DNA of 64,000 nucleotides from Methylothermaceae bacterium (GTDB taxonomy: Bacteria; Pseudomonadota; Gammaproteobacteria; Methylococcales; Methylothermaceae): the NCBI GenBank assembly GCA_026981855.1, contig JALSIB010000006.1:1-64000 (forward strand), written 5' to 3'. Positions 1 to 64,000 of the stretch are shown in pieces (positions within the stretch are counted from its first letter, which is position 1; every line of letters starts with the position of its first letter). The notes beneath the pieces are model-generated. The model was not told the origin of the DNA, made no database searches, and saw only the letters and a list, made by a program, of their open reading frames with translations. The position numbers and the translations under genes are program-made.

Positions 1-142
1 GTTCAATGGGTTATTGCTATACACATTTTACCCGATCAGGAACCCCGATCCTCTCGTTTTGAACCCCTTTTTATCCGTATATCAATGCCTTGCGCTGACC
101 GCTTGGGAAAATTGGGGAGACACTAGAAAAAACCTCACCCGT

Positions 143-706
143 TCAGCGAATGACAACAGTGGTTCCCACATCGATCCAGCGGCGCAAGCGATCGATCTGG
201 GCATTCGTCAGGGCGATGCACCCCCGGGTCCAGTTGAAGCGCCCATGAATGCGTGGGTCGGCCTTTCCGAGACCATGGATACCTATATAACCTCCGAGCG
301 GAGAATTTTGCGGCGGGATTTCGGATTGAAAGTTCGCCCGAATGAAAGCGCGCAAGGTCGGCTGATCCAATATGCCCTCTCGCCAACCCCACTTGACATA
401 AGAAAGGTTTGGATAGTCCAGACCGAAAAAAAGATGATATTTGCTCTTCTCGTTGATCCAGGCGACATGGAACACTCCCAGGGGCGTCTTGTTGTCACCG
501 CTCACTTTCTCCCGGGTGACTCCATTGCGCCCGAAGGCGATGTTGTCGAAACGCTCGACGGCCTTGTCCCCGCGCATCACCGAGAGGCGCTGTTTTCCGG
601 TCTCCACCAGCACCCATACCCCCCGTCCCGGCTCTGCCGGCAGGACAGTTGCATACCATCCCAACAAAAGGCACAAAACAGATACCAGCCAATGTCTCTT
701 GCTCAT
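143..706 (-). CDS. L,D-transpeptidase (YkuD family), exported
   Basis: 187 aa. An N-terminal hydrophobic stretch (residues 6-20) looks like a signal peptide, so the protein should act in the periplasm. The C-terminal half carries the YkuD signature: an HG motif (IGIHGLG) followed about 15 residues later by WTRGCIALTN, which contains the catalytic cysteine. The family makes 3-3 peptidoglycan cross-links or attaches proteins to peptidoglycan. The ATG at 706 is chosen because it begins just before the signal peptide; the reading frame stays open far upstream only because it is antisense to pgm. It is divergent from pgm. The small size suits the stand-alone catalytic type without LysM domains. 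Substrate is not predictable from sequence. Confidence 0.88.
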   Translation of the reverse strand: MSKRHWLVSVLCLLLGWYATVLPAEPGRGVWVLVETGKQRLSVMRGDKAVERFDNIAFGRNGVTREKVSGDNKTPLGVFHVAWINEKSKYHLFFGLDYPNLSYVKWGWREGILDQPTLRAFIRANFQSEIPPQNSPLGGYIGIHGLGKADPRIHGRFNWTRGCIALTNAQIDRLRRWIDVGTTVVIR

Positions 707-793
707 GTACCGACCACAGGGCTTGATGTTAAACTCGAACCATTCAAATACATCGGGAGAAAGCCGTCCATGGATGGAGATATTGATAAATGA

Positions 794-2470
<1,677 letters not shown>

Positions 2471-2480
2471 TACCCTCGAA

Positions 2481-2515
2481 CCGAAGGCCGGGGAGGGACG
2501 CCTCCCGGCCTTCGG
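2481..2515. terminator. Bidirectional terminator hairpin between pgm and the symporter gene
   Basis: A GC-rich hairpin (left arm begins CCGAAGGCCGGG, right arm ends CCGGCCTTCGG, one bulged base) sits exactly between two convergent stop codons. A short AAAA follows on the plus side; there is no long U-tract, so termination strength is uncertain. Confidence 0.55.
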
Positions 2516-2527
2516 CAAAAGCCCCTC

Positions 2528-3859
2528 TCAGCGCCGAAACCGGCTCAACCGAAACACCACCGGACTGAGGAGCAACAGCGCAATCAGATTGGGCAGGGCC
2601 ATCAGGCCATTCATGACATCGGCCACGGACCAGACGGTTTCCAGCTTTCCCAACGCCCCGGCGGGGATGGCGGCCAGCCACAGCAGCCTGTAGGGCAGAA
2701 TGACCCGCACCCCGAAAAGGAATTCGGCGCAGCGCTCTCCATAGTAACTCCACCCCAAAATGGTGGTGAAAGCGAACACCACCAGCCCGCCGCTGACGAT
2801 ATAGGCCCCATAGCCGGGCAGGCCGGCCTCGAAAGCCGCCGTCGACAGGGCGGCGCCGTTGCCGCCATCGTTCCACAGGCCACTGACGAGGATGACCAGG
2901 GCGGTGAGCGTGCAAACGACCAGGGTGTCGATGAACGTCCCCAGCATCGCCACCATGCCTTGGCGCACCGGATCGCCGGTTCTGGCTGCGGCATGGGCGA
3001 TCGGCGCACTGCCCAGACCCGCCTCGTTGGAAAAGACGCCCCGCGCCACGCCGTAACGGATCGCCGCCCACACGGCGGCGCCAGCCACCCCACCGGCCGC
3101 CGCCGAGGGATCGAAGGCTTGGGTGACGATCAGCTCCAGCGCCGCCGGCAACGCCCGCCACCGCAACACCAAAATAGCGCCTGCGGCGGCAAAATAGGAC
3201 AAAGCCATCAGCGGCACCAGCTTCGACGCCACCTGGGCGATCCGGCGGATCCCTCCAAGAATCACCGCGCCGGTCAACAGCAGCAACACCCCTCCGCTCC
3301 AGGCATGGGGAATCCGCCAGACCGACCCCAGCGCCTCGGCCACCGAATTGGCCTGGACCATGTTGCCGATGCCGAAGGCGGCAATCATGCCGAACAGGGC
3401 GAACGCCCCGCCCAACCAACGCCACCCTCGCCCCAAACCGCCCCGGATGTAGTACATCGGGCCGCCCACATACGAACCCAGCGCATCCCGCTCACGAAAC
3501 CGGACCGCCAGCACCGCCTCGGCATATTTGGTCGCCATCCCGAACAAGGCCGTCAGCCACATCCACATCACCGCTCCCGGCCCGCCCAGGGCGATGGCGG
3601 TGGCCACGCCGGCGATGTTGCCGGTACCGATGGTGGCCGACAGCGCGGTCATCAGAGCCTGGAAAGGGGTGATCTCCCCCTCGCCCTGAGCGCGGCGGCC
3701 ACGCCACAACAAGACGAAAGCGCTCCCCAGGCGTCGCCACGGCATGAAACGCAGCCCCAACGTCAGGTAGACCCCGGTGCCAAGCAGCAGCGCCAGAGTC
3801 ACCGGCCCCCAAACCACACCACCGATCATGTCCACCCACTGTCCGAATCGCGCCATCAT
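2528..3859 (-). CDS. Sodium:alanine/glycine symporter (AGCS family)
   Basis: About 443 aa, inner membrane, 10-11 hydrophobic helices. It imports small neutral amino acids with Na+. Family motifs visible are ALSATIGTGNIAGVATAI near residue 75, GGPMYYI, and SNEAGLGSAPIAHAA. Two adjacent ATG codons lie at 3859 and 3856, with GGGAGG just upstream; the second ATG gives the better spacing, so the true start could be 3856. An open frame continues further upstream to 3925 but lacks a ribosome site. Monocistronic, divergent from haoA. The exact amino acid cannot be read from sequence. Confidence 0.9.
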   Translation of the reverse strand: MMARFGQWVDMIGGVVWGPVTLALLLGTGVYLTLGLRFMPWRRLGSAFVLLWRGRRAQGEGEITPFQALMTALSATIGTGNIAGVATAIALGGPGAVMWMWLTALFGMATKYAEAVLAVRFRERDALGSYVGGPMYYIRGGLGRGWRWLGGAFALFGMIAAFGIGNMVQANSVAEALGSVWRIPHAWSGGVLLLLTGAVILGGIRRIAQVASKLVPLMALSYFAAAGAILVLRWRALPAALELIVTQAFDPSAAAGGVAGAAVWAAIRYGVARGVFSNEAGLGSAPIAHAAARTGDPVRQGMVAMLGTFIDTLVVCTLTALVILVSGLWNDGGNGAALSTAAFEAGLPGYGAYIVSGGLVVFAFTTILGWSYYGERCAEFLFGVRVILPYRLLWLAAIPAGALGKLETVWSVADVMNGLMALPNLIALLLLSPVVFRLSRFRR

Positions 3860-3956
3860 GCCCTCCCGCGCTTCTGTTTGCGGATAACTTACCCCGCCGC
3901 CGCCGGGAAGGCAAAGCTGCCACACCGGCTTCCGCGTGTTTTCGCGCCGGCGGGTG

Positions 3957-3984
3957 TTGACCTATTCCTCACGCGGGTTACCAT
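3957..3984 (+). promoter_or_regulatory. Putative sigma-70-type promoter for haoAB
   Basis: TTGACC and TACCAT separated by 16 bases, about 38 bases before the haoA start. It is the best -35/-10 pair in the gap; no sigma-54 element was seen here. Confidence 0.4.
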
Positions 3985-4021
3985 GGCGCAAAAGACAAAT
4001 ATTTCACCGGGGGAGGATGTC

Positions 4022-5608
4022 ATGTCATACCGCTTCATCGCATCATTGCTCCTTGCGCTCTCGCTGGCCGTTCCAGCCGCCTCGGCACAGCCTGGCGATG
4101 ATTCGGCCCGCCTGATCGGGCAGTACCGCCAGGCTCATCCGGGCAAAGGCAAATACGCCGACCACTGGCAGCCCATCCCCATCCAGCGTTACTGGAACCC
4201 CAAAGATTTCTACCAGCCGCCGGCCACCGTCACGGCCGAAGTCACGCGCGATCAGTGCGTCGGCTGCCACCAGGACATCACGCCGGGATTCGTCCATGCG
4301 TGGAAGAACAGCACCCACGCGCATCTCGACCGCATCCGCACGCTCCCCGGGGGGGACGTGCGCGCCTACAAGAAAGCGATTCTGGCCCGGGTCGAGGAAA
4401 CGCTGGAAAAGCAGGGCCTGCTCGAACGGGGGAAACGGTTGCGGGAAGTGGGCTGCATCGACTGTCATGGGGGGGTGGGCAGACAAAAGATCCGTCACGA
4501 CCGGGATCTGCGGATGCCCGACCGGGCGGTGTGCGGAACCTGCCACCTGGAGCAGTTCGCCCAGGCCGAATCGGAAAAAGCGCAGACCTGGCCCCAGAAC
4601 CAATGGCCCCAGGGGCACCCCTCCCACGCGGTGGACTGGAAAGCCAACGTGAAAACCGCCATCTGGGCCGGCATGGCCGAGCGTGAGATCGCCCAGGGCT
4701 GCGACATGTGCCACTATCAGCAGAACAAGTGCGACGGCTGCCACACCCGGCACAGTTTCTCCGCCGCCGAGGCCCGCCAACCGGAAGCCTGCGCCACCTG
4801 TCACAACGGCGTCGATCACAACGAATACGAAAATTACCTGCTGTCGAAACACGGCACCGTCTACCAGACTCACAAGGCCAAATGGAATTTCGAGGCGCCC
4901 TTGAAGGACGCTTTCACCAAAGGGGGGTATACGGCGCCCACCTGCCAGCTCTGCCACTTCGAGTATCAAGGTGAATTCAGCCACAACCTGGTGCGCAAGG
5001 TTCGCTGGGGCTTCAATCCCACCCCCGCCATCGCGGACAATCTCGATCATCCCTGGTTCAAGGAGCGTCTGGACGCCTGGGTCGGAACCTGCAGCCGATG
5101 CCACTCGCCCCGCTTTGCCCGCACCTGGATGGAAACCGCCGACAAAGGCATCCTCCAGGGGCTGGCGCTGGAACAGGAAGCCAGGAAAGTCGTTCAGGAC
5201 CTCTACGACGATGGATTGCTGGTGGGTCAGAAAACCAACCGTCCGGCGCCCCCCTTGCCGGAAAAGGACGCTGCCGGCGGATTCTTCCAGTTGTTCTGGG
5301 CCCGGGGCAACAACCCCTCGCGGGTGGAAAGAGTCTATGCCGACATGTGGGAGCACGACCTGATCAAACTCTACAAAGGGCTGGTCCACGCCAACCCCGG
5401 TGGTTTCACCTATAGCGAAGGCTGGTCCCCCCTGCTGCGCGACTATACCGAGATCATGGACGAAAACACCCGCCTGCGGGGCGAGGCGAAGCTGCGCCAC
5501 GCAGGGGTGCCGGGGATACCCGGCCTGGCGTCCCTGGACCCCCGCCTGCCCCTCGGCGCCGTCTTGATCCTTGGCGGCCTGGCAGTCATCGGGCGGCGAA
5601 AGCCCTGA
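4022..5608 (+). CDS. haoA: Octaheme hydroxylamine oxidoreductase
   Basis: 528 aa with a signal peptide (cleavage likely after ASA, residue 22). It has eight CxxCH heme sites: CVGCH, CIDCH, CGTCH, CDMCH, CDGCH, CATCH, CQLCH and CSRCH. HAO oxidises hydroxylamine (to NO or nitrite) in the periplasm; in methanotrophs it removes hydroxylamine formed when methane monooxygenase oxidises ammonia. The tyrosine-containing stretch GFTYSEGWSP (Tyr at about 464) lies where the P460 cross-linking tyrosine of the ammonia-oxidiser enzyme is expected, which is an inference from position. A C-terminal hydrophobic helix ending GRRKP could anchor it to the membrane. GGGGGAGG sits 5 bases before the ATG. haoB overlaps the stop by one base. 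Confidence 0.92.
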   Translation: MSYRFIASLLLALSLAVPAASAQPGDDSARLIGQYRQAHPGKGKYADHWQPIPIQRYWNPKDFYQPPATVTAEVTRDQCVGCHQDITPGFVHAWKNSTHAHLDRIRTLPGGDVRAYKKAILARVEETLEKQGLLERGKRLREVGCIDCHGGVGRQKIRHDRDLRMPDRAVCGTCHLEQFAQAESEKAQTWPQNQWPQGHPSHAVDWKANVKTAIWAGMAEREIAQGCDMCHYQQNKCDGCHTRHSFSAAEARQPEACATCHNGVDHNEYENYLLSKHGTVYQTHKAKWNFEAPLKDAFTKGGYTAPTCQLCHFEYQGEFSHNLVRKVRWGFNPTPAIADNLDHPWFKERLDAWVGTCSRCHSPRFARTWMETADKGILQGLALEQEARKVVQDLYDDGLLVGQKTNRPAPPLPEKDAAGGFFQLFWARGNNPSRVERVYADMWEHDLIKLYKGLVHANPGGFTYSEGWSPLLRDYTEIMDENTRLRGEAKLRHAGVPGIPGLASLDPRLPLGAVLILGGLAVIGRRKP

Positions 5609-6540
5609 TGCCGCGCCGCCTCCTGACGGGCGGCCTGCTGCTTCTTGCCGGGGCCGCCCTGCTTCTTTGGGCCCTTGTGCCGGAGCGGGAGACGTGGACC
5701 ATCGAAAAAACGCCGCTTCCCATCCCGCCCGGGCTGGTCAGTCATTACCCGCCAGAGGGGTTCGAACGATGGGAGGTGGAACAGAAAAAGACCGGCAGGC
5801 GGTTGACCTTCCATGTCATCCATTACCGGGACACAGGCGGGAGGAGGCGCCAGGCCATCCTGCCACAACCCGGGTCCGCCGCATGGCGGGCATGGATGGA
5901 GCTGGCTGAAAGCCTGCGGCAACGGAAAGAGCGCGATGCCCTGATTCTCACTTGGTGGGACAACGCCCAGCGGATCGATTTTCTCACCGGCATCCCCGTT
6001 TGGACGAGACGTCCCCCCGCCGAGGCCTTTACCGAAAATCAGCGCGATCTGTGGCGCCAACTGAGCGGGGGGTTCGGCGACAGCCAAGGCCACCTGAAAC
6101 GATTGGCCGGCTGGCTGAGCCGGACAGATGAGCGGTTGCCCAAGGCGATCGAAGAAGCGCTTTCCGGCAGATCCATCCATTTGCTCATTTCCAGCGACGA
6201 CCTTTCCCATGTGAATGAATTCGAGCGCCTGACGGGGCGCAAACTCCCTTTGGATGTCCGCATCTTCCCTTCAACCGGAAACCTGCATGGCCAAATCTCC
6301 GCAGTCCAGGCATGGGCGCAAGAAACCGGCGGCATCTACCTGCCCCAGGCCATTCCCGGCGGAATCGCCGCCTGGCGGCTCAAGCGGACGGATCCTGCGC
6401 CGCTTCTGCTGCAACTTTTGCCATTCACCTATCCCGAGCCGCGACCGATGACGAGACTAAAATTGGTTTATCACTCTCCCGGCGGTAAACTGAATCTATA
6501 TCAGCCCTTCAGAGGGGAAGGTAGCGATCACTCACAATGA
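5608..6540 (+). CDS. haoB: HaoB, hydroxylamine-oxidation accessory protein
   Basis: 310 aa. An N-terminal hydrophobic segment (about residues 5-24) suggests a membrane-anchored or exported protein; the rest is soluble with no heme motif. The start ATG shares one base with the haoA TGA, so the two are translationally coupled. HaoB is a protein of unknown biochemical role encoded immediately after haoA in methanotrophs; identification here rests mainly on that position, size and N-terminal anchor. No recognised catalytic motif is visible. No clear terminator follows; a new promoter region for the next cassette begins about 15 bases after the stop. Confidence 0.75.
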   Translation: MPRRLLTGGLLLLAGAALLLWALVPERETWTIEKTPLPIPPGLVSHYPPEGFERWEVEQKKTGRRLTFHVIHYRDTGGRRRQAILPQPGSAAWRAWMELAESLRQRKERDALILTWWDNAQRIDFLTGIPVWTRRPPAEAFTENQRDLWRQLSGGFGDSQGHLKRLAGWLSRTDERLPKAIEEALSGRSIHLLISSDDLSHVNEFERLTGRKLPLDVRIFPSTGNLHGQISAVQAWAQETGGIYLPQAIPGGIAAWRLKRTDPAPLLLQLLPFTYPEPRPMTRLKLVYHSPGGKLNLYQPFRGEGSDHSQ

Positions 6541-6556
6541 AGCCACACACAATGGA

Positions 6557-6573
6557 TGTCAGATTTTTTTACA
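6557..6573 (+). promoter_or_regulatory. Putative activator site shared with the PEP-CTERM gene
   Basis: The 17-mer TGTCAGATTTTTTTACA matches 14 of 17 positions of TGTCAAAATATTTTACA at 25365-25381. Its centre is about 88 bases before the predicted start of transcription, a usual distance for a sigma-54 enhancer-binding protein. PrsR of the PEP-CTERM system is the natural candidate, but that is inference. Confidence 0.5.
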
Positions 6574-6626
6574 TTATCCAATTATTCGGGCGACGGCTGG
6601 TTCACGAAGCGAGCAACCACAACACA

Positions 6627-6643
6627 TGGCCTGAAAATTGCTT
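6627..6643 (+). promoter_or_regulatory. Putative sigma-54 (-24/-12) promoter of the HPr-rel-A cassette
   Basis: TGGCCTGAAAATTGCTT: GG and GC lie exactly 12 bases apart and the -12 half (TTGCTT) is perfect; the -24 half differs from TGGCAC in two bases. It predicts a transcript starting near 6653 with a leader of about 45 bases. Confidence 0.55.
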
Positions 6644-6697
6644 ATAAAAACCCCAAAGAAATTAAATCCCCAACCGGCTTTGATGGAGACCCAAGAC

Positions 6698-7282
6698 ATG
6701 AGCGACAAAGAAACCCGAAACGAACAGGAAAACACACACAGCCACGTTTCCCGCAACCGCCGTACACTGATCAAATCAGCCGCCGCAGCGGCTCCCGTCG
6801 TCCTGACCCTGCGGAGCGGGGCCGCCGCCGCATTGGCAAGCGCGGACACGTGCATCGTGAGGGATCAACAAATAGCGCAAAACACAGGCCCGGGAGTCAA
6901 TGGCATTCGGGTCGTCAACAACCAGGGGGATACCTGGGTTCGAACGTTGACCCGTTGCAGAACACTGCAAGGCACCAACAGTACCGGCAACACTTTCCAG
7001 TTCAGGGTTTACAAAGACCCTACGGGAAGCACCACACCGGCCAATTGGTACAAGGCAAACAATGAAAACAAAATCTACCGTAATTCCTCCCCGGGAAAAA
7101 TGATCAATATAACCAACAACAAGGAATTCGATATCATAAACACCTACGATTGCAACATTCTGGTGCTTTTTGACCAGAATGGTAACGTGATCAGCTTTGG
7201 AAGGTTCAATACGAGCAATGGAAGCGACAACGATGTGGGCCTTCCCATCACCAACTCGTGCTGGGCCTCCATCAATCCTTAA
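6698..7282 (+). CDS. Small exported protein, first gene of the HPr-rel-A cassette
   Basis: 194 aa, no known domain. A hydrophilic N-terminus is followed by RNRRTLIKS (twin arginine at 21-22), an Ala/Val/Leu-rich segment and the stretch APVVLTLRSGAAAA ending at ASADTC (Cys52). The mature part is Asn/Thr/Ser-rich with four cysteines (52, about 89, 152 and 188) and looks extracellular. The N-terminus resembles a Tat-like signal, possibly with Cys52 as a modified or lipid-linked residue, but there is no standard lipobox. The ATG at 6698 follows GGAG at good distance; the open frame reaches back to 6638 without better support. It may be the substrate of the three downstream genes, which is inference from gene order. 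Confidence 0.7.
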   Translation: MSDKETRNEQENTHSHVSRNRRTLIKSAAAAAPVVLTLRSGAAAALASADTCIVRDQQIAQNTGPGVNGIRVVNNQGDTWVRTLTRCRTLQGTNSTGNTFQFRVYKDPTGSTTPANWYKANNENKIYRNSSPGKMINITNNKEFDIINTYDCNILVLFDQNGNVISFGRFNTSNGSDNDVGLPITNSCWASINP

Positions 7283-7290
7283 GATTAAAG

Positions 7291-7566
7291 ATGAATGCCC
7301 AGCGGCGCTGGCGAACCAATAAAAGTCACCTTTTATGGGAAGTCTGGCCCCGGGAAGCTGTGATCTATAACTCCCTTTCGGGGGAAACGCATTATCTGAA
7401 TCATTTGGCGATGCGGCTCCTGCAAAAAATGGAACAGGGTCCGATAAGCGAGGAAGCACTATCAGATTTCATTGGTAAAAAAGAAACCATTGATGATTCA
7501 GACGCCCAGCTGAAACAGTTTCTTCAGCAATTCGACCAGTTGGGCCTGATCGAGCCCGCAGAGTGA
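7291..7566 (+). CDS. PqqD-like protein of the HPr-rel-A system
   Basis: 91 aa. The PqqD-like pattern of a short beta-rich start, LxxxxVIYNSLSGETHYLN, then a helical half (LAMRLLQKMEQGPIS and a C-terminal FLQQFDQLGLI) is visible. PqqD-fold proteins bind leader peptides and present them to modifying enzymes. Placement directly before an HprK-related kinase and a nucleotidyltransferase matches the HPr-rel-A neighbourhood. The start ATG lies 8 bases after the previous stop, and the stop overlaps the GTG start of the kinase gene, so the genes are co-translated. No radical SAM gene is nearby. Confidence 0.75.
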   Translation: MNAQRRWRTNKSHLLWEVWPREAVIYNSLSGETHYLNHLAMRLLQKMEQGPISEEALSDFIGKKETIDDSDAQLKQFLQQFDQLGLIEPAE

Positions 7567-8471
7567 AGATCGCCGAGCACAGCCGCCCGGAGCTGACGAA
7601 GCGCCTCGCCTCTCCAGACGGGTTGCGGCTGGAGGTGGGGCCTTTCAGTGTCCGTATTCGAAGCGAAACCGGGGTGTTTCCTCCCTTCCTTCGTTCCCTC
7701 TATGCCGACTTCCCCTTGTCTTCCCCGGAGACCGTCGCCGATTTCAGAATCCGGCTCCGCCGCCCGAAAACCTTCCGCCGGTTTCTTCAGCCCCAGATCA
7801 TCTTCGAAAGCGACGGCCAAAAACTGTTCCAGCCTTTCCCCCTTTCCCACGCCCCGCCGCTTTTCGAATGGGGCCTCAACTGGTGCATCGGCACCCGGGC
7901 CCACCAGTATCTCATCCTCCATGCCGCGGTTCTGGAACGAGGGGGACGGGCCGTCATCATGCCCGCCTTGCCGGGCTCGGGCAAGAGCACCCTGTGCGCG
8001 GCGCTGATGCTGCATGGCTGGCGGCTGCTGTCGGACGAGTTCGGCCTGGTTCGGGCCGAAGGCCTGCTCGACCCGATTCCCCGTCCCATCCCGCTGAAGA
8101 ACCAATCGATCGGGGTCATCCGCCGATACGCTCCGCAAGCGACCCTGGGTCCCGAATTTCCCAAGACCCGCAAAGGGACGGTGGCGCATCTGAAACCCAC
8201 GCCGGCCAGCGTGGCACGCATGCGGGAAACGGCCGAACCGGCCTGGATCGTCTTCCCCCGCTATCAGGAAGACAGCCCGGCGCGGCTGTCGCCGCTGGTT
8301 CCCTCCTACGCCCTGCTCAAGCTGGCCACCAACGCTTTCAATTACGAGGTACTGGGGGCGGAAGGATTCCGCCGTGCCGGCCGCTTGATCCGCCGGTGCG
8401 AACTCTACAGCTTCCAGTACGGCCATCTGGAGGATGCCATGAATGTTTTCGACTCCCTTCCAGGCCGATGA
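7563..8471 (+). CDS. HprK-related kinase A
   Basis: 302 aa, GTG start overlapping the previous TGA (GTGA). A P-loop PALPGSGKSTLCA (about residues 134-146) is followed by LLSDEFGLVR, resembling the acidic Walker B-like region of HPr kinase/phosphorylase. True HprK phosphorylates HPr on a serine; this subfamily lacks the N-terminal HprK domain and has no known substrate. The phosphate carrier HPr is not encoded nearby. The gene is coupled to the nucleotidyltransferase gene by an ATGA overlap. Kinase activity is likely from the intact P-loop; the target, perhaps the small exported protein or a sugar, is unknown. Confidence 0.8.
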   Translation: MKIAEHSRPELTKRLASPDGLRLEVGPFSVRIRSETGVFPPFLRSLYADFPLSSPETVADFRIRLRRPKTFRRFLQPQIIFESDGQKLFQPFPLSHAPPLFEWGLNWCIGTRAHQYLILHAAVLERGGRAVIMPALPGSGKSTLCAALMLHGWRLLSDEFGLVRAEGLLDPIPRPIPLKNQSIGVIRRYAPQATLGPEFPKTRKGTVAHLKPTPASVARMRETAEPAWIVFPRYQEDSPARLSPLVPSYALLKLATNAFNYEVLGAEGFRRAGRLIRRCELYSFQYGHLEDAMNVFDSLPGR

Positions 8472-9526
8472 ACGACCGGCAAATTCTCCTTCGGGCGCTT
8501 CGCGCTCCCTCGATCTGCCGCGACCTTTCCAACCGGGAATGGGAAAGCCTCCTCGCCCTCAGCGACCGGGCCAGGTTGACCGCCACCCTGGCATGGAGGC
8601 TCGAACGCCACGGTCTGGAAGACGCAATCCCTCCCGGCGCGCGGCGGCAATTGCAGGCCAGCCGGGTCTTCGCCGACTTCCGCAACCGCCAGATCCTGTG
8701 GGAGATGAACCGGGTGCAGCGGGTGCTGAGAAAGGCGGATTTCGATGTCATCGCCCTGAAAGGCGGCGCCTATCTGCTGCTCGACCTGCCGCTTGCGAGG
8801 GGACGCCTGCCGGCGGATCTCGACATCCTGGTCGAACGGAAAAATCTGGCCGCCATGGAGGATCTGCTGCTTGCCGAAGGCTGGCAAACCACCAAACTGG
8901 ACGACTACGACCAGCGTTACTACCGGGAATGGATGCACGAAATCCCCCCCTTGCGCCACCCGGAACGGAAGGTGGAAGTGGACGTCCATCACGCCCTGCT
9001 CCCGATGACCGCCAGAATCCAGGCCAGTCCGGAGCTGCTGTGGCCGTCGGCCCGCGCGGTCGAGGGCAGCCGGTTCAAGGTGCTGGCGCCGGAAGACCTG
9101 GTTCTCCACGCCGTTGTCCATTTGTTTTACGACTCCGATTTCGACAACCGGCTGCGCGATCTCCTGGACATCGACGAGCTGCTGCGCTTCCACGCCCGGC
9201 GGGAAGAAGGCTTCTGGCGACGCCTGTCGCGGCGGGCCGCCGATCACGGCCTGACCCGTCCCCTGGCCTACGCCCTGCATTGTTGCCACCGCCTTCTGGA
9301 CACGCCGGTCCCGGCTGACGCCCGCCTGAGCGGAACCATCCCCCCCTGGCTGCTGCGATGGATGACGCTCCTGATCCACCAGGCCCTGCCGCCGCCAACG
9401 ACGCATCGCTTCGCGCCCCTCGACGCCACTGCCCGCTGGCTGCTCTACGTCCGCTCCCACTACCTGCGCATGCCGCTGCGGCTACTGCTCCCCCATCTGG
9501 CCTACAAGGCCTGGAAACGCAATTGA
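8468..9526 (+). CDS. Nucleotidyltransferase-fold protein (NTP_transf_5 type)
   Basis: 352 aa. The family hallmark is visible as VIALKGGAYLLL, then LPADLDILVE (metal-binding D-x-D near residue 117) and VEVDVHHAL (third acidic site). The C-terminal half is helical and rich in His, Arg and Leu. Such proteins are found in surface-polysaccharide and HPr-rel-A loci, but the transferred nucleotide and acceptor are not established. The ATG overlaps the kinase stop (ATGA). It is the last gene of the cassette; no terminator is obvious before the convergent ATPase gene 30 bases away. Confidence 0.78.
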   Translation: MNDRQILLRALRAPSICRDLSNREWESLLALSDRARLTATLAWRLERHGLEDAIPPGARRQLQASRVFADFRNRQILWEMNRVQRVLRKADFDVIALKGGAYLLLDLPLARGRLPADLDILVERKNLAAMEDLLLAEGWQTTKLDDYDQRYYREWMHEIPPLRHPERKVEVDVHHALLPMTARIQASPELLWPSARAVEGSRFKVLAPEDLVLHAVVHLFYDSDFDNRLRDLLDIDELLRFHARREEGFWRRLSRRAADHGLTRPLAYALHCCHRLLDTPVPADARLSGTIPPWLLRWMTLLIHQALPPPTTHRFAPLDATARWLLYVRSHYLRMPLRLLLPHLAYKAWKRN

Positions 9527-9556
9527 TCGCGCCAGTTCACAATCGCTGACGCGCGG

Positions 9557-11125
9557 TCACCGCCTCCCCTGCCGGCGCCAGCGGTCGGCGATGGCCTCGA
9601 CGTCCAGATCCTCCGGTCCCTCGCTCCAGGCGGCGTGATAGTCCACGTCCTGGCTGTGAGGGGTGGGATCGGGCGGGCGGATCTGCACCCGGGTCGGCAG
9701 CGGAACCGCCTCCCCCATGATCATGGCCTCCCCCCGGCCGAGCACCGACAGGACATCCATCAGGTTGCTTTCGGCATCAGGCACCATGCCGCGGATATAG
9801 GCCTGATCGTCCGGATTGGCCAGCCGCAGACAAATGAAGGTGCCGCACTGTGACAGTACCGTTTCCGACACCTCGTGGGGGCGCTGACTGACCACCGCCA
9901 GGCCGACGCCGTATTTGCGGCCTTCTTTCGCGATCCGCTCCATCGAACGGCGGGTACCCTCGTAGCGGGAGCCCCCCTCGCGGGGAATATAGGCATGAGC
10001 CTCCTCGCACACCAGCAGCAAAGGAAAATCCCGCCGCCTGGGATTCCAGTAATTGAACTCGAAAGCGAGCCGGCCGATCTGGGCGGATACCGCAGGCCTG
10101 ACATCGAAAGGCACCGTGCTCAAATCGATGACGGTGATCCGGCACTTCGGCTCGCCCAGCCCCACGAAGTCCCGGAGCAGGGTGGCCAGCGCCCCGGAAT
10201 GGTTGCGCCTTCGAGGCTTGAGCAGGAAATCGTAGCGGACATCGTTGAGCCGGCTTTGCAGCTTGATCAGGAATTCGTCGAACTGGCCGAACAACGGCCC
10301 CTTGGTCTTGCCGAAATCCGTCCGCTGCTCGTTGGCCTCCTTGAACGCCTCGTACAACGCCTCCAGGGAAAAATAGATGGGCGCGTCGATCGACACGAAC
10401 CCCATCTCCAGCCGCTCGGCTTCTTTCTTCTTGAGGGTGTAGAGGGTTTCGCGCAGAAAGGCCATCTGCACCGAGGCGGCGCTGTCCCCATGATCGACCA
10501 GCAGATCGACCAGTTCAGCGTAGGTCATCAGCCAATAGGGCATCTCCAGGTGGCGGGCATCGATGAAACGGTAACTCCCTTCCTTGAACGCCGAACGGAT
10601 CTTGCCCTGGCGGTCGCGGAGACAGTATTCTCCGTGCAGGTCGAGCAAAATCACGTGCGCCCGGGGCATCGCTTCGACCGCCTGTTGCAGCACGCTGGCA
10701 ACCGTCCAGGATTTTCCGGCGCCGGATTGCCCCAAAATGGTGAAACTGCGCCCGAACAAGGCGTTGGGATGCAGATAGGCGGTCTGGCTGGGCCGGTTGC
10801 TCACCCGGCCGAGGGCGAAACCATACTCCCGAAAGGCCGAGAACACGCTCTCGAGGAAAGCATCATCGACCTCCCGCACCTTCGCCCCGGGCAGGGGATA
10901 ATGCCGCACCCCGCGCACGAAGCGGCCATCCTCTTTGAGCTCCCCCAAGGGCAACATACCGATGCGGAATCCATCCGGCTCCTCGGAACAACTGCTGACA
11001 AAGGCGAGAATCCGCACCTCCTTGCATTCTATCAGTACGTAACCGCCCAGGCGGCCCAGCCCTTCATCATTTACGAACGCCTCGAAACGACCGGCCTCGA
11101 TCCGGATCAGGCGGTTCCCGGACAT
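9557..11125 (-). CDS. HerA-like (DUF87) P-loop ATPase
   Basis: 522 aa. The HerA-type N-terminal beta-barrel (about 1-100) precedes a Walker A GQSGAGKSW near residue 137 and a Walker B LLLVCEEAHAYIP near residue 367, followed by a motif resembling an arginine finger (GRKYGVGLAVVSQRP). Bacterial HerA-like ATPases form hexameric DNA pumps, sometimes paired with a NurA nuclease in defence; no NurA or SIR2-type partner is adjacent here. The ATG at 11125 has GGAG seven bases upstream; a GTG two codons earlier lacks spacing. It stands alone, downstream of and in the same direction as the polyene operon. The cellular role is open. Confidence 0.82.
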   Translation of the reverse strand: MSGNRLIRIEAGRFEAFVNDEGLGRLGGYVLIECKEVRILAFVSSCSEEPDGFRIGMLPLGELKEDGRFVRGVRHYPLPGAKVREVDDAFLESVFSAFREYGFALGRVSNRPSQTAYLHPNALFGRSFTILGQSGAGKSWTVASVLQQAVEAMPRAHVILLDLHGEYCLRDRQGKIRSAFKEGSYRFIDARHLEMPYWLMTYAELVDLLVDHGDSAASVQMAFLRETLYTLKKKEAERLEMGFVSIDAPIYFSLEALYEAFKEANEQRTDFGKTKGPLFGQFDEFLIKLQSRLNDVRYDFLLKPRRRNHSGALATLLRDFVGLGEPKCRITVIDLSTVPFDVRPAVSAQIGRLAFEFNYWNPRRRDFPLLLVCEEAHAYIPREGGSRYEGTRRSMERIAKEGRKYGVGLAVVSQRPHEVSETVLSQCGTFICLRLANPDDQAYIRGMVPDAESNLMDVLSVLGRGEAMIMGEAVPLPTRVQIRPPDPTPHSQDVDYHAAWSEGPEDLDVEAIADRWRRQGRR

Positions 11126-11183
11126 AGACACACTCCGACGATCTGATTGAAACCATCCTTAAAGATAGCGCAATTGCCGCGGC

Positions 11184-12224
11184 TCACTCTTTTTCGGCCA
11201 GGGAGATGCCCCGCACGTCGCCCAACAACACGGCTATCCAGCGAGTGCCCGGATTGTCTTCGAGAAACATCTTGAAAATCACGGTGAGGGGAACCGACAA
11301 AAACATCCCCACCGGACCCAGTATCCAACCCCAGAAAATCAGGGAAAGAAACACCACCAGGGTGGACAGACCCAGCCCGATACCGACGATACGGGGGTCC
11401 AGAATGCCGCCGATGAGGGTATTGATGACCAGGTAGCCCATGGCGGTATAGAAGGCCACCCCCGGCCCGAATTGTACCAGGGCCAGCAAAATCGCCGGGG
11501 CCGCGGCGATGAACGAACCGATGTTGGGAATGAAGTTCAACACGAAAGCCAGCGCTCCCCAGAGGATGGGGTAGTCCACCTCGAGAAACGTCAGCCACAG
11601 GGTGACGGTAGCGCCGGTCAAAAGGCTGATGAGCGTTTTCAGCCGCAGATAGCGCCTCAGATTGGCGAAGAACAATTCGAACCGGAGGGCCATCTTGGAA
11701 TCCCCGAAAACCAGCTGCAGTTTGGTGGGGAGAATGAAGGCCTCCAGAAACATGAAGGTCACGTAGAAAAGAATCAGGGCGGTGTTGGCGAAGGCGCCGG
11801 TCAAGGCGGTCACCATGGTTCCGGCCCACTGCATCAGACGGCCGGGATTGAGAAATTCGTTGAATCGTTCACGCGACAAGTCGAATCCGCGCTCGGACAA
11901 CCAGGCGAACAATCCGGCCATGTTGGCCTGCAGACGGTTCTGATAATTCGGCAGATTACCGATGAAACTGTCGATGGACTTGCCGACGAACAACCCCACT
12001 CCGGTCATCAGCACCAACAAACCGATGACCACCAACAGAATCGCCAGCCAACCGGGTATCTTGTGGCGATACAACCATTCGACGAGCGGCCAGCAGATAA
12101 TGGCGATGAAAACCGAAAGCAGCATCGGCACCAGAATGGTGGCCGCGGCCTGGACCCCGGCTATGACGACGACCAGAGCTGCCGCCGTGATCAACCAATG
12201 ATGTCTTCTCACCTCGGCCGTCAC
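11184..12224 (-). CDS. AI-2E family transporter (PerM-like permease)
   Basis: 346 aa with about 8 hydrophobic helices and the family motif near LNFIPNIGSFIAAAPAILLAL and GGILDPRIVGIGLGLS. The family includes exporters and Na+/H+ antiporters; the AI-2 link of the name is not general. The GTG start overlaps the thioesterase stop (GTGA), which places it as the last gene of the polyene operon; a longer frame extends to 12305 but would overlap the thioesterase by 85 bases. Its membership in the operon raises the possibility that it helps export or place the product, which is speculation. Confidence 0.85.
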   Translation of the reverse strand: MTAEVRRHHWLITAAALVVVIAGVQAAATILVPMLLSVFIAIICWPLVEWLYRHKIPGWLAILLVVIGLLVLMTGVGLFVGKSIDSFIGNLPNYQNRLQANMAGLFAWLSERGFDLSRERFNEFLNPGRLMQWAGTMVTALTGAFANTALILFYVTFMFLEAFILPTKLQLVFGDSKMALRFELFFANLRRYLRLKTLISLLTGATVTLWLTFLEVDYPILWGALAFVLNFIPNIGSFIAAAPAILLALVQFGPGVAFYTAMGYLVINTLIGGILDPRIVGIGLGLSTLVVFLSLIFWGWILGPVGMFLSVPLTVIFKMFLEDNPGTRWIAVLLGDVRGISLAEKE

Positions 12225-12685
12225 GGTGGATGAACCGGACCGGTATCGGAGCCCGGCTGGAATTTCTCTATCTTTTTCCTGAAGACCTCGGGCGATCCGA
12301 AACACATTTCTCCCGTTTCCACCGAAACCGCCACCTGAATGGTGGTTCCCCGGGCAAGGCGTCTTCCCCTGTCCGTATCCGTGATTTCATAACCGATCTT
12401 CATCCGATACTCGTATTCCTTCAAAACCGCCCGGACGTTCAGCCTCTCCCCGAAACGGGCCGGGGCCATGTACTTGAGCCGCAGCTCCACCACCGGCCAC
12501 ACGTATCCCGTCTCCTTCATCGTCAGATAATCGTAGCCGATCCTGTCCAGCAAAGCACAACGGACCTGCTCGAAATACTTGACGTAATGCCCATGCCAGA
12601 CGATCCCCAGCATGTCCACATCGTAAAAGGGCACTTCCACGACCATCTCGGCCGAAGGCAAGGTTTCCGATGGCGGCTCCCTCAC
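12221..12685 (-). CDS. Acyl-CoA/ACP thioesterase (hotdog fold), aryl-polyene ApeK-like
   Basis: 154 aa. A 4-hydroxybenzoyl-CoA-thioesterase-like hotdog: FYDVDMLGIVWHGHYVKYFE contains the usual Asp (DxxGIVxH) and His. It would release or edit acyl chains. The chosen GTG at 12685 overlaps the stop of the upstream acyltransferase (GTGA), in keeping with every other junction of this operon; ATG codons further upstream would overlap that gene deeply. Part of the polyene operon. Confidence 0.85.
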   Translation of the reverse strand: MREPPSETLPSAEMVVEVPFYDVDMLGIVWHGHYVKYFEQVRCALLDRIGYDYLTMKETGYVWPVVELRLKYMAPARFGERLNVRAVLKEYEYRMKIGYEITDTDRGRRLARGTTIQVAVSVETGEMCFGSPEVFRKKIEKFQPGSDTGPVHPP

Positions 12686-13611
12686 GACCGCCCCCAGAAA
12701 GGATAGAAATTGAACCATTCCAGCGGAGCTTCCAGACAATGGCGTTGCAACCTGCCGGCGAATCCCACCGCGTGCCGCCGGATGTTTTCCAGGCGCTCGC
12801 GGGGATTTCGCGGCAGCCGGATATGCTCCGCGAACCGTTGGAAACGAATCCGGTAACGGCCGTCTTCCCCCCGGAAACAAAAAAGGGTGTAAACGGGACA
12901 TTGAAGCAGGTGGGCCAAGAGGTAAGGCCCCTGGGGAAAATCCGCTTCCCTGCCGAGAAAGGGCACCTTCACCACCCTGCCATCGCTGCTGACCGGAATC
13001 CGGTCCCCCACCAGCACCACGAATTCACCCGCCTGGATTTTTTCATGCAGGCGGATGGAAACCGCCGGCGTCATTTCCGTCACCTGAATCAAGGACATCT
13101 GCGGCGCGTGTTCCACCCCCTGGAGCAACCGGTTGAACTTTTCGGCATGCTTGGTGTGCACCAGAATATTGAGCCTGAGCCTGCGTCTTTCATCCGCCAG
13201 CGCCCTGCATACTTCCAGGTTGCCCAGATGGGCGGTAATGATGAGCGCGCCGCGTCCGCTGCGGAGAAGATCGAGAAACACTTCGCGGTCGGGAAACACC
13301 ACCGACTTCATGTCGAAACGGCCGAGCCATACCACGATTTTGTCCAGCAGACATTCGGCGTAACGGAGAAAATGGCGGTAACCGGTCCTCCAGCCCGGTT
13401 CGATGCCCAGTTCGGGGGAGAACGCCGCAAGCCGCCTTAAGTATTCCATCGAGGCTTCTCTGGCACGCCGGTTGACGATGAAATAATACCCCACCACCGG
13501 ATACAGAAACAGGCGGAAAAAAGGTCTTCCCAGAAGCAGATAGACCCCCAGAAGAAACCGCATCCCCCACAGGATGCCGCGCTCCTCCATCGTGGCCCAA
13601 TGGGTGCTCAT
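12682..13611 (-). CDS. LpxL/HtrB-like lysophospholipid-type acyltransferase
   Basis: 309 aa. An N-terminal hydrophobic anchor is followed by ALIITAHLGNLEVCR, the HxxxxE-like catalytic motif of lauroyl/myristoyl acyltransferases, and then LVGDRIPVSSDGR and FPQGPYLLAHLL. In aryl-polyene clusters such an enzyme, often fused to a glycosyltransferase (ApeJ), is thought to attach the polyene to its lipid or sugar anchor. Here the two functions are separate genes joined by an ATGA overlap. Inner membrane, cytoplasmic face. Confidence 0.85.
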   Translation of the reverse strand: MSTHWATMEERGILWGMRFLLGVYLLLGRPFFRLFLYPVVGYYFIVNRRAREASMEYLRRLAAFSPELGIEPGWRTGYRHFLRYAECLLDKIVVWLGRFDMKSVVFPDREVFLDLLRSGRGALIITAHLGNLEVCRALADERRRLRLNILVHTKHAEKFNRLLQGVEHAPQMSLIQVTEMTPAVSIRLHEKIQAGEFVVLVGDRIPVSSDGRVVKVPFLGREADFPQGPYLLAHLLQCPVYTLFCFRGEDGRYRIRFQRFAEHIRLPRNPRERLENIRRHAVGFAGRLQRHCLEAPLEWFNFYPFWGRS

Positions 13612-14336
13612 CGCTTACCGCCCAACAATTGCCGCCGCAACATGGTGAAGAACAAACGGGCATGCATCCGGCTGATGCGCCAATTGTCCTCCAACGGGCG
13701 GAAATGGGAAACCCCTTTCGGATCATAGCGTACCCGCGTCGGCAGCCAGACCATCGGCGCCCCCCGCCAGTGCAACCGCACCAGCACCTCGATGTCGAAG
13801 TCCATCCGTTCCCCCGTGGGTTCGTTTTCAAGCAGGGGAATCAGCCGCTCCAGGGGATAGAGCCGGAAACCGCACATGGCATCGGGTATGGCGAAGGACA
13901 AGGTGTTGATCCAGACCCACAGGTGGGTGAGATAGCGGCTGTAATAACGCCCTTTGGGAATAGAGCGGTCGAATACCGGCCTGCCGCAGATCACGGCATC
14001 GGGGTGCCGCCGCGCCGCCTGGAGAAAACGGGGCACGTCGCCAAGATCGTGCTGGCCGTCGGCATCGATCTGCAGAGCGTGACTGAAACCCAGCGCCCGG
14101 GCCTTGAACAGACCGGTCTTGACCGCCGCTCCCTTGCCGCGATTTTCCCGATGGCGGGTGACCAGCACCCCCGCATCCCCCGCCGCCAGGGCCGCCAGTC
14201 TGGCCGCATGATCCGGGGAACTGCCATCATCCACCAGCAGACAGAAAAGGCCGGATTCTCTCAGGCGGCCGACGATCCGGGGCAGTTTTTCGCTGTGGTC
14301 GTACACCGGGATCAGAACGCAGGGAGAAACGCTCAA
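13608..14336 (-). CDS. Glycosyltransferase family 2
   Basis: 242 aa GT-A fold protein. VLIPVYDHSEKLP is the nucleotide-sugar start, LLVDDGSSPD the first acidic loop, and QIDADGQHD the metal-binding DxD. It resembles dolichyl-phosphate-mannose-synthase-like enzymes and the GT part of ApeJ. The start is taken as TTG at 14336 because it overlaps the dehydratase stop (TTGA), as at the other junctions; an ATG at 14378 would overlap by 46 bases and add an unrelated leader. The sugar donor and acceptor are unknown. Confidence 0.8.
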   Translation of the reverse strand: MSVSPCVLIPVYDHSEKLPRIVGRLRESGLFCLLVDDGSSPDHAARLAALAAGDAGVLVTRHRENRGKGAAVKTGLFKARALGFSHALQIDADGQHDLGDVPRFLQAARRHPDAVICGRPVFDRSIPKGRYYSRYLTHLWVWINTLSFAIPDAMCGFRLYPLERLIPLLENEPTGERMDFDIEVLVRLHWRGAPMVWLPTRVRYDPKGVSHFRPLEDNWRISRMHARLFFTMLRRQLLGGKR

Positions 14337-14689
14337 GCCGGCCTCCAGTAGATTCTGCCGGAGCTGTACTCGGCGCAAGGGGTGGCATACCGGAATGCCA
14401 GACGGTCCCGCTCCGGATCATAATCCAATTGCAGGCTCACCTCCCTGCCGGGCAGCAGGAGCTGTTTGAACTTGATCGCCTCCATGTGAGCGAACGCACG
14501 ATCCAGCCCGTATTCGGCGAGAAAAAAACCGGCCGCCCAATGGACCTGCACCACCCCGGGCAAGATCGGGCAGCCGGGGAAATGACCCTCGAACCACACC
14601 AGATCCCCCGGCAACCGCAGCGCCAGACGCATTCTGTCACCGCTTCTTTCCCGCCCCCGCACCTCCGGCCACCGGGGCGCGTCAGGCAT
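14333..14689 (-). CDS. 3-hydroxyacyl-ACP dehydratase, ApeI-like
   Basis: 118 aa hotdog-fold dehydratase of the FabA/FabZ type. WFEGHFPGCPILPGVVQVH carries the catalytic His (EGHFPxxPxxPGV). In aryl-polyene synthesis ApeI pairs with ApeP to form the active dehydratase that creates each trans double bond; an ApeP-like gene is present at 19168-19641. The ATG at 14689 overlaps the upstream membrane-protein gene by 8 bases. In enterobacterial clusters an acyl-ACP ligase gene lies near this position; here there is none. Confidence 0.82.
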   Translation of the reverse strand: MPDAPRWPEVRGRERSGDRMRLALRLPGDLVWFEGHFPGCPILPGVVQVHWAAGFFLAEYGLDRAFAHMEAIKFKQLLLPGREVSLQLDYDPERDRLAFRYATPCAEYSSGRIYWRPA

Positions 14690-15230
14690 GGCCATTGATC
14701 CGCATGAAACGGCGTCGCACAAAATACTCCCCGCCCATCAATGCCGCCATCAGGAGATAGGAAACCAAACCGTTGTACCAAGCCCACAACCCCATGTCCC
14801 CCGCCACCGCCGTATAGGCCGCGAAAGAGCCGTTGAAAAGGAAAAACCCGCACCAGACCCAGGTCACCTTGCGGGTGTAACGCACCCCTTCCGCCGGCAG
14901 AGCGGGGTCCATCAGGCGCGCCAGGCGCTCGACGGCGGAAGGGGGAAAAATCAACGACGCGGCGAACCAGAAAAGAAAAAAAGCGTTCACCATGACGGGA
15001 TACCACAGCACCGCCCCGCCCCGGCCCCAGATCAACAACGCCGCCGCAGCGGCGACCGGAAGCCAGTCCGCAGCCCCTTTCCCGCGCCAGACGGCGCGGA
15101 GAAACGCCACCCCCGCCAGCATCCCCAGCAGCCAAAACGGGTCGAAGCGTCCAAGGGAATAGAACACCAGGAAAGGATAGGCCGCCGTCAACCCGGCCAG
15201 CACCCCCCACGCCAGTTTCCCGGAGGACAC
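14682..15230 (-). CDS. COG4648-type membrane protein of polyene clusters
   Basis: 182 aa with five or six hydrophobic helices, no catalytic motif. Such proteins are conserved in aryl-polyene clusters with unknown role. GTG start at 15230, four bases after the stop of the ACP gene. It overlaps the following dehydratase gene by 8 bases. Confidence 0.72.
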   Translation of the reverse strand: MSSGKLAWGVLAGLTAAYPFLVFYSLGRFDPFWLLGMLAGVAFLRAVWRGKGAADWLPVAAAAALLIWGRGGAVLWYPVMVNAFFLFWFAASLIFPPSAVERLARLMDPALPAEGVRYTRKVTWVWCGFFLFNGSFAAYTAVAGDMGLWAWYNGLVSYLLMAALMGGEYFVRRRFMRINGHA

Positions 15231-15233
15231 GGC

Positions 15234-15479
15234 CTAGCCCGATAGGAGCCGCCAGATGACCTCCACCACATCCCCCACCGTCACGATTCGCTTGAAATCC
15301 TCGGGAGGAATGCGCTTGCCGGTCAACTCATGCAGACGCACCATCAGATCCACCGCATCGATGCTGTCGATGTCCAGCTCCCGAAACGTCGTATCGGGCC
15401 CGACCGTGGCGGGATCGACCTCGAACATCTCTTCCAGCAATTGGCACAGGAGGTTGAAAATCTCTTCTTTGTTTTTCAT
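15234..15479 (-). CDS. Acyl carrier protein, ApeF-like
   Basis: 81 aa. LDIDSIDAVDLMVRL contains the phosphopantetheine serine (DSID). The acidic four-helix ACP pattern is complete. One of two tandem ACPs, as in aryl-polyene clusters, where one serves chain initiation and the other elongation. The ATG overlaps the stop of the upstream ACP gene. Confidence 0.9.
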   Translation of the reverse strand: MKNKEEIFNLLCQLLEEMFEVDPATVGPDTTFRELDIDSIDAVDLMVRLHELTGKRIPPEDFKRIVTVGDVVEVIWRLLSG

Positions 15480-15745
15480 GAACTCTGTTGCGTGTGGCGG
15501 ATGAAATCGGCGAGGTTGGCGATGGAGGAAAAAATCCGCCGCACCTCGGGCGTGTCGGCGTCGATGGTGATGCCATAGCGTTTCTTCAAGGCAAGCCCCA
15601 ATTCTAGCGCATCGATCGAATCGAGACCAAGGCCAGCCCCGAACAAGGGCTGGTGGCTGTCGATCTGCGAAGGCTCCAGGCCTTCCAGGTCGAATACCTC
15701 GATCATCAATCGCTTGAGTTCATTTTCCAACGGATCCACTGTCAC
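15476..15745 (-). CDS. Acyl carrier protein, ApeE-like
   Basis: 89 aa. The attachment motif is GLGLDSIDALELG. The GTG start at 15745 overlaps the acyltransferase gene by 26 bases; a second in-frame GTG at 15739 is an alternative. It should carry the growing polyene chain for the ketosynthases at 16477-18440. Confidence 0.9.
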   Translation of the reverse strand: MTVDPLENELKRLMIEVFDLEGLEPSQIDSHQPLFGAGLGLDSIDALELGLALKKRYGITIDADTPEVRRIFSSIANLADFIRHTQQSS

Positions 15746-16484
15746 GCTCCCAGGCTTCGAACCAGGACTCCAGACGACGGGTCAACCTCCGGCTGGCCAG
15801 GGACAGGGGCTCGCTGCCCCGCCGGGGAACGATCTCCTCGCCGACGGACACCTGCACCTGCGGCCGGGTGGGCGGCACATTGTACCATTGCTCGCCCTTT
15901 CCCAGCAGAGACGGACGGTAACGGAAATACACCGGCACCACCGGCACGCCCGCCTCCAGCGCGATCCGGGCGGCGCTGCGATGAAACCGGACCGGCACCC
16001 CTTCGGGCGTGCGGGTTCCCTGGGGAAACAGGATCAGCGAAGCGCCGCGCCGCAACGCCCGGACGGATTTCCCCACCACCTCCTCCGGCTGATCGGCGAC
16101 CACGTGACCGCAACGGCGTATGGGTTCCCGCACCAACGGCACCCGCGCCAATCCCGGCTTGACGATGCAAACGGCGTTTTCCACCAGGGCGAACAACAAC
16201 ACCACATCCAGGAAAGAAGGATGATTGGCGACGATAACTCTTCCGGGAACCGCCAACCGCCGGGCGCCATCGATTCGGTAACGCCATATCCCCGTCAGCG
16301 CCATGAAGCGGATGAAAAAGCGGAAGGCCCGCCGGCTCAGCAGGCGCGCGTAGTCTTCACGCCGCCCCGCCGCCACCCGCCAGGCGGTGCAAGGATAGAT
16401 CAGATACCAGAGTGACAACGAACCCAGTCCATAGACCAGATAATTCACCATGATCGCGAACAGACGCCAGCCCCGGTCAAGCAT
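15720..16484 (-). CDS. 1-acyl-glycerol-3-phosphate-type acyltransferase, ApeD-like
   Basis: 254 aa. The PlsC signature is clear: ANHPSFLDVV (NHxxxxD catalytic motif) and LFPQGTRTPEG (EGTR-like acceptor site, with QGTR). An N-terminal membrane segment precedes it. The ATG at 16484 overlaps the upstream ketosynthase-like gene by 8 bases. It probably transfers the polyene or an accessory acyl chain to a lipid; the acceptor is not predictable. Confidence 0.85.
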   Translation of the reverse strand: MLDRGWRLFAIMVNYLVYGLGSLSLWYLIYPCTAWRVAAGRREDYARLLSRRAFRFFIRFMALTGIWRYRIDGARRLAVPGRVIVANHPSFLDVVLLFALVENAVCIVKPGLARVPLVREPIRRCGHVVADQPEEVVGKSVRALRRGASLILFPQGTRTPEGVPVRFHRSAARIALEAGVPVVPVYFRYRPSLLGKGEQWYNVPPTRPQVQVSVGEEIVPRRGSEPLSLASRRLTRRLESWFEAWERDSGSVGK

Positions 16485-17211
16485 TTTCCACCGTCCAGAT
16501 CCAATCCGCGGCAAGGCCCGGCAAACGCCATTGGCCGCTCGAATGCCCGAACCCCGCAATCATCTGCAACAAGGGATCGCCCTCCCCGCGAGCACCTCCC
16601 CCCCCTTTTCTGACCACGCTCAAGCGGCCGCCGCCCTCCCGCCACGGCCCCAGCCTGACGGCAAGCGCCATCACCCCGGGTGGATCAGGCGCGTAGCGGT
16701 GATAGACCGCGGGCAACGGCTGCTCGTGCCACACCACCAGCACCGCCGGGAAAGCCCCCTCTCCTTCGAGCAAGCCCGCCGCCTCCAGCAGGGCGGACGC
16801 ATAGCCCTCCCCGCCCGGGGCGACCGCCACGTAAGGGGCGCGGCTGCCGGAAAGCTGGCTCAAAAGCCCGCCGACGGCCCCGTGCACCGACAAGGCGAAA
16901 CGGCTCGGCGACACCTCTTCCCCCCGGGCGATCGCCGTCAGGATGGGAAAACAATGATGGGTTTCGCCGTGGAGGGAGCAACAGACCAGCGGCAGATTCC
17001 GCCCCCCCTCCATGCAGGGCCAGGCGGCGGCCACCGCCGCCCGGGCCATGGGCGAAAGCCTGCGGCGCTGCATCAACGGAATGAAGGAAACGTCCGGACC
17101 GGTTTCCCCCTCCAGCACCGCCCCCGTCGCGGCCCTGGCCGGCAGGGTGCGCAGCGGCGGCGGAACCCAGGCGCGCCAGCATTCGATCGAAAAACGCAGC
17201 GGCCGGGACAT
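16477..17211 (-). CDS. Ketosynthase-like chain-length-factor partner, ApeC-like
   Basis: 244 aa, a shortened beta-ketoacyl-synthase-like protein. The N-terminal part (LMQRRRLSPMARAAVAAA) and the VCCSLHGETHHCFPIL region resemble the small ketoacyl-synthase family of aryl-polyene clusters. A normal ketosynthase active-site cysteine context and the two histidines are not seen, so it is unlikely to be catalytic alone. In studied systems ApeC forms a heterodimer with the full-length ketosynthase ApeO, encoded directly upstream here with a 5-base gap. Confidence 0.75.
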   Translation of the reverse strand: MSRPLRFSIECWRAWVPPPLRTLPARAATGAVLEGETGPDVSFIPLMQRRRLSPMARAAVAAAWPCMEGGRNLPLVCCSLHGETHHCFPILTAIARGEEVSPSRFALSVHGAVGGLLSQLSGSRAPYVAVAPGGEGYASALLEAAGLLEGEGAFPAVLVVWHEQPLPAVYHRYAPDPPGVMALAVRLGPWREGGGRLSVVRKGGGGARGEGDPLLQMIAGFGHSSGQWRLPGLAADWIWTVENA

Positions 17212-17216
17212 AACAC

Positions 17217-18440
17217 TCAAGGGCGGCGGAAAATCAGGGCGGTATTGATTCCCCCGAAAGCGAAATTGTGGCTGGCCGCCCATTCGCAATCGATGGCGCG
17301 CATCCCCCCTCTGATATAGTCCAGGGGGGCGCAGTCGGGATCCACGCGCTCCAGGTTGAGGTTGGGATGGAAAACACCCTCGCGCATCATTTGCACCGTC
17401 ACCCACGCCTCCAGCCCCCCGCAGGCGCCCAGGGTATGACCGGTGTAGCTTTTGAGGGTGCTGACCGGCACCCGCTCTCCATACACATCATGGGTGGCCC
17501 AGCTTTCGGCGATGTCGCCCTGCCGGGTGCCGGTGCCATGGGCGCTGACATAACCGATCCGGGCGGGTGGCAGGCCCGCATCCTCCAGCGCCAGCTCCAT
17601 GGCGACCCGCATGGTTTCCCGGGAAGGCTGGGTGACGTGGGCGCCGTCGGAATTGGTGCCGAATCCCGCCACTTCGGCATGGATCCGGGCACCCCGCGCC
17701 AGGGCGTGTTCCCTTTCCTCCAGCACCAGGGTACAGGCGCCCTCCCCCAATACCAGGCCGTCGCGGTCCGCATCGAAGGGGCGGGGCGTGATCTGCGGCC
17801 GGTCGTTGCGGGTGCTGGCGGCATACAAGGTATCGAACACCGCCACCTCGGTGGGGCACAGCTCTTCCGCGCCACCGGCGATCATCATGTCCTGGAAACC
17901 GTATTTGATCGCTTCATAAGCGTAGCCGATGGCCTGACTGCCCGAGGTACAGGCGCTGACGGCCGGAATGATGCGCCCGCGCACCTGAAAGAACAGCGCC
18001 ACGTTGACCGCCGTGGTATGGCCCATCATCTTGAGATAGGTGCCGGCATTGAGCGCACCGATCTTGTGCTCGAGCAACATGTAACCGAAATCGGCGATGG
18101 CGGGCGTCGATCCCACCGAAGAACCGTAGGCGACGCCGCAGCGCCCCGAGGACAACACAGGGTCCCCCAGCAGACCGGCGTCCTCCAGCGCCATCTCGCT
18201 GGCGCGCACCGCCAGCAGCGACACCCGCCCCATGCTCCGGGTCTTCTTGCGGGGATAATGGGCGGGCGTTTCGAAATCGGGCACCGGCGCCCCCAGGTGG
18301 CACTGGAGCCCTTCATAGACCTCCCATTCCGCCATTCGCCTCACCGCATTGCGCCCCGCCTCGAGCCGCCCGCGAACGGCCGGCCAATCGCTCCCCAAGG
18401 CCGAGATCCCCGCCATGCCGGTGATCACCACCCGCCGCAT
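17217..18440 (-). CDS. Beta-ketoacyl-ACP synthase (FabF type), ApeO-like
   Basis: 407 aa, full length. The active-site cysteine lies in VSACTSGSQA and the catalytic histidines in SAHGTGTRQGD and SYTGHTLGACG. The KAS II fold is complete. It should extend the polyene chain with malonyl-ACP, probably as a heterodimer with the following ApeC-like protein. The ATG shares one base with the stop of the reductase gene (TGATG). Confidence 0.9.
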   Translation of the reverse strand: MRRVVITGMAGISALGSDWPAVRGRLEAGRNAVRRMAEWEVYEGLQCHLGAPVPDFETPAHYPRKKTRSMGRVSLLAVRASEMALEDAGLLGDPVLSSGRCGVAYGSSVGSTPAIADFGYMLLEHKIGALNAGTYLKMMGHTTAVNVALFFQVRGRIIPAVSACTSGSQAIGYAYEAIKYGFQDMMIAGGAEELCPTEVAVFDTLYAASTRNDRPQITPRPFDADRDGLVLGEGACTLVLEEREHALARGARIHAEVAGFGTNSDGAHVTQPSRETMRVAMELALEDAGLPPARIGYVSAHGTGTRQGDIAESWATHDVYGERVPVSTLKSYTGHTLGACGGLEAWVTVQMMREGVFHPNLNLERVDPDCAPLDYIRGGMRAIDCEWAASHNFAFGGINTALIFRRP

Positions 18441-19171
18441 CAGCACAACCCTCCATTGACCGCGATCACCTGGCGGGTGATGTAACCCGCCTCCTCCGAG
18501 AGCAGAAACGCCACCAGCCCCGCCACCTCCTCCGGCGTGCCCAGGCGCCTTTGGGGGATCATCGTCTTGATTTCCTCCAGCGGCAACGCCTCCACCATCT
18601 CGGTGTCGATCAGCCCCGGCGCCACGCAGTTGACCGTGATCTGGCGCTTGGCCAGCTCCAGCGCCAGGGCCTTGGTGGCGCCGATGATCCCGGCCTTGGC
18701 GGCGCTGTAGTTCACCTGCCCCCGGTTGCCGATCAGCCCGGCCACCGAGGACAACGTCACGATGCGCCCGGGCCTGCGCCGCCGCACCATGGGCATCACC
18801 ACCGGATGCAACACGTTGTAGAAACCATCCAGATTGCTGTGAACCACCCGGTCCCAATCCTCGCCCGTCAGCGCCGGAAACGCCGCGTCCCTGGCCAGAC
18901 CGGCATTGCAGATCACCCCATAATAGGCGCCGTGGGTTTCGATATCGTGGCCTAGCGCCGCGGCCGCGCCTTCACGGTCGAGCAGATCGAAACACAGTTG
19001 CCGCACTTCCACCTCATGGCGCGCCTGGATTTCCCCGGCCAGCGCCGCCAACTGCGCCTTGCGGCTACGGCAGTGCAACACCAGATCGTAACCTTCCCTG
19101 GCCAGGCGGCAGGCGATCGCCCGGCCGATGCCGCGGCTGGCGCCGGTGATCAAAACGGTTTGCCGGTTCAT
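18440..19171 (-). CDS. 3-oxoacyl-ACP reductase (FabG-like), ApeQ-like
   Basis: 243 aa short-chain dehydrogenase. The Rossmann motif GASRGIG (about residues 10-16), the NAG motif (CNAGLARD) and the catalytic Ser/Tyr/Lys (SSVAG, then YSAAKAG) are all present. It reduces the beta-keto group during each elongation cycle, using NADPH. ATGA overlap with the upstream dehydratase gene. Confidence 0.9.
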   Translation of the reverse strand: MNRQTVLITGASRGIGRAIACRLAREGYDLVLHCRSRKAQLAALAGEIQARHEVEVRQLCFDLLDREGAAAALGHDIETHGAYYGVICNAGLARDAAFPALTGEDWDRVVHSNLDGFYNVLHPVVMPMVRRRRPGRIVTLSSVAGLIGNRGQVNYSAAKAGIIGATKALALELAKRQITVNCVAPGLIDTEMVEALPLEEIKTMIPQRRLGTPEEVAGLVAFLLSEEAGYITRQVIAVNGGLC

Positions 19172-19641
19172 GCGAAAGACTCCTGGTCGTTTTTCAGATA
19201 AGGCGTCAGATCGGGGGGAAGCAACACGTTCAGCCTGGCGCGGGCCAGTTCCCTGTCGGAGGCGATCACGCACTCGAACACACACATATGGTTGGCGGCC
19301 TCGAACAGCTTCTCCGCCCGCACGGTGAGCATCGAATCCGGCTCGAAGGCGGCCAGCCGGGCGTCGTAACGGCGGGTTCCCAGAAGCAGCCCCACCCTGA
19401 TCGGCTCTCCCCGTCTCAAACAATGATAGCCCGACCACGCGGCGATGGTCTGGGCCATGTATTCCAGTCCCACCCAGGCCGGTACACGGCCATCGGCCCG
19501 GCAAAACAAACCGCCACGCCCGATCCGCACCCCGGTGACGGCCGAGTCCTCGCCGATCTCCAGCAACCGGTCGAGCAAACACATCGGCCCGCTCTGGGGC
19601 AGCAGGGACGTCATCGGATAGCGGGCGGGGTCGTAGGTCAT
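19168..19641 (-). CDS. 3-hydroxyacyl-ACP dehydratase, ApeP-like
   Basis: 157 aa hotdog protein of the ApeP type (MTSLLPQSGPMCLLDRLLE; GLEYMAQTIAAWSG). ApeP carries the non-canonical half of the heterodimeric dehydratase with ApeI. ATGA overlaps at both ends bind it to its neighbours. Confidence 0.85.
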   Translation of the reverse strand: MTYDPARYPMTSLLPQSGPMCLLDRLLEIGEDSAVTGVRIGRGGLFCRADGRVPAWVGLEYMAQTIAAWSGYHCLRRGEPIRVGLLLGTRRYDARLAAFEPDSMLTVRAEKLFEAANHMCVFECVIASDRELARARLNVLLPPDLTPYLKNDQESFA

Positions 19642-20777
19642 GATTCGATGCGGCCCAAGATCACCGAGACGTTGGCGCCGCCAAAAGCGTAGGTGTTACT
19701 CATGCAGAAAGGTCTGGCCGGGTCAATTCTTTCACGGCCCCCGGTGAATTGCAATCGGGGCAGATCCCGATCCCGGCAGCCGTCCCAGCGATGCGGCGGC
19801 AGCGGCTTTTCCGGCTCCAGCAACGCCTGGACGCACAACGCAGCCTCCAGGGCGCCGCCCGCCCCCAGGCAATGCCCGGTCAAAGGTTTGGTGCTGCTGC
19901 ATGGCGGACCGCGATCGCCGAAAACCGCCACCACCGCCAGAGCTTCCATCGCATCGTTCTGAAGCGTTCCGGTACCGTGAAGATTGAGATAGCCGATTTG
20001 GTCCGGGGCCAGTCCGGCGTCGTCCAGGGCTCCGGTCATCGCCAGGGCGGCGCCCTCTCCCGACGGGTCGGGGGCGGACAGATGGTAGGCGTCCGAACTC
20101 ATCCCCACCCCCAGCAGCGCCACCGTTCCCGGTTCCCGCGACAGCACCAGCAGCGCCCCGCCTTCACCGAGCACGGTGCCGTCCCGGTTGCGGCTGAAGG
20201 GGTTGCAGCAGGTTCTGCTCAAGGCGCCCAGCGAATCGAAGCCCTGTACGGTGGTGGCGGACAACACCTCCACCCCGCCCACGAAGACCCGGTCGCACAG
20301 ATCCATGCGCAGGAGACGGCGCGCCGAGGCCAGGGCCTGGGCGCTGGAGGCGCAACTGGAGGAAATGACATAGGCGGGCCCTTCGGCCCCCAGCCAGCGG
20401 GCGGCGAATTCCGCCATTCCGCCCAATTCCTGCTGCTTGTGGTGATAGCGCTCCGGCATGCGCCCAAGGCGGTGATAATGGCTCAAGGCTTCCTCGCCAG
20501 CCGCGATCCCCGAAGAAGAAGTTCCCATCACCACACCGATACGGGCCGGATCCACACCCCGGCGCCAGGCTTCCAACCGCTTCAGCAACGTCAGCAACAG
20601 ACGGTTGCTGCGGCAATCGTACCGCTTCAGGTGGCCAGGCAAGGGCGTCAAGTCCGCATCGCCGACCAGAAACAGCGGCAAGGGTTCCGGTCCGTAACGG
20701 CCTGTGACCGGCGCCGCACCCGGTGTCGCCTGACACAACGCCAAAGCTTGAATACAGACCCGGCCGGCATCATTCAT
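19638..20777 (-). CDS. Beta-ketoacyl-ACP synthase, ApeR-like, first gene of the polyene operon
   Basis: 379 aa ketosynthase. Active-site Cys in ISSSCASSAQAL, His in NLHGTGTLQND and PLTGHCLGAGG. It is likely the initiating ketosynthase of the pathway. Two ATG codons (20783 and 20777) are possible; the second has AAGG at better spacing. Being first, it should lie next to the operon promoter in the 442-base gap upstream, in which no clear promoter was recognised. Confidence 0.87.
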   Translation of the reverse strand: MNDAGRVCIQALALCQATPGAAPVTGRYGPEPLPLFLVGDADLTPLPGHLKRYDCRSNRLLLTLLKRLEAWRRGVDPARIGVVMGTSSSGIAAGEEALSHYHRLGRMPERYHHKQQELGGMAEFAARWLGAEGPAYVISSSCASSAQALASARRLLRMDLCDRVFVGGVEVLSATTVQGFDSLGALSRTCCNPFSRNRDGTVLGEGGALLVLSREPGTVALLGVGMSSDAYHLSAPDPSGEGAALAMTGALDDAGLAPDQIGYLNLHGTGTLQNDAMEALAVVAVFGDRGPPCSSTKPLTGHCLGAGGALEAALCVQALLEPEKPLPPHRWDGCRDRDLPRLQFTGGRERIDPARPFCMSNTYAFGGANVSVILGRIES

Positions 20778-21219
20778 GGACATACCTTATTCAAAGGATT
20801 AACGAACACCAGCCCGGCTATCTGTTCGAGGAAAGGCAATGGTTCCGAACCGGAACCCCCACAATACATGTACCCGTTAAGTATATATCGCCTATGCACC
20901 TCAACCCGCCCCAAACGGCAGAAACCGGGCAATCGTTCGATAAGCTTTTTGCACCCGGCTTGATAACGCTGAATGGGTATGCGTTGATAGAAACGGCGCA
21001 CCCTGTTGAAATTCGTTTTTTCCACAAACCCGGAAAACAACAGAGGAAATACACCATCATGAGCAAAGATAGCGTAGTTGCGTTTCGGAGACCATAGGAA
21101 TAGTGGAGTCTTGCAAGCCGGCCGGAAACGATCTTCACCGAATCTTCATCATTCCGCCTTCTCCCTGTCACACCCCCCCGACATACTGAACCCTGTCATC
21201 CATCGATGAGGGCCCGTCC
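20778..21219. other. Intergenic region between the polyene operon and the LpxH-like gene
   Basis: About 440 bases without a credible gene. It is AT-richer than its surroundings and must hold the divergent promoters. The only structure seen is a short inverted repeat GGTTCC/GGAACC at about 20840-20857. No sigma-54 element, tRNA or riboswitch was recognised. Confidence 0.5.
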
Positions 21220-22011
21220 ATGAAACTGCGCTACCGTACTTTGTGCCTGTCCGACATTCATCTGGGAACGAGGGGTTGCAAGGCCGAATATCTGACCGAC
21301 TTTCTGCGTCACGTCCAGTGCCGGAAACTATACCTGGTCGGCGACATCATCGACATGTGGAGTCTGCGCAAGGGCGGCTGGTACTGGAGCGACACGCACA
21401 ACGAAGTCGTCCGCCGGATTCTGGCGATGGCCAGGGAAGGCACCGAAGTCATATACATCCCCGGAAACCACGACGACTGGCTGCGCGGGCACCTGGGAAC
21501 GGAATTCAACGGCATCCGGCTGGCGAAGCATGACATCCACACAGCCGCCGACGGCCGCCGCTATCTGGTCCTCCACGGGGACGAATTCGACACCTTGATC
21601 GTCTCCAACCGCTGGCTGCACCATCTTGGCAGCCTGACCTACGACACCCTGCTGGAAATCAACCGCTGGCTCAATCTGGCACGGGAATCACTGGGCTATC
21701 CATACTGGTCTTTCGCCGGCTTCCTCAAATCCAGAGTCAAGAATGCTGTCCGCTACATTACGGAGTTCGAAAACGCCTTGATCCACAATGCCCGGCGGCA
21801 GCAGCTCGACGGCGTGATCTGCGGTCACATCCATCATCCCCGGCTTCACCACGAAGCAAGCTACCTCTATGCCAACTGCGGCGACTGGGTGGAAAACTGC
21901 ACCGCCCTGGCGGAAGACGACGAAGGCGCCTGGTCGCTGATCCATTGGGTCGAGGAAAGCGCCCATCTGCTGCGGGAAAATTCCCGCGGCGAACTGCCCG
22001 AGCAGGCATGA
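21220..22011 (+). CDS. LpxH-like UDP-2,3-diacylglucosamine diphosphatase family phosphoesterase
   Basis: 263 aa calcineurin-like metallophosphoesterase. Metal-binding motifs in order: SDIHLG (residues 11-16), GDIID, GNHDD, LHGDEFD and CGHIHHP. LpxH removes UMP from UDP-diacylglucosamine in lipid A synthesis at the inner membrane. This longer COG2908 branch is often near phospholipid or glycosyltransferase genes and may act on a related substrate, so true LpxH function is not certain. GAGGG lies before the ATG. Confidence 0.8.
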   Translation: MKLRYRTLCLSDIHLGTRGCKAEYLTDFLRHVQCRKLYLVGDIIDMWSLRKGGWYWSDTHNEVVRRILAMAREGTEVIYIPGNHDDWLRGHLGTEFNGIRLAKHDIHTAADGRRYLVLHGDEFDTLIVSNRWLHHLGSLTYDTLLEINRWLNLARESLGYPYWSFAGFLKSRVKNAVRYITEFENALIHNARRQQLDGVICGHIHHPRLHHEASYLYANCGDWVENCTALAEDDEGAWSLIHWVEESAHLLRENSRGELPEQA

Positions 22012-22036
22012 AGACCCCGATCCATAGCCCGGGGAC

Positions 22037-22798
22037 TCACGCGGCGCGTCCGGCCAGAATGGTTCGACGGGCAAGCGCCGCCAACCGGCCACGGCTGCCT
22101 TTCTCCAGAGGCCGGTGCCACACCACGCGCACCGGCACCTCGGACAGGCGCAGCAAACGCCACAGGGAAGCGAGGAAATGATCGTCGCCCACGAACGGCG
22201 CGGCAACGGCCGCCTTCCCCAGATAGCCGATCTCCACGGGCTGGACCGGGCTTCCCGCCCGGACCGCGGCCTCGAACAGCCCCGCCTTGAAAGGCAGGAC
22301 CGAATCCCCTCTCGTCGTGGTGCCTTCGGGAAAGATCACCACCCGCTCACCGGCTGAGAGGCAGCGGGCAATCTGTTCGATCGTCGCCGTCATCCCCCGC
22401 GCCCGCGCCCGATCGACGAACACCGTCCCGCCGCGGCGGGCCAGCACTCCCAGCAGCGGCCAGGCGGCCACTTCCCGCTTGGCCACGAAGGTGAGGGGCG
22501 ATTGCGCGCCCAAAGCGATCACATCCAGCCAGGACACGTGGTTCCCCACGATCAGCGCCGGCGCATCCGAAGGCGCGCCCGCCACCTGAAGACGGAGGTT
22601 CAGAATCCTGGCCGCCCCCCGCAGCCAGCCGAGGCGGATCGCGGCGGCAAATCGCGGATCGAAAAGGGCGGCAAGCGGCATCACGGTGAAGGCGAATACG
22701 ATTCCCCCCACAATCCAGAACAGCAGGGCGGCGGATTTCCCGCCAACCTCAAAGCAGCTCGCCCGGCCGGACCCCGCTGGAGATGAAACGTCTGGCAT
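22037..22798 (-). CDS. Lyso-ornithine lipid/1-acylglycerol-phosphate acyltransferase (OlsA/PlsC-like)
   Basis: 253 aa. An N-terminal hydrophobic segment precedes VGNHVSWLDV (NHxxxxD) and IFPEGTTTRG (EGTT acceptor motif). It is translated after, and overlaps by 50 bases, an OlsB-like gene. OlsB then OlsA make ornithine lipids by N-acylation and O-acylation of ornithine. The ATG at 22798 is supported by AAGGAG inside the upstream gene. A general PlsC role in phosphatidic acid synthesis cannot be excluded. Confidence 0.8.
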   Translation of the reverse strand: MPDVSSPAGSGRASCFEVGGKSAALLFWIVGGIVFAFTVMPLAALFDPRFAAAIRLGWLRGAARILNLRLQVAGAPSDAPALIVGNHVSWLDVIALGAQSPLTFVAKREVAAWPLLGVLARRGGTVFVDRARARGMTATIEQIARCLSAGERVVIFPEGTTTRGDSVLPFKAGLFEAAVRAGSPVQPVEIGYLGKAAVAAPFVGDDHFLASLWRLLRLSEVPVRVVWHRPLEKGSRGRLAALARRTILAGRAA

Positions 22799-23534
22799 AC
22801 CGCTCCTTCATATTGTCCAACGGCAGCAGGATGAACACATCCATGCAATTGAAATCCTCATCCCAGTAAGGATCGCCCAATACCCAGGCGCCCAGCCGCA
22901 GATAGGTCTGCAACAGGGGCGGAATACCGCAATCCCCCGTCGGGGCGCGCATTTCCTCCGGAACCGGGCGGCGGGAGGAGACGGCCAGCCACTGCGGTCC
23001 GCGCTGGCTATCGGTCAAATGACGGTAAAACGCCTCCACCGCGAAGCCATCGGGATTGGGGGGAATGCTGGCGCATCCCATCAGATAGGAAAAGCCGCGC
23101 TCGACAGCGTATCTGGCCAGCCCGCCCCAAAGCACCGAGAGCACCGCCCCGCCCCGGCAGCCGGGATCGATACAAGTGCGCCCCACCTCGAGCAGACGTC
23201 CGGGCAAGGTGGGCACCGCGCCCAGATCGAACTCGGTTTCCGAATAAAAGCCCCCGGCCCGCCTTGCCGCCGCATCGCTGAGCAGGCGCGTGGTGCCGAC
23301 CACGCGGCCGTGTTTCCGGTCCCGCACCACCAGATGGTCACAGTAGGCGTCGAAACCGTCCCGGTCGATGCCCTCCCCCTTCAGGCGCGCCCCCATTTCC
23401 CCGGCGAACACCCGGTAACGAAGCGCGCACGCTTCCTCCACGGTTTTCGATTGCATGGCGACGAAGGCCTGAAACCGCCGCCTGGAGGCGGGCAGCCCTA
23501 TGGATGATCGGGAAGCAGGCAGATCCCCTTGCAT
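22749..23534 (-). CDS. OlsB-like ornithine N-acyltransferase (GNAT, hemolysin-like family)
   Basis: 261 aa. The COG3176/OlsB pattern is visible: EEACALRYRVFAGEMG, YCDHLVVRD, VVGTTRLL, LEVGRTCIDP, and LMGCASIPP. The family transfers a 3-hydroxyacyl group from ACP to the alpha-amino group of ornithine, giving lyso-ornithine lipid. The ATG at 23534 has CGGAG at good distance; in-frame ATGs at 23558 and 23570 are weaker. Together with the downstream acyltransferase it forms a likely olsBA pair. Ornithine lipids replace phospholipids under phosphate limitation in many bacteria; no Pho box was seen upstream. Confidence 0.78.
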   Translation of the reverse strand: MQGDLPASRSSIGLPASRRRFQAFVAMQSKTVEEACALRYRVFAGEMGARLKGEGIDRDGFDAYCDHLVVRDRKHGRVVGTTRLLSDAAARRAGGFYSETEFDLGAVPTLPGRLLEVGRTCIDPGCRGGAVLSVLWGGLARYAVERGFSYLMGCASIPPNPDGFAVEAFYRHLTDSQRGPQWLAVSSRRPVPEEMRAPTGDCGIPPLLQTYLRLGAWVLGDPYWDEDFNCMDVFILLPLDNMKERYARRFISSGVRPGELL

Positions 23535-23714
23535 GATCGGCTCCGGTAGATTGAACATACGGCCGATCATAGAAGGCGCTTGTGACAGGGAAACGACAGA
23601 AGCTTGACCGTTCGATGACAGCCCCCTTGTCAAGGGATCGTAACCGGCCGGTCACGCGGCCGTCATGTGGGGAGGCTATTTTGAGCGGGTATTTCATTCA
23701 CCGGGGTGAACACG

Positions 23715-24242
23715 ATGCGACTGATTCAATCGATCCTGTCCTATGACGAAATGCTCTTCTTCTGGTTTCTGCAGCGCCGCAGTTACGCCGCCCTGGTCGC
23801 CGCCAGCCGCTGGGTCTCCCGCAGCGGCGACGGCTACTGGTACGTCCTGCTGGGTTTCGGCATCTACTGGTGGGACGCGGAACAGGGCGAGGCCTTCCTG
23901 ACCACCGCCGTCGCGGCGTTCGCCCTCGAACGGCCGCTCTATTTCCTTCTCAAGAACACCCTCAAGCGCGGCCGCCCCCAAAGCCGGTTCACAGGTTTCC
24001 GAAGTCACATCATCCCCTCGGACGAATTCAGCTTCCCTTCCGGCCACACGTCGGCCGCCTTCACCACCGCCGTCCTGCTGGCCTGGTTCTATCCCGCCAC
24101 CGCCTTCGCCGTCTTTCCGTGGGCCTGCAGTGTCGGGATCTCCAGAATTTTTCTGGGTGTCCATTACCCCGCCGACGTGGCCGCGGGCGCCCTCATGGGC
24201 AGTATTTGCGCCCTGTCGGGACTGTGGTGGGTGATGCTTTGA
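23715..24242 (+). CDS. PAP2-family membrane phosphatase
   Basis: 175 aa, several hydrophobic helices. The three PAP2 motifs are present: KRGRP, PSGHTSA and SRIFLGVHYPADV. Such enzymes dephosphorylate phosphatidic acid, phosphatidylglycerol phosphate or undecaprenyl pyrophosphate. The ATG at 23715 is preferred over a GTG three codons upstream. The stop overlaps a TTG start of the following glycosyltransferase gene, so the two should act together in lipid or glycan metabolism. Confidence 0.85.
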   Translation: MRLIQSILSYDEMLFFWFLQRRSYAALVAASRWVSRSGDGYWYVLLGFGIYWWDAEQGEAFLTTAVAAFALERPLYFLLKNTLKRGRPQSRFTGFRSHIIPSDEFSFPSGHTSAAFTTAVLLAWFYPATAFAVFPWACSVGISRIFLGVHYPADVAAGALMGSICALSGLWWVML

Positions 24243-25294
24243 AGATTCTGTACGGCATCCAGGGGACAGGGAACGGCCACCTGACCCGGGCCCGGATCAT
24301 GGCGCCGGCGCTGAAGGCAGCCGGAATCGAGGTCCAGTATCTTTTCAGCGGCCGACGGCGCCAGGATTTTTTCGACATGGAGGGTTTCGGTGACTGGTGG
24401 TGGCGGCGGGGCCTGACCTTCGCCAGCGGCAACGGGCGGGTCAGCCATCTGCGGACGCTGCTCAAGGCGCCGGACATGGCGCCGTTTCTCAGGGATGTGG
24501 CGGCGCTCGATCTGAGCGGTTTCGACCTGGTGCTCAACGACTTCGAACCGGTCAGCGCCTGGGCCGGCCGGGCGCGGGGAATCCCCGTCATCGGAATGGG
24601 GCATCAACAGGCTTTCTGTCACGACATCCCGAAATGCCGGGGAGGCTGGCTGGCGCGCCTGCTGCTGCGCGGGTACGCGCCCGCCCGGACACGGCTGGGG
24701 CTCCACTGGCACCCCTTCGGGCAACCGGTTCTCCCGCCCCTGGTGGAACCGCCGACCAGCTCAAAGATCCAGGGCGACCATATCCTGGTCTATCTGCCCT
24801 TCGAATCCCTGAGCGCTATCCGGGACCTCCTGACGCCCTTTCCACGCTGGCGCTTCAAAATCTATCACGGCGATGTCCGGGAGGCAGGACAGGACCGCCA
24901 CCTGAGCTTTCACCCGTTCTCCCGCGCCAGCTTTCAACACGACCTGGCGGCCGCCTGCGGCGTCATCTGCAACAGTGGGTTCGAGCTGATCTCGGAAGCC
25001 CTGGCGGCGGGAAAAAAGATCCTCACCAAGCCGCTGGCCGGTCAATGGGAACAGTGCTGCAACGCCAAGGCGCTGCAACAACTGGGCTGGGGATCGGTCA
25101 TGCGGGATCTGAACGCGCGCCAAGTAGACGAATGGCTGGGCTCGGAAAGCCGGGTCAAAATCGACTACCCCAACGTCGCCGAAGAGATCGCCACCTGGCT
25201 GAAAAACGGCCAGGATCGTATCGACCGGGCGTGGATCCGTGCCCTTTGGCGACGCACCTCGGTCAACGGCAAGCCACTGCGAACGGGGGGCTGA
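24239..25294 (+). CDS. MJ1255/VC2487-type glycosyltransferase
   Basis: 351 aa GT-B fold protein beginning MKILYGIQGTGNGHLTRARIM, the family signature, and ending with the donor-site region VICNSGFELISEALAAGKKILTKPLAGQWEQCCNA. TTG start coupled to the PAP2 stop (TTGA). Related enzymes act on lipid-linked or nucleotide sugars; substrate unknown. Followed by an AT-rich promoter region, so it is the end of a two-gene unit. Confidence 0.82.
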   Translation: MKILYGIQGTGNGHLTRARIMAPALKAAGIEVQYLFSGRRRQDFFDMEGFGDWWWRRGLTFASGNGRVSHLRTLLKAPDMAPFLRDVAALDLSGFDLVLNDFEPVSAWAGRARGIPVIGMGHQQAFCHDIPKCRGGWLARLLLRGYAPARTRLGLHWHPFGQPVLPPLVEPPTSSKIQGDHILVYLPFESLSAIRDLLTPFPRWRFKIYHGDVREAGQDRHLSFHPFSRASFQHDLAAACGVICNSGFELISEALAAGKKILTKPLAGQWEQCCNAKALQQLGWGSVMRDLNARQVDEWLGSESRVKIDYPNVAEEIATWLKNGQDRIDRAWIRALWRRTSVNGKPLRTGG

Positions 25295-25357
25295 AAATCC
25301 GGCCCCGCTCCGGAAACGGATGCGTGGCCGCGAAACCTGCTCTCTCGGCCCCCTTCC

Positions 25358-25381
25358 AATATTTTGTCAAAATATTTTACA
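25358..25381 (+). promoter_or_regulatory. Palindromic upstream activator site of the PEP-CTERM gene
   Basis: A perfect 19-base palindrome AATATTTTGTCAAAATATT (25358-25376) overlaps TGTCAAAATATTTTACA (25365-25381), the element also found upstream of the HPr-rel-A cassette. It is centred about 108 bases before the predicted transcription start. A further CAAAATATTTT copy is at 25438-25448. Confidence 0.55.
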
Positions 25382-25454
25382 CTCCTGGTGGAAACACAAT
25401 TCAACCCAACAACATGATTACGCAATTACTTGATAAACAAAATATTTTCAAAAA

Positions 25455-25471
25455 TGGCACGCCGTTTGCTA
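25455..25471 (+). promoter_or_regulatory. Sigma-54 (-24/-12) promoter of the PEP-CTERM gene
   Basis: TGGCACGCCGTTTGCTA matches the sigma-54 consensus TGGCACGNNNNTTGCW perfectly. Predicted start of transcription near 25481, giving a leader of about 56 bases. PEP-CTERM genes are known to be sigma-54/PrsR targets in other bacteria. Confidence 0.8.
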
Positions 25472-25536
25472 TAAAAAATCGCGAGAGATTCATCATCTCC
25501 AACTTTTTTCATTATCAACACAAAAGAGGAAAACAA

Positions 25537-26271
25537 ATGAAGAAAAACAGCCTTTTGGCACTGACTCTCACCTTGGGATTGGGCGCCGCCGGAAGCACCC
25601 AGGCGCTCGTCATCGACGATTTCAATGGAGACACCTATACCGGAACCGCTACCGCAATCACGTCGGTAGTCGCGGCCCCGGCAGGCAATTCAAGCAGCGG
25701 CTATACCCGGACGGTGGACATCACCTCAAGTGGCAACTTCACCGACGCTGCAATCAACACCGCCACCACCCCGGGAGTGTACGCCCACAGCCAAGGCGCT
25801 GGGGTGACGGGTTACTCTCAGGTCAATTTCAACCTGGGTGGAATCGACCTCACCGAAGGCGGCACGCAGAACGCTTTCACGGTGCTGCTTGACAGCGTCG
25901 ATCTCAACGGCTTTATCGGCGTTATCGTCGACGGCGTTTCCGCTTCGCTGAGCACCACGAGCATTATTGTAGACAATGGTGGCGTTGTGCCTTCTTTCGC
26001 CGACTTCCTGTTCAGCGATTTCGCAGGCGCCGACCTGACCAACGTCTCCACCGTGTCGCTGTTTATTGACGGAACCGGCCAAGAGGCCCTGGACGCTTCC
26101 ATCGACCTGTTCAGCACCACCTGCTCCGGGCTGTCCGCAAGCGGCGGTTCCGGTGTCAACGGCACAGCGGGAACCTGCACCCCCCCGCCTTCCGTCCCCG
26201 AACCGGGCATTCTTTTCCTGATGAGCGGCGCGCTGCTGGGCATGTTCGGTATCCGCAAATTCAAAGCCTGA
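25537..26271 (+). CDS. PEP-CTERM sorting-domain protein
   Basis: 244 aa. A signal peptide (MKKNSLLALTLTLGLGAAGSTQA) is followed by a Thr/Ser/Asn/Gly-rich beta-type domain and a C-terminal VPEPG tripeptide site, a hydrophobic helix and a basic end (RKFKA). This is the exosortase recognition signal, so the protein should be cleaved and exported to the surface or matrix. No exosortase is in the window. GAGGAAAAC precedes the ATG. A sigma-54 promoter and a palindromic site lie upstream; a strong terminator follows. Confidence 0.9.
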   Translation: MKKNSLLALTLTLGLGAAGSTQALVIDDFNGDTYTGTATAITSVVAAPAGNSSSGYTRTVDITSSGNFTDAAINTATTPGVYAHSQGAGVTGYSQVNFNLGGIDLTEGGTQNAFTVLLDSVDLNGFIGVIVDGVSASLSTTSIIVDNGGVVPSFADFLFSDFAGADLTNVSTVSLFIDGTGQEALDASIDLFSTTCSGLSASGGSGVNGTAGTCTPPPSVPEPGILFLMSGALLGMFGIRKFKA

Positions 26272-26294
26272 TACCGCTCCCCCATCACGGGTAA

Positions 26295-26332
26295 AAAAGC
26301 CCGGGAAGGTGTCGACACCTTCCCGGGCTTTT
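26295..26332. terminator. Bidirectional rho-independent terminator
   Basis: A perfect palindrome of 38 bases centred on GTCGAC, with AAAA at the left and TTTT at the right end, between the convergent PEP-CTERM and helicase genes. It should stop transcription in both directions. Confidence 0.9.
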
Positions 26333-26373
26333 CTGTTTCAATTCCAGTGATCGACGCCCCACGATTCCCGACC

Positions 26374-28029
26374 TCAATCCCTGGAAATATTCAACCTGTG
26401 CCCCGCCACGCGCACCCGCTTGAGGGCGTTGATCAACGCCTTCGGCATCCCCGCCGGCAGCTCCACAGTGGTGTGATCCTCGCGGATGTCGATATGGTTG
26501 ATATATTCTCCGTTGATCCCCACTTCGTTGGCAATGGCGCCGACGATGTTTCCGGGCTTGACGCCATGGCGCCGCCCCACTTCGAGACGGAACCTTTCCA
26601 TGGCGATTTCCCGGCGGCGTCCGCGCCGGACATCGGCCCTGGCGGCACCGCGCCCCGGTCTTTCCCGTTCTCTCGACAATTTGTGTTGGGCGCGGGAATA
26701 TTTCGGCACTTCCTTGAGCAGCAAGGGCGTATCCCCCTGTGCCATTTTCGCCAGCGCCGCCGCGATCTCCAGGGCGGGGACGTCGTGTTCCTGCTGGTAC
26801 TGCTCGACCATCCCCATGAAGAAGTCCAGATCGCCCGCCGCCAGGGTGTCGGTGATCCGTTGCTTGAACTTTTGAATCCGGGTATTGTTGATCAGCTCGG
26901 TGGAGGGCAACTGCATCTCTTCGACTTTCTGCCGGGTGGCCCGCTCTATGTTGCCCAGCAAACGCTTCTCCCTGGGCGAGACGAACAGGATGGCGTCGCC
27001 AGTGCGTCCGGCCCTGCCCGTCCTGCCGATCCGATGCACATAGGATTCGGTGTCGTAGGGAATGTCGTAATTCACCACATGAGTGACCCGGTCCACATCG
27101 AGCCCGCGGGCGGCCACGTCGGTGGCGATGAGAATGTCGATCTTGCCCTTTTTGAAATGCTCGATGGTCCGCTCCCGCAGGGCCTGGGACAGGTCGCCAT
27201 TGATGGCGGCGGCGGAGAAGCCGCGCGCCTCCAGCTTCTCCGCCAGTTCGACGGTGGCGGACTTGGTTCTGACGAAGACGATCATCCCGTCGAATTCCTC
27301 GGCTTCGAGAATCCGGGTCAGGGCATCCAGCTTGTGGGTGCCGTTGACGAACCAGTAGCGTTGGCGGATGTTCTCCGCTGTCGAGGTCTTGACCTGGATG
27401 GTCACCTGCTCCGGATCGTCCAGGTGCTTCTGGGCGATCTTGCGAATCGCCGCCGGCATGGTGGCGGAGAACAGGGCGATCTGTCTCTGCTCGGGGGTCT
27501 GCTCCAGAATCCATTCGACATCGTCGATGAAACCCATACGCAGCATTTCATCGGCCTCGTCGAGCACCAGGCAGGAAAGCGCTTCCAGCTTCAGGGTGCC
27601 CCGGCGCATGTGGTCCATCACCCTTCCCGGGGTGCCGATGATCACCTGAGGGCCGCGCTTCAGCTGCCTGAGCTGGGTCTTGTAATCCTGCCCCCCGTAG
27701 ATGGGCATAACATGAAAGCCCTCGAGACCGGAGCCATAGCGTTGAAAGGCCTCCGCCACCTGAATCGCCAATTCCCGGGTGGGCGTCAGAACCAGTACTT
27801 GGGGCAGCTTGCGCGCCGGGTCGAGACGGCTGAGCAGTGGCAGGGCGAAGGCGGCGGTCTTGCCGGTGCCGGTCTGGGCCTGACCGATCACATCACGGCC
27901 TTCGAGCATGTAAGGGATGATTCGCGACTGAATCGGCGAGGGGGTTTCGTAACCCACCTTTTCGAGAGATTTCAGGACGGAAGCAGAAAGCGCCAGATCG
28001 GCGAAGGAAACAGGGGAAGTAGCGGACAT
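26374..28029 (-). CDS. deaD: DEAD-box RNA helicase (DeaD/CsdA type)
   Basis: 551 aa. All helicase motifs are readable: Q motif (PSPIQ), AQTGTGKT, PTRELA, TPGR, DEAD, SAT, then ARGLDV and HRIGRTGRAG. The C-terminal part contains the DbpA/CsdA RNA-binding fold (FRLEVGRRHGVKPGNIVGAIAN). It unwinds RNA in ribosome assembly and cold adaptation. The ATG at 28029 starts the conserved sequence; the frame is open further upstream without homology. Long leader upstream (more than 200 bases), common for cold-regulated deaD, but no specific element seen. Confidence 0.92.
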   Translation of the reverse strand: MSATSPVSFADLALSASVLKSLEKVGYETPSPIQSRIIPYMLEGRDVIGQAQTGTGKTAAFALPLLSRLDPARKLPQVLVLTPTRELAIQVAEAFQRYGSGLEGFHVMPIYGGQDYKTQLRQLKRGPQVIIGTPGRVMDHMRRGTLKLEALSCLVLDEADEMLRMGFIDDVEWILEQTPEQRQIALFSATMPAAIRKIAQKHLDDPEQVTIQVKTSTAENIRQRYWFVNGTHKLDALTRILEAEEFDGMIVFVRTKSATVELAEKLEARGFSAAAINGDLSQALRERTIEHFKKGKIDILIATDVAARGLDVDRVTHVVNYDIPYDTESYVHRIGRTGRAGRTGDAILFVSPREKRLLGNIERATRQKVEEMQLPSTELINNTRIQKFKQRITDTLAAGDLDFFMGMVEQYQQEHDVPALEIAAALAKMAQGDTPLLLKEVPKYSRAQHKLSRERERPGRGAARADVRRGRRREIAMERFRLEVGRRHGVKPGNIVGAIANEVGINGEYINHIDIREDHTTVELPAGMPKALINALKRVRVAGHRLNISRD

Positions 28030-28237
28030 GAAAAAACCTGCGGGGTAAGAAAATGGAAATTCGGCCTTGGACCGAAACTTATCCACTTTAACACGAAAAC
28101 AAGACCGAAATCTCGGTTTGCAAAAAAACAAGGCAATCGCATGACCGCAGCTTCCCCGCTCACACTCGATTTTGCACGGCCTTGAAGCCCCTTTCCCGGA
28201 GGGAGAAGGGAAAAACCGGTTCGTGCGATTACCCTGC

Positions 28238-28274
28238 AAAAAAAAGCGCGGAACCACCACGATCCCGCGCTTTT
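28238..28274 (-). terminator. Rho-independent terminator of the porin gene
   Basis: On the minus strand AAAGCGCGG ... CCGCGCTTT followed by a run of T residues, just after the porin stop codon. Confidence 0.85.
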
Positions 28275-28296
28275 CGAAGCGAGAGGCCAAAGTGGC

Positions 28297-29547
28297 TTAG
28301 AACATCACGATGGCATCGACGGCGAACACGAACTGATTCCTGGAATTATTGTCATCGTAAGGCCTGGTGTTCTCCGCCCAGTCGTAACGGAATTCCGGCC
28401 GCACCTTGAACCACTTGACGGGAGTGATGTTGATCCCCGCGGTCATTTCATAGAAATTGGTGCTCTTGCCGGCGACGCTGGTGGGAACCCGCACGCCGTC
28501 CTCGTCCCGGAACCATTCCATCCGGGTACCGACCGCGAACATGTCGTTGATGTCGTAGGTCAGATAACCATTGATGCCATACCAATGGGCCACGTTGTCG
28601 GTACCCGGCATTTCCTGCCATCCATGGTCGTGCTGCAGGGTGAAGTGGAAGTTGTCGGTGATGTCGTAACCGAGCACAATGCTGTAGAGGGAGCGGTCGT
28701 CGTCGCCGTTGGTGCCATTGGCGGCGCCGGTGATGGCGGTCAATGCCAAAGACAGGGCGCCCGCGCCCTCCACGCCGTTTTCCCAGTTGAGGCCACCGAT
28801 GAAGCTCCAGGCATCGTCGATATCCCAGGTCAGGCTATCCCAACCGTTGACCGCCCCCACGGTGATGCTCAGATTGTCCATGATGGGGGTGGTGAAGAGC
28901 GCGCCGGTATGGGTGAACGGCTCCCCGTACTGCATGGTGTAGGCATGGGAATAGAAGAAGTTGTCCGGCGCGGTGACCACTTCGTTGCCGATGATGGTGT
29001 AGAAGTGCCCCAGCTTGGCGGTGATCCCGTTGAAAATCGGCGCGTAGACTTCGAGATAGGCCTGCGGCAGCGCCATTTTGTTGATGTTGTTCATCGGGTC
29101 ACTGGTATTCCCGACCCACTTCTGTTTCCCGCCATCGCTGATTTCAAGGCCTACCGCCTGAGTGAAGGGACTGTCGCTGCCGTACATGAAGTCGACACGG
29201 CCGCCGATGTCCCAGGAATCCCCGCCGGCATCGACCGCCCGCTCCACGAACACGTTGATCTGATTCAGCAGAACCCGGTCGTCGCGCCAGTTGAAAGTGA
29301 GCGGCGTATTGAGGTTGTTCCTGGGGTTGTTGAAGTTGTGGGTGTAGCCGAAATCGACCCATCCACCGGCGGTCAATCCCAGGCTCTTCATGAACTGGGT
29401 TTCGTTGATGTCGACCCCGGTCACCGCCTCGACCACGCCATCGGCGGAACCGATCCTCCCGGGAAGGAATCCCTCGGCGTTCGCCCCGGTGGTGGCCGCC
29501 GCCACGGCCGCCGCCACCAGGGTCATCCGGAAATGCTTGATGTGCAT
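28297..29547 (-). CDS. Outer-membrane beta-barrel porin (OmpL-like, BBP2 family)
   Basis: 416 aa. A signal peptide (cleavage after GANA, residue 24) is followed by alternating beta strands with many aromatic residues and a C-terminal phenylalanine (IVMF), typical of outer-membrane barrels. GWVDFGYTHNFNNPRN and HFYTIIGNEVVTAPDN are characteristic of this porin family. Next to amtB and glnK, so transport of nitrogen compounds is possible, but it has its own promoter and terminator. Substrate unknown. Confidence 0.85.
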   Translation of the reverse strand: MHIKHFRMTLVAAAVAAATTGANAEGFLPGRIGSADGVVEAVTGVDINETQFMKSLGLTAGGWVDFGYTHNFNNPRNNLNTPLTFNWRDDRVLLNQINVFVERAVDAGGDSWDIGGRVDFMYGSDSPFTQAVGLEISDGGKQKWVGNTSDPMNNINKMALPQAYLEVYAPIFNGITAKLGHFYTIIGNEVVTAPDNFFYSHAYTMQYGEPFTHTGALFTTPIMDNLSITVGAVNGWDSLTWDIDDAWSFIGGLNWENGVEGAGALSLALTAITGAANGTNGDDDRSLYSIVLGYDITDNFHFTLQHDHGWQEMPGTDNVAHWYGINGYLTYDINDMFAVGTRMEWFRDEDGVRVPTSVAGKSTNFYEMTAGINITPVKWFKVRPEFRYDWAENTRPYDDNNSRNQFVFAVDAIVMF

Positions 29548-29583
29548 GATTTATCCCTCTTCTTGGAATTTGCAACACTGTAA

Positions 29584-29612
29584 AATATAGACAACATTAT
29601 GTTGCATGTAAA
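29584..29612 (-). promoter_or_regulatory. Sigma-70 promoter with operator-like palindrome for the porin gene
   Basis: On the minus strand TTTACA and TATATT are separated by exactly 17 bases. Within the spacer lies the palindrome CAACATAATGTTG (29592-29604 in plus coordinates), well placed to block RNA polymerase if bound by a repressor. Confidence 0.6.
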
Positions 29613-29642
29613 CAAAATATAACGAATTGTTGTTTTATTTCG

Positions 29643-30893
29643 TCAGCGCCCACTTCCGGTGAACTCCGGATAGGCTTCCATCCCGCATTCGGAGAAGTCG
29701 GCCCCGTTGTATTCGTCCTCTTCGCTCAACCGGATACCGAGCAGCGCCTTGATGACGAACCAGACGATGAAGCTGGCGACGAACACCCAGGCCAAAATAG
29801 TGACGATCCCGATCAACTGGGCGCTCAGCTTGGCGTCCGGGTTGGTCAGGCAGACCGCCAGCAACCCCCAGATCCCCACGACCCCATGCACCGACAAGGC
29901 GCCTACGGGATCGTCGATCTTCAGCTTGTCGAAACCGACGATGGAGAACACCACCAGCACCCCGCCCACGGCGCCGATCAGCGTCGCCGCAAGAGGCGCG
30001 GGCGTCAGCGGCTCGGCGGTGATCGCGACCAGCCCCGCCAGGGCGCCGTTGAGCATCATCGACAGGTCGGCCTTGCCGAACAGGGCCCTGGCGGTCAGCA
30101 GAGCCGCCACGGCGCCACCGGCGGCCGCCATGTTGGTGTTGACGAACACCTTGGCGACGGCGTTGGCCTCAGCCACATCCGACACCTTCAGCTCGGAACC
30201 ACCATTGAAGCCGAACCAGCCCAGCCACAGAATGAAGGTTCCCAGGGTCGCCAGCGGAAGATTGCAACCGGGAATGGGGTGAATCTCGCCATCGGGGCCG
30301 TATTTGCCCTTCCTCGGCCCCAGCAGCAGCACCCCCGCCAGAGCAGCCGTGGCGCCACACAGATGCACCACCCCGGAACCGGCGAAATCAAGAAAACCCA
30401 GGCCATCGAGGAATCCCCCGCCCCACTTCCAGTAACCTTGCATGGGATAGATGAAACCGGTCATCACCACCGCGAACAACAGGAACGAAAACAGCTTCAT
30501 CCTTTCCGCCACCGCGCCGGACACGATGGACATGGCGGTGGCCACGAACACCACCTGGAAGAAGAAATCGGCCATCACCGAGTAATACACTTCCCCCTCG
30601 CTCTTGAGCACTTCCTCCAGGGTGTGATCCTCGCCGATCAGGAAGCCGATTCCCGGCCAGACGGAATTCACCGCCTCGCCCGGATACATGATCTGATATC
30701 CCACCAGCATGTACATGATGCAGGCGATGGCATACAGCGCCACATTCTTGGTCAGGATCTCGACCGTGTTCTTGGAGCGGACCAGGCCGGCCTCCAGCAT
30801 GGCGAAACCCGCCGCCATCCACATGACCAGCGCCCCGGTCATGAGAAAATAAAAAGTATCCAGTGCGTAACTTACTTCTATCAGCTTTTCCAT
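29643..30893 (-). CDS. amtB: Ammonium transporter
   Basis: 416 aa, about 11 membrane helices. Ammonium channel of the inner membrane. Conserved features are the start FYFLMTGALVMWMAAGFAMLEAGLVR, the pore histidines in GVVHLCGATAAL and LSVHGVVGIWG, and the phenylalanine-rich gate region (FFFQVVF). There is no cleaved signal-peptide-like leader as in E. coli AmtB. It lies 37 bases after glnK in one operon, so GlnK should block the channel when ammonium is plentiful. Confidence 0.95.
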   Translation of the reverse strand: MEKLIEVSYALDTFYFLMTGALVMWMAAGFAMLEAGLVRSKNTVEILTKNVALYAIACIMYMLVGYQIMYPGEAVNSVWPGIGFLIGEDHTLEEVLKSEGEVYYSVMADFFFQVVFVATAMSIVSGAVAERMKLFSFLLFAVVMTGFIYPMQGYWKWGGGFLDGLGFLDFAGSGVVHLCGATAALAGVLLLGPRKGKYGPDGEIHPIPGCNLPLATLGTFILWLGWFGFNGGSELKVSDVAEANAVAKVFVNTNMAAAGGAVAALLTARALFGKADLSMMLNGALAGLVAITAEPLTPAPLAATLIGAVGGVLVVFSIVGFDKLKIDDPVGALSVHGVVGIWGLLAVCLTNPDAKLSAQLIGIVTILAWVFVASFIVWFVIKALLGIRLSEEDEYNGADFSECGMEAYPEFTGSGR

Positions 30894-30930
30894 TTTGTCT
30901 TCCTCTTGTTATTTGCCGTCACCCCGGGAA

Positions 30931-31284
<354 letters not shown>

Positions 31285-31312
31285 CTAAATGTTGGTTGCA
31301 ACCTACACTCAG

Positions 31313-31327
31313 GCATTTCCTGTGCCA
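31313..31327 (-). promoter_or_regulatory. Sigma-54 (-24/-12) promoter of glnK-amtB
   Basis: On the minus strand TGGCACAGGAAATGC: a perfect -24 half and GC 12 bases after GG. Predicted start of transcription near 31301, leader about 32 bases. Confidence 0.75.
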
Positions 31328-31440
31328 AAAATGCTCCCAACCAAAACACGCCAAGCCGGAAACGACAACCTTCATTGCCCCGAACGCATCCGTCACCACC
31401 CCACCCCAGCACCCTCCGCCGAACGCCCTGGGGCAAGCAA

Positions 31441-31477
31441 TGCACTTTTCAGGTGTAATATGCACTAATATGGTGCA
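31441..31477. promoter_or_regulatory. Two tandem NtrC-type binding sites
   Basis: TGCACTTTTCAGGTGTA (31441-31457) and TGCACTAATATGGTGCA (31461-31477) match the NtrC dyad TGCACY-N5-GGTGCA and are spaced 20 bases apart, about two helical turns. They lie 148 and 168 bases before the predicted glnK start and just upstream of ntrB, so they may serve both divergent operons. Confidence 0.72.
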
Positions 31478-31519
31478 GACAATGCGATTCACCCCCAAAT
31501 CCGACCCATCTTCATAATG

Positions 31520-31536
31520 TGGCGCGATCCTTGCTT
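31520..31536 (+). promoter_or_regulatory. Possible sigma-54 promoter of ntrBC
   Basis: TGGCGCGATCCTTGCTT differs from the consensus TGGCACGNNNNTTGCTT in one base. The predicted start (about 31546) lies only 4 bases before the ntrB ATG, after its AGG ribosome site, which is awkward; see findings. Confidence 0.4.
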
Positions 31537-31549
31537 GATTCAGGTACAT

Positions 31550-32597
31550 ATGAATTCCGAACAGTTTCATCAGCAGATTCTCGAGCACTTGAGCCACGCG
31601 GTGCTGGTGTTCGGCCGCGACAAGCGGCTGCGCTACCTCAACCCCGCCGGCGAGATGATGCTGGCCATCAGCGCCCCCAAGGCCCTGGGAATGGAGGCGG
31701 CCGCCCTGATGCACGGCAACGGGAAATTCGTCGCCGACCTGGAGACCACCTTCGCCACCGGCGCCCCAAGGGTGGAACGCAACCTGGCGCTCCCGGCCGG
31801 CGGGCGCACCGTCAGTGTGCATTGCAGTCTGACCCCGATGCTGGAGGGGGAGGATGTTTGCGCCGTCATAGTGCAGATCGAGGAAGTGGAGCACTACCAG
31901 CACCTGTCCCGGGACGAACAGTGGCTGGCCCAGCAGAACGCCGTCCACCAATTGCTGCGGGGACTGGCCCACGAGATCAAGAATCCGCTGGGGGGATTGA
32001 GAGGCGCGGCGCAACTTTTGAGCAGCGAACTGCACGACCCGGAGCTGCTGGAATACACCTCGGTGATCATCGCCGAGGCCGACCGCCTGCGCGCCCTGAT
32101 CGACCGTCTGCTGGCGCCGGATCAACCCCCGCGAAAAAGCGAACTCAACATTCACGAAGTGCTCGAACGGGTGCGCCAGGTGCTGGAAGCCGAATACCCC
32201 GGCCTGGTCTTCCAATGCGACTACGACCCCAGCCTTCCCCCGCTCCACGGCGATCCCGACCAGCTCATCCAGGCGTTCCTCAACGTGGCGAGGAATGCCG
32301 CCCAGGCGATGGAGGGAGAGGGAGAGATCACCCTGCGCACCCGGATCCAGCGCCGGGTCACCATTCACCAACGCCTGCACAGGCTGGTCCTGCGTATCGA
32401 CATCATCGACCAGGGCCCCGGGATACCGGAAAAGCTGCTGGACCAGATTTTCTACCCCATGATCACCGGCCGCGCCGAAGGCACCGGACTCGGGCTGACC
32501 ATCGCCCAGACCCTGGTTTCGCGCCACGGAGGCATGATCGAGCACCAGTCCGAACCCGGCCAGACCTGTTTTTCCATCTATCTGCCACTGGAGAAGA

Positions 32598-32611
<14 letters not shown>
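31550..32611 (+). CDS. ntrB: Nitrogen sensor histidine kinase NtrB
   Basis: 353 aa, soluble. A PAS-like N-terminal domain (about 10-115) is followed by the H-box GLAHEIKNPLGGLRGAAQLL (H141) and the ATP-binding motifs (N-box NVARNAAQAM, DQGPGIP, TGLGLTIAQ). It phosphorylates and dephosphorylates NtrC under control of P-II. The ATG at 31550 matches the family start and has AGG five bases upstream; an ATG at 31517 would include the promoter-like sequence. The stop overlaps ntrC by 14 bases. Confidence 0.92.
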
Positions 32612-34028
<1,417 letters not shown>

Positions 34029-34063
34029 CAGCCGCTCAACATTGAGGCACGGTCATTTTTTTA

Positions 34064-34080
34064 CGCACCAATACAGGGCA
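34064..34080 (+). promoter_or_regulatory. Degenerate NtrC-like site upstream of nirB
   Basis: CGCACCAATACAGGGCA has a good left half (GCACC) but an imperfect right half. Centre about 119 bases before the predicted nirB start. Confidence 0.35.
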
Positions 34081-34164
34081 ACAAAAAATCCCGTCCGGCC
34101 ACACCCCGCACGGAGTGATCATGAACCACAGCGACAGCGATCATCCTTCATACCCGAAATTGAA

Positions 34165-34181
34165 TGGCATGATTAGTGCTT
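34165..34181 (+). promoter_or_regulatory. Putative sigma-54 promoter of nirB
   Basis: TGGCATGATTAGTGCTT: GG and GC 12 bases apart, two mismatches to consensus. Predicted start near 34191, leader about 40 bases. Confidence 0.6.
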
Positions 34182-34230
34182 AATTTACTTCAACTTTTTT
34201 AAGATTATTTTGAGAACAGAAGGCAAACCC

Positions 34231-36783
34231 ATGCAACGCAAAAAACTCGTCATCATCGGCAATGGGATGGTGGGTCACAATTTCATCGAAACCCTGGTGC
34301 AGACCGAGGCGGCCGGAAAGTTCGAAATCATCACTTTCTGCGAGGAACCCCGGCTGGCTTACGACAGGGTTCACCTGACCGCCTATTTCGAGACCCGCAA
34401 CCCGGACGACCTGGCGCTGACCACCGGGGAATTCTACCGTCAACACGGCGTAACGGTGCATGTGGGCGACAAGGCGGTCGAAATCGACCGTGGCCGCAAG
34501 GTGGTGCGTTCGCAAAAGGGCATCGAGGTGCCTTACGACATCCTGGTGCTGGCCACCGGCTCCTTTCCTTTCGTACCCCCCATTCCCGGTCACGACAAGG
34601 AAAATTGCTTCGTCTACCGCACCATCGAAGACCTGGAAGCCATCACCCGGGCGGCCGCGGAAAGCCGGATCGGCGCCGTGGTCGGCGGTGGCCTGCTCGG
34701 CCTGGAAGCCGCCAAGGCCCTCAAGGATCTGGGACTGGAAACCCATGTGGTGGAATTCGCCCCGCGCCTGATGGCCGTTCAGCTGGACGAGGACGGCGGC
34801 GCCATGCTGCAGCGCAAGATAGAAGACCTGGGCGTGGGCGTCCACACGAACAAAAACACCCAGAATATCGCCGACGGCAAATTCCAGCGCCTGAAAATGG
34901 AATTCGCCGATGGCGAAACCCTCGAAACCGACATGATCGTGTTCTCGGCCGGCATCCGCCCGCGCGACGAACTGGCCCGCCAGGCGGGGCTGGAAATCGG
35001 CCCCCGGGGCGGAATCGTCATCGATGATCACTGCCGCACCTCGGATCCGGACATCTTTGCCATCGGCGAATGCGCGTTGTGGAACGGCCAGATCTTCGGC
35101 CTGGTCGCCCCCGGATACCAGATGGCGCGGGTGGCGGTCGAAGTGCTGAACGGCCAAGATGCCCGCTTCACCGGCGCCGACATGAGCACCAAGCTCAAAC
35201 TGATGGGGGTGGAAGTGGGCACCATCGGCGATTCCCACGGCCGCACCCAGGGCGCTCAAAGCTACGTCTACAAGAACGAACACGACGAGATCTACAAGCG
35301 CCTGATCGTCAGCGAGGACGGCAAGCATCTCCATGGCGCGGTGCTGGTGGGCGACAGCGGCGCCTACGACACTTTGCTGCAATACTATCTCAACGGCATC
35401 GAGCTCCCCCAACCACCGGATTCCCTCATCCTTCCCAGCGTGGAAGGCGCCGGCGCCGGCCTGGGACCCGACGCGCTGCCGGATACGGCCACCATTTGCT
35501 CCTGCCACAACGTCACCAAGGGGCAAATCGTCCAGCTGATCGACAACGGCGTCGTCGCCCTGAGCGACATCAAGGCGGAAACCAAGGCATCGACGGGCTG
35601 CGGCGGCTGCGCCGCGCTCCTGAAGTCGGTGGTGGACAACGAACTGGAAAAGCGCGGACTGGAAGTCAAGAAGGATATCTGCGAACACTTCCCCTACAGC
35701 CGTCAGGAACTGTATCACCTGATCCGGGTGGAGCAGATCCGCACCTTCGACGAGCTGCTGGAGAAACACGGCCGCGGCCTGGGGTGCGACATCTGCAAGC
35801 CGGCGGTGGGCTCGATCCTGGCTTCCTACTGGAACGACTACGTCCTGTCGGACAAGTACTTCAAGCTTCAGGACACCAACGACTTCCGCCTGGCCAACCT
35901 GCAAAAGGACGGCACCTACTCGGTGGTGCCCAGGGTGCCGGGCGGCGAGATCACACCCGGGCAGCTCATCGCCATCGGCGAGGTGGCGAAAAAGTACCAT
36001 CTCTACACCAAGATCACCGGCGGCCAGCGCATCGACCTGTTCGGCGCCCGGCTGGAGCAGTTGCCCCACATCTGGAAGGATCTGATCGACGCCGGCTTCG
36101 AAAGCGGCCACGCCTACGCCAAGGCGGTGCGCACGGTCAAGTCCTGTGTCGGCTCCACCTGGTGCCGCTACGGCGTCCAGGACAGTGTCGGCATGGCGAT
36201 CCATCTCGAGCACCGCTACAAGGGCATCCGCGCCCCCCACAAAATCAAGCTGGCGGTCTCCGGCTGCACCCGCGAGTGCGCCGAGGCCCAGTGCAAGGAC
36301 ATCGGCGTCATCGCCACGGAAAAGGGCTGGAATCTTTACCTGTGCGGCAACGGCGGCATGAAGCCCCGTCACGCCGACCTGTTCGCCACCGACCTGGACG
36401 ACGAAACCCTGATAAAATACATCGACCGCTTCATGGCCTTCTACATCCGAACCGCCGACCGGCTGCAACGCACCGCCACCTGGCTGGAAAACCTGGAAGG
36501 AGGCCTGGACTACCTGAGGGAAGTCATCATCGACGACAAGCTGGGGATCTGCGATGAACTGGAGCAGCAGATCCGGCATCTGGTCGAGACCTACGAGTGC
36601 GAATGGAAAAAGACCCTCGAGAACGAGGAGATCTTGAAAAAGCGCTTCCGCTTCTTCGTCAACTCCGACAAGAGCGACGACAACGTCATCTTCATCGAGG
36701 AAAGGGGACAGATTCGCCCGGCCACCGAAGAAGAGAAAAAACAATTCAAGGGGATTCCCATCGACCTGGAAGAGGCTTCCTGA
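34231..36783 (+). CDS. nirB: NADH-dependent nitrite reductase, large subunit
   Basis: 850 aa, cytoplasmic. Order: FAD-binding (IIGNGMVGHNF) and NAD-binding (GGGLLGLEAAKAL) domains, a BFD-type [2Fe-2S] domain (CSCHNVTKGQI ... GCGGC), and the siroheme/[4Fe-4S] domain with cysteines in CVGSTWCRYG and SGCTRECAEAQCKD. It reduces nitrite to ammonium. ATG at 34231 with AGAAGG seven bases before; a TTG at 34210 is in frame but lacks support. nirD follows after a repeat-bearing gap. Confidence 0.95.
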   Translation: MQRKKLVIIGNGMVGHNFIETLVQTEAAGKFEIITFCEEPRLAYDRVHLTAYFETRNPDDLALTTGEFYRQHGVTVHVGDKAVEIDRGRKVVRSQKGIEVPYDILVLATGSFPFVPPIPGHDKENCFVYRTIEDLEAITRAAAESRIGAVVGGGLLGLEAAKALKDLGLETHVVEFAPRLMAVQLDEDGGAMLQRKIEDLGVGVHTNKNTQNIADGKFQRLKMEFADGETLETDMIVFSAGIRPRDELARQAGLEIGPRGGIVIDDHCRTSDPDIFAIGECALWNGQIFGLVAPGYQMARVAVEVLNGQDARFTGADMSTKLKLMGVEVGTIGDSHGRTQGAQSYVYKNEHDEIYKRLIVSEDGKHLHGAVLVGDSGAYDTLLQYYLNGIELPQPPDSLILPSVEGAGAGLGPDALPDTATICSCHNVTKGQIVQLIDNGVVALSDIKAETKASTGCGGCAALLKSVVDNELEKRGLEVKKDICEHFPYSRQELYHLIRVEQIRTFDELLEKHGRGLGCDICKPAVGSILASYWNDYVLSDKYFKLQDTNDFRLANLQKDGTYSVVPRVPGGEITPGQLIAIGEVAKKYHLYTKITGGQRIDLFGARLEQLPHIWKDLIDAGFESGHAYAKAVRTVKSCVGSTWCRYGVQDSVGMAIHLEHRYKGIRAPHKIKLAVSGCTRECAEAQCKDIGVIATEKGWNLYLCGNGGMKPRHADLFATDLDDETLIKYIDRFMAFYIRTADRLQRTATWLENLEGGLDYLREVIIDDKLGICDELEQQIRHLVETYECEWKKTLENEEILKKRFRFFVNSDKSDDNVIFIEERGQIRPATEEEKKQFKGIPIDLEEAS

Positions 36784-36792
36784 GTTTGACTT

Positions 36793-36845
36793 ACCGGAGA
36801 GGCGCGGCTTTGAAATTGAATTTTCCTCCGCGCCTTTGCGGTGAA
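36793..36845. repeat. Degenerate copy of the GCAGAG-type inverted repeat
   Basis: Arms ACCGGAGAGGCGCGG and CCGCGCCTTTGCGGT flank an AT-rich loop in the nirB-nirD gap. Diverged from the copies at 42166, 42639 and 44776. Confidence 0.5.
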
Positions 36846-36866
36846 AAACCCGATCAAAGGACCGAC

Positions 36867-37238
36867 ATGACCGAAACCACTGCATCACGAACCGAAACCT
36901 GGGTCGACGTCTGCGGCGTCGACGACCTGGAGCCGGACGCCGGCGTTTGCGCCCTGGTGGCTGGGCGCCAGATCGCCATCTTCCACATTCCCGGACTGAA
37001 GGCCGTCTTCGCCCTCGGCAATTACGACCCATTCAGCCATGCCAACGTGCTTTCGCGCGGGCTGACCGGAGACATCGGCGGAGAGCCGGTGGTCGCCTCG
37101 CCCGTCTACAAACAACACTTCAGCCTCAGAACCGGCCGCTGCATGGAGGACGAGCATCTCTCCGTCCCCACCTACCCCGTCCGGATTCACGATGGCAGAG
37201 TCCTGATCCAGATACCCGAGCAGGGAGAAGACGCATGA
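36867..37238 (+). CDS. nirD: Nitrite reductase small subunit NirD
   Basis: 123 aa Rieske-fold protein (WVDVCGVDDLEPDAGVCALV; FALGNYDPFSHANVLSRG). As usual for NirD, the Cys/His cluster ligands are not conserved (no CxH pair). It forms the assimilatory nitrite reductase with NirB. The stop overlaps the start of the PhzF-like gene (ATGA). Confidence 0.92.
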   Translation: MTETTASRTETWVDVCGVDDLEPDAGVCALVAGRQIAIFHIPGLKAVFALGNYDPFSHANVLSRGLTGDIGGEPVVASPVYKQHFSLRTGRCMEDEHLSVPTYPVRIHDGRVLIQIPEQGEDA

Positions 37239-38149
37239 GCGCCCATTCGTATTACATCGCCGACGCTTTCACCCGTCAGCCTTTCAGCGGTGCCCAGATC
37301 GGGGTGTTCCCCGAAACCCGGGGACTGGACGACCTCCAGATGCTGAAACTGGCCGGAGAACTGAACCTGCCCCAGACCATCTTTTTGCAGCAGGCAGGAA
37401 AAGAAGCCGATTACCGGGCGCGTATTTTCAACCCCCGCCGGGAAATGAACTTCGCCGCCCAGGCCATCGTCGCCGCCGGTTACGTCCTGGAAAAAACCGC
37501 GGGGGTCGCCGCCGATTCCCCCAACACCACCCTGACCATGGCCACCCGCCGCGGGGTACTGCCGATCCATTTCATCCGCGAAAACGGTCAACTTCGCCTG
37601 GTCACCTTCTCCATGACCACCGAACCTGTGGTCGACCTGTTCGCCCCTCCGGCCGAGGAACTGGCCAGATTCCTGAATCTGAAAACGGCGGAAATCGAAA
37701 CCAAACGCTTCACGCCCCGCATCGCCTCCTGCGGCCGGCCATTCCTCATCGTGCCGCTGAAAGACAGCGAAGCGGTACACCGGGCCCGTTTCGATTTCAA
37801 GACCTGGGCCGAATCCACCGCACCAGCGACCGCCGCGCAGGAAATCCTTCTGTTCAGCCCCCGCACGCACCGGCCGGAGGTCGACTTCCACTGCCGCCTG
37901 GTCGGACCCGAGATCGGCCCGCGGGAAGATCCGCCGGTGGGCGCGGCCATGCCGGCTTTCTGCGGCTATCTGTGCTCACACCCGCACATCCGCAAGGGAA
38001 CATATGTCTTCACCGTTCAGCGCGGCGCCGAGGGCGCCCGCCGCAGCCTGCTCAATCTGGAAATGGACCACAAGGGCAGCGACCGGCTCAATCTGCGCAT
38101 CGGCGGGGAAGCGGTGGTGGTCGCCGAAGGCAGGATTCACCTTCCTTGA
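37235..38149 (+). CDS. PhzF-family isomerase/epimerase-like protein
   Basis: 304 aa. The two-domain PhzF fold is recognised by YYIADAFTRQPFSGAQIGVFP at the start, LNLPQTIFLQ (with the usual Ser/Glu of the catalytic region replaced by Pro-Gln), and VGAAMPAFCGYL in the second domain. Family members isomerise diaminopimelate-like or phenazine intermediates; most have unknown substrates. Translationally coupled to nirD, so a link with nitrite reduction is likely but unexplained. The usual catalytic glutamate (NxSET) is not evident, so it may be non-catalytic or divergent. Confidence 0.8.
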   Translation: MSAHSYYIADAFTRQPFSGAQIGVFPETRGLDDLQMLKLAGELNLPQTIFLQQAGKEADYRARIFNPRREMNFAAQAIVAAGYVLEKTAGVAADSPNTTLTMATRRGVLPIHFIRENGQLRLVTFSMTTEPVVDLFAPPAEELARFLNLKTAEIETKRFTPRIASCGRPFLIVPLKDSEAVHRARFDFKTWAESTAPATAAQEILLFSPRTHRPEVDFHCRLVGPEIGPREDPPVGAAMPAFCGYLCSHPHIRKGTYVFTVQRGAEGARRSLLNLEMDHKGSDRLNLRIGGEAVVVAEGRIHLP

Positions 38150-38235
38150 GCAAGGACAGCAATACAGAAGGTACTTTTCCCCGCCCGCGCCAGGCTGGTA
38201 TAGTCCTATACGTTTGTACCCCGGCGCGCCCATTT

Positions 38236-38252
38236 CGCACCAAAAAGGTGCA
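38236..38252 (+). promoter_or_regulatory. NtrC-type binding site upstream of narG
   Basis: CGCACCAAAAAGGTGCA differs from TGCACC-N5-GGTGCA in only one base. Centre about 75 bases before the predicted narG start. Confidence 0.7.
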
Positions 38253-38292
38253 AAATGGTTTCATTCGGCACGGCAGCTTCGGATTCATCGGC

Positions 38293-38309
38293 TGGCATTC
38301 TAATTGCAT
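38293..38309 (+). promoter_or_regulatory. Sigma-54 promoter of narGHJI
   Basis: TGGCATTCTAATTGCAT: perfect -12 half TTGCAT and GG 12 bases before GC; one or two -24 mismatches. Predicted start near 38319, leader about 31 bases. Confidence 0.7.
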
Positions 38310-38349
38310 ATACAGAGTCAATAATGTTTGTTATTCCTAGGTGCACTCC

Positions 38350-41300
38350 ATGAGCCACTTGTTCGATCGCCTCAAGTTCTTCAAGACAAAAAAACAAACC
38401 TTCTCCGATGATCATGGCGTCGTCACCGGCGAGGACCGCCAGTGGGAAGACGCCTACCGCAACCGCTGGCGCTTCGACAAGGTGGTTCGCTCCACTCACG
38501 GGGTCAATTGCACGGGTGGTTGCTCCTGGAACATCCACGTCAAGAACGGCCTGGTGGCCTTCGAGATCCAGGCCACCGACTATCCCCGCACTCGGCCGGA
38601 CCTGCCCAATCACGAGCCGCGCGGTTGTCAGCGTGGGGCCAGCTATTCCTGGTATCTCTACAGCCCCCACCGGGTCAAGTACCCCCTGATCCGCGGCCGG
38701 CTGCTGGATCTGTATCGGGCCGAGCGCCAGGCCGGCAAGGATCCGGTGGCAGCCTGGGCGGCGATTCAGGCCGATCCGGAAAAGCGCCAGCTTTACACCG
38801 CCGTGCGGGGGCTGGGCGGCTTCGTGCGCGCTTCGTGGGACGAGGTGGTGGAGATCATCGCCGCCGCCAACGTCTACACCATCCAGAAATGGGGCCCGGA
38901 CCGGATCGCCGGCTTCTCCCCGATCCCGGCCATGTCGATGATCTCCTACGCCGCCGGCACCCGCTATCTTTCGCTCATCGGCGGCGCTTGCCTGTCGTTC
39001 TACGACTGGTACTGCGACCTGCCCCCTTCCTCGCCCCAGGTCTGGGGGGAACAGACCGACGTGCCGGAGGCGGCCGACTGGTACAACTCGGGCTACATCA
39101 TCGTCTGCGGCGCCAACCTGCCCATGACCCGCACCCCCGACGCCCACTTCTATTCCGAAGTGCGATACAAGGGCACCAAGGTGGTCGCCATCGCCCCCGA
39201 CTACGCCGAATACGTCAAGTTCGCCGACCTGTGGATGCCGGCCAGACAGGGCACCGACTCGGCGGTGTTCTTAGGGATGGCCCACGTGGTGCTCAAGGAA
39301 TTCTTCGTCGACAGACCGACGCCTTATTTCCTGGAGTACGTCCGCACCTACACCGACATGCCCATGCTGGTACGCCTGGACGACCGCGGCGACGGCTACG
39401 TCCCCGGCCGTTTCCTGCGCGCCGCCGATTTCGACGATTCCCTGGGGCAGGACAACAATCCGGAGTGGAAGACCGTGGTGTTCGACGAGAACACCGGCAA
39501 CCTGGTCGCCCCCACCGGCTCCATCGGCTTCCGCTGGGGCGAGGAAGGCAAGTGGCACCTGGAACCCAAGGACGGCGCCACCGGGGAGGACATCACCCCG
39601 CAACTGAGCCTGGTGGGCAACCCCGACGAGGTGGTCGAGGTGCACTTTCCCCGGTTCGACAACGGGGATAAGACCATCGCCCGCAACGTGCCGGCGCGCC
39701 GGCTCACCCTGAACGGCGAGGAGGTACTGGTGGCTACGGTGTTCGACCTGCAACTGGCCCAATACGGCGTCGACCGCGGTCTGGGGGGCGAGGCGGCGAA
39801 AAGCTACGACGACGACCTGCCCCACACCCCCGCCTGGGCGGAGAAGATCTCCGGCGTCAAGCGCGCCGACATCATCCGCACCGCCCGGGAATTCGCCGAC
39901 AACGCCGCCAAGACCCGCGGCAAGTCCATGGTCATCCTGGGCGCCGGGGTCAACCACTGGTACCACAACGATATGACCTACCGCTCGATCATGAACCTGC
40001 TGCACCTGTGCGGCTGCGTGGGTCAGTCGGGCGGCGGCTGGGCCCACTACGTGGGTCAGGAGAAGCTGCGTCCCCAGGCCGGCTGGGCCCCCATCGCCTT
40101 CGCCCTCGACTGGTACCGGCCGCCGCGGCAGATGAACGGCACCAGCTTCTTCTACTTCCACACCGACCAGTGGCGCTACGAAACCCTGGCCGCCGACGAG
40201 ATCATGGCTTCCACCGCCAGCGGCCGGTGGCGTGGCTACACCCTGGCCGACTACAACGTCGTCGCCCAGCGCCTCGGCTGGCTGCCGTCGGCGCCCCACT
40301 TCGACAAGAACCCGCTGGCGATCGTCCGCGAGGCGGAGAAGGCCGGGGCCACGACCGAGGAGGAAGTAGCCCAGTACGTCGCCGGGCAGCTCAAGTCCGG
40401 CAAGCTCAAGTTCGCCTGCGAAGACATCGACGCCCCGGAAAACTTCCCCCGGAATCTGTTCGTCTGGCGCGCCAACCTGCTCGGCACCAGCGCCAAGGGG
40501 CACGAATATTTCCTCAAGCACCTGCTCGGGGCCCAGAACGGAGTGCTGCAGGACGTCCGGGAAGAAGCCCGGGGCAAGGAAATCGAATGGCGCACCCCGG
40601 CGCCGATCGCCAAGCTGGATCTTTTGGTGGACATCAACTTCCGCCTCAACTCCACCGGCGCCTATTCGGACATCATCCTGCCGACGGCGACCTGGTACGA
40701 GAAGAACGACCTCAACACCACCGACATGCATCCCTTCATCCATCCGCTGACGGCGGCGGTCAATCCGGCCTGGGAGTCCAGGAGCGACTGGCAGATATTC
40801 AAAACCATCGCCAGGAAGTTCTCGGAACTGGCGGAAAAACACCTGGGCACGCAGAAGGATCTGGTGGCGGTGCCGATGATGCACGACACCCCCGCCGAAA
40901 TCGCCCAGCCTTTCGAAGTCAAGGACTGGAAGAAGGGCGAGTGCGAGCCGGTGCCGGGCAAGACGATGCCGATCCTCAAGGTGGTGGAACGCAACTACGC
41001 CGACACCTACCGGAAATACACCGCCCTCGGTCCCCTGCTGGACAAGCTGGGCAACAACGTCAAGGGCATCGACTGGGACACCGGCGACGAAATCGAAAAA
41101 CTCAAGGTGATCTGCGGCACCGTCGAAGAGGAAGGCGTCAGCCAAGGGCGGCCGTCGCTGGCCGAGGACATCGCCGTGTGCGAGTCGGTCATGACCCTGG
41201 CGCCGGAGACCAACGGCCACGTGGCGATGAAATCGTGGCGGGCGCTGGAGAAGAAGACCGGCCGTAAGCACACCCACCTGGCCGAAGCCCGCGCCGAGGA

Positions 41301-42162
41301 CCACATCACCTTCCGCGACATCGTGGTCCAGCCCAGGAAGATCATCACCGCCCCTACCTGGAGCGGCATCGAGTCCGAGGAGGTGAGCTACACCGCCGGC
41401 TACACCAACATCCACGAGTACATCCCGTTCCGCACCCTCACGGGGCGGACCCAGTTCTACCTGGATCACGAGTGGATGCGGGAATTCGGCGAGGGGTTCT
41501 GCACCTACCGCCCGGCGGTGGACCTCAAGGCCACCGGCCCCCTCAAGGAACGGCTCCGGGACAAGCCGCACCTGGTGCTCAACTGGATCACCCCCCACTC
41601 CAAGTGGGGCATCCACAGCACCTACAACGACAACCTCAGGATGCTGCATCTGTTCCGCGGCGGGCCGGTGGTTTGGGTGTCGGAGGCCGACGCCCGCAAG
41701 ATCGGCCTCGAGGACAACGACTGGGTCGAGGCGGTCAACGCCAACGGCGCCACGGTGGCCCGGGTGGTGGTGAGCCAGCGCATTCCTGAGGGGATGGCGA
41801 TGATGTACCACGCCCAGGAGAAGATCGTCAACGTCCCGGGCTCGGTGACCACCGGCAAGCGCGGCGGCATCCTCAACAGCGTGACGCGGGTGACGGTCAA
41901 GCCGACCCACATGATCGGCGGCTACGCCCAGTTCAGCTACGGCTTCAACTACTACGGCACCGTCGGCTCCCAGCGCGACGAGTTCGTGGTGCTGCACAAG
42001 ATCGCCGACGAGGAGGTGGACTGGCTGGAACGGGAGCTGACCCCCGAACGGGAAGCCCAGCTCAACCCCGAAGGCGTGCCCGCCGGGGCCTATCCCGCCA
42101 TCGAGCCCGGCTTCGAGGAAGCGCCGGAACGGGAGCCTGAGGTGGAATTCCACGGAAAGTAA
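38350..42162 (+). CDS. narG: Membrane-bound nitrate reductase, alpha subunit
   Basis: 1270 aa. Molybdo-bis(MGD) catalytic subunit reducing nitrate to nitrite on the cytoplasmic side. The [4Fe-4S] FS0 ligands are H50, C54, C58 and a Cys near GCQRGA (THGVNCTGGCSW is the NarG signature). The Mo-region GGACLSFYDWYCDLPPSSPQVWGEQTD carries the ligand Asp. No Tat signal, as for NarG held in the cytoplasm by NarI. The ATG at 38350 has AGGTG upstream; a GTG three codons earlier is in frame. First gene of narG-(GxxExxY)-narH-narJ-narI; sigma-54 and NtrC-like elements precede it. Confidence 0.96.
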   Translation: MSHLFDRLKFFKTKKQTFSDDHGVVTGEDRQWEDAYRNRWRFDKVVRSTHGVNCTGGCSWNIHVKNGLVAFEIQATDYPRTRPDLPNHEPRGCQRGASYSWYLYSPHRVKYPLIRGRLLDLYRAERQAGKDPVAAWAAIQADPEKRQLYTAVRGLGGFVRASWDEVVEIIAAANVYTIQKWGPDRIAGFSPIPAMSMISYAAGTRYLSLIGGACLSFYDWYCDLPPSSPQVWGEQTDVPEAADWYNSGYIIVCGANLPMTRTPDAHFYSEVRYKGTKVVAIAPDYAEYVKFADLWMPARQGTDSAVFLGMAHVVLKEFFVDRPTPYFLEYVRTYTDMPMLVRLDDRGDGYVPGRFLRAADFDDSLGQDNNPEWKTVVFDENTGNLVAPTGSIGFRWGEEGKWHLEPKDGATGEDITPQLSLVGNPDEVVEVHFPRFDNGDKTIARNVPARRLTLNGEEVLVATVFDLQLAQYGVDRGLGGEAAKSYDDDLPHTPAWAEKISGVKRADIIRTAREFADNAAKTRGKSMVILGAGVNHWYHNDMTYRSIMNLLHLCGCVGQSGGGWAHYVGQEKLRPQAGWAPIAFALDWYRPPRQMNGTSFFYFHTDQWRYETLAADEIMASTASGRWRGYTLADYNVVAQRLGWLPSAPHFDKNPLAIVREAEKAGATTEEEVAQYVAGQLKSGKLKFACEDIDAPENFPRNLFVWRANLLGTSAKGHEYFLKHLLGAQNGVLQDVREEARGKEIEWRTPAPIAKLDLLVDINFRLNSTGAYSDIILPTATWYEKNDLNTTDMHPFIHPLTAAVNPAWESRSDWQIFKTIARKFSELAEKHLGTQKDLVAVPMMHDTPAEIAQPFEVKDWKKGECEPVPGKTMPILKVVERNYADTYRKYTALGPLLDKLGNNVKGIDWDTGDEIEKLKVICGTVEEEGVSQGRPSLAEDIAVCESVMTLAPETNGHVAMKSWRALEKKTGRKHTHLAEARAEDHITFRDIVVQPRKIITAPTWSGIESEEVSYTAGYTNIHEYIPFRTLTGRTQFYLDHEWMREFGEGFCTYRPAVDLKATGPLKERLRDKPHLVLNWITPHSKWGIHSTYNDNLRMLHLFRGGPVVWVSEADARKIGLEDNDWVEAVNANGATVARVVVSQRIPEGMAMMYHAQEKIVNVPGSVTTGKRGGILNSVTRVTVKPTHMIGGYAQFSYGFNYYGTVGSQRDEFVVLHKIADEEVDWLERELTPEREAQLNPEGVPAGAYPAIEPGFEEAPEREPEVEFHGK

Positions 42163-42165
42163 GCT

Positions 42166-42232
42166 CACCGCAGAGGCGCAGAGGGCGCAGAGTTTTTTTA
42201 AAAATAAATTTTTTCTCTGCGCCTCTGCGGTG
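42166..42232. repeat. GCAGAG-type inverted repeat, copy B
   Basis: Left arm CACCGCAGAGGCGCAGAG (42166 onward, extended by GGCGCAGAG), AT-rich loop, right arm CTCTGCGCCTCTGCGGTG (42215-42232). The arms are perfect complements over 18 bases. It begins 3 bases after the narG stop and ends 11 bases before the GxxExxY start. Confidence 0.85.
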
Positions 42233-42243
42233 AATCCAGGCAA

Positions 42244-42627
42244 ATGGAAATCAACCAGATCACTCACGCTGTCATCGGCACCGCGATGGAGGTTCACAAG
42301 GCGCTGGGACCGGGACTGCTGGAATCGGCCTATGAAACCTGTCTGGCCCACGAGATGAATTTGCACGGCATCCCCTACCGGCGCCAGCATCCGCTGCCGG
42401 TCGGTTACAAGGGCAAACGCCTGGATTGCGGTTACCGGCTCGACTTTCTCGTGAACGACAAGGTGGTGGTCGAGCTGAAAGCGGTGGATCGGCTTCAACC
42501 GATACACGAAGCCCAGGTGCTGACCTATCTGCGTCTGGGGGAATGGCCGCTGGGCCTTCTCATCAATTTCAACGTTCCGGCCCTCAAGCAAGGTATCCGC
42601 CGGATCGTGCTGAATCTGGAGGAATGA
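42244..42627 (+). CDS. GxxExxY protein (PD-(D/E)XK nuclease-like), inserted in the nar operon
   Basis: 127 aa. The naming motif is GLLESAY (G24, E27, Y30). A PD-(D/E)XK-like core follows: D67 in GYRLDFLV and E77-x-K79 in VVVELKA. These are small nuclease-fold proteins of unknown function found as scattered copies in many genomes. It interrupts the normally continuous narG-narH order and is flanked by two GCAGAG-type repeats. Length is typical and the frame intact. It has no role in nitrate reduction that can be inferred. Confidence 0.85.
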
Positions 42628-42638
42628 AAGTGAAACAT

Positions 42639-42670
42639 CTCTGCGTCCTCTGCGTCTCTGCGGTGAATTC
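42639..42670. repeat. GCAGAG-type repeat, single right arm, copy C
   Basis: CTCTGCGTCCTCTGCGTC followed by TCTGCGGTGAATTC: the right half of the repeat without its left partner, lying between the GxxExxY gene and narH and ending 12 bases before the narH start. Confidence 0.8.
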
Positions 42671-42682
42671 AAGAGGTCAATC

Positions 42683-44263
42683 ATGAAAGTACGCGCCAAT
42701 TTCGCCCTCGTCTTCAACCTGGACAAGTGCATCGGTTGCCACACCTGTTCGGTGACCTGCAAGAACGTCTGGACCAACCGCAAGGGGGTCGAGTACGTCT
42801 GGTTCAACAACGTCGAGTCCAAGCCCGGCATCGGCTATCCCAAGCACTGGGAGGATCAGGAGAAGTGGCACGGGGGCTGGGAGGTCAAGGATGGCAAGCT
42901 TCAGCTCAAGTCCGGCTCGCGCCTCAAGCGCCTGGCCAACCTGTTCGCCAACCCGGACCTGCCCACACTGGACGACTACTACGAACCCTTCGATTACGAC
43001 TACGCCAACCTCCAGAACAGCCCGCTGCGCGAAGCCGCGCCGGTGGCCCGTCCCTATTCCCTGGTGGACGGCCACGTCCTCGACAAGATCGAGTGGGGCC
43101 CCAACTGGGAGGACGACATGGCCGGCGAGTTCGAAAAGCGCAGCCGCGACGTCAACTTCGACGCGGTGGAAAAGCAAGTCTATGCCGAGTTCGAAAACTC
43201 CTTCAACCTCTATCTTCCCCGGATCTGCAACCACTGCATCAATCCCTCGTGCGTGGCCTCGTGCCCGTCGGGGGCGATGTACAAGCGCGAGGAGGACGGC
43301 ATCGTCCTGGTGGACCAGAACCGCTGCCGCAGCTGGCGCATGTGCGTCTCCAACTGTCCCTACAAGAAGGTCTATTACAACTGGGAGTCGGGCAAGGCGG
43401 AGAAATGCACCGCCTGCTATCCCCGGGTGGAGGCGGGACTGCCGACGGTGTGCTCGGAAACCTGCGTCGGCCGCATCCGCTACAACGGCATCATGCTGTA
43501 TGACGCCGACCGCATCGCCGAGCTGGCTTCGGTCGAGGATCCGAAGGACTTGTACGAGGCCCAGCGGCAAATCTTCCTCGACCCCAACGATCCGGCGGTG
43601 ATCGAACAGGCCCTGAAGGACGGCATCCCCCAGTCCTGGATCGAGGCGGCCCAGAAGTCGCCGATCTGGAAGCTGGTGATGGAATACGAGGTCGCCTTCC
43701 CCCTGCACCCGGAGTTCCGTACCCTGCCGATGGTGTGGTACGTTCCGCCGCTCTCCCCGGTGCAGGCCCAGATCGACCAGGGGAATCTGCCGGTGCACGA
43801 GGACGGCGTGATCCCCAAGGTGGAGGCGCTCAAGCTGCCGGTCCGCTTCCTCGCCAACTTTCTCACCGCCGGCAACGAGGAGCCCATCGTCCGGGCCCTC
43901 AAGCGGATGCTGGCGATGCGCAGCTACATGCGCTCGGTGACGGTGGAAAACGCCCCCAACCCCAAGGTGCTGGAAGAAGTGGAGCTGAGCGAGTCCCAGG
44001 TGAAGCAGATGTACCACCTGATGGCCATCGCCAATTACGAGGACCGCTTCGTCATCCCCACCGCCCCGGAATACCAGGCCCACGAGGACATCTACGCCTT
44101 CCAGGGGCAGATGGGCTTCTCCTTCGGCAACGAAGGCTGCAGCGTCAGCGCCTACGAAAGCGGTTGCTCGCTGTTTCCGGAAAAACGCAAGGGCGTGGCC
44201 CAGCCGATCACCTTCACGCCCAAAAGTCAGATCAAGGCCAAGGCCACCAAGGTGGAAGGATGA
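42683..44263 (+). CDS. narH: Nitrate reductase, beta (iron-sulfur) subunit
   Basis: 526 aa, four Fe-S clusters: CIGCHTCSVTCKNVW, CNHCINPSCVASCP, CRSWRMCVSNCP (with a Trp in place of one Cys, as in the [3Fe-4S] site of NarH) and CTACYPRVEAGLPTVCSETC. It passes electrons from NarI to NarG. AGAGG precedes the ATG. The stop overlaps narJ (ATGA). Confidence 0.96.
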   Translation: MKVRANFALVFNLDKCIGCHTCSVTCKNVWTNRKGVEYVWFNNVESKPGIGYPKHWEDQEKWHGGWEVKDGKLQLKSGSRLKRLANLFANPDLPTLDDYYEPFDYDYANLQNSPLREAAPVARPYSLVDGHVLDKIEWGPNWEDDMAGEFEKRSRDVNFDAVEKQVYAEFENSFNLYLPRICNHCINPSCVASCPSGAMYKREEDGIVLVDQNRCRSWRMCVSNCPYKKVYYNWESGKAEKCTACYPRVEAGLPTVCSETCVGRIRYNGIMLYDADRIAELASVEDPKDLYEAQRQIFLDPNDPAVIEQALKDGIPQSWIEAAQKSPIWKLVMEYEVAFPLHPEFRTLPMVWYVPPLSPVQAQIDQGNLPVHEDGVIPKVEALKLPVRFLANFLTAGNEEPIVRALKRMLAMRSYMRSVTVENAPNPKVLEEVELSESQVKQMYHLMAIANYEDRFVIPTAPEYQAHEDIYAFQGQMGFSFGNEGCSVSAYESGCSLFPEKRKGVAQPITFTPKSQIKAKATKVEG

Positions 44264-44772
44264 CCGCCGAAACGCTCGCCGCCCCGCCGCTGCAGTACCG
44301 CCTGCTGGCGCGGTTGCTGGACTACCCGGATCAGGAGCTGGCGGCCCATCTGGACGAGGCCGAGGCCCTGCTGGCCGAGCTGCCGGATGATGCCCGCCAA
44401 GTCATCGGGGATTTCATCGCTTGGGCGAAGGGGCAGCACCTCACCGACTGGCAGGCGCAGTACGTGCGCACCTTCGATCTGACCCCGGACACCAGCCTGC
44501 ACCTGACCTGGCACCTGTTCGAGGAGCAGGACCGCCAGCGCGGCATGACCCTGGCCAATCTGGCCGAGTTCTACAAGAAGCAGGGGCTGGAGATCGACCG
44601 CGGCGAATTGCCCGACTACCTGCCGCTGATCCTGGAATACGCCTCCAGCCTGCCCCAGGGCCAGGGGGCCATGTTCTTGCAGCAGTGCCGCCAGGCGCTG
44701 GAAGTGCTGGCGGAAAACCTGGCCAGGGCCGAAAGCCCTTATGCGCCTTTGGTCGGTTTGTTGATTGAATGA
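44260..44772 (+). CDS. narJ: Nitrate reductase molybdenum-cofactor assembly chaperone
   Basis: 170 aa, helical TorD/NarJ-type chaperone (YRLLARLLDYPDQELAAHLDE; YVRTFDLTPDTSLHLTWHLFEE is the signature). Shorter than E. coli NarJ (about 236 aa) but within the family range. It inserts the molybdenum cofactor and Fe-S into NarG before membrane attachment. Coupled to narH by ATGA; followed by a 170-base repeat-bearing gap. Confidence 0.93.
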   Translation: MTAETLAAPPLQYRLLARLLDYPDQELAAHLDEAEALLAELPDDARQVIGDFIAWAKGQHLTDWQAQYVRTFDLTPDTSLHLTWHLFEEQDRQRGMTLANLAEFYKKQGLEIDRGELPDYLPLILEYASSLPQGQGAMFLQQCRQALEVLAENLARAESPYAPLVGLLIE

Positions 44773-44775
44773 ACT

Positions 44776-44915
44776 CACCGCAGAGACGCAGAGTACACAG
44801 AGTTTTTTTTGGGAAAGCCATTGAGTAAGGAATACTCCTGAAAAGAGATTCCTGACCTTATCCCAAGGAACATGAACAGAAAAAATTTTCTCTGCGCCCT
44901 CTGCGTCTCTGCGGT
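44776..44915. repeat. GCAGAG-type inverted repeat, copy D, with expanded centre
   Basis: Left arm CACCGCAGAGACGCAGAG (44776 onward) and right arm ending CTCTGCGTCTCTGCGGT (44890-44915) enclose about 85 bases that contain no open frame. It starts 3 bases after the narJ stop and ends shortly before the narI ribosome site. Confidence 0.82.
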
Positions 44916-44942
44916 AAAAACACGGAAAATCAGGAGAAACCC

Positions 44943-45641
44943 ATGACGTTTTCGCACTTTCTGTTCGGCATCTATCCCTTCATCGCCGGGACCGTGTTCC
45001 TGGTGGGCAACGTGTTGCGCTACGACCGCGAGCAGTACACCTGGAAGGCCGACTCCAGCCAGTTGCTGGAAAAGGAACAACTGCAGAAGGGCAGCCGTCT
45101 GTTCCACGCCGGCATCATCATGCTGTTCTTCGGCCATTTCATCGGGCTCCTGACCCCGCACCAGGTGTTCCTCGGCCTCGGTATCTCCGACATGGCCCAC
45201 CAGATCATCGCCATCGCCGCCGGCACTCTGTTCGGCACCCTGTGCATAATCGGCGGGGTGATTCTGTGGCGGCGGCGCATGTACCACCCTCGGGTGCGCG
45301 CCACCTCACGCTTCATGGACATCTTCATCCTCGACTGGCTGCTGATCACCCTGAGTCTGGGCCTGTTGACCATCCCAGTGTCGGTCTACCACGCCTTCCA
45401 GGGGGACGCGGACATCATGGTCAACCTGGCCGAATGGGCCCAGGGCATCGTCACCTGGTCGCCGCGGCCGGAACTGCTGGACGCAGTGCCCTTCATCTAC
45501 AAGCTGCACCTGTTCTTCGGCTTGACGGTGTTCCTGCTGTTCCCCTTCACCCGACTGGTCCACATCCTCACCATCCCGATCAACTACCTGTGGCGGCCGT
45601 ATCAGGTGGTGCGGACCAAGTTCGTGCACTATCTGCGCTGA
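44943..45641 (+). CDS. narI: Nitrate reductase, gamma (cytochrome b) subunit
   Basis: 232 aa with five hydrophobic helices. Heme-ligand histidines appear in RLFHAGIIMLFFGHFIG and in KLHLFFGLTVF/RLVHILTIP. It oxidises quinol and anchors NarGH to the inner membrane. GGAG lies seven bases before the ATG. Its TGA abuts the stop codon of the convergent EAL gene with no base between them. Confidence 0.95.
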   Translation: MTFSHFLFGIYPFIAGTVFLVGNVLRYDREQYTWKADSSQLLEKEQLQKGSRLFHAGIIMLFFGHFIGLLTPHQVFLGLGISDMAHQIIAIAAGTLFGTLCIIGGVILWRRRMYHPRVRATSRFMDIFILDWLLITLSLGLLTIPVSVYHAFQGDADIMVNLAEWAQGIVTWSPRPELLDAVPFIYKLHLFFGLTVFLLFPFTRLVHILTIPINYLWRPYQVVRTKFVHYLR

Positions 45642-47681
45642 TCAGCGAAACAGCGGCGGATCGTCCGAAACCTGGCGATTGCGCAAGAAGGCCACCTTGC
45701 CCAGCCAGGTTTCGATACGGTCGGGCACTCCCAGCAGATATCCCTGACCGTAATCGATATCCATCCGCCGCAATATCTTCAATTGGCCGCTGTTCTCGAT
45801 GAACTCGGCGACGGTGGCCAAACCCAGCTCCCCCGCCATTTGTTGAATGATGCGGATGATCCGTTCGTCGCTTTCCCGCTCTCCCAAATGCCGCACCAGC
45901 GAACCATCGAGCTTCAGATAGCGCACTCCCCCCTCCAGGGCCAGGTCGATCACCGATTGTAACGACGAATAACCGATGCCGAAATCATCGATGGCGAAAG
46001 TCAAACCCTGCTCCCGATGCAAGCGATGCAGCAAGGCACTGTTATCGAACAAGACCTGCTCGGTCAACTCGACGACGACATGCAGAGGCGGCAGCGTCTT
46101 TTGAATGGCATCGGTCAGAAACCGGACATAGTCGTCATCCTCCAAGCTTGCGGAGGAAACGTTCAAGAAGACACACGTCGTCAATCGCGACATCAACGCC
46201 TGGTTGGCGATCAGCTTCTCCAACACCAGACGATCGAAGGTTTCCACCAATCCCAATTCGATGATTTGCTCGATGAAGAGGCCTGCGCTCAAATAATCTT
46301 CCCCGTCCCGAAAACGGCCCAGAATTTCGAAAGCATGGAGGGCTCCCCCCTCGTCCAGCCGAATCAATGGCTGGACGAAAATTTCCAGTTGATCGGAGCG
46401 CAACTTGCCACGAATATTGATACTCTGCTGATACTGGTTCCCGATCCAGGTCATCATGGCCCGGGAATCTTCCGGCGTATCGAGGATGCGTCCATGATGC
46501 TGATGCGACAACCGAGTAAGATAAGTGATCACATAGTGCATGTTCTCCGTCGTCAGCACCTTGGCCTCGTCGAGCAGCGTACCCACGGCACGCACTGTCA
46601 GCGGATACGGCAGTTCCTCCGCCTCGACCCGTTCTTTCAGACAGGCGTCGACCTCTTCGAGCAACCGCTCCACCCGCTCCGTTTCGACACCATAACACAC
46701 CAAATAGAAGTCACCGGCAATACCGCGGCTGAACACCATCCACTCCTGGCAACACTCGAATACCTCTTCCAGGCACCGTTCCAACAGGGCAATGCGCCGA
46801 TCTCCCGCCTCCACCCCGTACAAACGATTGATCTTGCCCAGTCCCTGTAAATTGAGCACGCACACGTATTTGGCGTTGGGAAGGTAAAGCAAAGCCTGGA
46901 TGAAATTGAAAAACGTATGCACCCGATTGGTCTGGCTCTCGAAATAGAGCGCGCTCAATAGATTCAGCAACTCTTGAAGCGACTGGCGCAATTCCCGATA
47001 AAGCAGGTAAGCGCTTTCGTAACGACCGTCCACCAACATCGCGTACAGGATACCCGCCTTCTGGTATAAGAGGCGGTGGGTATCTTGCAACTGCTCACAC
47101 ACCTTCATGTCGAGACAAATCATCAGGCTCTCCGGATAACGCAATGCTTTGGTGAACTCGCTGTCCTTGGCCGTTTCCAACGGAAAATCCCCTAGATCGG
47201 ACAAGATGCCTCGATTGATCCCACTCAACCATTCAAGACAGAGACGGATCAAAATCTTGTTTCGAATCTGAGCATTCCTCAAGAACACTTCCTGGCGGGC
47301 GGCTTCTTCGAGATACACGCGGGCGGCGGCCTGTTTGGCCGCGGAACACCGCCGATTGAGCGAGGCGAACAACGCCAACGCCTCGGCGGTGGATTCCGCA
47401 CGAACCTGGGCTTCGAGTCGGACGATCTCGTTTTTCAAGTGGTTGAACGTTCCCAGCAGTAGATCGAACGGCAAATTCAGCGCCAGATAACAACGACCGA
47501 TCCTGGTGCCATCGACGTTTCCTTCAAGGGCGGAACGAATGAGGGTCTCGTGGGAACGATGCAACATCGCCACCTCCTCCGAATTCAGCCGTTTCTCGAC
47601 TTCACCGTATTCACGCTGAAATTCGGTCAGAGAGGTAAACAACGCGTCGATTTGCTGCTGGCTCAACTGAATGCCCGTCAT
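45642..47681 (-). CDS. c-di-GMP phosphodiesterase (EAL domain) with degenerate GGDEF
   Basis: About 679 aa. The N-terminal 180 residues are helical and unrecognised (sensor-like). A GGDEF-like domain follows with the active site changed to GIAGDFYL, so probably not a cyclase. The EAL domain keeps FEILGRF (EAL variant), FLNVSSASL, ELTEQ, AIDDFGIGYSSL, YLKLDGSLV and TVAEFIEN, which cover the metal and catalytic residues, so it should hydrolyse c-di-GMP. ATG at 47681; an alternative ATG at 47702. It is convergent with narI. Confidence 0.87.
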   Translation of the reverse strand: MTGIQLSQQQIDALFTSLTEFQREYGEVEKRLNSEEVAMLHRSHETLIRSALEGNVDGTRIGRCYLALNLPFDLLLGTFNHLKNEIVRLEAQVRAESTAEALALFASLNRRCSAAKQAAARVYLEEAARQEVFLRNAQIRNKILIRLCLEWLSGINRGILSDLGDFPLETAKDSEFTKALRYPESLMICLDMKVCEQLQDTHRLLYQKAGILYAMLVDGRYESAYLLYRELRQSLQELLNLLSALYFESQTNRVHTFFNFIQALLYLPNAKYVCVLNLQGLGKINRLYGVEAGDRRIALLERCLEEVFECCQEWMVFSRGIAGDFYLVCYGVETERVERLLEEVDACLKERVEAEELPYPLTVRAVGTLLDEAKVLTTENMHYVITYLTRLSHQHHGRILDTPEDSRAMMTWIGNQYQQSINIRGKLRSDQLEIFVQPLIRLDEGGALHAFEILGRFRDGEDYLSAGLFIEQIIELGLVETFDRLVLEKLIANQALMSRLTTCVFLNVSSASLEDDDYVRFLTDAIQKTLPPLHVVVELTEQVLFDNSALLHRLHREQGLTFAIDDFGIGYSSLQSVIDLALEGGVRYLKLDGSLVRHLGERESDERIIRIIQQMAGELGLATVAEFIENSGQLKILRRMDIDYGQGYLLGVPDRIETWLGKVAFLRNRQVSDDPPLFR

Positions 47682-47809
47682 CGATGAAACTCCAGATACC
47701 ATTACTCGATTTCTTGTATCATAGTTAATAACCTCGTACCAAGTGGCAATTTGTGAACCGACCCCCAGACACATCCATAAACCAGACACCAGCGACCGCA
47801 GCCGACGCC

Positions 47810-48376
47810 ATGAGCACCGCCGTTTCCCAAATCGCCAGACACTGGACCTATCGGGATTACCTCCGGCTGGAGGACGATCAACGCTATGAAGTCATCGAAG
47901 GACAATTGATCATGGTTCCCGCTCCTTCATCTTTTCATCAATGGTTTAGCCATAACTTGGAAATACTGCTGACTGAATTTGTCCGCGAACACAAACTGGG
48001 TTACGTCTTCGATGCCCCCATCGACGTGATTCTCGACGAGAACAACGTGGTCCAGCCGGATCTTCTCTTCATCGCCAAAAGCCGGCGGGAAATCATCCGG
48101 GAGCGGGGTATCTTCGGGGCGCCCGATCTGGTGGTGGAGATCGTCTCCCCCTCCTCGGTGGATCGCGATTACCACACCAAGCAGCGCCTCTACGAACGGT
48201 TCGGGGTGCGGGAGTACTGGCTGGTGGATCCGGGCAACCGGGCCGTGGACGTGCTGGGCCTGAGCGAAGACGGTTACGCCTCCGTCAGTTTCGCCTGCGA
48301 AGACGGGCGGGTGACCTCGAACGTCCTGGCCGGCCTGAGCGTTGCGCTTGCCGACATTTTCCAGACCGACCTTTGA
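47810..48376 (+). CDS. Uma2-family nuclease-like protein
   Basis: 188 aa. PD-(D/E)XK fold of the DUF820/Uma2 type: YEVIEGQLIMVPAPS, VQPDLLFIAKSRREI, APDLVVEIVSPSSVDRDYHTKQRLYERFGVREYWLVDP. Function unknown in spite of the name. The start is uncertain: ATG 47810 begins conserved sequence, but a GTG at 47753 is in frame. It overlaps the hemerythrin gene by one base (TGATG). Confidence 0.8.
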   Translation: MSTAVSQIARHWTYRDYLRLEDDQRYEVIEGQLIMVPAPSSFHQWFSHNLEILLTEFVREHKLGYVFDAPIDVILDENNVVQPDLLFIAKSRREIIRERGIFGAPDLVVEIVSPSSVDRDYHTKQRLYERFGVREYWLVDPGNRAVDVLGLSEDGYASVSFACEDGRVTSNVLAGLSVALADIFQTDL

Positions 48377-48900
48377 TGCAGATCCGTTTTCACGATCCGG
48401 CCAGCGATTTTTCCGACGGCCTCGCGGTCATTCGCGCCTACCACGACAGTCTGCTGGCACAGGGCCGCCGCCTGCTCGAACTGGTCTCGGAGATCGAAGC
48501 CCACGGTCTCGACCCCGAGCGGGCCAATCGCTTGGCGGAACTCTACGCCTACTACCAGCGCGCCAACGCCCTCCACCACCAGGACGAGGAACGGGCGCTG
48601 TTCCCCGCCGTGGTGGGGCAGGATCTGCTCATCGACGGCATGATCGAACGCCTCGGCCTCGACCATGAGGAAATCGAGGAAGCTTGGCGGGTGCTGGAAA
48701 TCGACCTCAAAGCGATGCTGGCCGGCCATCCCGCGCCGCCCCAACTGGGAGAAAAGACCGCCCGTTTCGAGAAACTCCAGCGCGAACATCTGTTGCGGGA
48801 AAACGAAGACTTCCTGCCCCGGCTGGAACGAGTGCTGACCGCGGAGCAGCGCGGAAAAATGGGCCATTCCATGGCCGCCATGCGCAGGAAAGCCCGCTGA
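48376..48900 (+). CDS. Hemerythrin-like (HHE) protein
   Basis: 174 aa. Helical protein with the iron-ligand pattern AYHDSLL, ALHHQDEERALFP, DHEEIEE and QREHLLRENEDFLP. Such proteins bind O2 or NO or act as sensors of them; a role in nitrosative stress next to nitrate reduction genes is possible. Coupled to the Uma2-like gene. Confidence 0.83.
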   Translation: MQIRFHDPASDFSDGLAVIRAYHDSLLAQGRRLLELVSEIEAHGLDPERANRLAELYAYYQRANALHHQDEERALFPAVVGQDLLIDGMIERLGLDHEEIEEAWRVLEIDLKAMLAGHPAPPQLGEKTARFEKLQREHLLRENEDFLPRLERVLTAEQRGKMGHSMAAMRRKAR

Positions 48901-49072
48901 CCGCCCCCTCCCCTCACACCGAAACCAACTCATAGCGGAACACTATCGCAACTGCGTTCGGCGTCACAGCGACGAAGGCCAGATCGTCCCGTTCGGCAAA
49001 CACGGATATGAAGATGAAAAACATCCACAACGAATCTATAATTGTTGCGGGACAGCAAAGTTTATAAGCAAT

Positions 49073-49744
49073 ATGGCAACATATCTTTCGAAAACCAAGC
49101 CGCTCTGTCGTGGTCTTTTGCTTTGGATCATCCTTTTGGCCACCCCCGCGGCCCTGGCCGATTCGCCCCCCGAAGCCGTCAGGCAGATAGGACAGCGCTG
49201 GGACACCATCACCTATCACTGGCCCAAAAGCCGACGCGAACAGGGGTTGACGCAACTGCTCTCCGACATCCACCGTCTCGAGCGGCGTTATCCCCGGCAA
49301 CCGGAGCTACTCATCTGGGAGGCCATCGCGCTGGTCACCCGGGCGGGCATATCCCCCAGCCTTGGCACGCTCGGCGATCTGGACAAGGCCCGAAACCTGC
49401 TGCTGCAATCCATTGAAATCGATCCCACCGCGCTGGACGGCGCCGCCTATCTGACCCTGGCCTGCCTCTATTACAAGGCCCCCGGCTGGCCGTTGTCATT
49501 CGGCGATGACGAAAAGGCGGACGCGTATTTCAAAAAGGCGCTGGCCCTGAATCCCGACGGAATAGAAAGCAATTACTATTACGGCCATTTTCTGAGCAAG
49601 ACCGGCCGGACACACGAAGCCATGGCCCACTTTCAAAAGACCGCCATGTTGCCTTCAGACCCTACTCAGCCTTATCTCTCGCTTCATCTGAAAAAGAAGG
49701 CCCGTCAGAAGCTGGCCAAGCTCGTGGCCCGCTCCGATTATTGA
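49073..49744 (+). CDS. Exported TPR-repeat protein
   Basis: 223 aa with a signal peptide (cleavage likely after ALA, about residue 29). TPR-like helices cover ARNLLLQSIEIDPTALDGAAYLTLACLYY and KADAYFKKALALNPDGIESNYYYGHFLSKTGR. Similar proteins are annotated as TatT-like components of TRAP transporters, but no TRAP genes are near. Function unknown. Convergent with nasA. Confidence 0.72.
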   Translation: MATYLSKTKPLCRGLLLWIILLATPAALADSPPEAVRQIGQRWDTITYHWPKSRREQGLTQLLSDIHRLERRYPRQPELLIWEAIALVTRAGISPSLGTLGDLDKARNLLLQSIEIDPTALDGAAYLTLACLYYKAPGWPLSFGDDEKADAYFKKALALNPDGIESNYYYGHFLSKTGRTHEAMAHFQKTAMLPSDPTQPYLSLHLKKKARQKLAKLVARSDY

Positions 49745-49778
49745 TAAAGGGAAACCCGGCTTCCGCAAGCGGGAGCCG

Positions 49779-52433
49779 TCAATCGCCGGACACCAGCGCC
49801 TGCAGTTCCGGAAGGCAACCGCCGCATTTCCGGCCGGCCCCCAATAACCGGCCGATCTCTTCCACCGAAGCATGACCTTGTTCGATGGCTTGGCGTATCT
49901 TGGGCTCCGAGACCTTGAAACAAGCACAGACGGTGTGATCGTCGCAGATCTCCCCGCCGCTGCGGCCAAACAAAAGACTCATTCGCTCGTCCTTGCTCAA
50001 ACCTTCGCGCTCGAACAACTCGATCAACCAGTCCCGGGGGGGCACCTGGGGATCACGGCTGATATAGACACACGCTACCAGCTTCTCTTCGTCGAGTACG
50101 GCGGCACGATACTGATTGCGCACGCTGTCGTGATACTCGATCCACACGCCCCGCTCATCCTCCAACAATTCCCGCGCCCGTACCGGCCACGCCCGGGGTT
50201 CGTCATTGCCCGCCACCTCATATCGCCACAGGGACCGCCCCAACCGTACCCTGGCCCAGTAGAGAGCGTATTTCAACTGAGGGTGCAACGCCACCCGGGT
50301 GATGTAGAAACCGAACCATTCACAGCGGCAAGGACGTATCGACACCGGCTGATGTTTGAATTCAGGCTGACCGGAAAGGGGATCGACGAGGTTTTCCAGC
50401 AGGGTATTGACCCGGCCCTGGTTGGTATGGAAATCGTTCCAGTGCATGGGAACGAACAGGCTGCCGGGGCGTTGACGCCGGGTCACATGAACCCGCAGCA
50501 ATATCTCCCGACCATTGTGACCGCGCACCCACGCCAATTCCTTATGACGCAAACCCACGCTTTCAGCGTCTTCGGGATGGACCGCCACGAACGGTTCCGG
50601 CGTGTGGCCCGCAAGCCGCGGGGAGGCCCCGGTCCGGGTCATGGTATGCCACTGGTCGCGAACGCGGCCGGTATTGAGTACCAGGGGACGGCTGGATTCC
50701 GGCAGCCTTGCCGGCCGACGCGGATCGATGGCAATGAAGCGGGCCCTGCCATCGTCGGTGGGAAAGCGTCCATCGGTAAACAGCCGCGGCGTGCCATCGG
50801 GAAAGGCGGCCGTGACCGGCCAGGGAACAGGGCTCAAGCGATCGTATTGGGCATCGCTGAGTTCCGCCAGGCCACTGATGTCGAACAAACGCCTGCCATC
50901 GTTTTCGAAACCGGACAAAGCCGCGTGCTCACGAAAGATCGGGGCCGGCGAATCGTAGGCGAAAGCCCGCCCATACCCCATGGCGCGGGCAACCCCGCTG
51001 ACGATCCACCAGTCCGGGCGGGCCTCGCCCGGCGGATCACGGAAGGCGCGCTGGCATGAGATCACCCGGGCGGAATTGGTCACGGTACCATCTTTTTCCC
51101 CCCAGGTAGCCGCCGGCAGCAGGACATCCGCCAACACCGCCGTATCGGTGCTCCGCACACATTCGGAAACCACCACGAAGGGGCAACATTCCAGCGCCCG
51201 CCGCACAGAATCCGCGTCGGGCATGCTGACAACCGGATTAGTCGCCATGATCCAGACCGCCTTGACCCTGCCGTCCCGGATCGCATCGAACAGCTCCGTG
51301 GCCTTCAACCCCGGGCTTTCCGCCATGACAGGCGCCTGCCAGAAGCGTTTCACCCGGTCGCGGTCCTCCTCGTTTTCCAGCGCCATGTGGGCCGCCAATT
51401 GGCTGGCCAGCCCCCCCACCTCGCGCCCGCCCATGGCATTGGGCTGACCGGTGAGGGAAAAAGGGCCGGCGCCGGGCTTGCCGATGCGACCGGTGAGCAG
51501 ATGACAATTGATCAGCGCATTGATCTTGTCCACCCCGCTGGTGGATTGATTCAATCCCTGGGAATAGGCGCTCACCACCCGCCCGCTCGCGGCGAAGCGG
51601 CGATAGAACAAGGCCACATCCCCGGGATCCAGCTCGCAGATCCGCGCCACGGTGGCGATGTCGGGAGAACTGTCGCGCGCCGCGAGCACGGCCGCCTTCA
51701 GCCCTTCGGTGTGCCCGGCGACGAACCGCTCATCCATATGACCGTGATCGTACAGATAGATCAGGAGACCATTGAACAGGACCGCGTCGGTTCCGGGTTT
51801 GATGGCCAGATGTAATCCGCCCAGGGAGGTGGTATAGGTCCGGCGCGGATCGATGGTCACCACGAACCGCTCGCCAGGCGCCTGAACCAGACGCCTGAAC
51901 AGCACCGGATGACACCAGGCAAGATTGCTGCCGGTCAGCACCACCATTTCCGCCTGCTCCAGATCTTCGTAACTGACGGGTACGCAATCCTCACCGAATG
52001 CCCGCTGATGGGCCACCACCGGCGAGGACATGCACAACCTCGAATTGGTATCGATGTTGGCGGCGCCCAGAAACCCCTTCATCAACTTGTTGGCGACGTA
52101 GTAGTCTTCCGTCAGCAATTGCCCCGAAACGTAGAAAGCCACGGCTTCTGGACCCTGGTCGGCGATGATTTGACGGAATCTCCGGGCGATGGTCGACAAC
52201 GCCTCGTCCCAACCCACCCGCCGGCCGCCGACCCGGGGATGGAGCACCCTTTCCGGCAACTCGACGGTTTCTGCCAGCGCACTGCCCTTGGAACACAACC
52301 GCCCCAGATTGGAGGGATGGGAAACATCCCCCTCGACCTGCAACGGCAGCCCCCCGTCGCTGGAAACCCGCACCCCGCAACCGACACCGCAATAGGGGCA
52401 AGTGGTGAGACATGGAAGAAGCGTTGAAGTCAT
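49779..52433 (-). CDS. nasA: Assimilatory nitrate reductase, catalytic subunit
   Basis: 884 aa cytoplasmic molybdo-bis(MGD) enzyme. [4Fe-4S] ligands C12, C15, C19 and C47 (CPYCGVGC ... LCSKG); Mo-ligand cysteine C134 in NSRLCMSSPV. A C-terminal BFD-type [2Fe-2S] domain (CACFKVSEPKIRQAIEQGH ... GCLPEL) completes the single-polypeptide form. It reduces nitrate to nitrite for NirBD. No separate electron-transfer subunit adjoins it. Divergent from narK. Confidence 0.94.
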   Translation of the reverse strand: MTSTLLPCLTTCPYCGVGCGVRVSSDGGLPLQVEGDVSHPSNLGRLCSKGSALAETVELPERVLHPRVGGRRVGWDEALSTIARRFRQIIADQGPEAVAFYVSGQLLTEDYYVANKLMKGFLGAANIDTNSRLCMSSPVVAHQRAFGEDCVPVSYEDLEQAEMVVLTGSNLAWCHPVLFRRLVQAPGERFVVTIDPRRTYTTSLGGLHLAIKPGTDAVLFNGLLIYLYDHGHMDERFVAGHTEGLKAAVLAARDSSPDIATVARICELDPGDVALFYRRFAASGRVVSAYSQGLNQSTSGVDKINALINCHLLTGRIGKPGAGPFSLTGQPNAMGGREVGGLASQLAAHMALENEEDRDRVKRFWQAPVMAESPGLKATELFDAIRDGRVKAVWIMATNPVVSMPDADSVRRALECCPFVVVSECVRSTDTAVLADVLLPAATWGEKDGTVTNSARVISCQRAFRDPPGEARPDWWIVSGVARAMGYGRAFAYDSPAPIFREHAALSGFENDGRRLFDISGLAELSDAQYDRLSPVPWPVTAAFPDGTPRLFTDGRFPTDDGRARFIAIDPRRPARLPESSRPLVLNTGRVRDQWHTMTRTGASPRLAGHTPEPFVAVHPEDAESVGLRHKELAWVRGHNGREILLRVHVTRRQRPGSLFVPMHWNDFHTNQGRVNTLLENLVDPLSGQPEFKHQPVSIRPCRCEWFGFYITRVALHPQLKYALYWARVRLGRSLWRYEVAGNDEPRAWPVRARELLEDERGVWIEYHDSVRNQYRAAVLDEEKLVACVYISRDPQVPPRDWLIELFEREGLSKDERMSLLFGRSGGEICDDHTVCACFKVSEPKIRQAIEQGHASVEEIGRLLGAGRKCGGCLPELQALVSGD

Positions 52434-52536
52434 GAGCTGTCACCCGCAAAAGGCTCTAATTTACCATCAAGGTTGGCGACAAGCGAAACGATCCGGGCAG
52501 AACCTCAACACCTATCGGTTTGCCTTTTCGAGGTCC

Positions 52537-52616
52537 GGGAAGGGTCTGCCGGCCCGAAATTCGTCCGTAAATTTAGGCCCGGCGTGGCCCTCCCTGGCCG
52601 CTGACGGACCCTTCCC
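52537..52616. repeat. Nested inverted repeats in the nasA-narK gap
   Basis: GGGAAGGGTC (52537-52546) pairs with GACCCTTCCC (52607-52616), and inside it GCCGGCCCGAAATT pairs imperfectly with AATTTAGGCCCGGC (to 52583). It lies 100-180 bases before the nasA start. It could be a leader-RNA structure of nasA; no U-tract is seen. The rest of the 461-base gap holds the narK control elements and otherwise nothing recognised. Confidence 0.45.
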
Positions 52617-52677
52617 CGCCCCCTCCGACAAAAGTGATAGGTGGCAAGAGCCAGGACACCTGGATACCCGCCCCAAA

Positions 52678-52694
52678 TGCACCATAATAGTGCA
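52678..52694. promoter_or_regulatory. NtrC-type binding site between nasA and narK
   Basis: TGCACCATAATAGTGCA, a near-perfect NtrC dyad with one right-half mismatch (AGTGCA for GGTGCA). Centre about 177 bases before the predicted narK start. Confidence 0.7.
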
Positions 52695-52836
52695 TGTGCG
52701 GTTGAACCTCTCCATAGGCATGACGCTCCCTTCGCAGGGAAATCGCTTATCCGCCCCCTCCCCCTTTGGGACAGGTAAGCCTGAACGAGAAAAACGGCAT
52801 GCATGCGATTGCCCTGCCTCCAGCCATCGATAAAAA

Positions 52837-52853
52837 TGGCATCATACTTGCTT
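52837..52853 (+). promoter_or_regulatory. Sigma-54 promoter of narK
   Basis: TGGCATCATACTTGCTT: perfect -12 half, correct spacing, one mismatch in the -24 half. Predicted start near 52863, leader about 32 bases. Confidence 0.72.
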
Positions 52854-52894
52854 GGAAATATTTGACATCAACTTCAGCAAGAGACATTCCACCC

Positions 52895-54352
52895 ATGAGC
52901 GATCGTTTCAAGTTTCTCTCATTCAGCGGCAGGATTCGTATCCTGCACCTGACCTGGCTGGCTTTTTTCATCAGCTTTTTCGTCTGGTTCAACCATGCGC
53001 CGTTGCTCTCTTCCATCCGCGAGGTCTTCGGCCTGACACCGCAGCAGGTCAAGTCCCTGCTGATCCTCAACGTCGCCATGACCATCCCGGCGCGGATCGT
53101 CATCGGCATGTTGGTGGACCATTTCGGCCCCAAGCGGGTCTACTCCGGTCTGCTGTTCCTTTCCAGCTTCTTCTGCTTCGCCTTCGCCTTCGCCCAAAGC
53201 TACGAACAGCTGGCACTGACCCGCTTTCTGCTGGGCTTCGTCGGCGCCGGTTTCGTCATCGGCATCCGCATGATCAGTGAGTGGTTCCCGGCCCGCGAGG
53301 TGGGGTTGGCCGAGGGCATCTACGGGGGCTGGGGCAACTTCGGCTCCGCCGCCGCCGCCATGACCCTGCCTTCACTGGCGTTACTCTATGGTGGCGAGGA
53401 TGGTTGGCGCTACGCCATCGCCACCACCGGCGGCGTCGCACTGATCTATTCCATCGTCTATTTCTTCTCGGTTTCCGACACACCCAAGGGTTCGACCTAC
53501 TTCAAGCCCAAGAAGACGGGGGCGATGGAAGTCAGCTCGGTGGGCGACTTTTTCTTCTACTTGTTCATGAACCTGCCGCTGTACCTGGCCCTGGCGCTGC
53601 TGACCTGGAAGCTCACCAATCTGGGGCTGTTCACCGCCGCCCTGGCAAATGTGCTCTATATCGGCCTGAGTCTGCTCTACGCCTATCAGATCTACCACGC
53701 CATCAAGGTCAACCACCGGGTGTTCAAGGAGCCGGTCGCGGAATTCGACCGCTACAAATTCAAGCAGGTGGCGATTCTCAATCTGGCCTATTTCATCTCC
53801 TTCGGCTCGGAACTTGCGGTGGTTTCCATGTTGCCCCTGTTCTTCAAGGACACCTTCGGCCTCAGCCAGGTGATGGCGGGGATGCTGGCTTCGGGATTCG
53901 CCTTCATGAACCTGGTGGCCCGGCCCAGCGGTGGGCTGTTCAGCGACAAGTTCAGCCGCAAGGTGACCCTGCTGATCCTGCTGACGGGGCTCGGCATCGG
54001 TTATCTGACCCTCAGCCGCATCGACAGCAGCTGGCCATTGGTGCTGGCCGTCGCCGCCACCATGATGTGCTCCTTCTTCGTCCAGGCGGCCGAAGGCGCG
54101 GTATTCGCCATGGTGCCGCTGATCAAACGCCGCCTTACCGGCCAGATCGCCGGAATGACGGGGGCCTATGGCAATGTGGGGGCAGTGGTGTTTTTGACCA
54201 TCTACTCTTTCGTGGACGCCCACACTTTCTTCCTGGTGATCGCCGGCGCCTCGCTGGCGGGCATGCTGGCCGCCCTGTTCCTGGACGAGCCCAAGGGACA
54301 CATGGCCGAAACCCTGCCTGACGGAACCGTCCAGATGATTGAGGTCGAATAG
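52895..54352 (+). CDS. narK: Nitrate/nitrite transporter of the NarK/NasA MFS family
   Basis: 485 aa, 12 hydrophobic helices. Nitrate-signature regions [19 protein letters not shown] and [16 protein letters not shown], and [20 protein letters not shown] in the second half, match the NNP family. It imports nitrate for NasA/Nar. ATG at 52895; the open frame runs further upstream through the promoter without homology. A terminator follows before the PP2C/kinase gene. Confidence 0.92.
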
Positions 54353-54391
54353 GACAGATTCGCTGGCTTGCTCCATACCCTCCCCTGTTGA

Positions 54392-54423
54392 GCGCAGGCA
54401 GGCATGCTGCCTGCGCCGTTTTT
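54392..54423 (+). terminator. Rho-independent terminator after narK
   Basis: GCGCAGGCAG, a 5-base loop, CTGCCTGCGC, then a run of T residues. It lies 40 bases after narK and 15 before the kinase start, so it either ends the narK transcript or reduces expression of the next gene. Confidence 0.85.
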
Positions 54424-54437
54424 TTACGGAATCCCCC

Positions 54438-56126
54438 ATGGCTGAATTTGAACTGGAAATCGGACAATATTCGGAAACCGGGCGCAAGCGGGAAAACCAG
54501 GACTCGTTCGGAATCCTGATTCCCGACGAACCGGAGATCACCTACAAAGGGATCGCCGCCGTCATCGCCGATGGCGTGAGCGGCTGCGAAGACGGCAAGA
54601 TGGCCAGCGAGAGCTGCGTCAAAAGCCTGCTTCACGATTATTACGCCACGCCGGACTCCTGGAGCGTCAAACGCTCCGTGGAAAAGGTGCTGCTGGCCAC
54701 CAACCGCTGGCTCCACGGCCAGGGGAGCCAGCCCGGCACGTTGGCGAGCACCCTCAGCGCCCTGGTCGTCAAATCCAATACGGGGCACCTTTTTCATATC
54801 GGCGACAGCCGCATCTACCGGTTGAGAAAAAACCGGCTCGAGCAGCTGACCCAGGATCACAGCTGGGGCAGCGGGGAAAACCAATATCTGTCGCGGGCCA
54901 TGGGCATCGACCTGCGGCTGGACATCGATCACCGCACCCTGCCGATAGAGCCCGGCGACGTCTTCGTCTTCACCACCGACGGCGTCCACGAATTCGTCCC
55001 CGCCGAAGCGATCGTCGACGCCATCCACAGTCACGACGACCTGGCCGCGGCCGCCGAAACCCTGGTACGGCAGGCATTCGAGGCGGACAGCCCGGACAAC
55101 CTCACCTGCCAGATCGTCCGCTTCAACCGTCTGCCCGTTCCCACGGAGCAGGAGGTGCTGCTCAAACTCTCCGAGCTGCCCTTCCCGCCGCTGCTGGAAG
55201 CAGGGATGAAACTGGACGGTTACCGGATCGTGCGGGAAATCAGCGCCAGCAAACGGGTCCAGATCTACCAGGCCATCGACGAAGAAACCGGAGACCCGGT
55301 GGTGCTCAAGACCCCCTCGCCCAACTTCGAGGACGATCCGATCTACATCGACCTGTTCTCCCATGAAGAATGGGTCGGCAGCCGCATCGACAGTCCCCAG
55401 GTGATGAAGGTCTTCAAACCCCGCCGGCGGCGCTCCTACCTCTATCTGGTGAGCGAATACATCGAAGGGGAAACCCTGCGCCAATGGATGGATGAACATC
55501 CGGAACGCGCTTTCCAGCAGGTGCGCGACCTCGTCAACCAGATCGCCAGGGGATTGATGGCTTTCCACCGTCTGGAGATGCTGCATCAGGATCTGAAACC
55601 GGACAACATCATGATCGACCAGAGCGGCATTCTGAAGCTGATCGATTTCGGTTCGGTCAAGATCGCCGGCCTGGAAGAGATCAGCAGCCCCCTGGAGCGC
55701 ATTCACCTGCTGGGCACCAAACATTACGCCGCGCCGGAATATTTTCTCGGTTATGCCGGCAGCCAGCGCTCGGACCAGTTTTCCCTCGCGGTCATCGCCT
55801 ACGAACTGCTCACCGGCCACCTGCCCTACGGGGAGAAATACGGAGAAGGCAACATCACCCGCATCCGCTACACCTCGGCCCGCTCCTGGAACCCGGAGAT
55901 TCCGGTCTGGATGGACCGGGCGCTGGAGAAAGCGCTGAGCGTCGATCCGGACAAACGCTACGAGACGCTCACCGAATTCCTCCACGATCTGGAGAAACCC
56001 AACCCCCGCTTCCTGCAACAGGACCGCCAACCCCTGATCGAACGCAATCCGGTGGCGTTCTGGCGCGTCCTGGCGACGATCTCGCTGGGGGTCAACCTCA
56101 TCCTGGCGGTGCTGCTGCTACTTTGA
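54438..56126 (+). CDS. Bifunctional PP2C phosphatase / Ser-Thr protein kinase
   Basis: 562 aa. Residues 1-240: PP2C phosphatase (DSFG, VIADGVSG with metal-binding D45-G46, GDSRIYR, FTTDGVHE, SPDNLTC). Residues 255-525: kinase (VVLKTPSP Lys, HQDLKPDNIM with Asp at about 385, DFGSVK, APEYF), with HQD in place of HRD. A C-terminal transmembrane helix anchors it to the inner membrane. In several proteobacteria such a fusion sits with nitrate-assimilation transport genes, so it may control NarK or Nas by phosphorylation. Confidence 0.9.
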   Translation: MAEFELEIGQYSETGRKRENQDSFGILIPDEPEITYKGIAAVIADGVSGCEDGKMASESCVKSLLHDYYATPDSWSVKRSVEKVLLATNRWLHGQGSQPGTLASTLSALVVKSNTGHLFHIGDSRIYRLRKNRLEQLTQDHSWGSGENQYLSRAMGIDLRLDIDHRTLPIEPGDVFVFTTDGVHEFVPAEAIVDAIHSHDDLAAAAETLVRQAFEADSPDNLTCQIVRFNRLPVPTEQEVLLKLSELPFPPLLEAGMKLDGYRIVREISASKRVQIYQAIDEETGDPVVLKTPSPNFEDDPIYIDLFSHEEWVGSRIDSPQVMKVFKPRRRRSYLYLVSEYIEGETLRQWMDEHPERAFQQVRDLVNQIARGLMAFHRLEMLHQDLKPDNIMIDQSGILKLIDFGSVKIAGLEEISSPLERIHLLGTKHYAAPEYFLGYAGSQRSDQFSLAVIAYELLTGHLPYGEKYGEGNITRIRYTSARSWNPEIPVWMDRALEKALSVDPDKRYETLTEFLHDLEKPNPRFLQQDRQPLIERNPVAFWRVLATISLGVNLILAVLLLL

Positions 56127-56137
56127 ATTCGCCCCGG

Positions 56138-57247
56138 CTATCGGCTCCGGCGGTTCAGGGGCGCCATCAAATGGATGAACCGGCAAAGCAGGGAAACCCC
56201 CACCGGATCACCCACCGCCAGGCGGTTCCGCTCCGCCACATGCAAGGGCAGGTCCAGATGAAGACGTTTTTCGGGGGCGGCGACGGGCGCCAGCACGACC
56301 TGGGCGCGGCCGCCGAAACGGACGATCTCGACGATATGCCCCCGCACGGGGTTCTCGCGCACGCCGCGCGAAGGCCGCCGGCGTGAATGCAGCAGCAGCC
56401 CGGCTGGGGGAATGCACCAGTCGACCGTGGCGTCGACCTGGATGGATTCGCGCCACGGGGCTTCCAGTTCTCCCCCTTCCCACCTCAGACGGCAGCGGCC
56501 CCGTACCCTGTCCACGGCGATCACCCGCCCCCGGAAAAGATTGCGTATGTCCACCAGCCGCGCCGCCTCCGCATCGACGGGACGCAGCATGACCTCGGAC
56601 GGCGATCCCTGCTGCAAAATCCGGCCCCGGTGGATCAGCGCCATCCGGTCGGCCAGCATCTCGGCCTCCTCCAGGTCGTGGGTGACCAGAATCATGGGAA
56701 TCTGCAACGTGCGCTTGAGCTCGGCCATCTCCAGCCGCAAACGCCGGCGGGTGACCTGGTCCACCGCCGAGAAGGGCTCGTCGAGCAGAATCACGGCAGG
56801 GTCGCGCATCATCGCCCTGGCCAGCGCCACCCGTTGCCGCTGGCCGCCGGACAACGCATCGGGGCGACGATCCTCCAGTCCCGCCAGATGAACCCGCCGC
56901 AACCACCGGCGCGCCTTTTCCCTGGCGCGATCACCGGGCAGGCGGCAGGCCAGCGTCAGGTTCTGCAACACCGTCAGATGGGGAAACAGGGCGTAATCCT
57001 GGAAGACGAACCCCACCCGCCGGCGCTGCGGCGACAGGGCGATTCCGAGGGCGTCGTCCAGCCACACCTCACCGCCGCACACGATCCTGCCGGCGGGATG
57101 GTGCAGGCCGGCGATGCAGCGCAGCACCGAGGTCTTGCCACTACCCGAAGGCCCCACCAACGCCAACAGCTCACCTTGGCCGCAATGGAGCCCGACTTCC
57201 AGGGGAATCGGGCGGAGCTGGCGGATGTCGACCTGCAACCGCTTCAT
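56138..57247 (-). CDS. modC: Molybdate ABC transporter, ATP-binding protein
   Basis: 369 aa. Walker A GPSGSGKTS, signature LSGGQRQRVALARA, Walker B VILLDEPF, H-loop THD; a C-terminal MOP-like domain (about 290-369) that binds oxyanion. ATGA overlap with modB. Molybdate is needed for Nar and Nas. Confidence 0.9.
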   Translation of the reverse strand: MKRLQVDIRQLRPIPLEVGLHCGQGELLALVGPSGSGKTSVLRCIAGLHHPAGRIVCGGEVWLDDALGIALSPQRRRVGFVFQDYALFPHLTVLQNLTLACRLPGDRAREKARRWLRRVHLAGLEDRRPDALSGGQRQRVALARAMMRDPAVILLDEPFSAVDQVTRRRLRLEMAELKRTLQIPMILVTHDLEEAEMLADRMALIHRGRILQQGSPSEVMLRPVDAEAARLVDIRNLFRGRVIAVDRVRGRCRLRWEGGELEAPWRESIQVDATVDWCIPPAGLLLHSRRRPSRGVRENPVRGHIVEIVRFGGRAQVVLAPVAAPEKRLHLDLPLHVAERNRLAVGDPVGVSLLCRFIHLMAPLNRRSR

Positions 57248-57897
57248 CGCCGCCGTTCGACGGCGAACACCGCCATCACCGCGATCAGGGAGAATCCCAG
57301 AAGAAACAGCGACATCCTCGCTGCGGCTGCCTCGTCGAAAGCCTGCACCCGGTCGTAGATGGCCACCGCCAGCGTCCGCGTCCGCCCCGGCATGTTCCCC
57401 CCCACCATCAACACCACCCCGAATTCCCCCAGGGTGTGGGCGAAACTCAGGACCAGGGCGGACAACAGCCCCCCCCGCGCCAGGGGAAGCTCGATCTTCC
57501 AGAAGGTGCGCCACGGCCCCAGCCCGCTGCACCAGGCAGCCTCGCGCAGCTGCGGGGGAATCGCCTGGAAGGCCCGCAGCAAGGGCTGGACGGCGAAAGG
57601 AAGGCTGTAGACGAGGGAAGCCAGCACCAGGCCGGGAAAGGAAAAGACCAGGGTGGCGCCGGTCGTCTCCATGAGCCAGCGTCCCAAGGGGGCACCGGGA
57701 TTGAAGAACGACAGAAAATAAAATCCCAGCACACTGGGCGGGAGCACCAGCGGCAGGGCGATCACCGATTCGAGTACCAGACGGCCGGGAAACCGCCGCC
57801 AGGCCAGAAGACGCGCCAGCAGCAGCGCCAGAGGAAGCAGCAAGACCACGGTCCACCCGGCCAGCCTGATCGAAACCCAGAGCGCCTGCCAGTCCAT
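57244..57897 (-). CDS. modB: Molybdate ABC transporter, permease
   Basis: 217 aa with five or six helices and the EAA-like loop EAAWCSGLGPWRTFWKIELPLARGGLLS that contacts ModC. The ATG at 57897 shares one base with the modA stop. Confidence 0.9.
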   Translation of the reverse strand: MDWQALWVSIRLAGWTVVLLLPLALLLARLLAWRRFPGRLVLESVIALPLVLPPSVLGFYFLSFFNPGAPLGRWLMETTGATLVFSFPGLVLASLVYSLPFAVQPLLRAFQAIPPQLREAAWCSGLGPWRTFWKIELPLARGGLLSALVLSFAHTLGEFGVVLMVGGNMPGRTRTLAVAIYDRVQAFDEAAAARMSLFLLGFSLIAVMAVFAVERRR

Positions 57898-58682
57898 CAG
57901 CGCCGGCCCGCACCGTCCCCGGAAGATGGACACGCGCCCACGCTTTCCGCCTTCATTTCCGTGGCACAGCTCCCAAGACGGTCACGAACGAAGGTGTAGA
58001 AAGCATGCTCGGCGGCGGTGGCGCCGCACAGAAGAACCATCGTCAAGGGCGTCGGCCGGTACAGGCTTCGTTCCACCGCCACCCACCGCCCCCGTTGCCC
58101 GAAGGGAGCGGATTGGACGAGATGGCGTGGCAACAGGGCCGCATCCACCGCCCCTGAAAGCGCCATCTGCGCCGCCTGGGCCGCGCTCTCGCCATACACC
58201 ACCCGTCCTTGCAGTGGCTGCCATACACTGGCCTTCTCCAAGGCATGACGGGCCACTCTGCCAAAAGGGGCCACCGCCGGATCGGCAATCGCCAGATGGC
58301 GCGGGGGCGATCGTTTCAGCCCCATGAGGGAAGCATCGAGTGGAACCTTGGCGCCCTTCGGCACATACAGCACCAGATATCCCTCGCCGATGACCACGGG
58401 TCCTTCGCAAATACGCCCATCCCGCTCCAGAGGCCGCAGAAATTCCGGCGCCGCGCTGAAGAAAAGCGCGTAGGGCGCGCCATGGCGAATCTGCTGCACC
58501 AGCGTTCCCGAAGCGGCATAGACCAGACGCACCTCGGCATCGCGGACGTGCTGCCGGTAATCCTGGCGTACTCTTTCCAGTACCGGCCGCAGGCTGGATG
58601 CCGCCGCGGCGGTGATGGTTGCGGCAAAGGCCGGAAACGGGCGGAAAAGCCACCACAAGAGGCCGATCACGACGACGACCAT
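57897..58682 (-). CDS. modA: Molybdate ABC transporter, periplasmic binding protein
   Basis: 261 aa. Signal peptide cleaved after AFA (about 20); ATITAAAASSLRPVLERV is the mature ModA-type start, and YAASGTLVQQIRHGAPYALFFSAA contains the serine oxyanion ligands. The ATG at 58682 fits the signal peptide. No ModE is adjacent. The IS element lies about 100 bases upstream, so the promoter is in that short gap. Confidence 0.86.
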   Translation of the reverse strand: MVVVVIGLLWWLFRPFPAFAATITAAAASSLRPVLERVRQDYRQHVRDAEVRLVYAASGTLVQQIRHGAPYALFFSAAPEFLRPLERDGRICEGPVVIGEGYLVLYVPKGAKVPLDASLMGLKRSPPRHLAIADPAVAPFGRVARHALEKASVWQPLQGRVVYGESAAQAAQMALSGAVDAALLPRHLVQSAPFGQRGRWVAVERSLYRPTPLTMVLLCGATAAEHAFYTFVRDRLGSCATEMKAESVGACPSSGDGAGRR

Positions 58683-58786
58683 ACACCGGCGGAACCCCCC
58701 GCCCCGGTAGACGATCACCGAGGATTCAGACAATGGCCGCGCTCCCCATGAAAACCATGGGCACAGAACCACCCACTCCGGTTGAA

Positions 58787-58960
58787 TTGACATCCTCCCC
58801 TCCCTTTAGGGAGGGGATTCCTTCCTGCCACCACGCCTGGGCGGGCGTTAGATCCTGCCAAAGCAGGACTCGCCGAAAATTTCGGCGAACAGGCGATCCG
58901 GGCTGTGGCTGGAAAGCCATCCCTCCAGCCACCCGGCGGAAGCATCCGCCGTGTCCCACC
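58787..58960 (-). ncRNA. Predicted omega RNA overlapping the tnpB 3' end
   Basis: In this family the reRNA/omega RNA is encoded across the 3' end of tnpB and the right-end hairpin, with the guide taken from flanking DNA. The guide would be the minus-strand bases just below 58787, next to the modA promoter. Predicted by analogy only. Confidence 0.35.
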
Positions 58961-60140
58961 CTTCGTCGCGCAACTTTTCCATCCCGCGCGAGAGGATGTT
59001 GTACGCTCCCACCTGATCGGCATGGGCGCTAAAGCCGCATTCCACACACCGGAACGTCGGTTGGTCGGGCCGGTTGTCCGGATCGGTGTGTCCGCACCGG
59101 GGGCAACGCTGGGAGGTGTGGTGCGGCGCCACCTTCACCAGCATCCCACCCCGCCAGGACAGCTTGTACCGAAGCATCTCCACCAGCATCCCCCAGCCCT
59201 GGTCCAGGATGGACTTGTTGAGACCCGATTTGGCGCGAACGTTCCGCCCTGGTTCGTCCACCGTCCCCCGGGCGCTTCGGGTCATGGACCGGACCTTCAG
59301 ATCCTCCACCACGATGACTGCGTGGTTCTTGCAAAGCCTCGTGGTCAGTTTCTGAAGCAGGTCGTAGCGCACGTTGGCAATGTGTTCGTGCAGCCGGGTG
59401 ATACGGCGCTTCTGCTGGTACCAGTTCCTGGAAAACCGTTTCTTCCGGGAAAGCTTGCGTTGTTCCCAGACCAGTTTCTCTTCGAAACGGCGCAGGGGGA
59501 AAAGTGGATCGATCCGCGTTCCGTCCACCAGGGTGGCGAGGTGCTTCACCCCAAGGTCCAGGGCGGTGATCGAAAGCTTGGACAAGGGCAGCTCCTGTTC
59601 CACCTCCACCTGGATGGACACGTACCAATGCCCGGCCCTTCGAGTGACGGTGGCGTTCTTGACCATCCCTTCAATCTCTCGCGTCTTTCGGAATTTCACC
59701 CGGCCCACCTTGGGCAGAAAAATTTTCGGAAGCCGCCTTCTGCCCGCCTCGTCCCAAACTCGAAGGTCCAGCTTGATCTGGTTTGGATCGGGATAGCGCA
59801 AGGAGTCGTGAACGCCCCGTTTCCTGAAAGCGGGAAAACCCTTGGGATTGTTCCGATCCAGCCCTTCCCAAATAGCCTGATCCAGCCGCTTCAACGCCTG
59901 CTGCTGGGTATGGACCGGCCCCTGGCGCAGAAACCCGTATTCTTCACTGGACCGCCACAGAGTCAGGTATTTGGCCAGATCGCCATAACGAAGCAGCGGA
60001 ACACCCCCATCCAACCGGCGCTTTTGCAGCTCCAGGGCCTTGTTCCAGACGAACCGGGCCTGGCCGCAGAACTGGTGCAGTAACGCCTGTTGCGCCTCGT
60101 CCGGCTCTAATCTGAAACGGTAGGCTTTGCGAATGACCAT
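58848..60140 (-). CDS. tnpB: TnpB RNA-guided nuclease (IS605 OrfB)
   Basis: 430 aa. RuvC residues are intact: D195 (ALDLGVK), E279 (VVEDLKV) and D375 (HADQVGAYNIL). A zinc finger CPRCGH ... CVECGF lies between the last two. Full length with no frameshift, so it may be active. The ATG is at 60140, 22 bases from the divergent tnpA start. The C-terminal 50 residues after the last RuvC motif overlap the presumed RNA scaffold. Confidence 0.92.
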   Translation of the reverse strand: MVIRKAYRFRLEPDEAQQALLHQFCGQARFVWNKALELQKRRLDGGVPLLRYGDLAKYLTLWRSSEEYGFLRQGPVHTQQQALKRLDQAIWEGLDRNNPKGFPAFRKRGVHDSLRYPDPNQIKLDLRVWDEAGRRRLPKIFLPKVGRVKFRKTREIEGMVKNATVTRRAGHWYVSIQVEVEQELPLSKLSITALDLGVKHLATLVDGTRIDPLFPLRRFEEKLVWEQRKLSRKKRFSRNWYQQKRRITRLHEHIANVRYDLLQKLTTRLCKNHAVIVVEDLKVRSMTRSARGTVDEPGRNVRAKSGLNKSILDQGWGMLVEMLRYKLSWRGGMLVKVAPHHTSQRCPRCGHTDPDNRPDQPTFRCVECGFSAHADQVGAYNILSRGMEKLRDEGWDTADASAGWLEGWLSSHSPDRLFAEIFGESCFGRI

Positions 60141-60162
60141 ACCCTAATGATAAACTTGGTCT

Positions 60163-60585
60163 ATGGATAACTCAAGTGAAATAAGGACAGGAAGACACTG
60201 CGTTTTTAACATACATGTCCATTTGGTCTTCGTCACCAGATACCGCCGCGACGTGCTGACTTCCGAAATGCTCGATGAACTGAGAACCATCTTCGAAGGC
60301 GTCTGCCGAGATTTCGAGGCGGAATTGGTGGAATTCAATGGCGAGGCCGACCATGTGCACCTTTTGGTGCATTACCCGCCCAAAGTGGCGGTGTCCCGCC
60401 TGGTCAACAGTTTGAAGGGTGTATCCAGCCGTTTGTTGCGGAAAAAGTATGCCCGTGAGTTGGGGGGTAAACTGTGGAAGGGCAAGCTCTGGTCGCCCAG
60501 TTATTTCGCCGGGAGTTGTGGCGGTGCGCCCATCTCGATCCTCAAGCAGTACATCGAAGCCCAACAGCGTCCCCGGCCGCGCTAA
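60163..60585 (+). CDS. tnpA: IS200/IS605 Y1 transposase TnpA
   Basis: 140 aa. HUH motif H64-V-H66 (DHVHLLVH) and catalytic tyrosine Y130 (KQYIEAQ) are present, so it should excise and insert single-stranded DNA. Divergent from tnpB. Confidence 0.92.
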   Translation: MDNSSEIRTGRHCVFNIHVHLVFVTRYRRDVLTSEMLDELRTIFEGVCRDFEAELVEFNGEADHVHLLVHYPPKVAVSRLVNSLKGVSSRLLRKKYARELGGKLWKGKLWSPSYFAGSCGGAPISILKQYIEAQQRPRPR

Positions 60586-60617
60586 ACACCTCACTCAGGG
60601 GGAGGTGCCGCGCAGCC

Positions 60618-60657
60618 CGCGCCTTATCCCCTCCATTCATGGAGGGGATAAGGCGCG
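60618..60657. repeat. Left-end palindrome of the IS element
   Basis: Two perfect 18-base arms (CGCGCCTTATCCCCTCCA and its complement) around a TTCA loop. Shares CCCCTCC with the right-end hairpin. Confidence 0.75.
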
Positions 60658-60687
60658 GATTTTCCGATCAAGCAAAAGGGATATGAA

Positions 60688-60761
60688 TGGAGGCGGCGGT
60701 CGGAATCGAACCGGCGTACACGGCTTTGCAGGCCGCTGCATAACCACTCTGCCACGCCGCC
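60688..60761 (-). tRNA. tRNA-Cys (GCA)
   Basis: 74 bases including an encoded CCA. Acceptor GGCGGCG/CGCCGCC, anticodon GCA in CCTGCAAAG, T-arm GGTTCGATTCC. It lies directly beside the IS left end. Confidence 0.93.
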
Positions 60762-60775
60762 TGGAACAGGAGACT

Positions 60776-60798
60776 AAAAAAGCCGCATCCTGTGCGGC
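60776..60798 (-). terminator. Terminator after tRNA-Gly
   Basis: On the minus strand GCCGCA-CAGGA-TGCGGC followed by TTTTTT, between the two tRNA genes. Confidence 0.75.
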
Positions 60799-60807
60799 CC
60801 TGGAGAT

Positions 60808-60883
60808 TGGAGCGGGAAACGGGATTCGAACCCGCGACCCCAACCTTGGCAAGGTTGTGCTCTACCAACTGAGCTATTCCCGC
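60808..60883 (-). tRNA. tRNA-Gly (GCC)
   Basis: 76 bases with encoded CCA. Acceptor GCGGGAA/TTCCCGC, anticodon GCC in CTTGCCAAG, T-arm GGTTCGAATCC. Confidence 0.95.
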
Positions 60884-60898
60884 GCTGAACGATCTGGT

Positions 60899-60926
60899 AT
60901 TTTAATCGCTTGACGTTGACTGTCAA
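60899..60926 (-). promoter_or_regulatory. Sigma-70 promoter of tRNA-Gly
   Basis: On the minus strand TTGACA, 16 bases, TAAAAT, ending 15 bases before the tRNA. Confidence 0.7.
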
Positions 60927-61028
60927 GAGACAGTTTTCGATTTTTGCACCGGAAACTTCACCGGCGAAGGGAACGCGCGCCATTTTTCGAACCCGAAGTC
61001 CGCCTGCCCACGACAAACGAGAGAAGCC

Positions 61029-61568
61029 ATGGCCGAAGTGAGCGAAAAAATCGAAATCATCCAGGGAGACATCACCCGCCTCGAGGTCGATGCCATCGTC
61101 AACGCCGCCAACACCACGCTGCTCGGCGGCGGCGGGGTGGATGGCGCCATCCACCGGGCGGCGGGCCCCCGGCTGCTGGAGGAATGCCGCCGCCTCGGCG
61201 GCTGTCCCACAGGCAAAGCCAAGGCCACCGACGGCTATCGGCTGCCGGCCAGGTACGTGTTCCACACGGTTGGCCCGGTATGGCAGGGAGGCGCACATCA
61301 CGAAGACGACCTGCTGGCCTCTTGTTACCGCGAGTGCATGAAGCTGGCCCAAGAGTATCGAGTCAGAACCATCGCCTTCCCCGCGATCTCCTGCGGGGTG
61401 TATCATTTCCCGGTGGAACGCGCCGCCCGCATTGCCATTTCGACCTTGCTGGACTGCCTGAAGGACAAGCCGGAAATGGAAAAGATCTACCTGGTGTGCT
61501 TCGATCCACAAACCTATCAAACCTATCGGAAAGTTCTCCGGGAGTTGACCCACCATGCCAACGATTGA
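61029..61568 (+). CDS. Macrodomain O-acetyl-ADP-ribose deacetylase
   Basis: 179 aa YmdB-like macrodomain: [34 protein letters not shown] is the ADP-ribose site and [11 protein letters not shown] the second loop. It hydrolyses O-acetyl-ADP-ribose or removes ADP-ribose from proteins or nucleic acid. It overlaps the aminopeptidase gene by 14 bases. Confidence 0.9.
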
Positions 61569-62880
61569 TCCCGCCCAGCGCCGGCAGGCCGAATCCTTGC
61601 TGCGCTTCATCGATTCCTCCCCCAGCCCCTGGCATGCGGCGACCACCATGGCGGAATGGCTGGAAGAGGAAGGCTTCCACAACCTGGACGAACGCGGCCA
61701 CTGGAACCTCGCCCCCCGCGGCCGCTATTACGTATTGCGTGACGACTCGTCGATCATCGCCTTCATCCTCGGCACCGACTCCGTGGACCGGGCGGGACTG
61801 CGCATCGTCGGCGCCCATACCGACTCTCCCGGCCTGCGCCTCAAACCCCGGCCGGCGGAAGCCGCCGATCCGATGCTGAGGCTCGGGGTGGAAATCTACG
61901 GCAGCCCGATCCTCGCCACCTGGAGCGACCGGGATCTGAGCCTGGCCGGCCGCGTGGCCCTGCGCCACCAACCGCCCACGGTTTGCCTGATCGATTTCGA
62001 AACGCCGCTGCTGCGGCTGCCCAACCTCGCCATCCACATGAACCGCAAGGTCAACGAGGAAGGATTGAAGTTCGACAGGCAAAGCGAGCTGCCCCTGCTG
62101 CTGGCCGTTCTGGAGCGGGAAATTCCACCGGAGACGCGATTCATCGAGCTGCTGGCGGAAAGGCTCGACTGCGATCCGGAAACCATCGGCGGCTGGGAGC
62201 TGAATGTCTATGACACCCAGCGAGGCGCCTTCTGGGGCCCCGATCAGGAATTCATCGCCAGCGCCCGTCTCGACAACCTCGCCTCCTGCCACGCAGCCCT
62301 GGCGGCCATGCTGCTCGAGGACGAAACCGCCGCGACCCGGGTCTGCGCCCTGTTCGACCACGAGGAGGTGGGCTCGGAAAGCTTCAAGGGCGCTGGGGGA
62401 GCCTTCCTGGAAGACACGCTCAACCGCCTGTTCGCCACCCTCGGCATCGATGAAGTCGCCAGACACCAGGCCCTGGCGGCCAGCTTCCTCATCAGCGCCG
62501 ACATGGCCCACGCCTATCAGCCCAATTTCCCCAAGGGATACGACCCCGGCCACAAAGCGGTCGTCAACCGGGGCCCTGTCATCAAGACCAACGCCAATCT
62601 CCGCTACACCACCGAATCTTTCTCCCAGGCCCTGTTTTGCGACTGGTGCGAACAAGCCGACGTCCCGTGGCAGCACTACGTCCACCGCAGCGACCTTCCC
62701 TGCGGCAGCACCATCGGCCCCATGACCTCGGCCAGACTGGGAATCCGCAGTATCGACGTCGGCAATCCCCTGTGGGCCATGCACAGCATCCGGGAAAGCG
62801 CCGGCGTCATCGACCATTCCCACATGATTCGGGTACTGGAACGGTTTTTCGCCAGCCCCCGGATCCCCGTCAACGGCTGA
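61555..62880 (+). CDS. M18-family aminopeptidase
   Basis: 441 aa. Metal-binding and catalytic motifs of M18 are readable: [50 protein letters not shown] and the C-terminal [15 protein letters not shown] zinc enzyme removing N-terminal acidic or neutral residues in the cytoplasm. Translationally coupled to the macrodomain gene. Confidence 0.92.
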
Positions 62881-62951
62881 CCCGCGCCATTTCGGGCAAA
62901 ACGCCCCGGCCCGCCCTCTCCTGACGGGAGAAAGGCCGGGACTGATAACGA

Positions 62952-63440
62952 TTAGCGGGTAACCTCCCCGACCGCCTGACCGATCGCCTTCGTTCCCTTT
63001 TCAGCTTCCATGGCGGCCTGATCCACGGCAGAGGCGGCAGCCTCCTTGGCCTTTTCGGCTTTTGCTGCGGCCTGATCCCCAATAGCCTCGGCCGTTTCCT
63101 TGGCCTGGTCCGCCGTCTCGGCCACCGCGTCCGCCGCCTGTTCGGCCTTCTGCTTCAGGCTCTGCCCCAATTCGGACAGACCTTTCTCCGTCGCCGTGGC
63201 CGCCTCTTCCGTCTTGGAAACGGCTTCACCGAGCTTCTGCTCCACCGTGGCAGCCTCTTTCCGGGCGCCCTCCCCAACCGCCTGTACCGACTGGGACTTG
63301 ACTTCAAAAGGGTTTTCACCAGCCGCCTGACTGGTCGCAGCCCCTTCCTCCACCTTGCCGGCCCGCTCCTGGCCTTCCTGCTTGCCGCAAGCAGACAACA
63401 CCATGAATCCACTCAAAGCGATGTACAACATGAAACGCAT
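62952..63440 (-). CDS. Alanine-rich coiled-coil lipoprotein
   Basis: 162 aa. The lipobox VLSAC (Cys18) follows a hydrophobic signal, so it is a lipoprotein. The rest is Ala/Glu/Lys/Gln-rich with a heptad-like pattern, predicting a long helix or coiled coil. The ATG at 63440 has GGAGGAG/AAGG upstream. Function unknown. Confidence 0.72.
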   Translation of the reverse strand: MRFMLYIALSGFMVLSACGKQEGQERAGKVEEGAATSQAAGENPFEVKSQSVQAVGEGARKEAATVEQKLGEAVSKTEEAATATEKGLSELGQSLKQKAEQAADAVAETADQAKETAEAIGDQAAAKAEKAKEAAASAVDQAAMEAEKGTKAIGQAVGEVTR

Positions 63441-63685
63441 AACCTTATCTCCTCCCGATTTTTCCTTACACACGAATTCTGCGGCCCCTTGTCCGGTCCG
63501 CCCGGATCGAGAGACCGCCCAATAGCAAACGGAAACACCTTGCCCAAGCAACCTCCCGCCCCAGACAACCGCGACCTCTTCCCCCTGGAAATCAATGAGG
63601 AGAATGAAGCCGCCCGCTCATCACAGCAGAATTCGGAGCCCGGTTCAAGTTCGGCACCAGGAAATTCAGCTCTACAGCGGAAATC

Positions 63686-63739
63686 ATGTCATATATGTGT
63701 AATCACATTGTCATTTTCCGTAAACGAGGGGGCTATAGA
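63686..63739 (+). promoter_or_regulatory. Pho box and promoter of the alkaline phosphatase gene
   Basis: Three PhoB half-sites (GTCAT at 63688, GTAAT at 63699, GTCAT at 63710) are spaced exactly 11 bases apart. A TATAGA -10 element is at 63734-63739. The remainder of the 348-base gap (63441-63788) holds the lipoprotein promoter and nothing else recognised. Confidence 0.75.
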
Positions 63740-63788
63740 GTTTCTCCGTCCGATTCGGGCTCAAATGTTTCAAACCGGGAGAATAACG

Positions 63789-64000
63789 ATGAAAGCACAT
63801 TTTCTTGCCATGGCGGTGGGGTTCGCCCTTGCCCCGGCGGCCATGGCCGAGGATCCGAAATCATGGTTCAACGCGGGACGGGAAATCATCGCGGAATTCC
63901 AGACGCTACAACCGATTCCTGCAGGCAAGGCAAAACGGGTGATTTTGTTCATCGGCGATGGAATGGGAATTTCCACTGTTACCGCTGCCCGTATTCTGGA
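63789..64000 (+). CDS. Alkaline phosphatase, 5' part (cut by window end)
   Basis: 70 residues visible. Signal peptide ending PAAMA, then RVILFIGDGMGISTVTAARI, the alkaline-phosphatase metal and substrate start (GDGMG). Periplasmic phosphate-monoester hydrolase. The gene runs beyond the window. A Pho box upstream indicates phosphate-starvation control. Confidence 0.88.
   Translation, partial: MKAHFLAMAVGFALAPAAMAEDPKSWFNAGREIIAEFQTLQPIPAGKAKRVILFIGDGMGISTVTAARIL

Follow-up and report, generated by a model that had tools for sequence, protein, structure and literature searches.

The small twin-arginine (RR) protein encoded at the head of a four-gene cassette in a Methylothermaceae genome is likely to be the dedicated substrate of the enzymes encoded behind it, which are a PqqD-like protein (RRE), an HprK-related kinase and a nucleotidyltransferase. 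The cassette lies in the 64,000-nucleotide stretch of contig JALSIB010000006.1 that was analysed here and that we call the window; all positions are those of the window. The four genes are linked across many genomes, the leader of the RR protein is conserved and specific to genomes that have the kinase, a C-terminal motif recurs in proteins of the window's type, the active sites of the enzymes are intact and the type of substrate agrees with the clade of the kinase. We consider it probable, from the comparative analysis below, that recognition of the Tat-type leader by the PqqD-like protein is followed by phosphorylation of a serine by the kinase, capping of that serine by the transferase and export of the product through Tat.

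The cassette

The features of the cassette are collected in Table 1. A sequence-only reading of this DNA had described four tightly linked genes, three of them overlapping, and had singled out a distinctive run in the exported protein. The open reading frames bear out the arrangement, with a gap of 8 nt between the RR gene and the pqqD-like gene and overlaps of 4 nt at each of the pqqD-like/kinase and kinase/nucleotidyltransferase junctions. The run, APVVLTLRSG, is non-random and belongs to a leader that is kept across more than 100 loci. The kinase scores over the cut-off of TIGR04352 and the product of the adjoining pqqD-like gene over that of TIGR04353, which makes this an HPr-rel-A locus. 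Neither the RR protein of the window nor its relatives score over the cut-off of any Pfam or NCBIfam model, and a promoter/terminator scan gave no signal above chance.

Table 1. Features of the cassette in the window.
Feature	Position	Strand	Details
RR-signal protein (proposed substrate, type I)	6698..7282	+	194 aa, SRNRRTLIKSAAAAAPVVLTLRSGAAAALASADTC
Conserved leader NRRTLIKSAAAAAPVVLTLRSGAAAALASADTC, Tat-type signal plus leader motif	6755..6853	+	profile A2
C-terminal motif SCWASI, with candidate modified serine	7256..7273	+	residues 187-192
PqqD-like protein (RRE), proposed leader binder	7291..7566	+	TIGR04353, 51.8 bits (cut-off 35)
HprK-related kinase A, GTG start	7563..8471	+	TIGR04352, 391.7 bits (cut-off 200)
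Walker A PGSGKST	7971..7991	+	kinase residues 137-143; active site with H120, S157-D158-E159
NTP_transf_5 nucleotidyltransferase	8468..9526	+	352 aa; PF14907, 199 bits (cut-off 31)

Conservation and specificity of the leader

The RR protein carries the features of a Tat substrate, namely a twin arginine, a hydrophobic stretch and an AxA-like end, and tatC is present in the window's genome (238 bits). Relatives were sought in a sample of 107 HPr-rel-A loci, comprising 27 from 274 genomes of the same class and 80 from named genomes, the latter drawn from at least 588 relatives. An iterated leader profile, built from the RR open reading frames of the loci themselves, has the consensus RRRLxKxx..P[VI][LM]TLxS[GR] and matches 98 of the 107 loci, in all cases on the same strand as the kinase; the matches score at least 18.6 bits, against 11.4 bits for the next-best background in the search of these loci. 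The sequence-only reading had named the absence of such relatives from other HPr-rel-A loci as what would count against it, and they are thus found at most of them. The usual place of the leader gene is directly upstream of the pqqD-like gene; four loci have it downstream of the transferase. Of the nine loci that the profile does not match, contig ends interrupt three. Five others carry, at the usual position, an RR protein whose leader has diverged, and only L060 lacks an RR protein. The twin arginines are kept in 114/118 and 118/118 leaders.

Because the locus profile had been built from such reading frames, specificity was assessed in whole genomes, searched at E <1e-5 with an alignment of the leaders of the window and the named loci. 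Within the class, the leader occurs in 22/27 kinase-positive genomes as opposed to 1/247 kinase-negative ones (Fisher p ~1e-26, a significance inflated by shared ancestry, since the test counts genomes as independent). In the sole kinase-negative genome with a leader (G184), and in one with a near-threshold match (G101), a divergent HprK homologue adjoins the leader gene. A further sample of 59 kinase-positive genomes of the window's order gave a leader at E <1e-3 in 57, with only two kinase-negative leader matches, both at contig ends; for one of the 57 (G325) the genome match lies elsewhere, and the leader of the cassette itself is seen by the locus profile alone (18.8 bits). Genomes mostly have one leader gene, within the cassette, and one (G421) has two. 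Profile A2 matches the window's leader at E 2.6e-10 and nothing else in its genome. Two genomes (G328 and G375; loci L250 and L252) encode type I RR proteins (see below) with SCWAS tails apart from the cassette.

Tat substrates generally give no match to the profile, so that Tat targeting alone does not account for the leader. This bears on the simplest alternative, that the RR protein is exported by Tat like many others and has no tie to the enzymes of its operon. Twin-arginine signals are indeed common, but the profile usually matches one protein per genome, and almost only in kinase-positive genomes, despite the many Tat substrates present; the linkage, moreover, extends to many families and outside the class, Magnetococcales included. 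Contradicted as it is by the co-occurrence data, we regard this alternative as very improbable.

Two types of substrate

Beyond the leader, the RR proteins are hypervariable in their mature parts, of which two types can be told apart. Type I, to which the window's protein belongs, combines a TLxSG leader with the C-terminal motif S-C-[WL]-[AT]-S-[LFI]. This motif emerged from an unsupervised search with a score of 512, as compared with 297-315 in shuffled sets. In the last 22 residues, C[WLYMAN]xS is found in 24/35 type I tails (shuffled mean 1.3, maximum 7) and in 0/268 internal windows, while xS[hydrophobic] is kept in 35/35 tails, including the 11 that do not have C[WLYMAN]xS. SCWAS could be a structural element (a disulfide) rather than an acceptor, yet the serine persists in those 11 tails, where the cysteine is lost. 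One type I protein of 74 aa (L048) consists of little more than leader and tail, and ends in SACISCNASLI. The model of the window's RR protein (pLDDT 70) has a confident beta core at residues 79-170 and an uncertain tail (pLDDT 42-54); the predicted disorder of the tail is compatible with an accessible site, without being proof of one. A PDB fold search with this model returned no match at E <0.001, a result that says nothing on the novelty of the fold.

In type II proteins the leader is TLASRP-like, and the domain further on shows SPGYWK- and HxVAAxLNA-like motifs. Of these proteins, 59/84 have SGxxSGN-like serines in the first 45 residues past the leader, as against 4/37 of type I; the C-terminal C[W..]xS motif is found in 0/84 of type II.

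The kinase tree separates the two types, with 3 changes as labelled versus 30 when the labels are shuffled. The labels were set by regular expression, and two of the three changes are L083, which is mislabelled (its tail is SAASIV), and L063, whose substrate is truncated; these are also the only two 'type II' rows in the single group of 37 that makes up type I. Type I hosts include Methylococcales, Magnetococcales and Accumulibacter-like bacteria, and the split is thus not simply taxonomic. Several type-specific kinase positions (160, 177, 199-203) adjoin invariant active-site residues in sequence. The proposal of the sequence-only reading that the small RR protein is a substrate therefore gains support both from the specificity of its leader for kinase-positive genomes and from the way in which substrate type tracks the kinase clade.

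In a Bathymodiolus methanotrophic endosymbiont (L269/L063), the RR gene is cut to 76 aa past a normal leader and the other genes of the cassette are intact. With the rest of the cassette intact and only this gene truncated, the substrate may be decaying.

The three enzymes

The kinase residues H120, G138, G140, K141, S142, T143, D158 and E159 are invariant (119/119), as is the putative active site of the transferase, which comprises K, G and three D (118/118). In its predicted structure (pLDDT 96) the kinase adopts the fold of the HprK/PEPCK superfamily, with a P-loop active site. Over its full length the nearest fold is that of PEP carboxykinase (PEPCK; Z 16 over 286 residues, 11% identity), which is also found by Foldseek at E 2.6e-6, with HprK/P structures lower in the list (0.003-0.04). 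When the kinase was compared with NCBIfam at E up to 1, TIGR04352, ScmC, HprK_rel_B and one nucleoside kinase model were found and no HprK/P family model. PDB sequence searches with the PqqD-like protein and with the nucleotidyltransferase gave no match.

Leader and PqqD-like protein distances correlate at 0.42, which falls to 0.15 when kinase distance is controlled (partial correlations 0.15-0.23); the correlation is modest, and leader binding is not attributable to the PqqD-like protein specifically on this basis. No export signal was recognised in any of the three enzymes. An alternative role for the PqqD-like protein would be that of a Tat proofreading chaperone, similar to the TorD/DmsD type, which retains the RR protein until another part of it has been modified, with the kinase and the nucleotidyltransferase targeting another residue or regulating release. 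The conserved Tat-type leader and the single leader gene of most genomes fit such a role, and so do the three signal-less enzymes, which imply action before export. The conserved, acceptor-like motifs and the agreement between kinase clade and substrate type nevertheless favour the mature part as the target of the kinase, and we consider a chaperone role unlikely.

Divergent cassettes and distribution

Hundreds of sequenced bacterial genomes encode HPr-rel-A kinases, and in more than 100 the leader is conserved beside the enzymes. One HPr-rel-A cassette, with an RR protein of 79 aa, is in a metagenome-assembled genome labelled Phycisphaera (Planctomycetota; L101), a placement that may reflect transfer or a binning error. 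At five loci (L256, L257, L258, L292 and L298), an HprK-like protein below the TIGR04352 cut-off is mostly accompanied by a PqqD-like gene and at some loci by a transferase; their short RR proteins have leaders of the form SRRxFIKKAAYxAPVVLTL, and all except L292 have GS shortly past the likely cleavage site. In these divergent proteobacterial cassettes the AAYxAPVVLTL segment places the RRE motif YxxPx[VL] inside a Tat-type signal. The window's leader reads AAAAPVV; it has neither Tyr nor Trp where the classical [YW]xxP motif requires one, and it does not match YxxPx[VL], the leader motif of linear polyphosphorylated peptides (LPPs). The leader tyrosine is confined to the divergent cassettes. 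These Tat-type leaders with an RRE motif strengthen the bridge to published RRE systems.

At three further loci (L029, L030 and L031), a trio of PqqD-like, HprK-like (~100 bits to TIGR04352) and transferase-like genes was found with no recognised RR leader gene. The trio adjoins a tRNA methyltransferase-like gene at L029 and L031.

Genomic context

Immediately around the window's cassette lie HaoA-like, HaoB-like and HerA-like genes, an ORF at 11184-12305, and thioesterase, acyltransferase and GT2 genes. Directly upstream, at 3998-6540, are the genes for a HaoA-like multihaem cytochrome and the HaoB-like protein (TIGR04392, 119 bits, below the cut-off of 200). The Hao genes were considered as part of the system and rejected, as a HaoB relative adjoins the cassette in the window only and at none of the other loci. 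On the minus strand, at 12221-14378, the thioesterase, LpxL-like acyltransferase and GT2 genes stand in a row, which we take to resemble part of an aryl-polyene-type cluster.

It might also be supposed that the kinase and the nucleotidyltransferase act on a glycan or a sugar precursor, as for an exopolysaccharide (EPS), with the RR protein as exported carrier or acceptor. A linked glycan as target had been conceived in the sequence-only reading, and support for it is indirect. Exosortase is over its cut-off in 25/27 kinase-positive and 53/247 kinase-negative genomes, and exosortase-A EPS-like genes are found near some loci. The over-representation might point to a role connected with the cell surface or with polysaccharides, although lineage could yield the same pattern by shared ancestry. 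A chemical precedent is PsmN of pseudomycoidin, which adds hexoses to phosphoserine (PMC9266682). Against this, no EPS gene was recognised amongst the direct neighbours of the cassette, and in the window's genome the exosortase is on a separate contig. We think a glycan target quite improbable.

Proposed pathway

In the scheme that we prefer, the four genes would form one protein-modification cassette. The RR N-terminal signal would play a double role, as Tat signal and as leader bound in the cytoplasm by the PqqD-like (RRE) protein, which would hand the chain to the HprK-related kinase for phosphorylation of a serine. In the window and in type I generally, the acceptor would most likely be a serine within the C-terminal SCWASI; in type II it would be a serine within the SGxxSGN stretch past the leader. 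NTP_transf_5 might then put a nucleotidyl or sugar-phosphate group on the phosphoserine, which is the weakest step of the scheme. The modified protein would leave through Tat, and signal peptidase would remove the leader. The middle of the protein could vary freely if the enzymes need only leader and acceptor site.

More broadly, the exported proteins of these cassettes may form a RiPP-like class of phospho- or glyco-proteins that is widespread in Proteobacteria. The Tat signal would in this class be the RRE-bound leader, serine phosphorylation and capping would precede Tat export, and two substrate classes would go with two kinase clades; this wider proposal we put forward tentatively, as perhaps correct. 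A candidate substrate, acceptor serines and leader can now be named for HPr-rel-A kinases. The literature searched, mostly open-access, gives no substrate for them and makes no mention of HPr-rel-A, TIGR04352, TIGR04353 or an HprK-related kinase. The predicted doubling of a Tat signal as a RiPP leader would connect the modification of proteins under leader guidance with quality control in the Tat pathway.

Comparison with known systems

The window's kinase and PqqD-like protein are members of HPr-rel-A (NCBIfam TIGR04352/TIGR04353), and the names of these models state no substrate. The kinase shares the H...GxGKS/T...D[DE] active site and the superfamily fold with HPr kinase/phosphorylase (1JB1, 1KKL, 3TQF) and PEP carboxykinase, although sequence similarity is weak (E 0.015) and the full-length fold is nearer to PEPCK.

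The closest parallels are found in LPPs and paeninodin-type lasso peptides, whose leader-bearing precursors are the targets of an RRE, an HprK-like kinase and a nucleotidyltransferase. The residue phosphorylated is Ser3 of the core for LppK and BsfK, and a C-terminal serine for PadeK, ThcoK and PsmK; phosphorylation is greatly accelerated by the RRE BsfB1, and PsmN adds hexose to phosphoserine (PMC13381572, PMC10368454, PMC9266682). The lasso kinases share with the kinases here an active-site pattern of H, G, K, S and an acidic pair (PMC10368454). Against the proposed scheme, no activity of the LPP nucleotidyltransferase was seen in a heterologous host (PMC13381572).

With LPPs (lppA-K-B-S-D-N, Bacillota; PMC13381572), the cassettes have in common the RRE, HprK-like kinase and NTP transferase, the conserved N-terminal leader ahead of a remainder that varies greatly, as well as precursors of 35-200 aa, one to three per cluster, and a polysaccharide-locus context. 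LPPs, however, have their own signal-peptidase-like protease, MsbA-like transporter and YxxPxVL leader, whereas the window has a Tat-type leader and a proposed type I acceptor that is C-terminal; neither an SpI-type peptidase nor an MsbA-like transporter was recognised amongst the profiled direct neighbours of its cassette. With lasso tailoring (PadeK, ThcoK, PsmK, PsmN, BsfK; PMC9266682, PMC10368454), the shared elements are an HprK-like kinase that acts on a conserved serine and its RRE and nucleotidyltransferase partners, and in paeninodin the phosphorylated serine is C-terminal, as proposed for type I. The substrates here, in contrast, are exported proteins of ~70-300 aa, most of them beyond the length of lasso precursors, and a lasso cyclase (C) and a B2 leader peptidase are absent from the cassette genes and the profiled direct neighbours. 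A precursor with conserved leader and variable remainder is encoded beside an RRE gene, as in RRE-dependent RiPP-like systems. Since the other defining genes of LPPs and lasso peptides were not found beside the window's cassette, we place it outside both and regard it as a variant of the RRE-kinase-transferase systems, LPP-like with a Tat signal as its leader.
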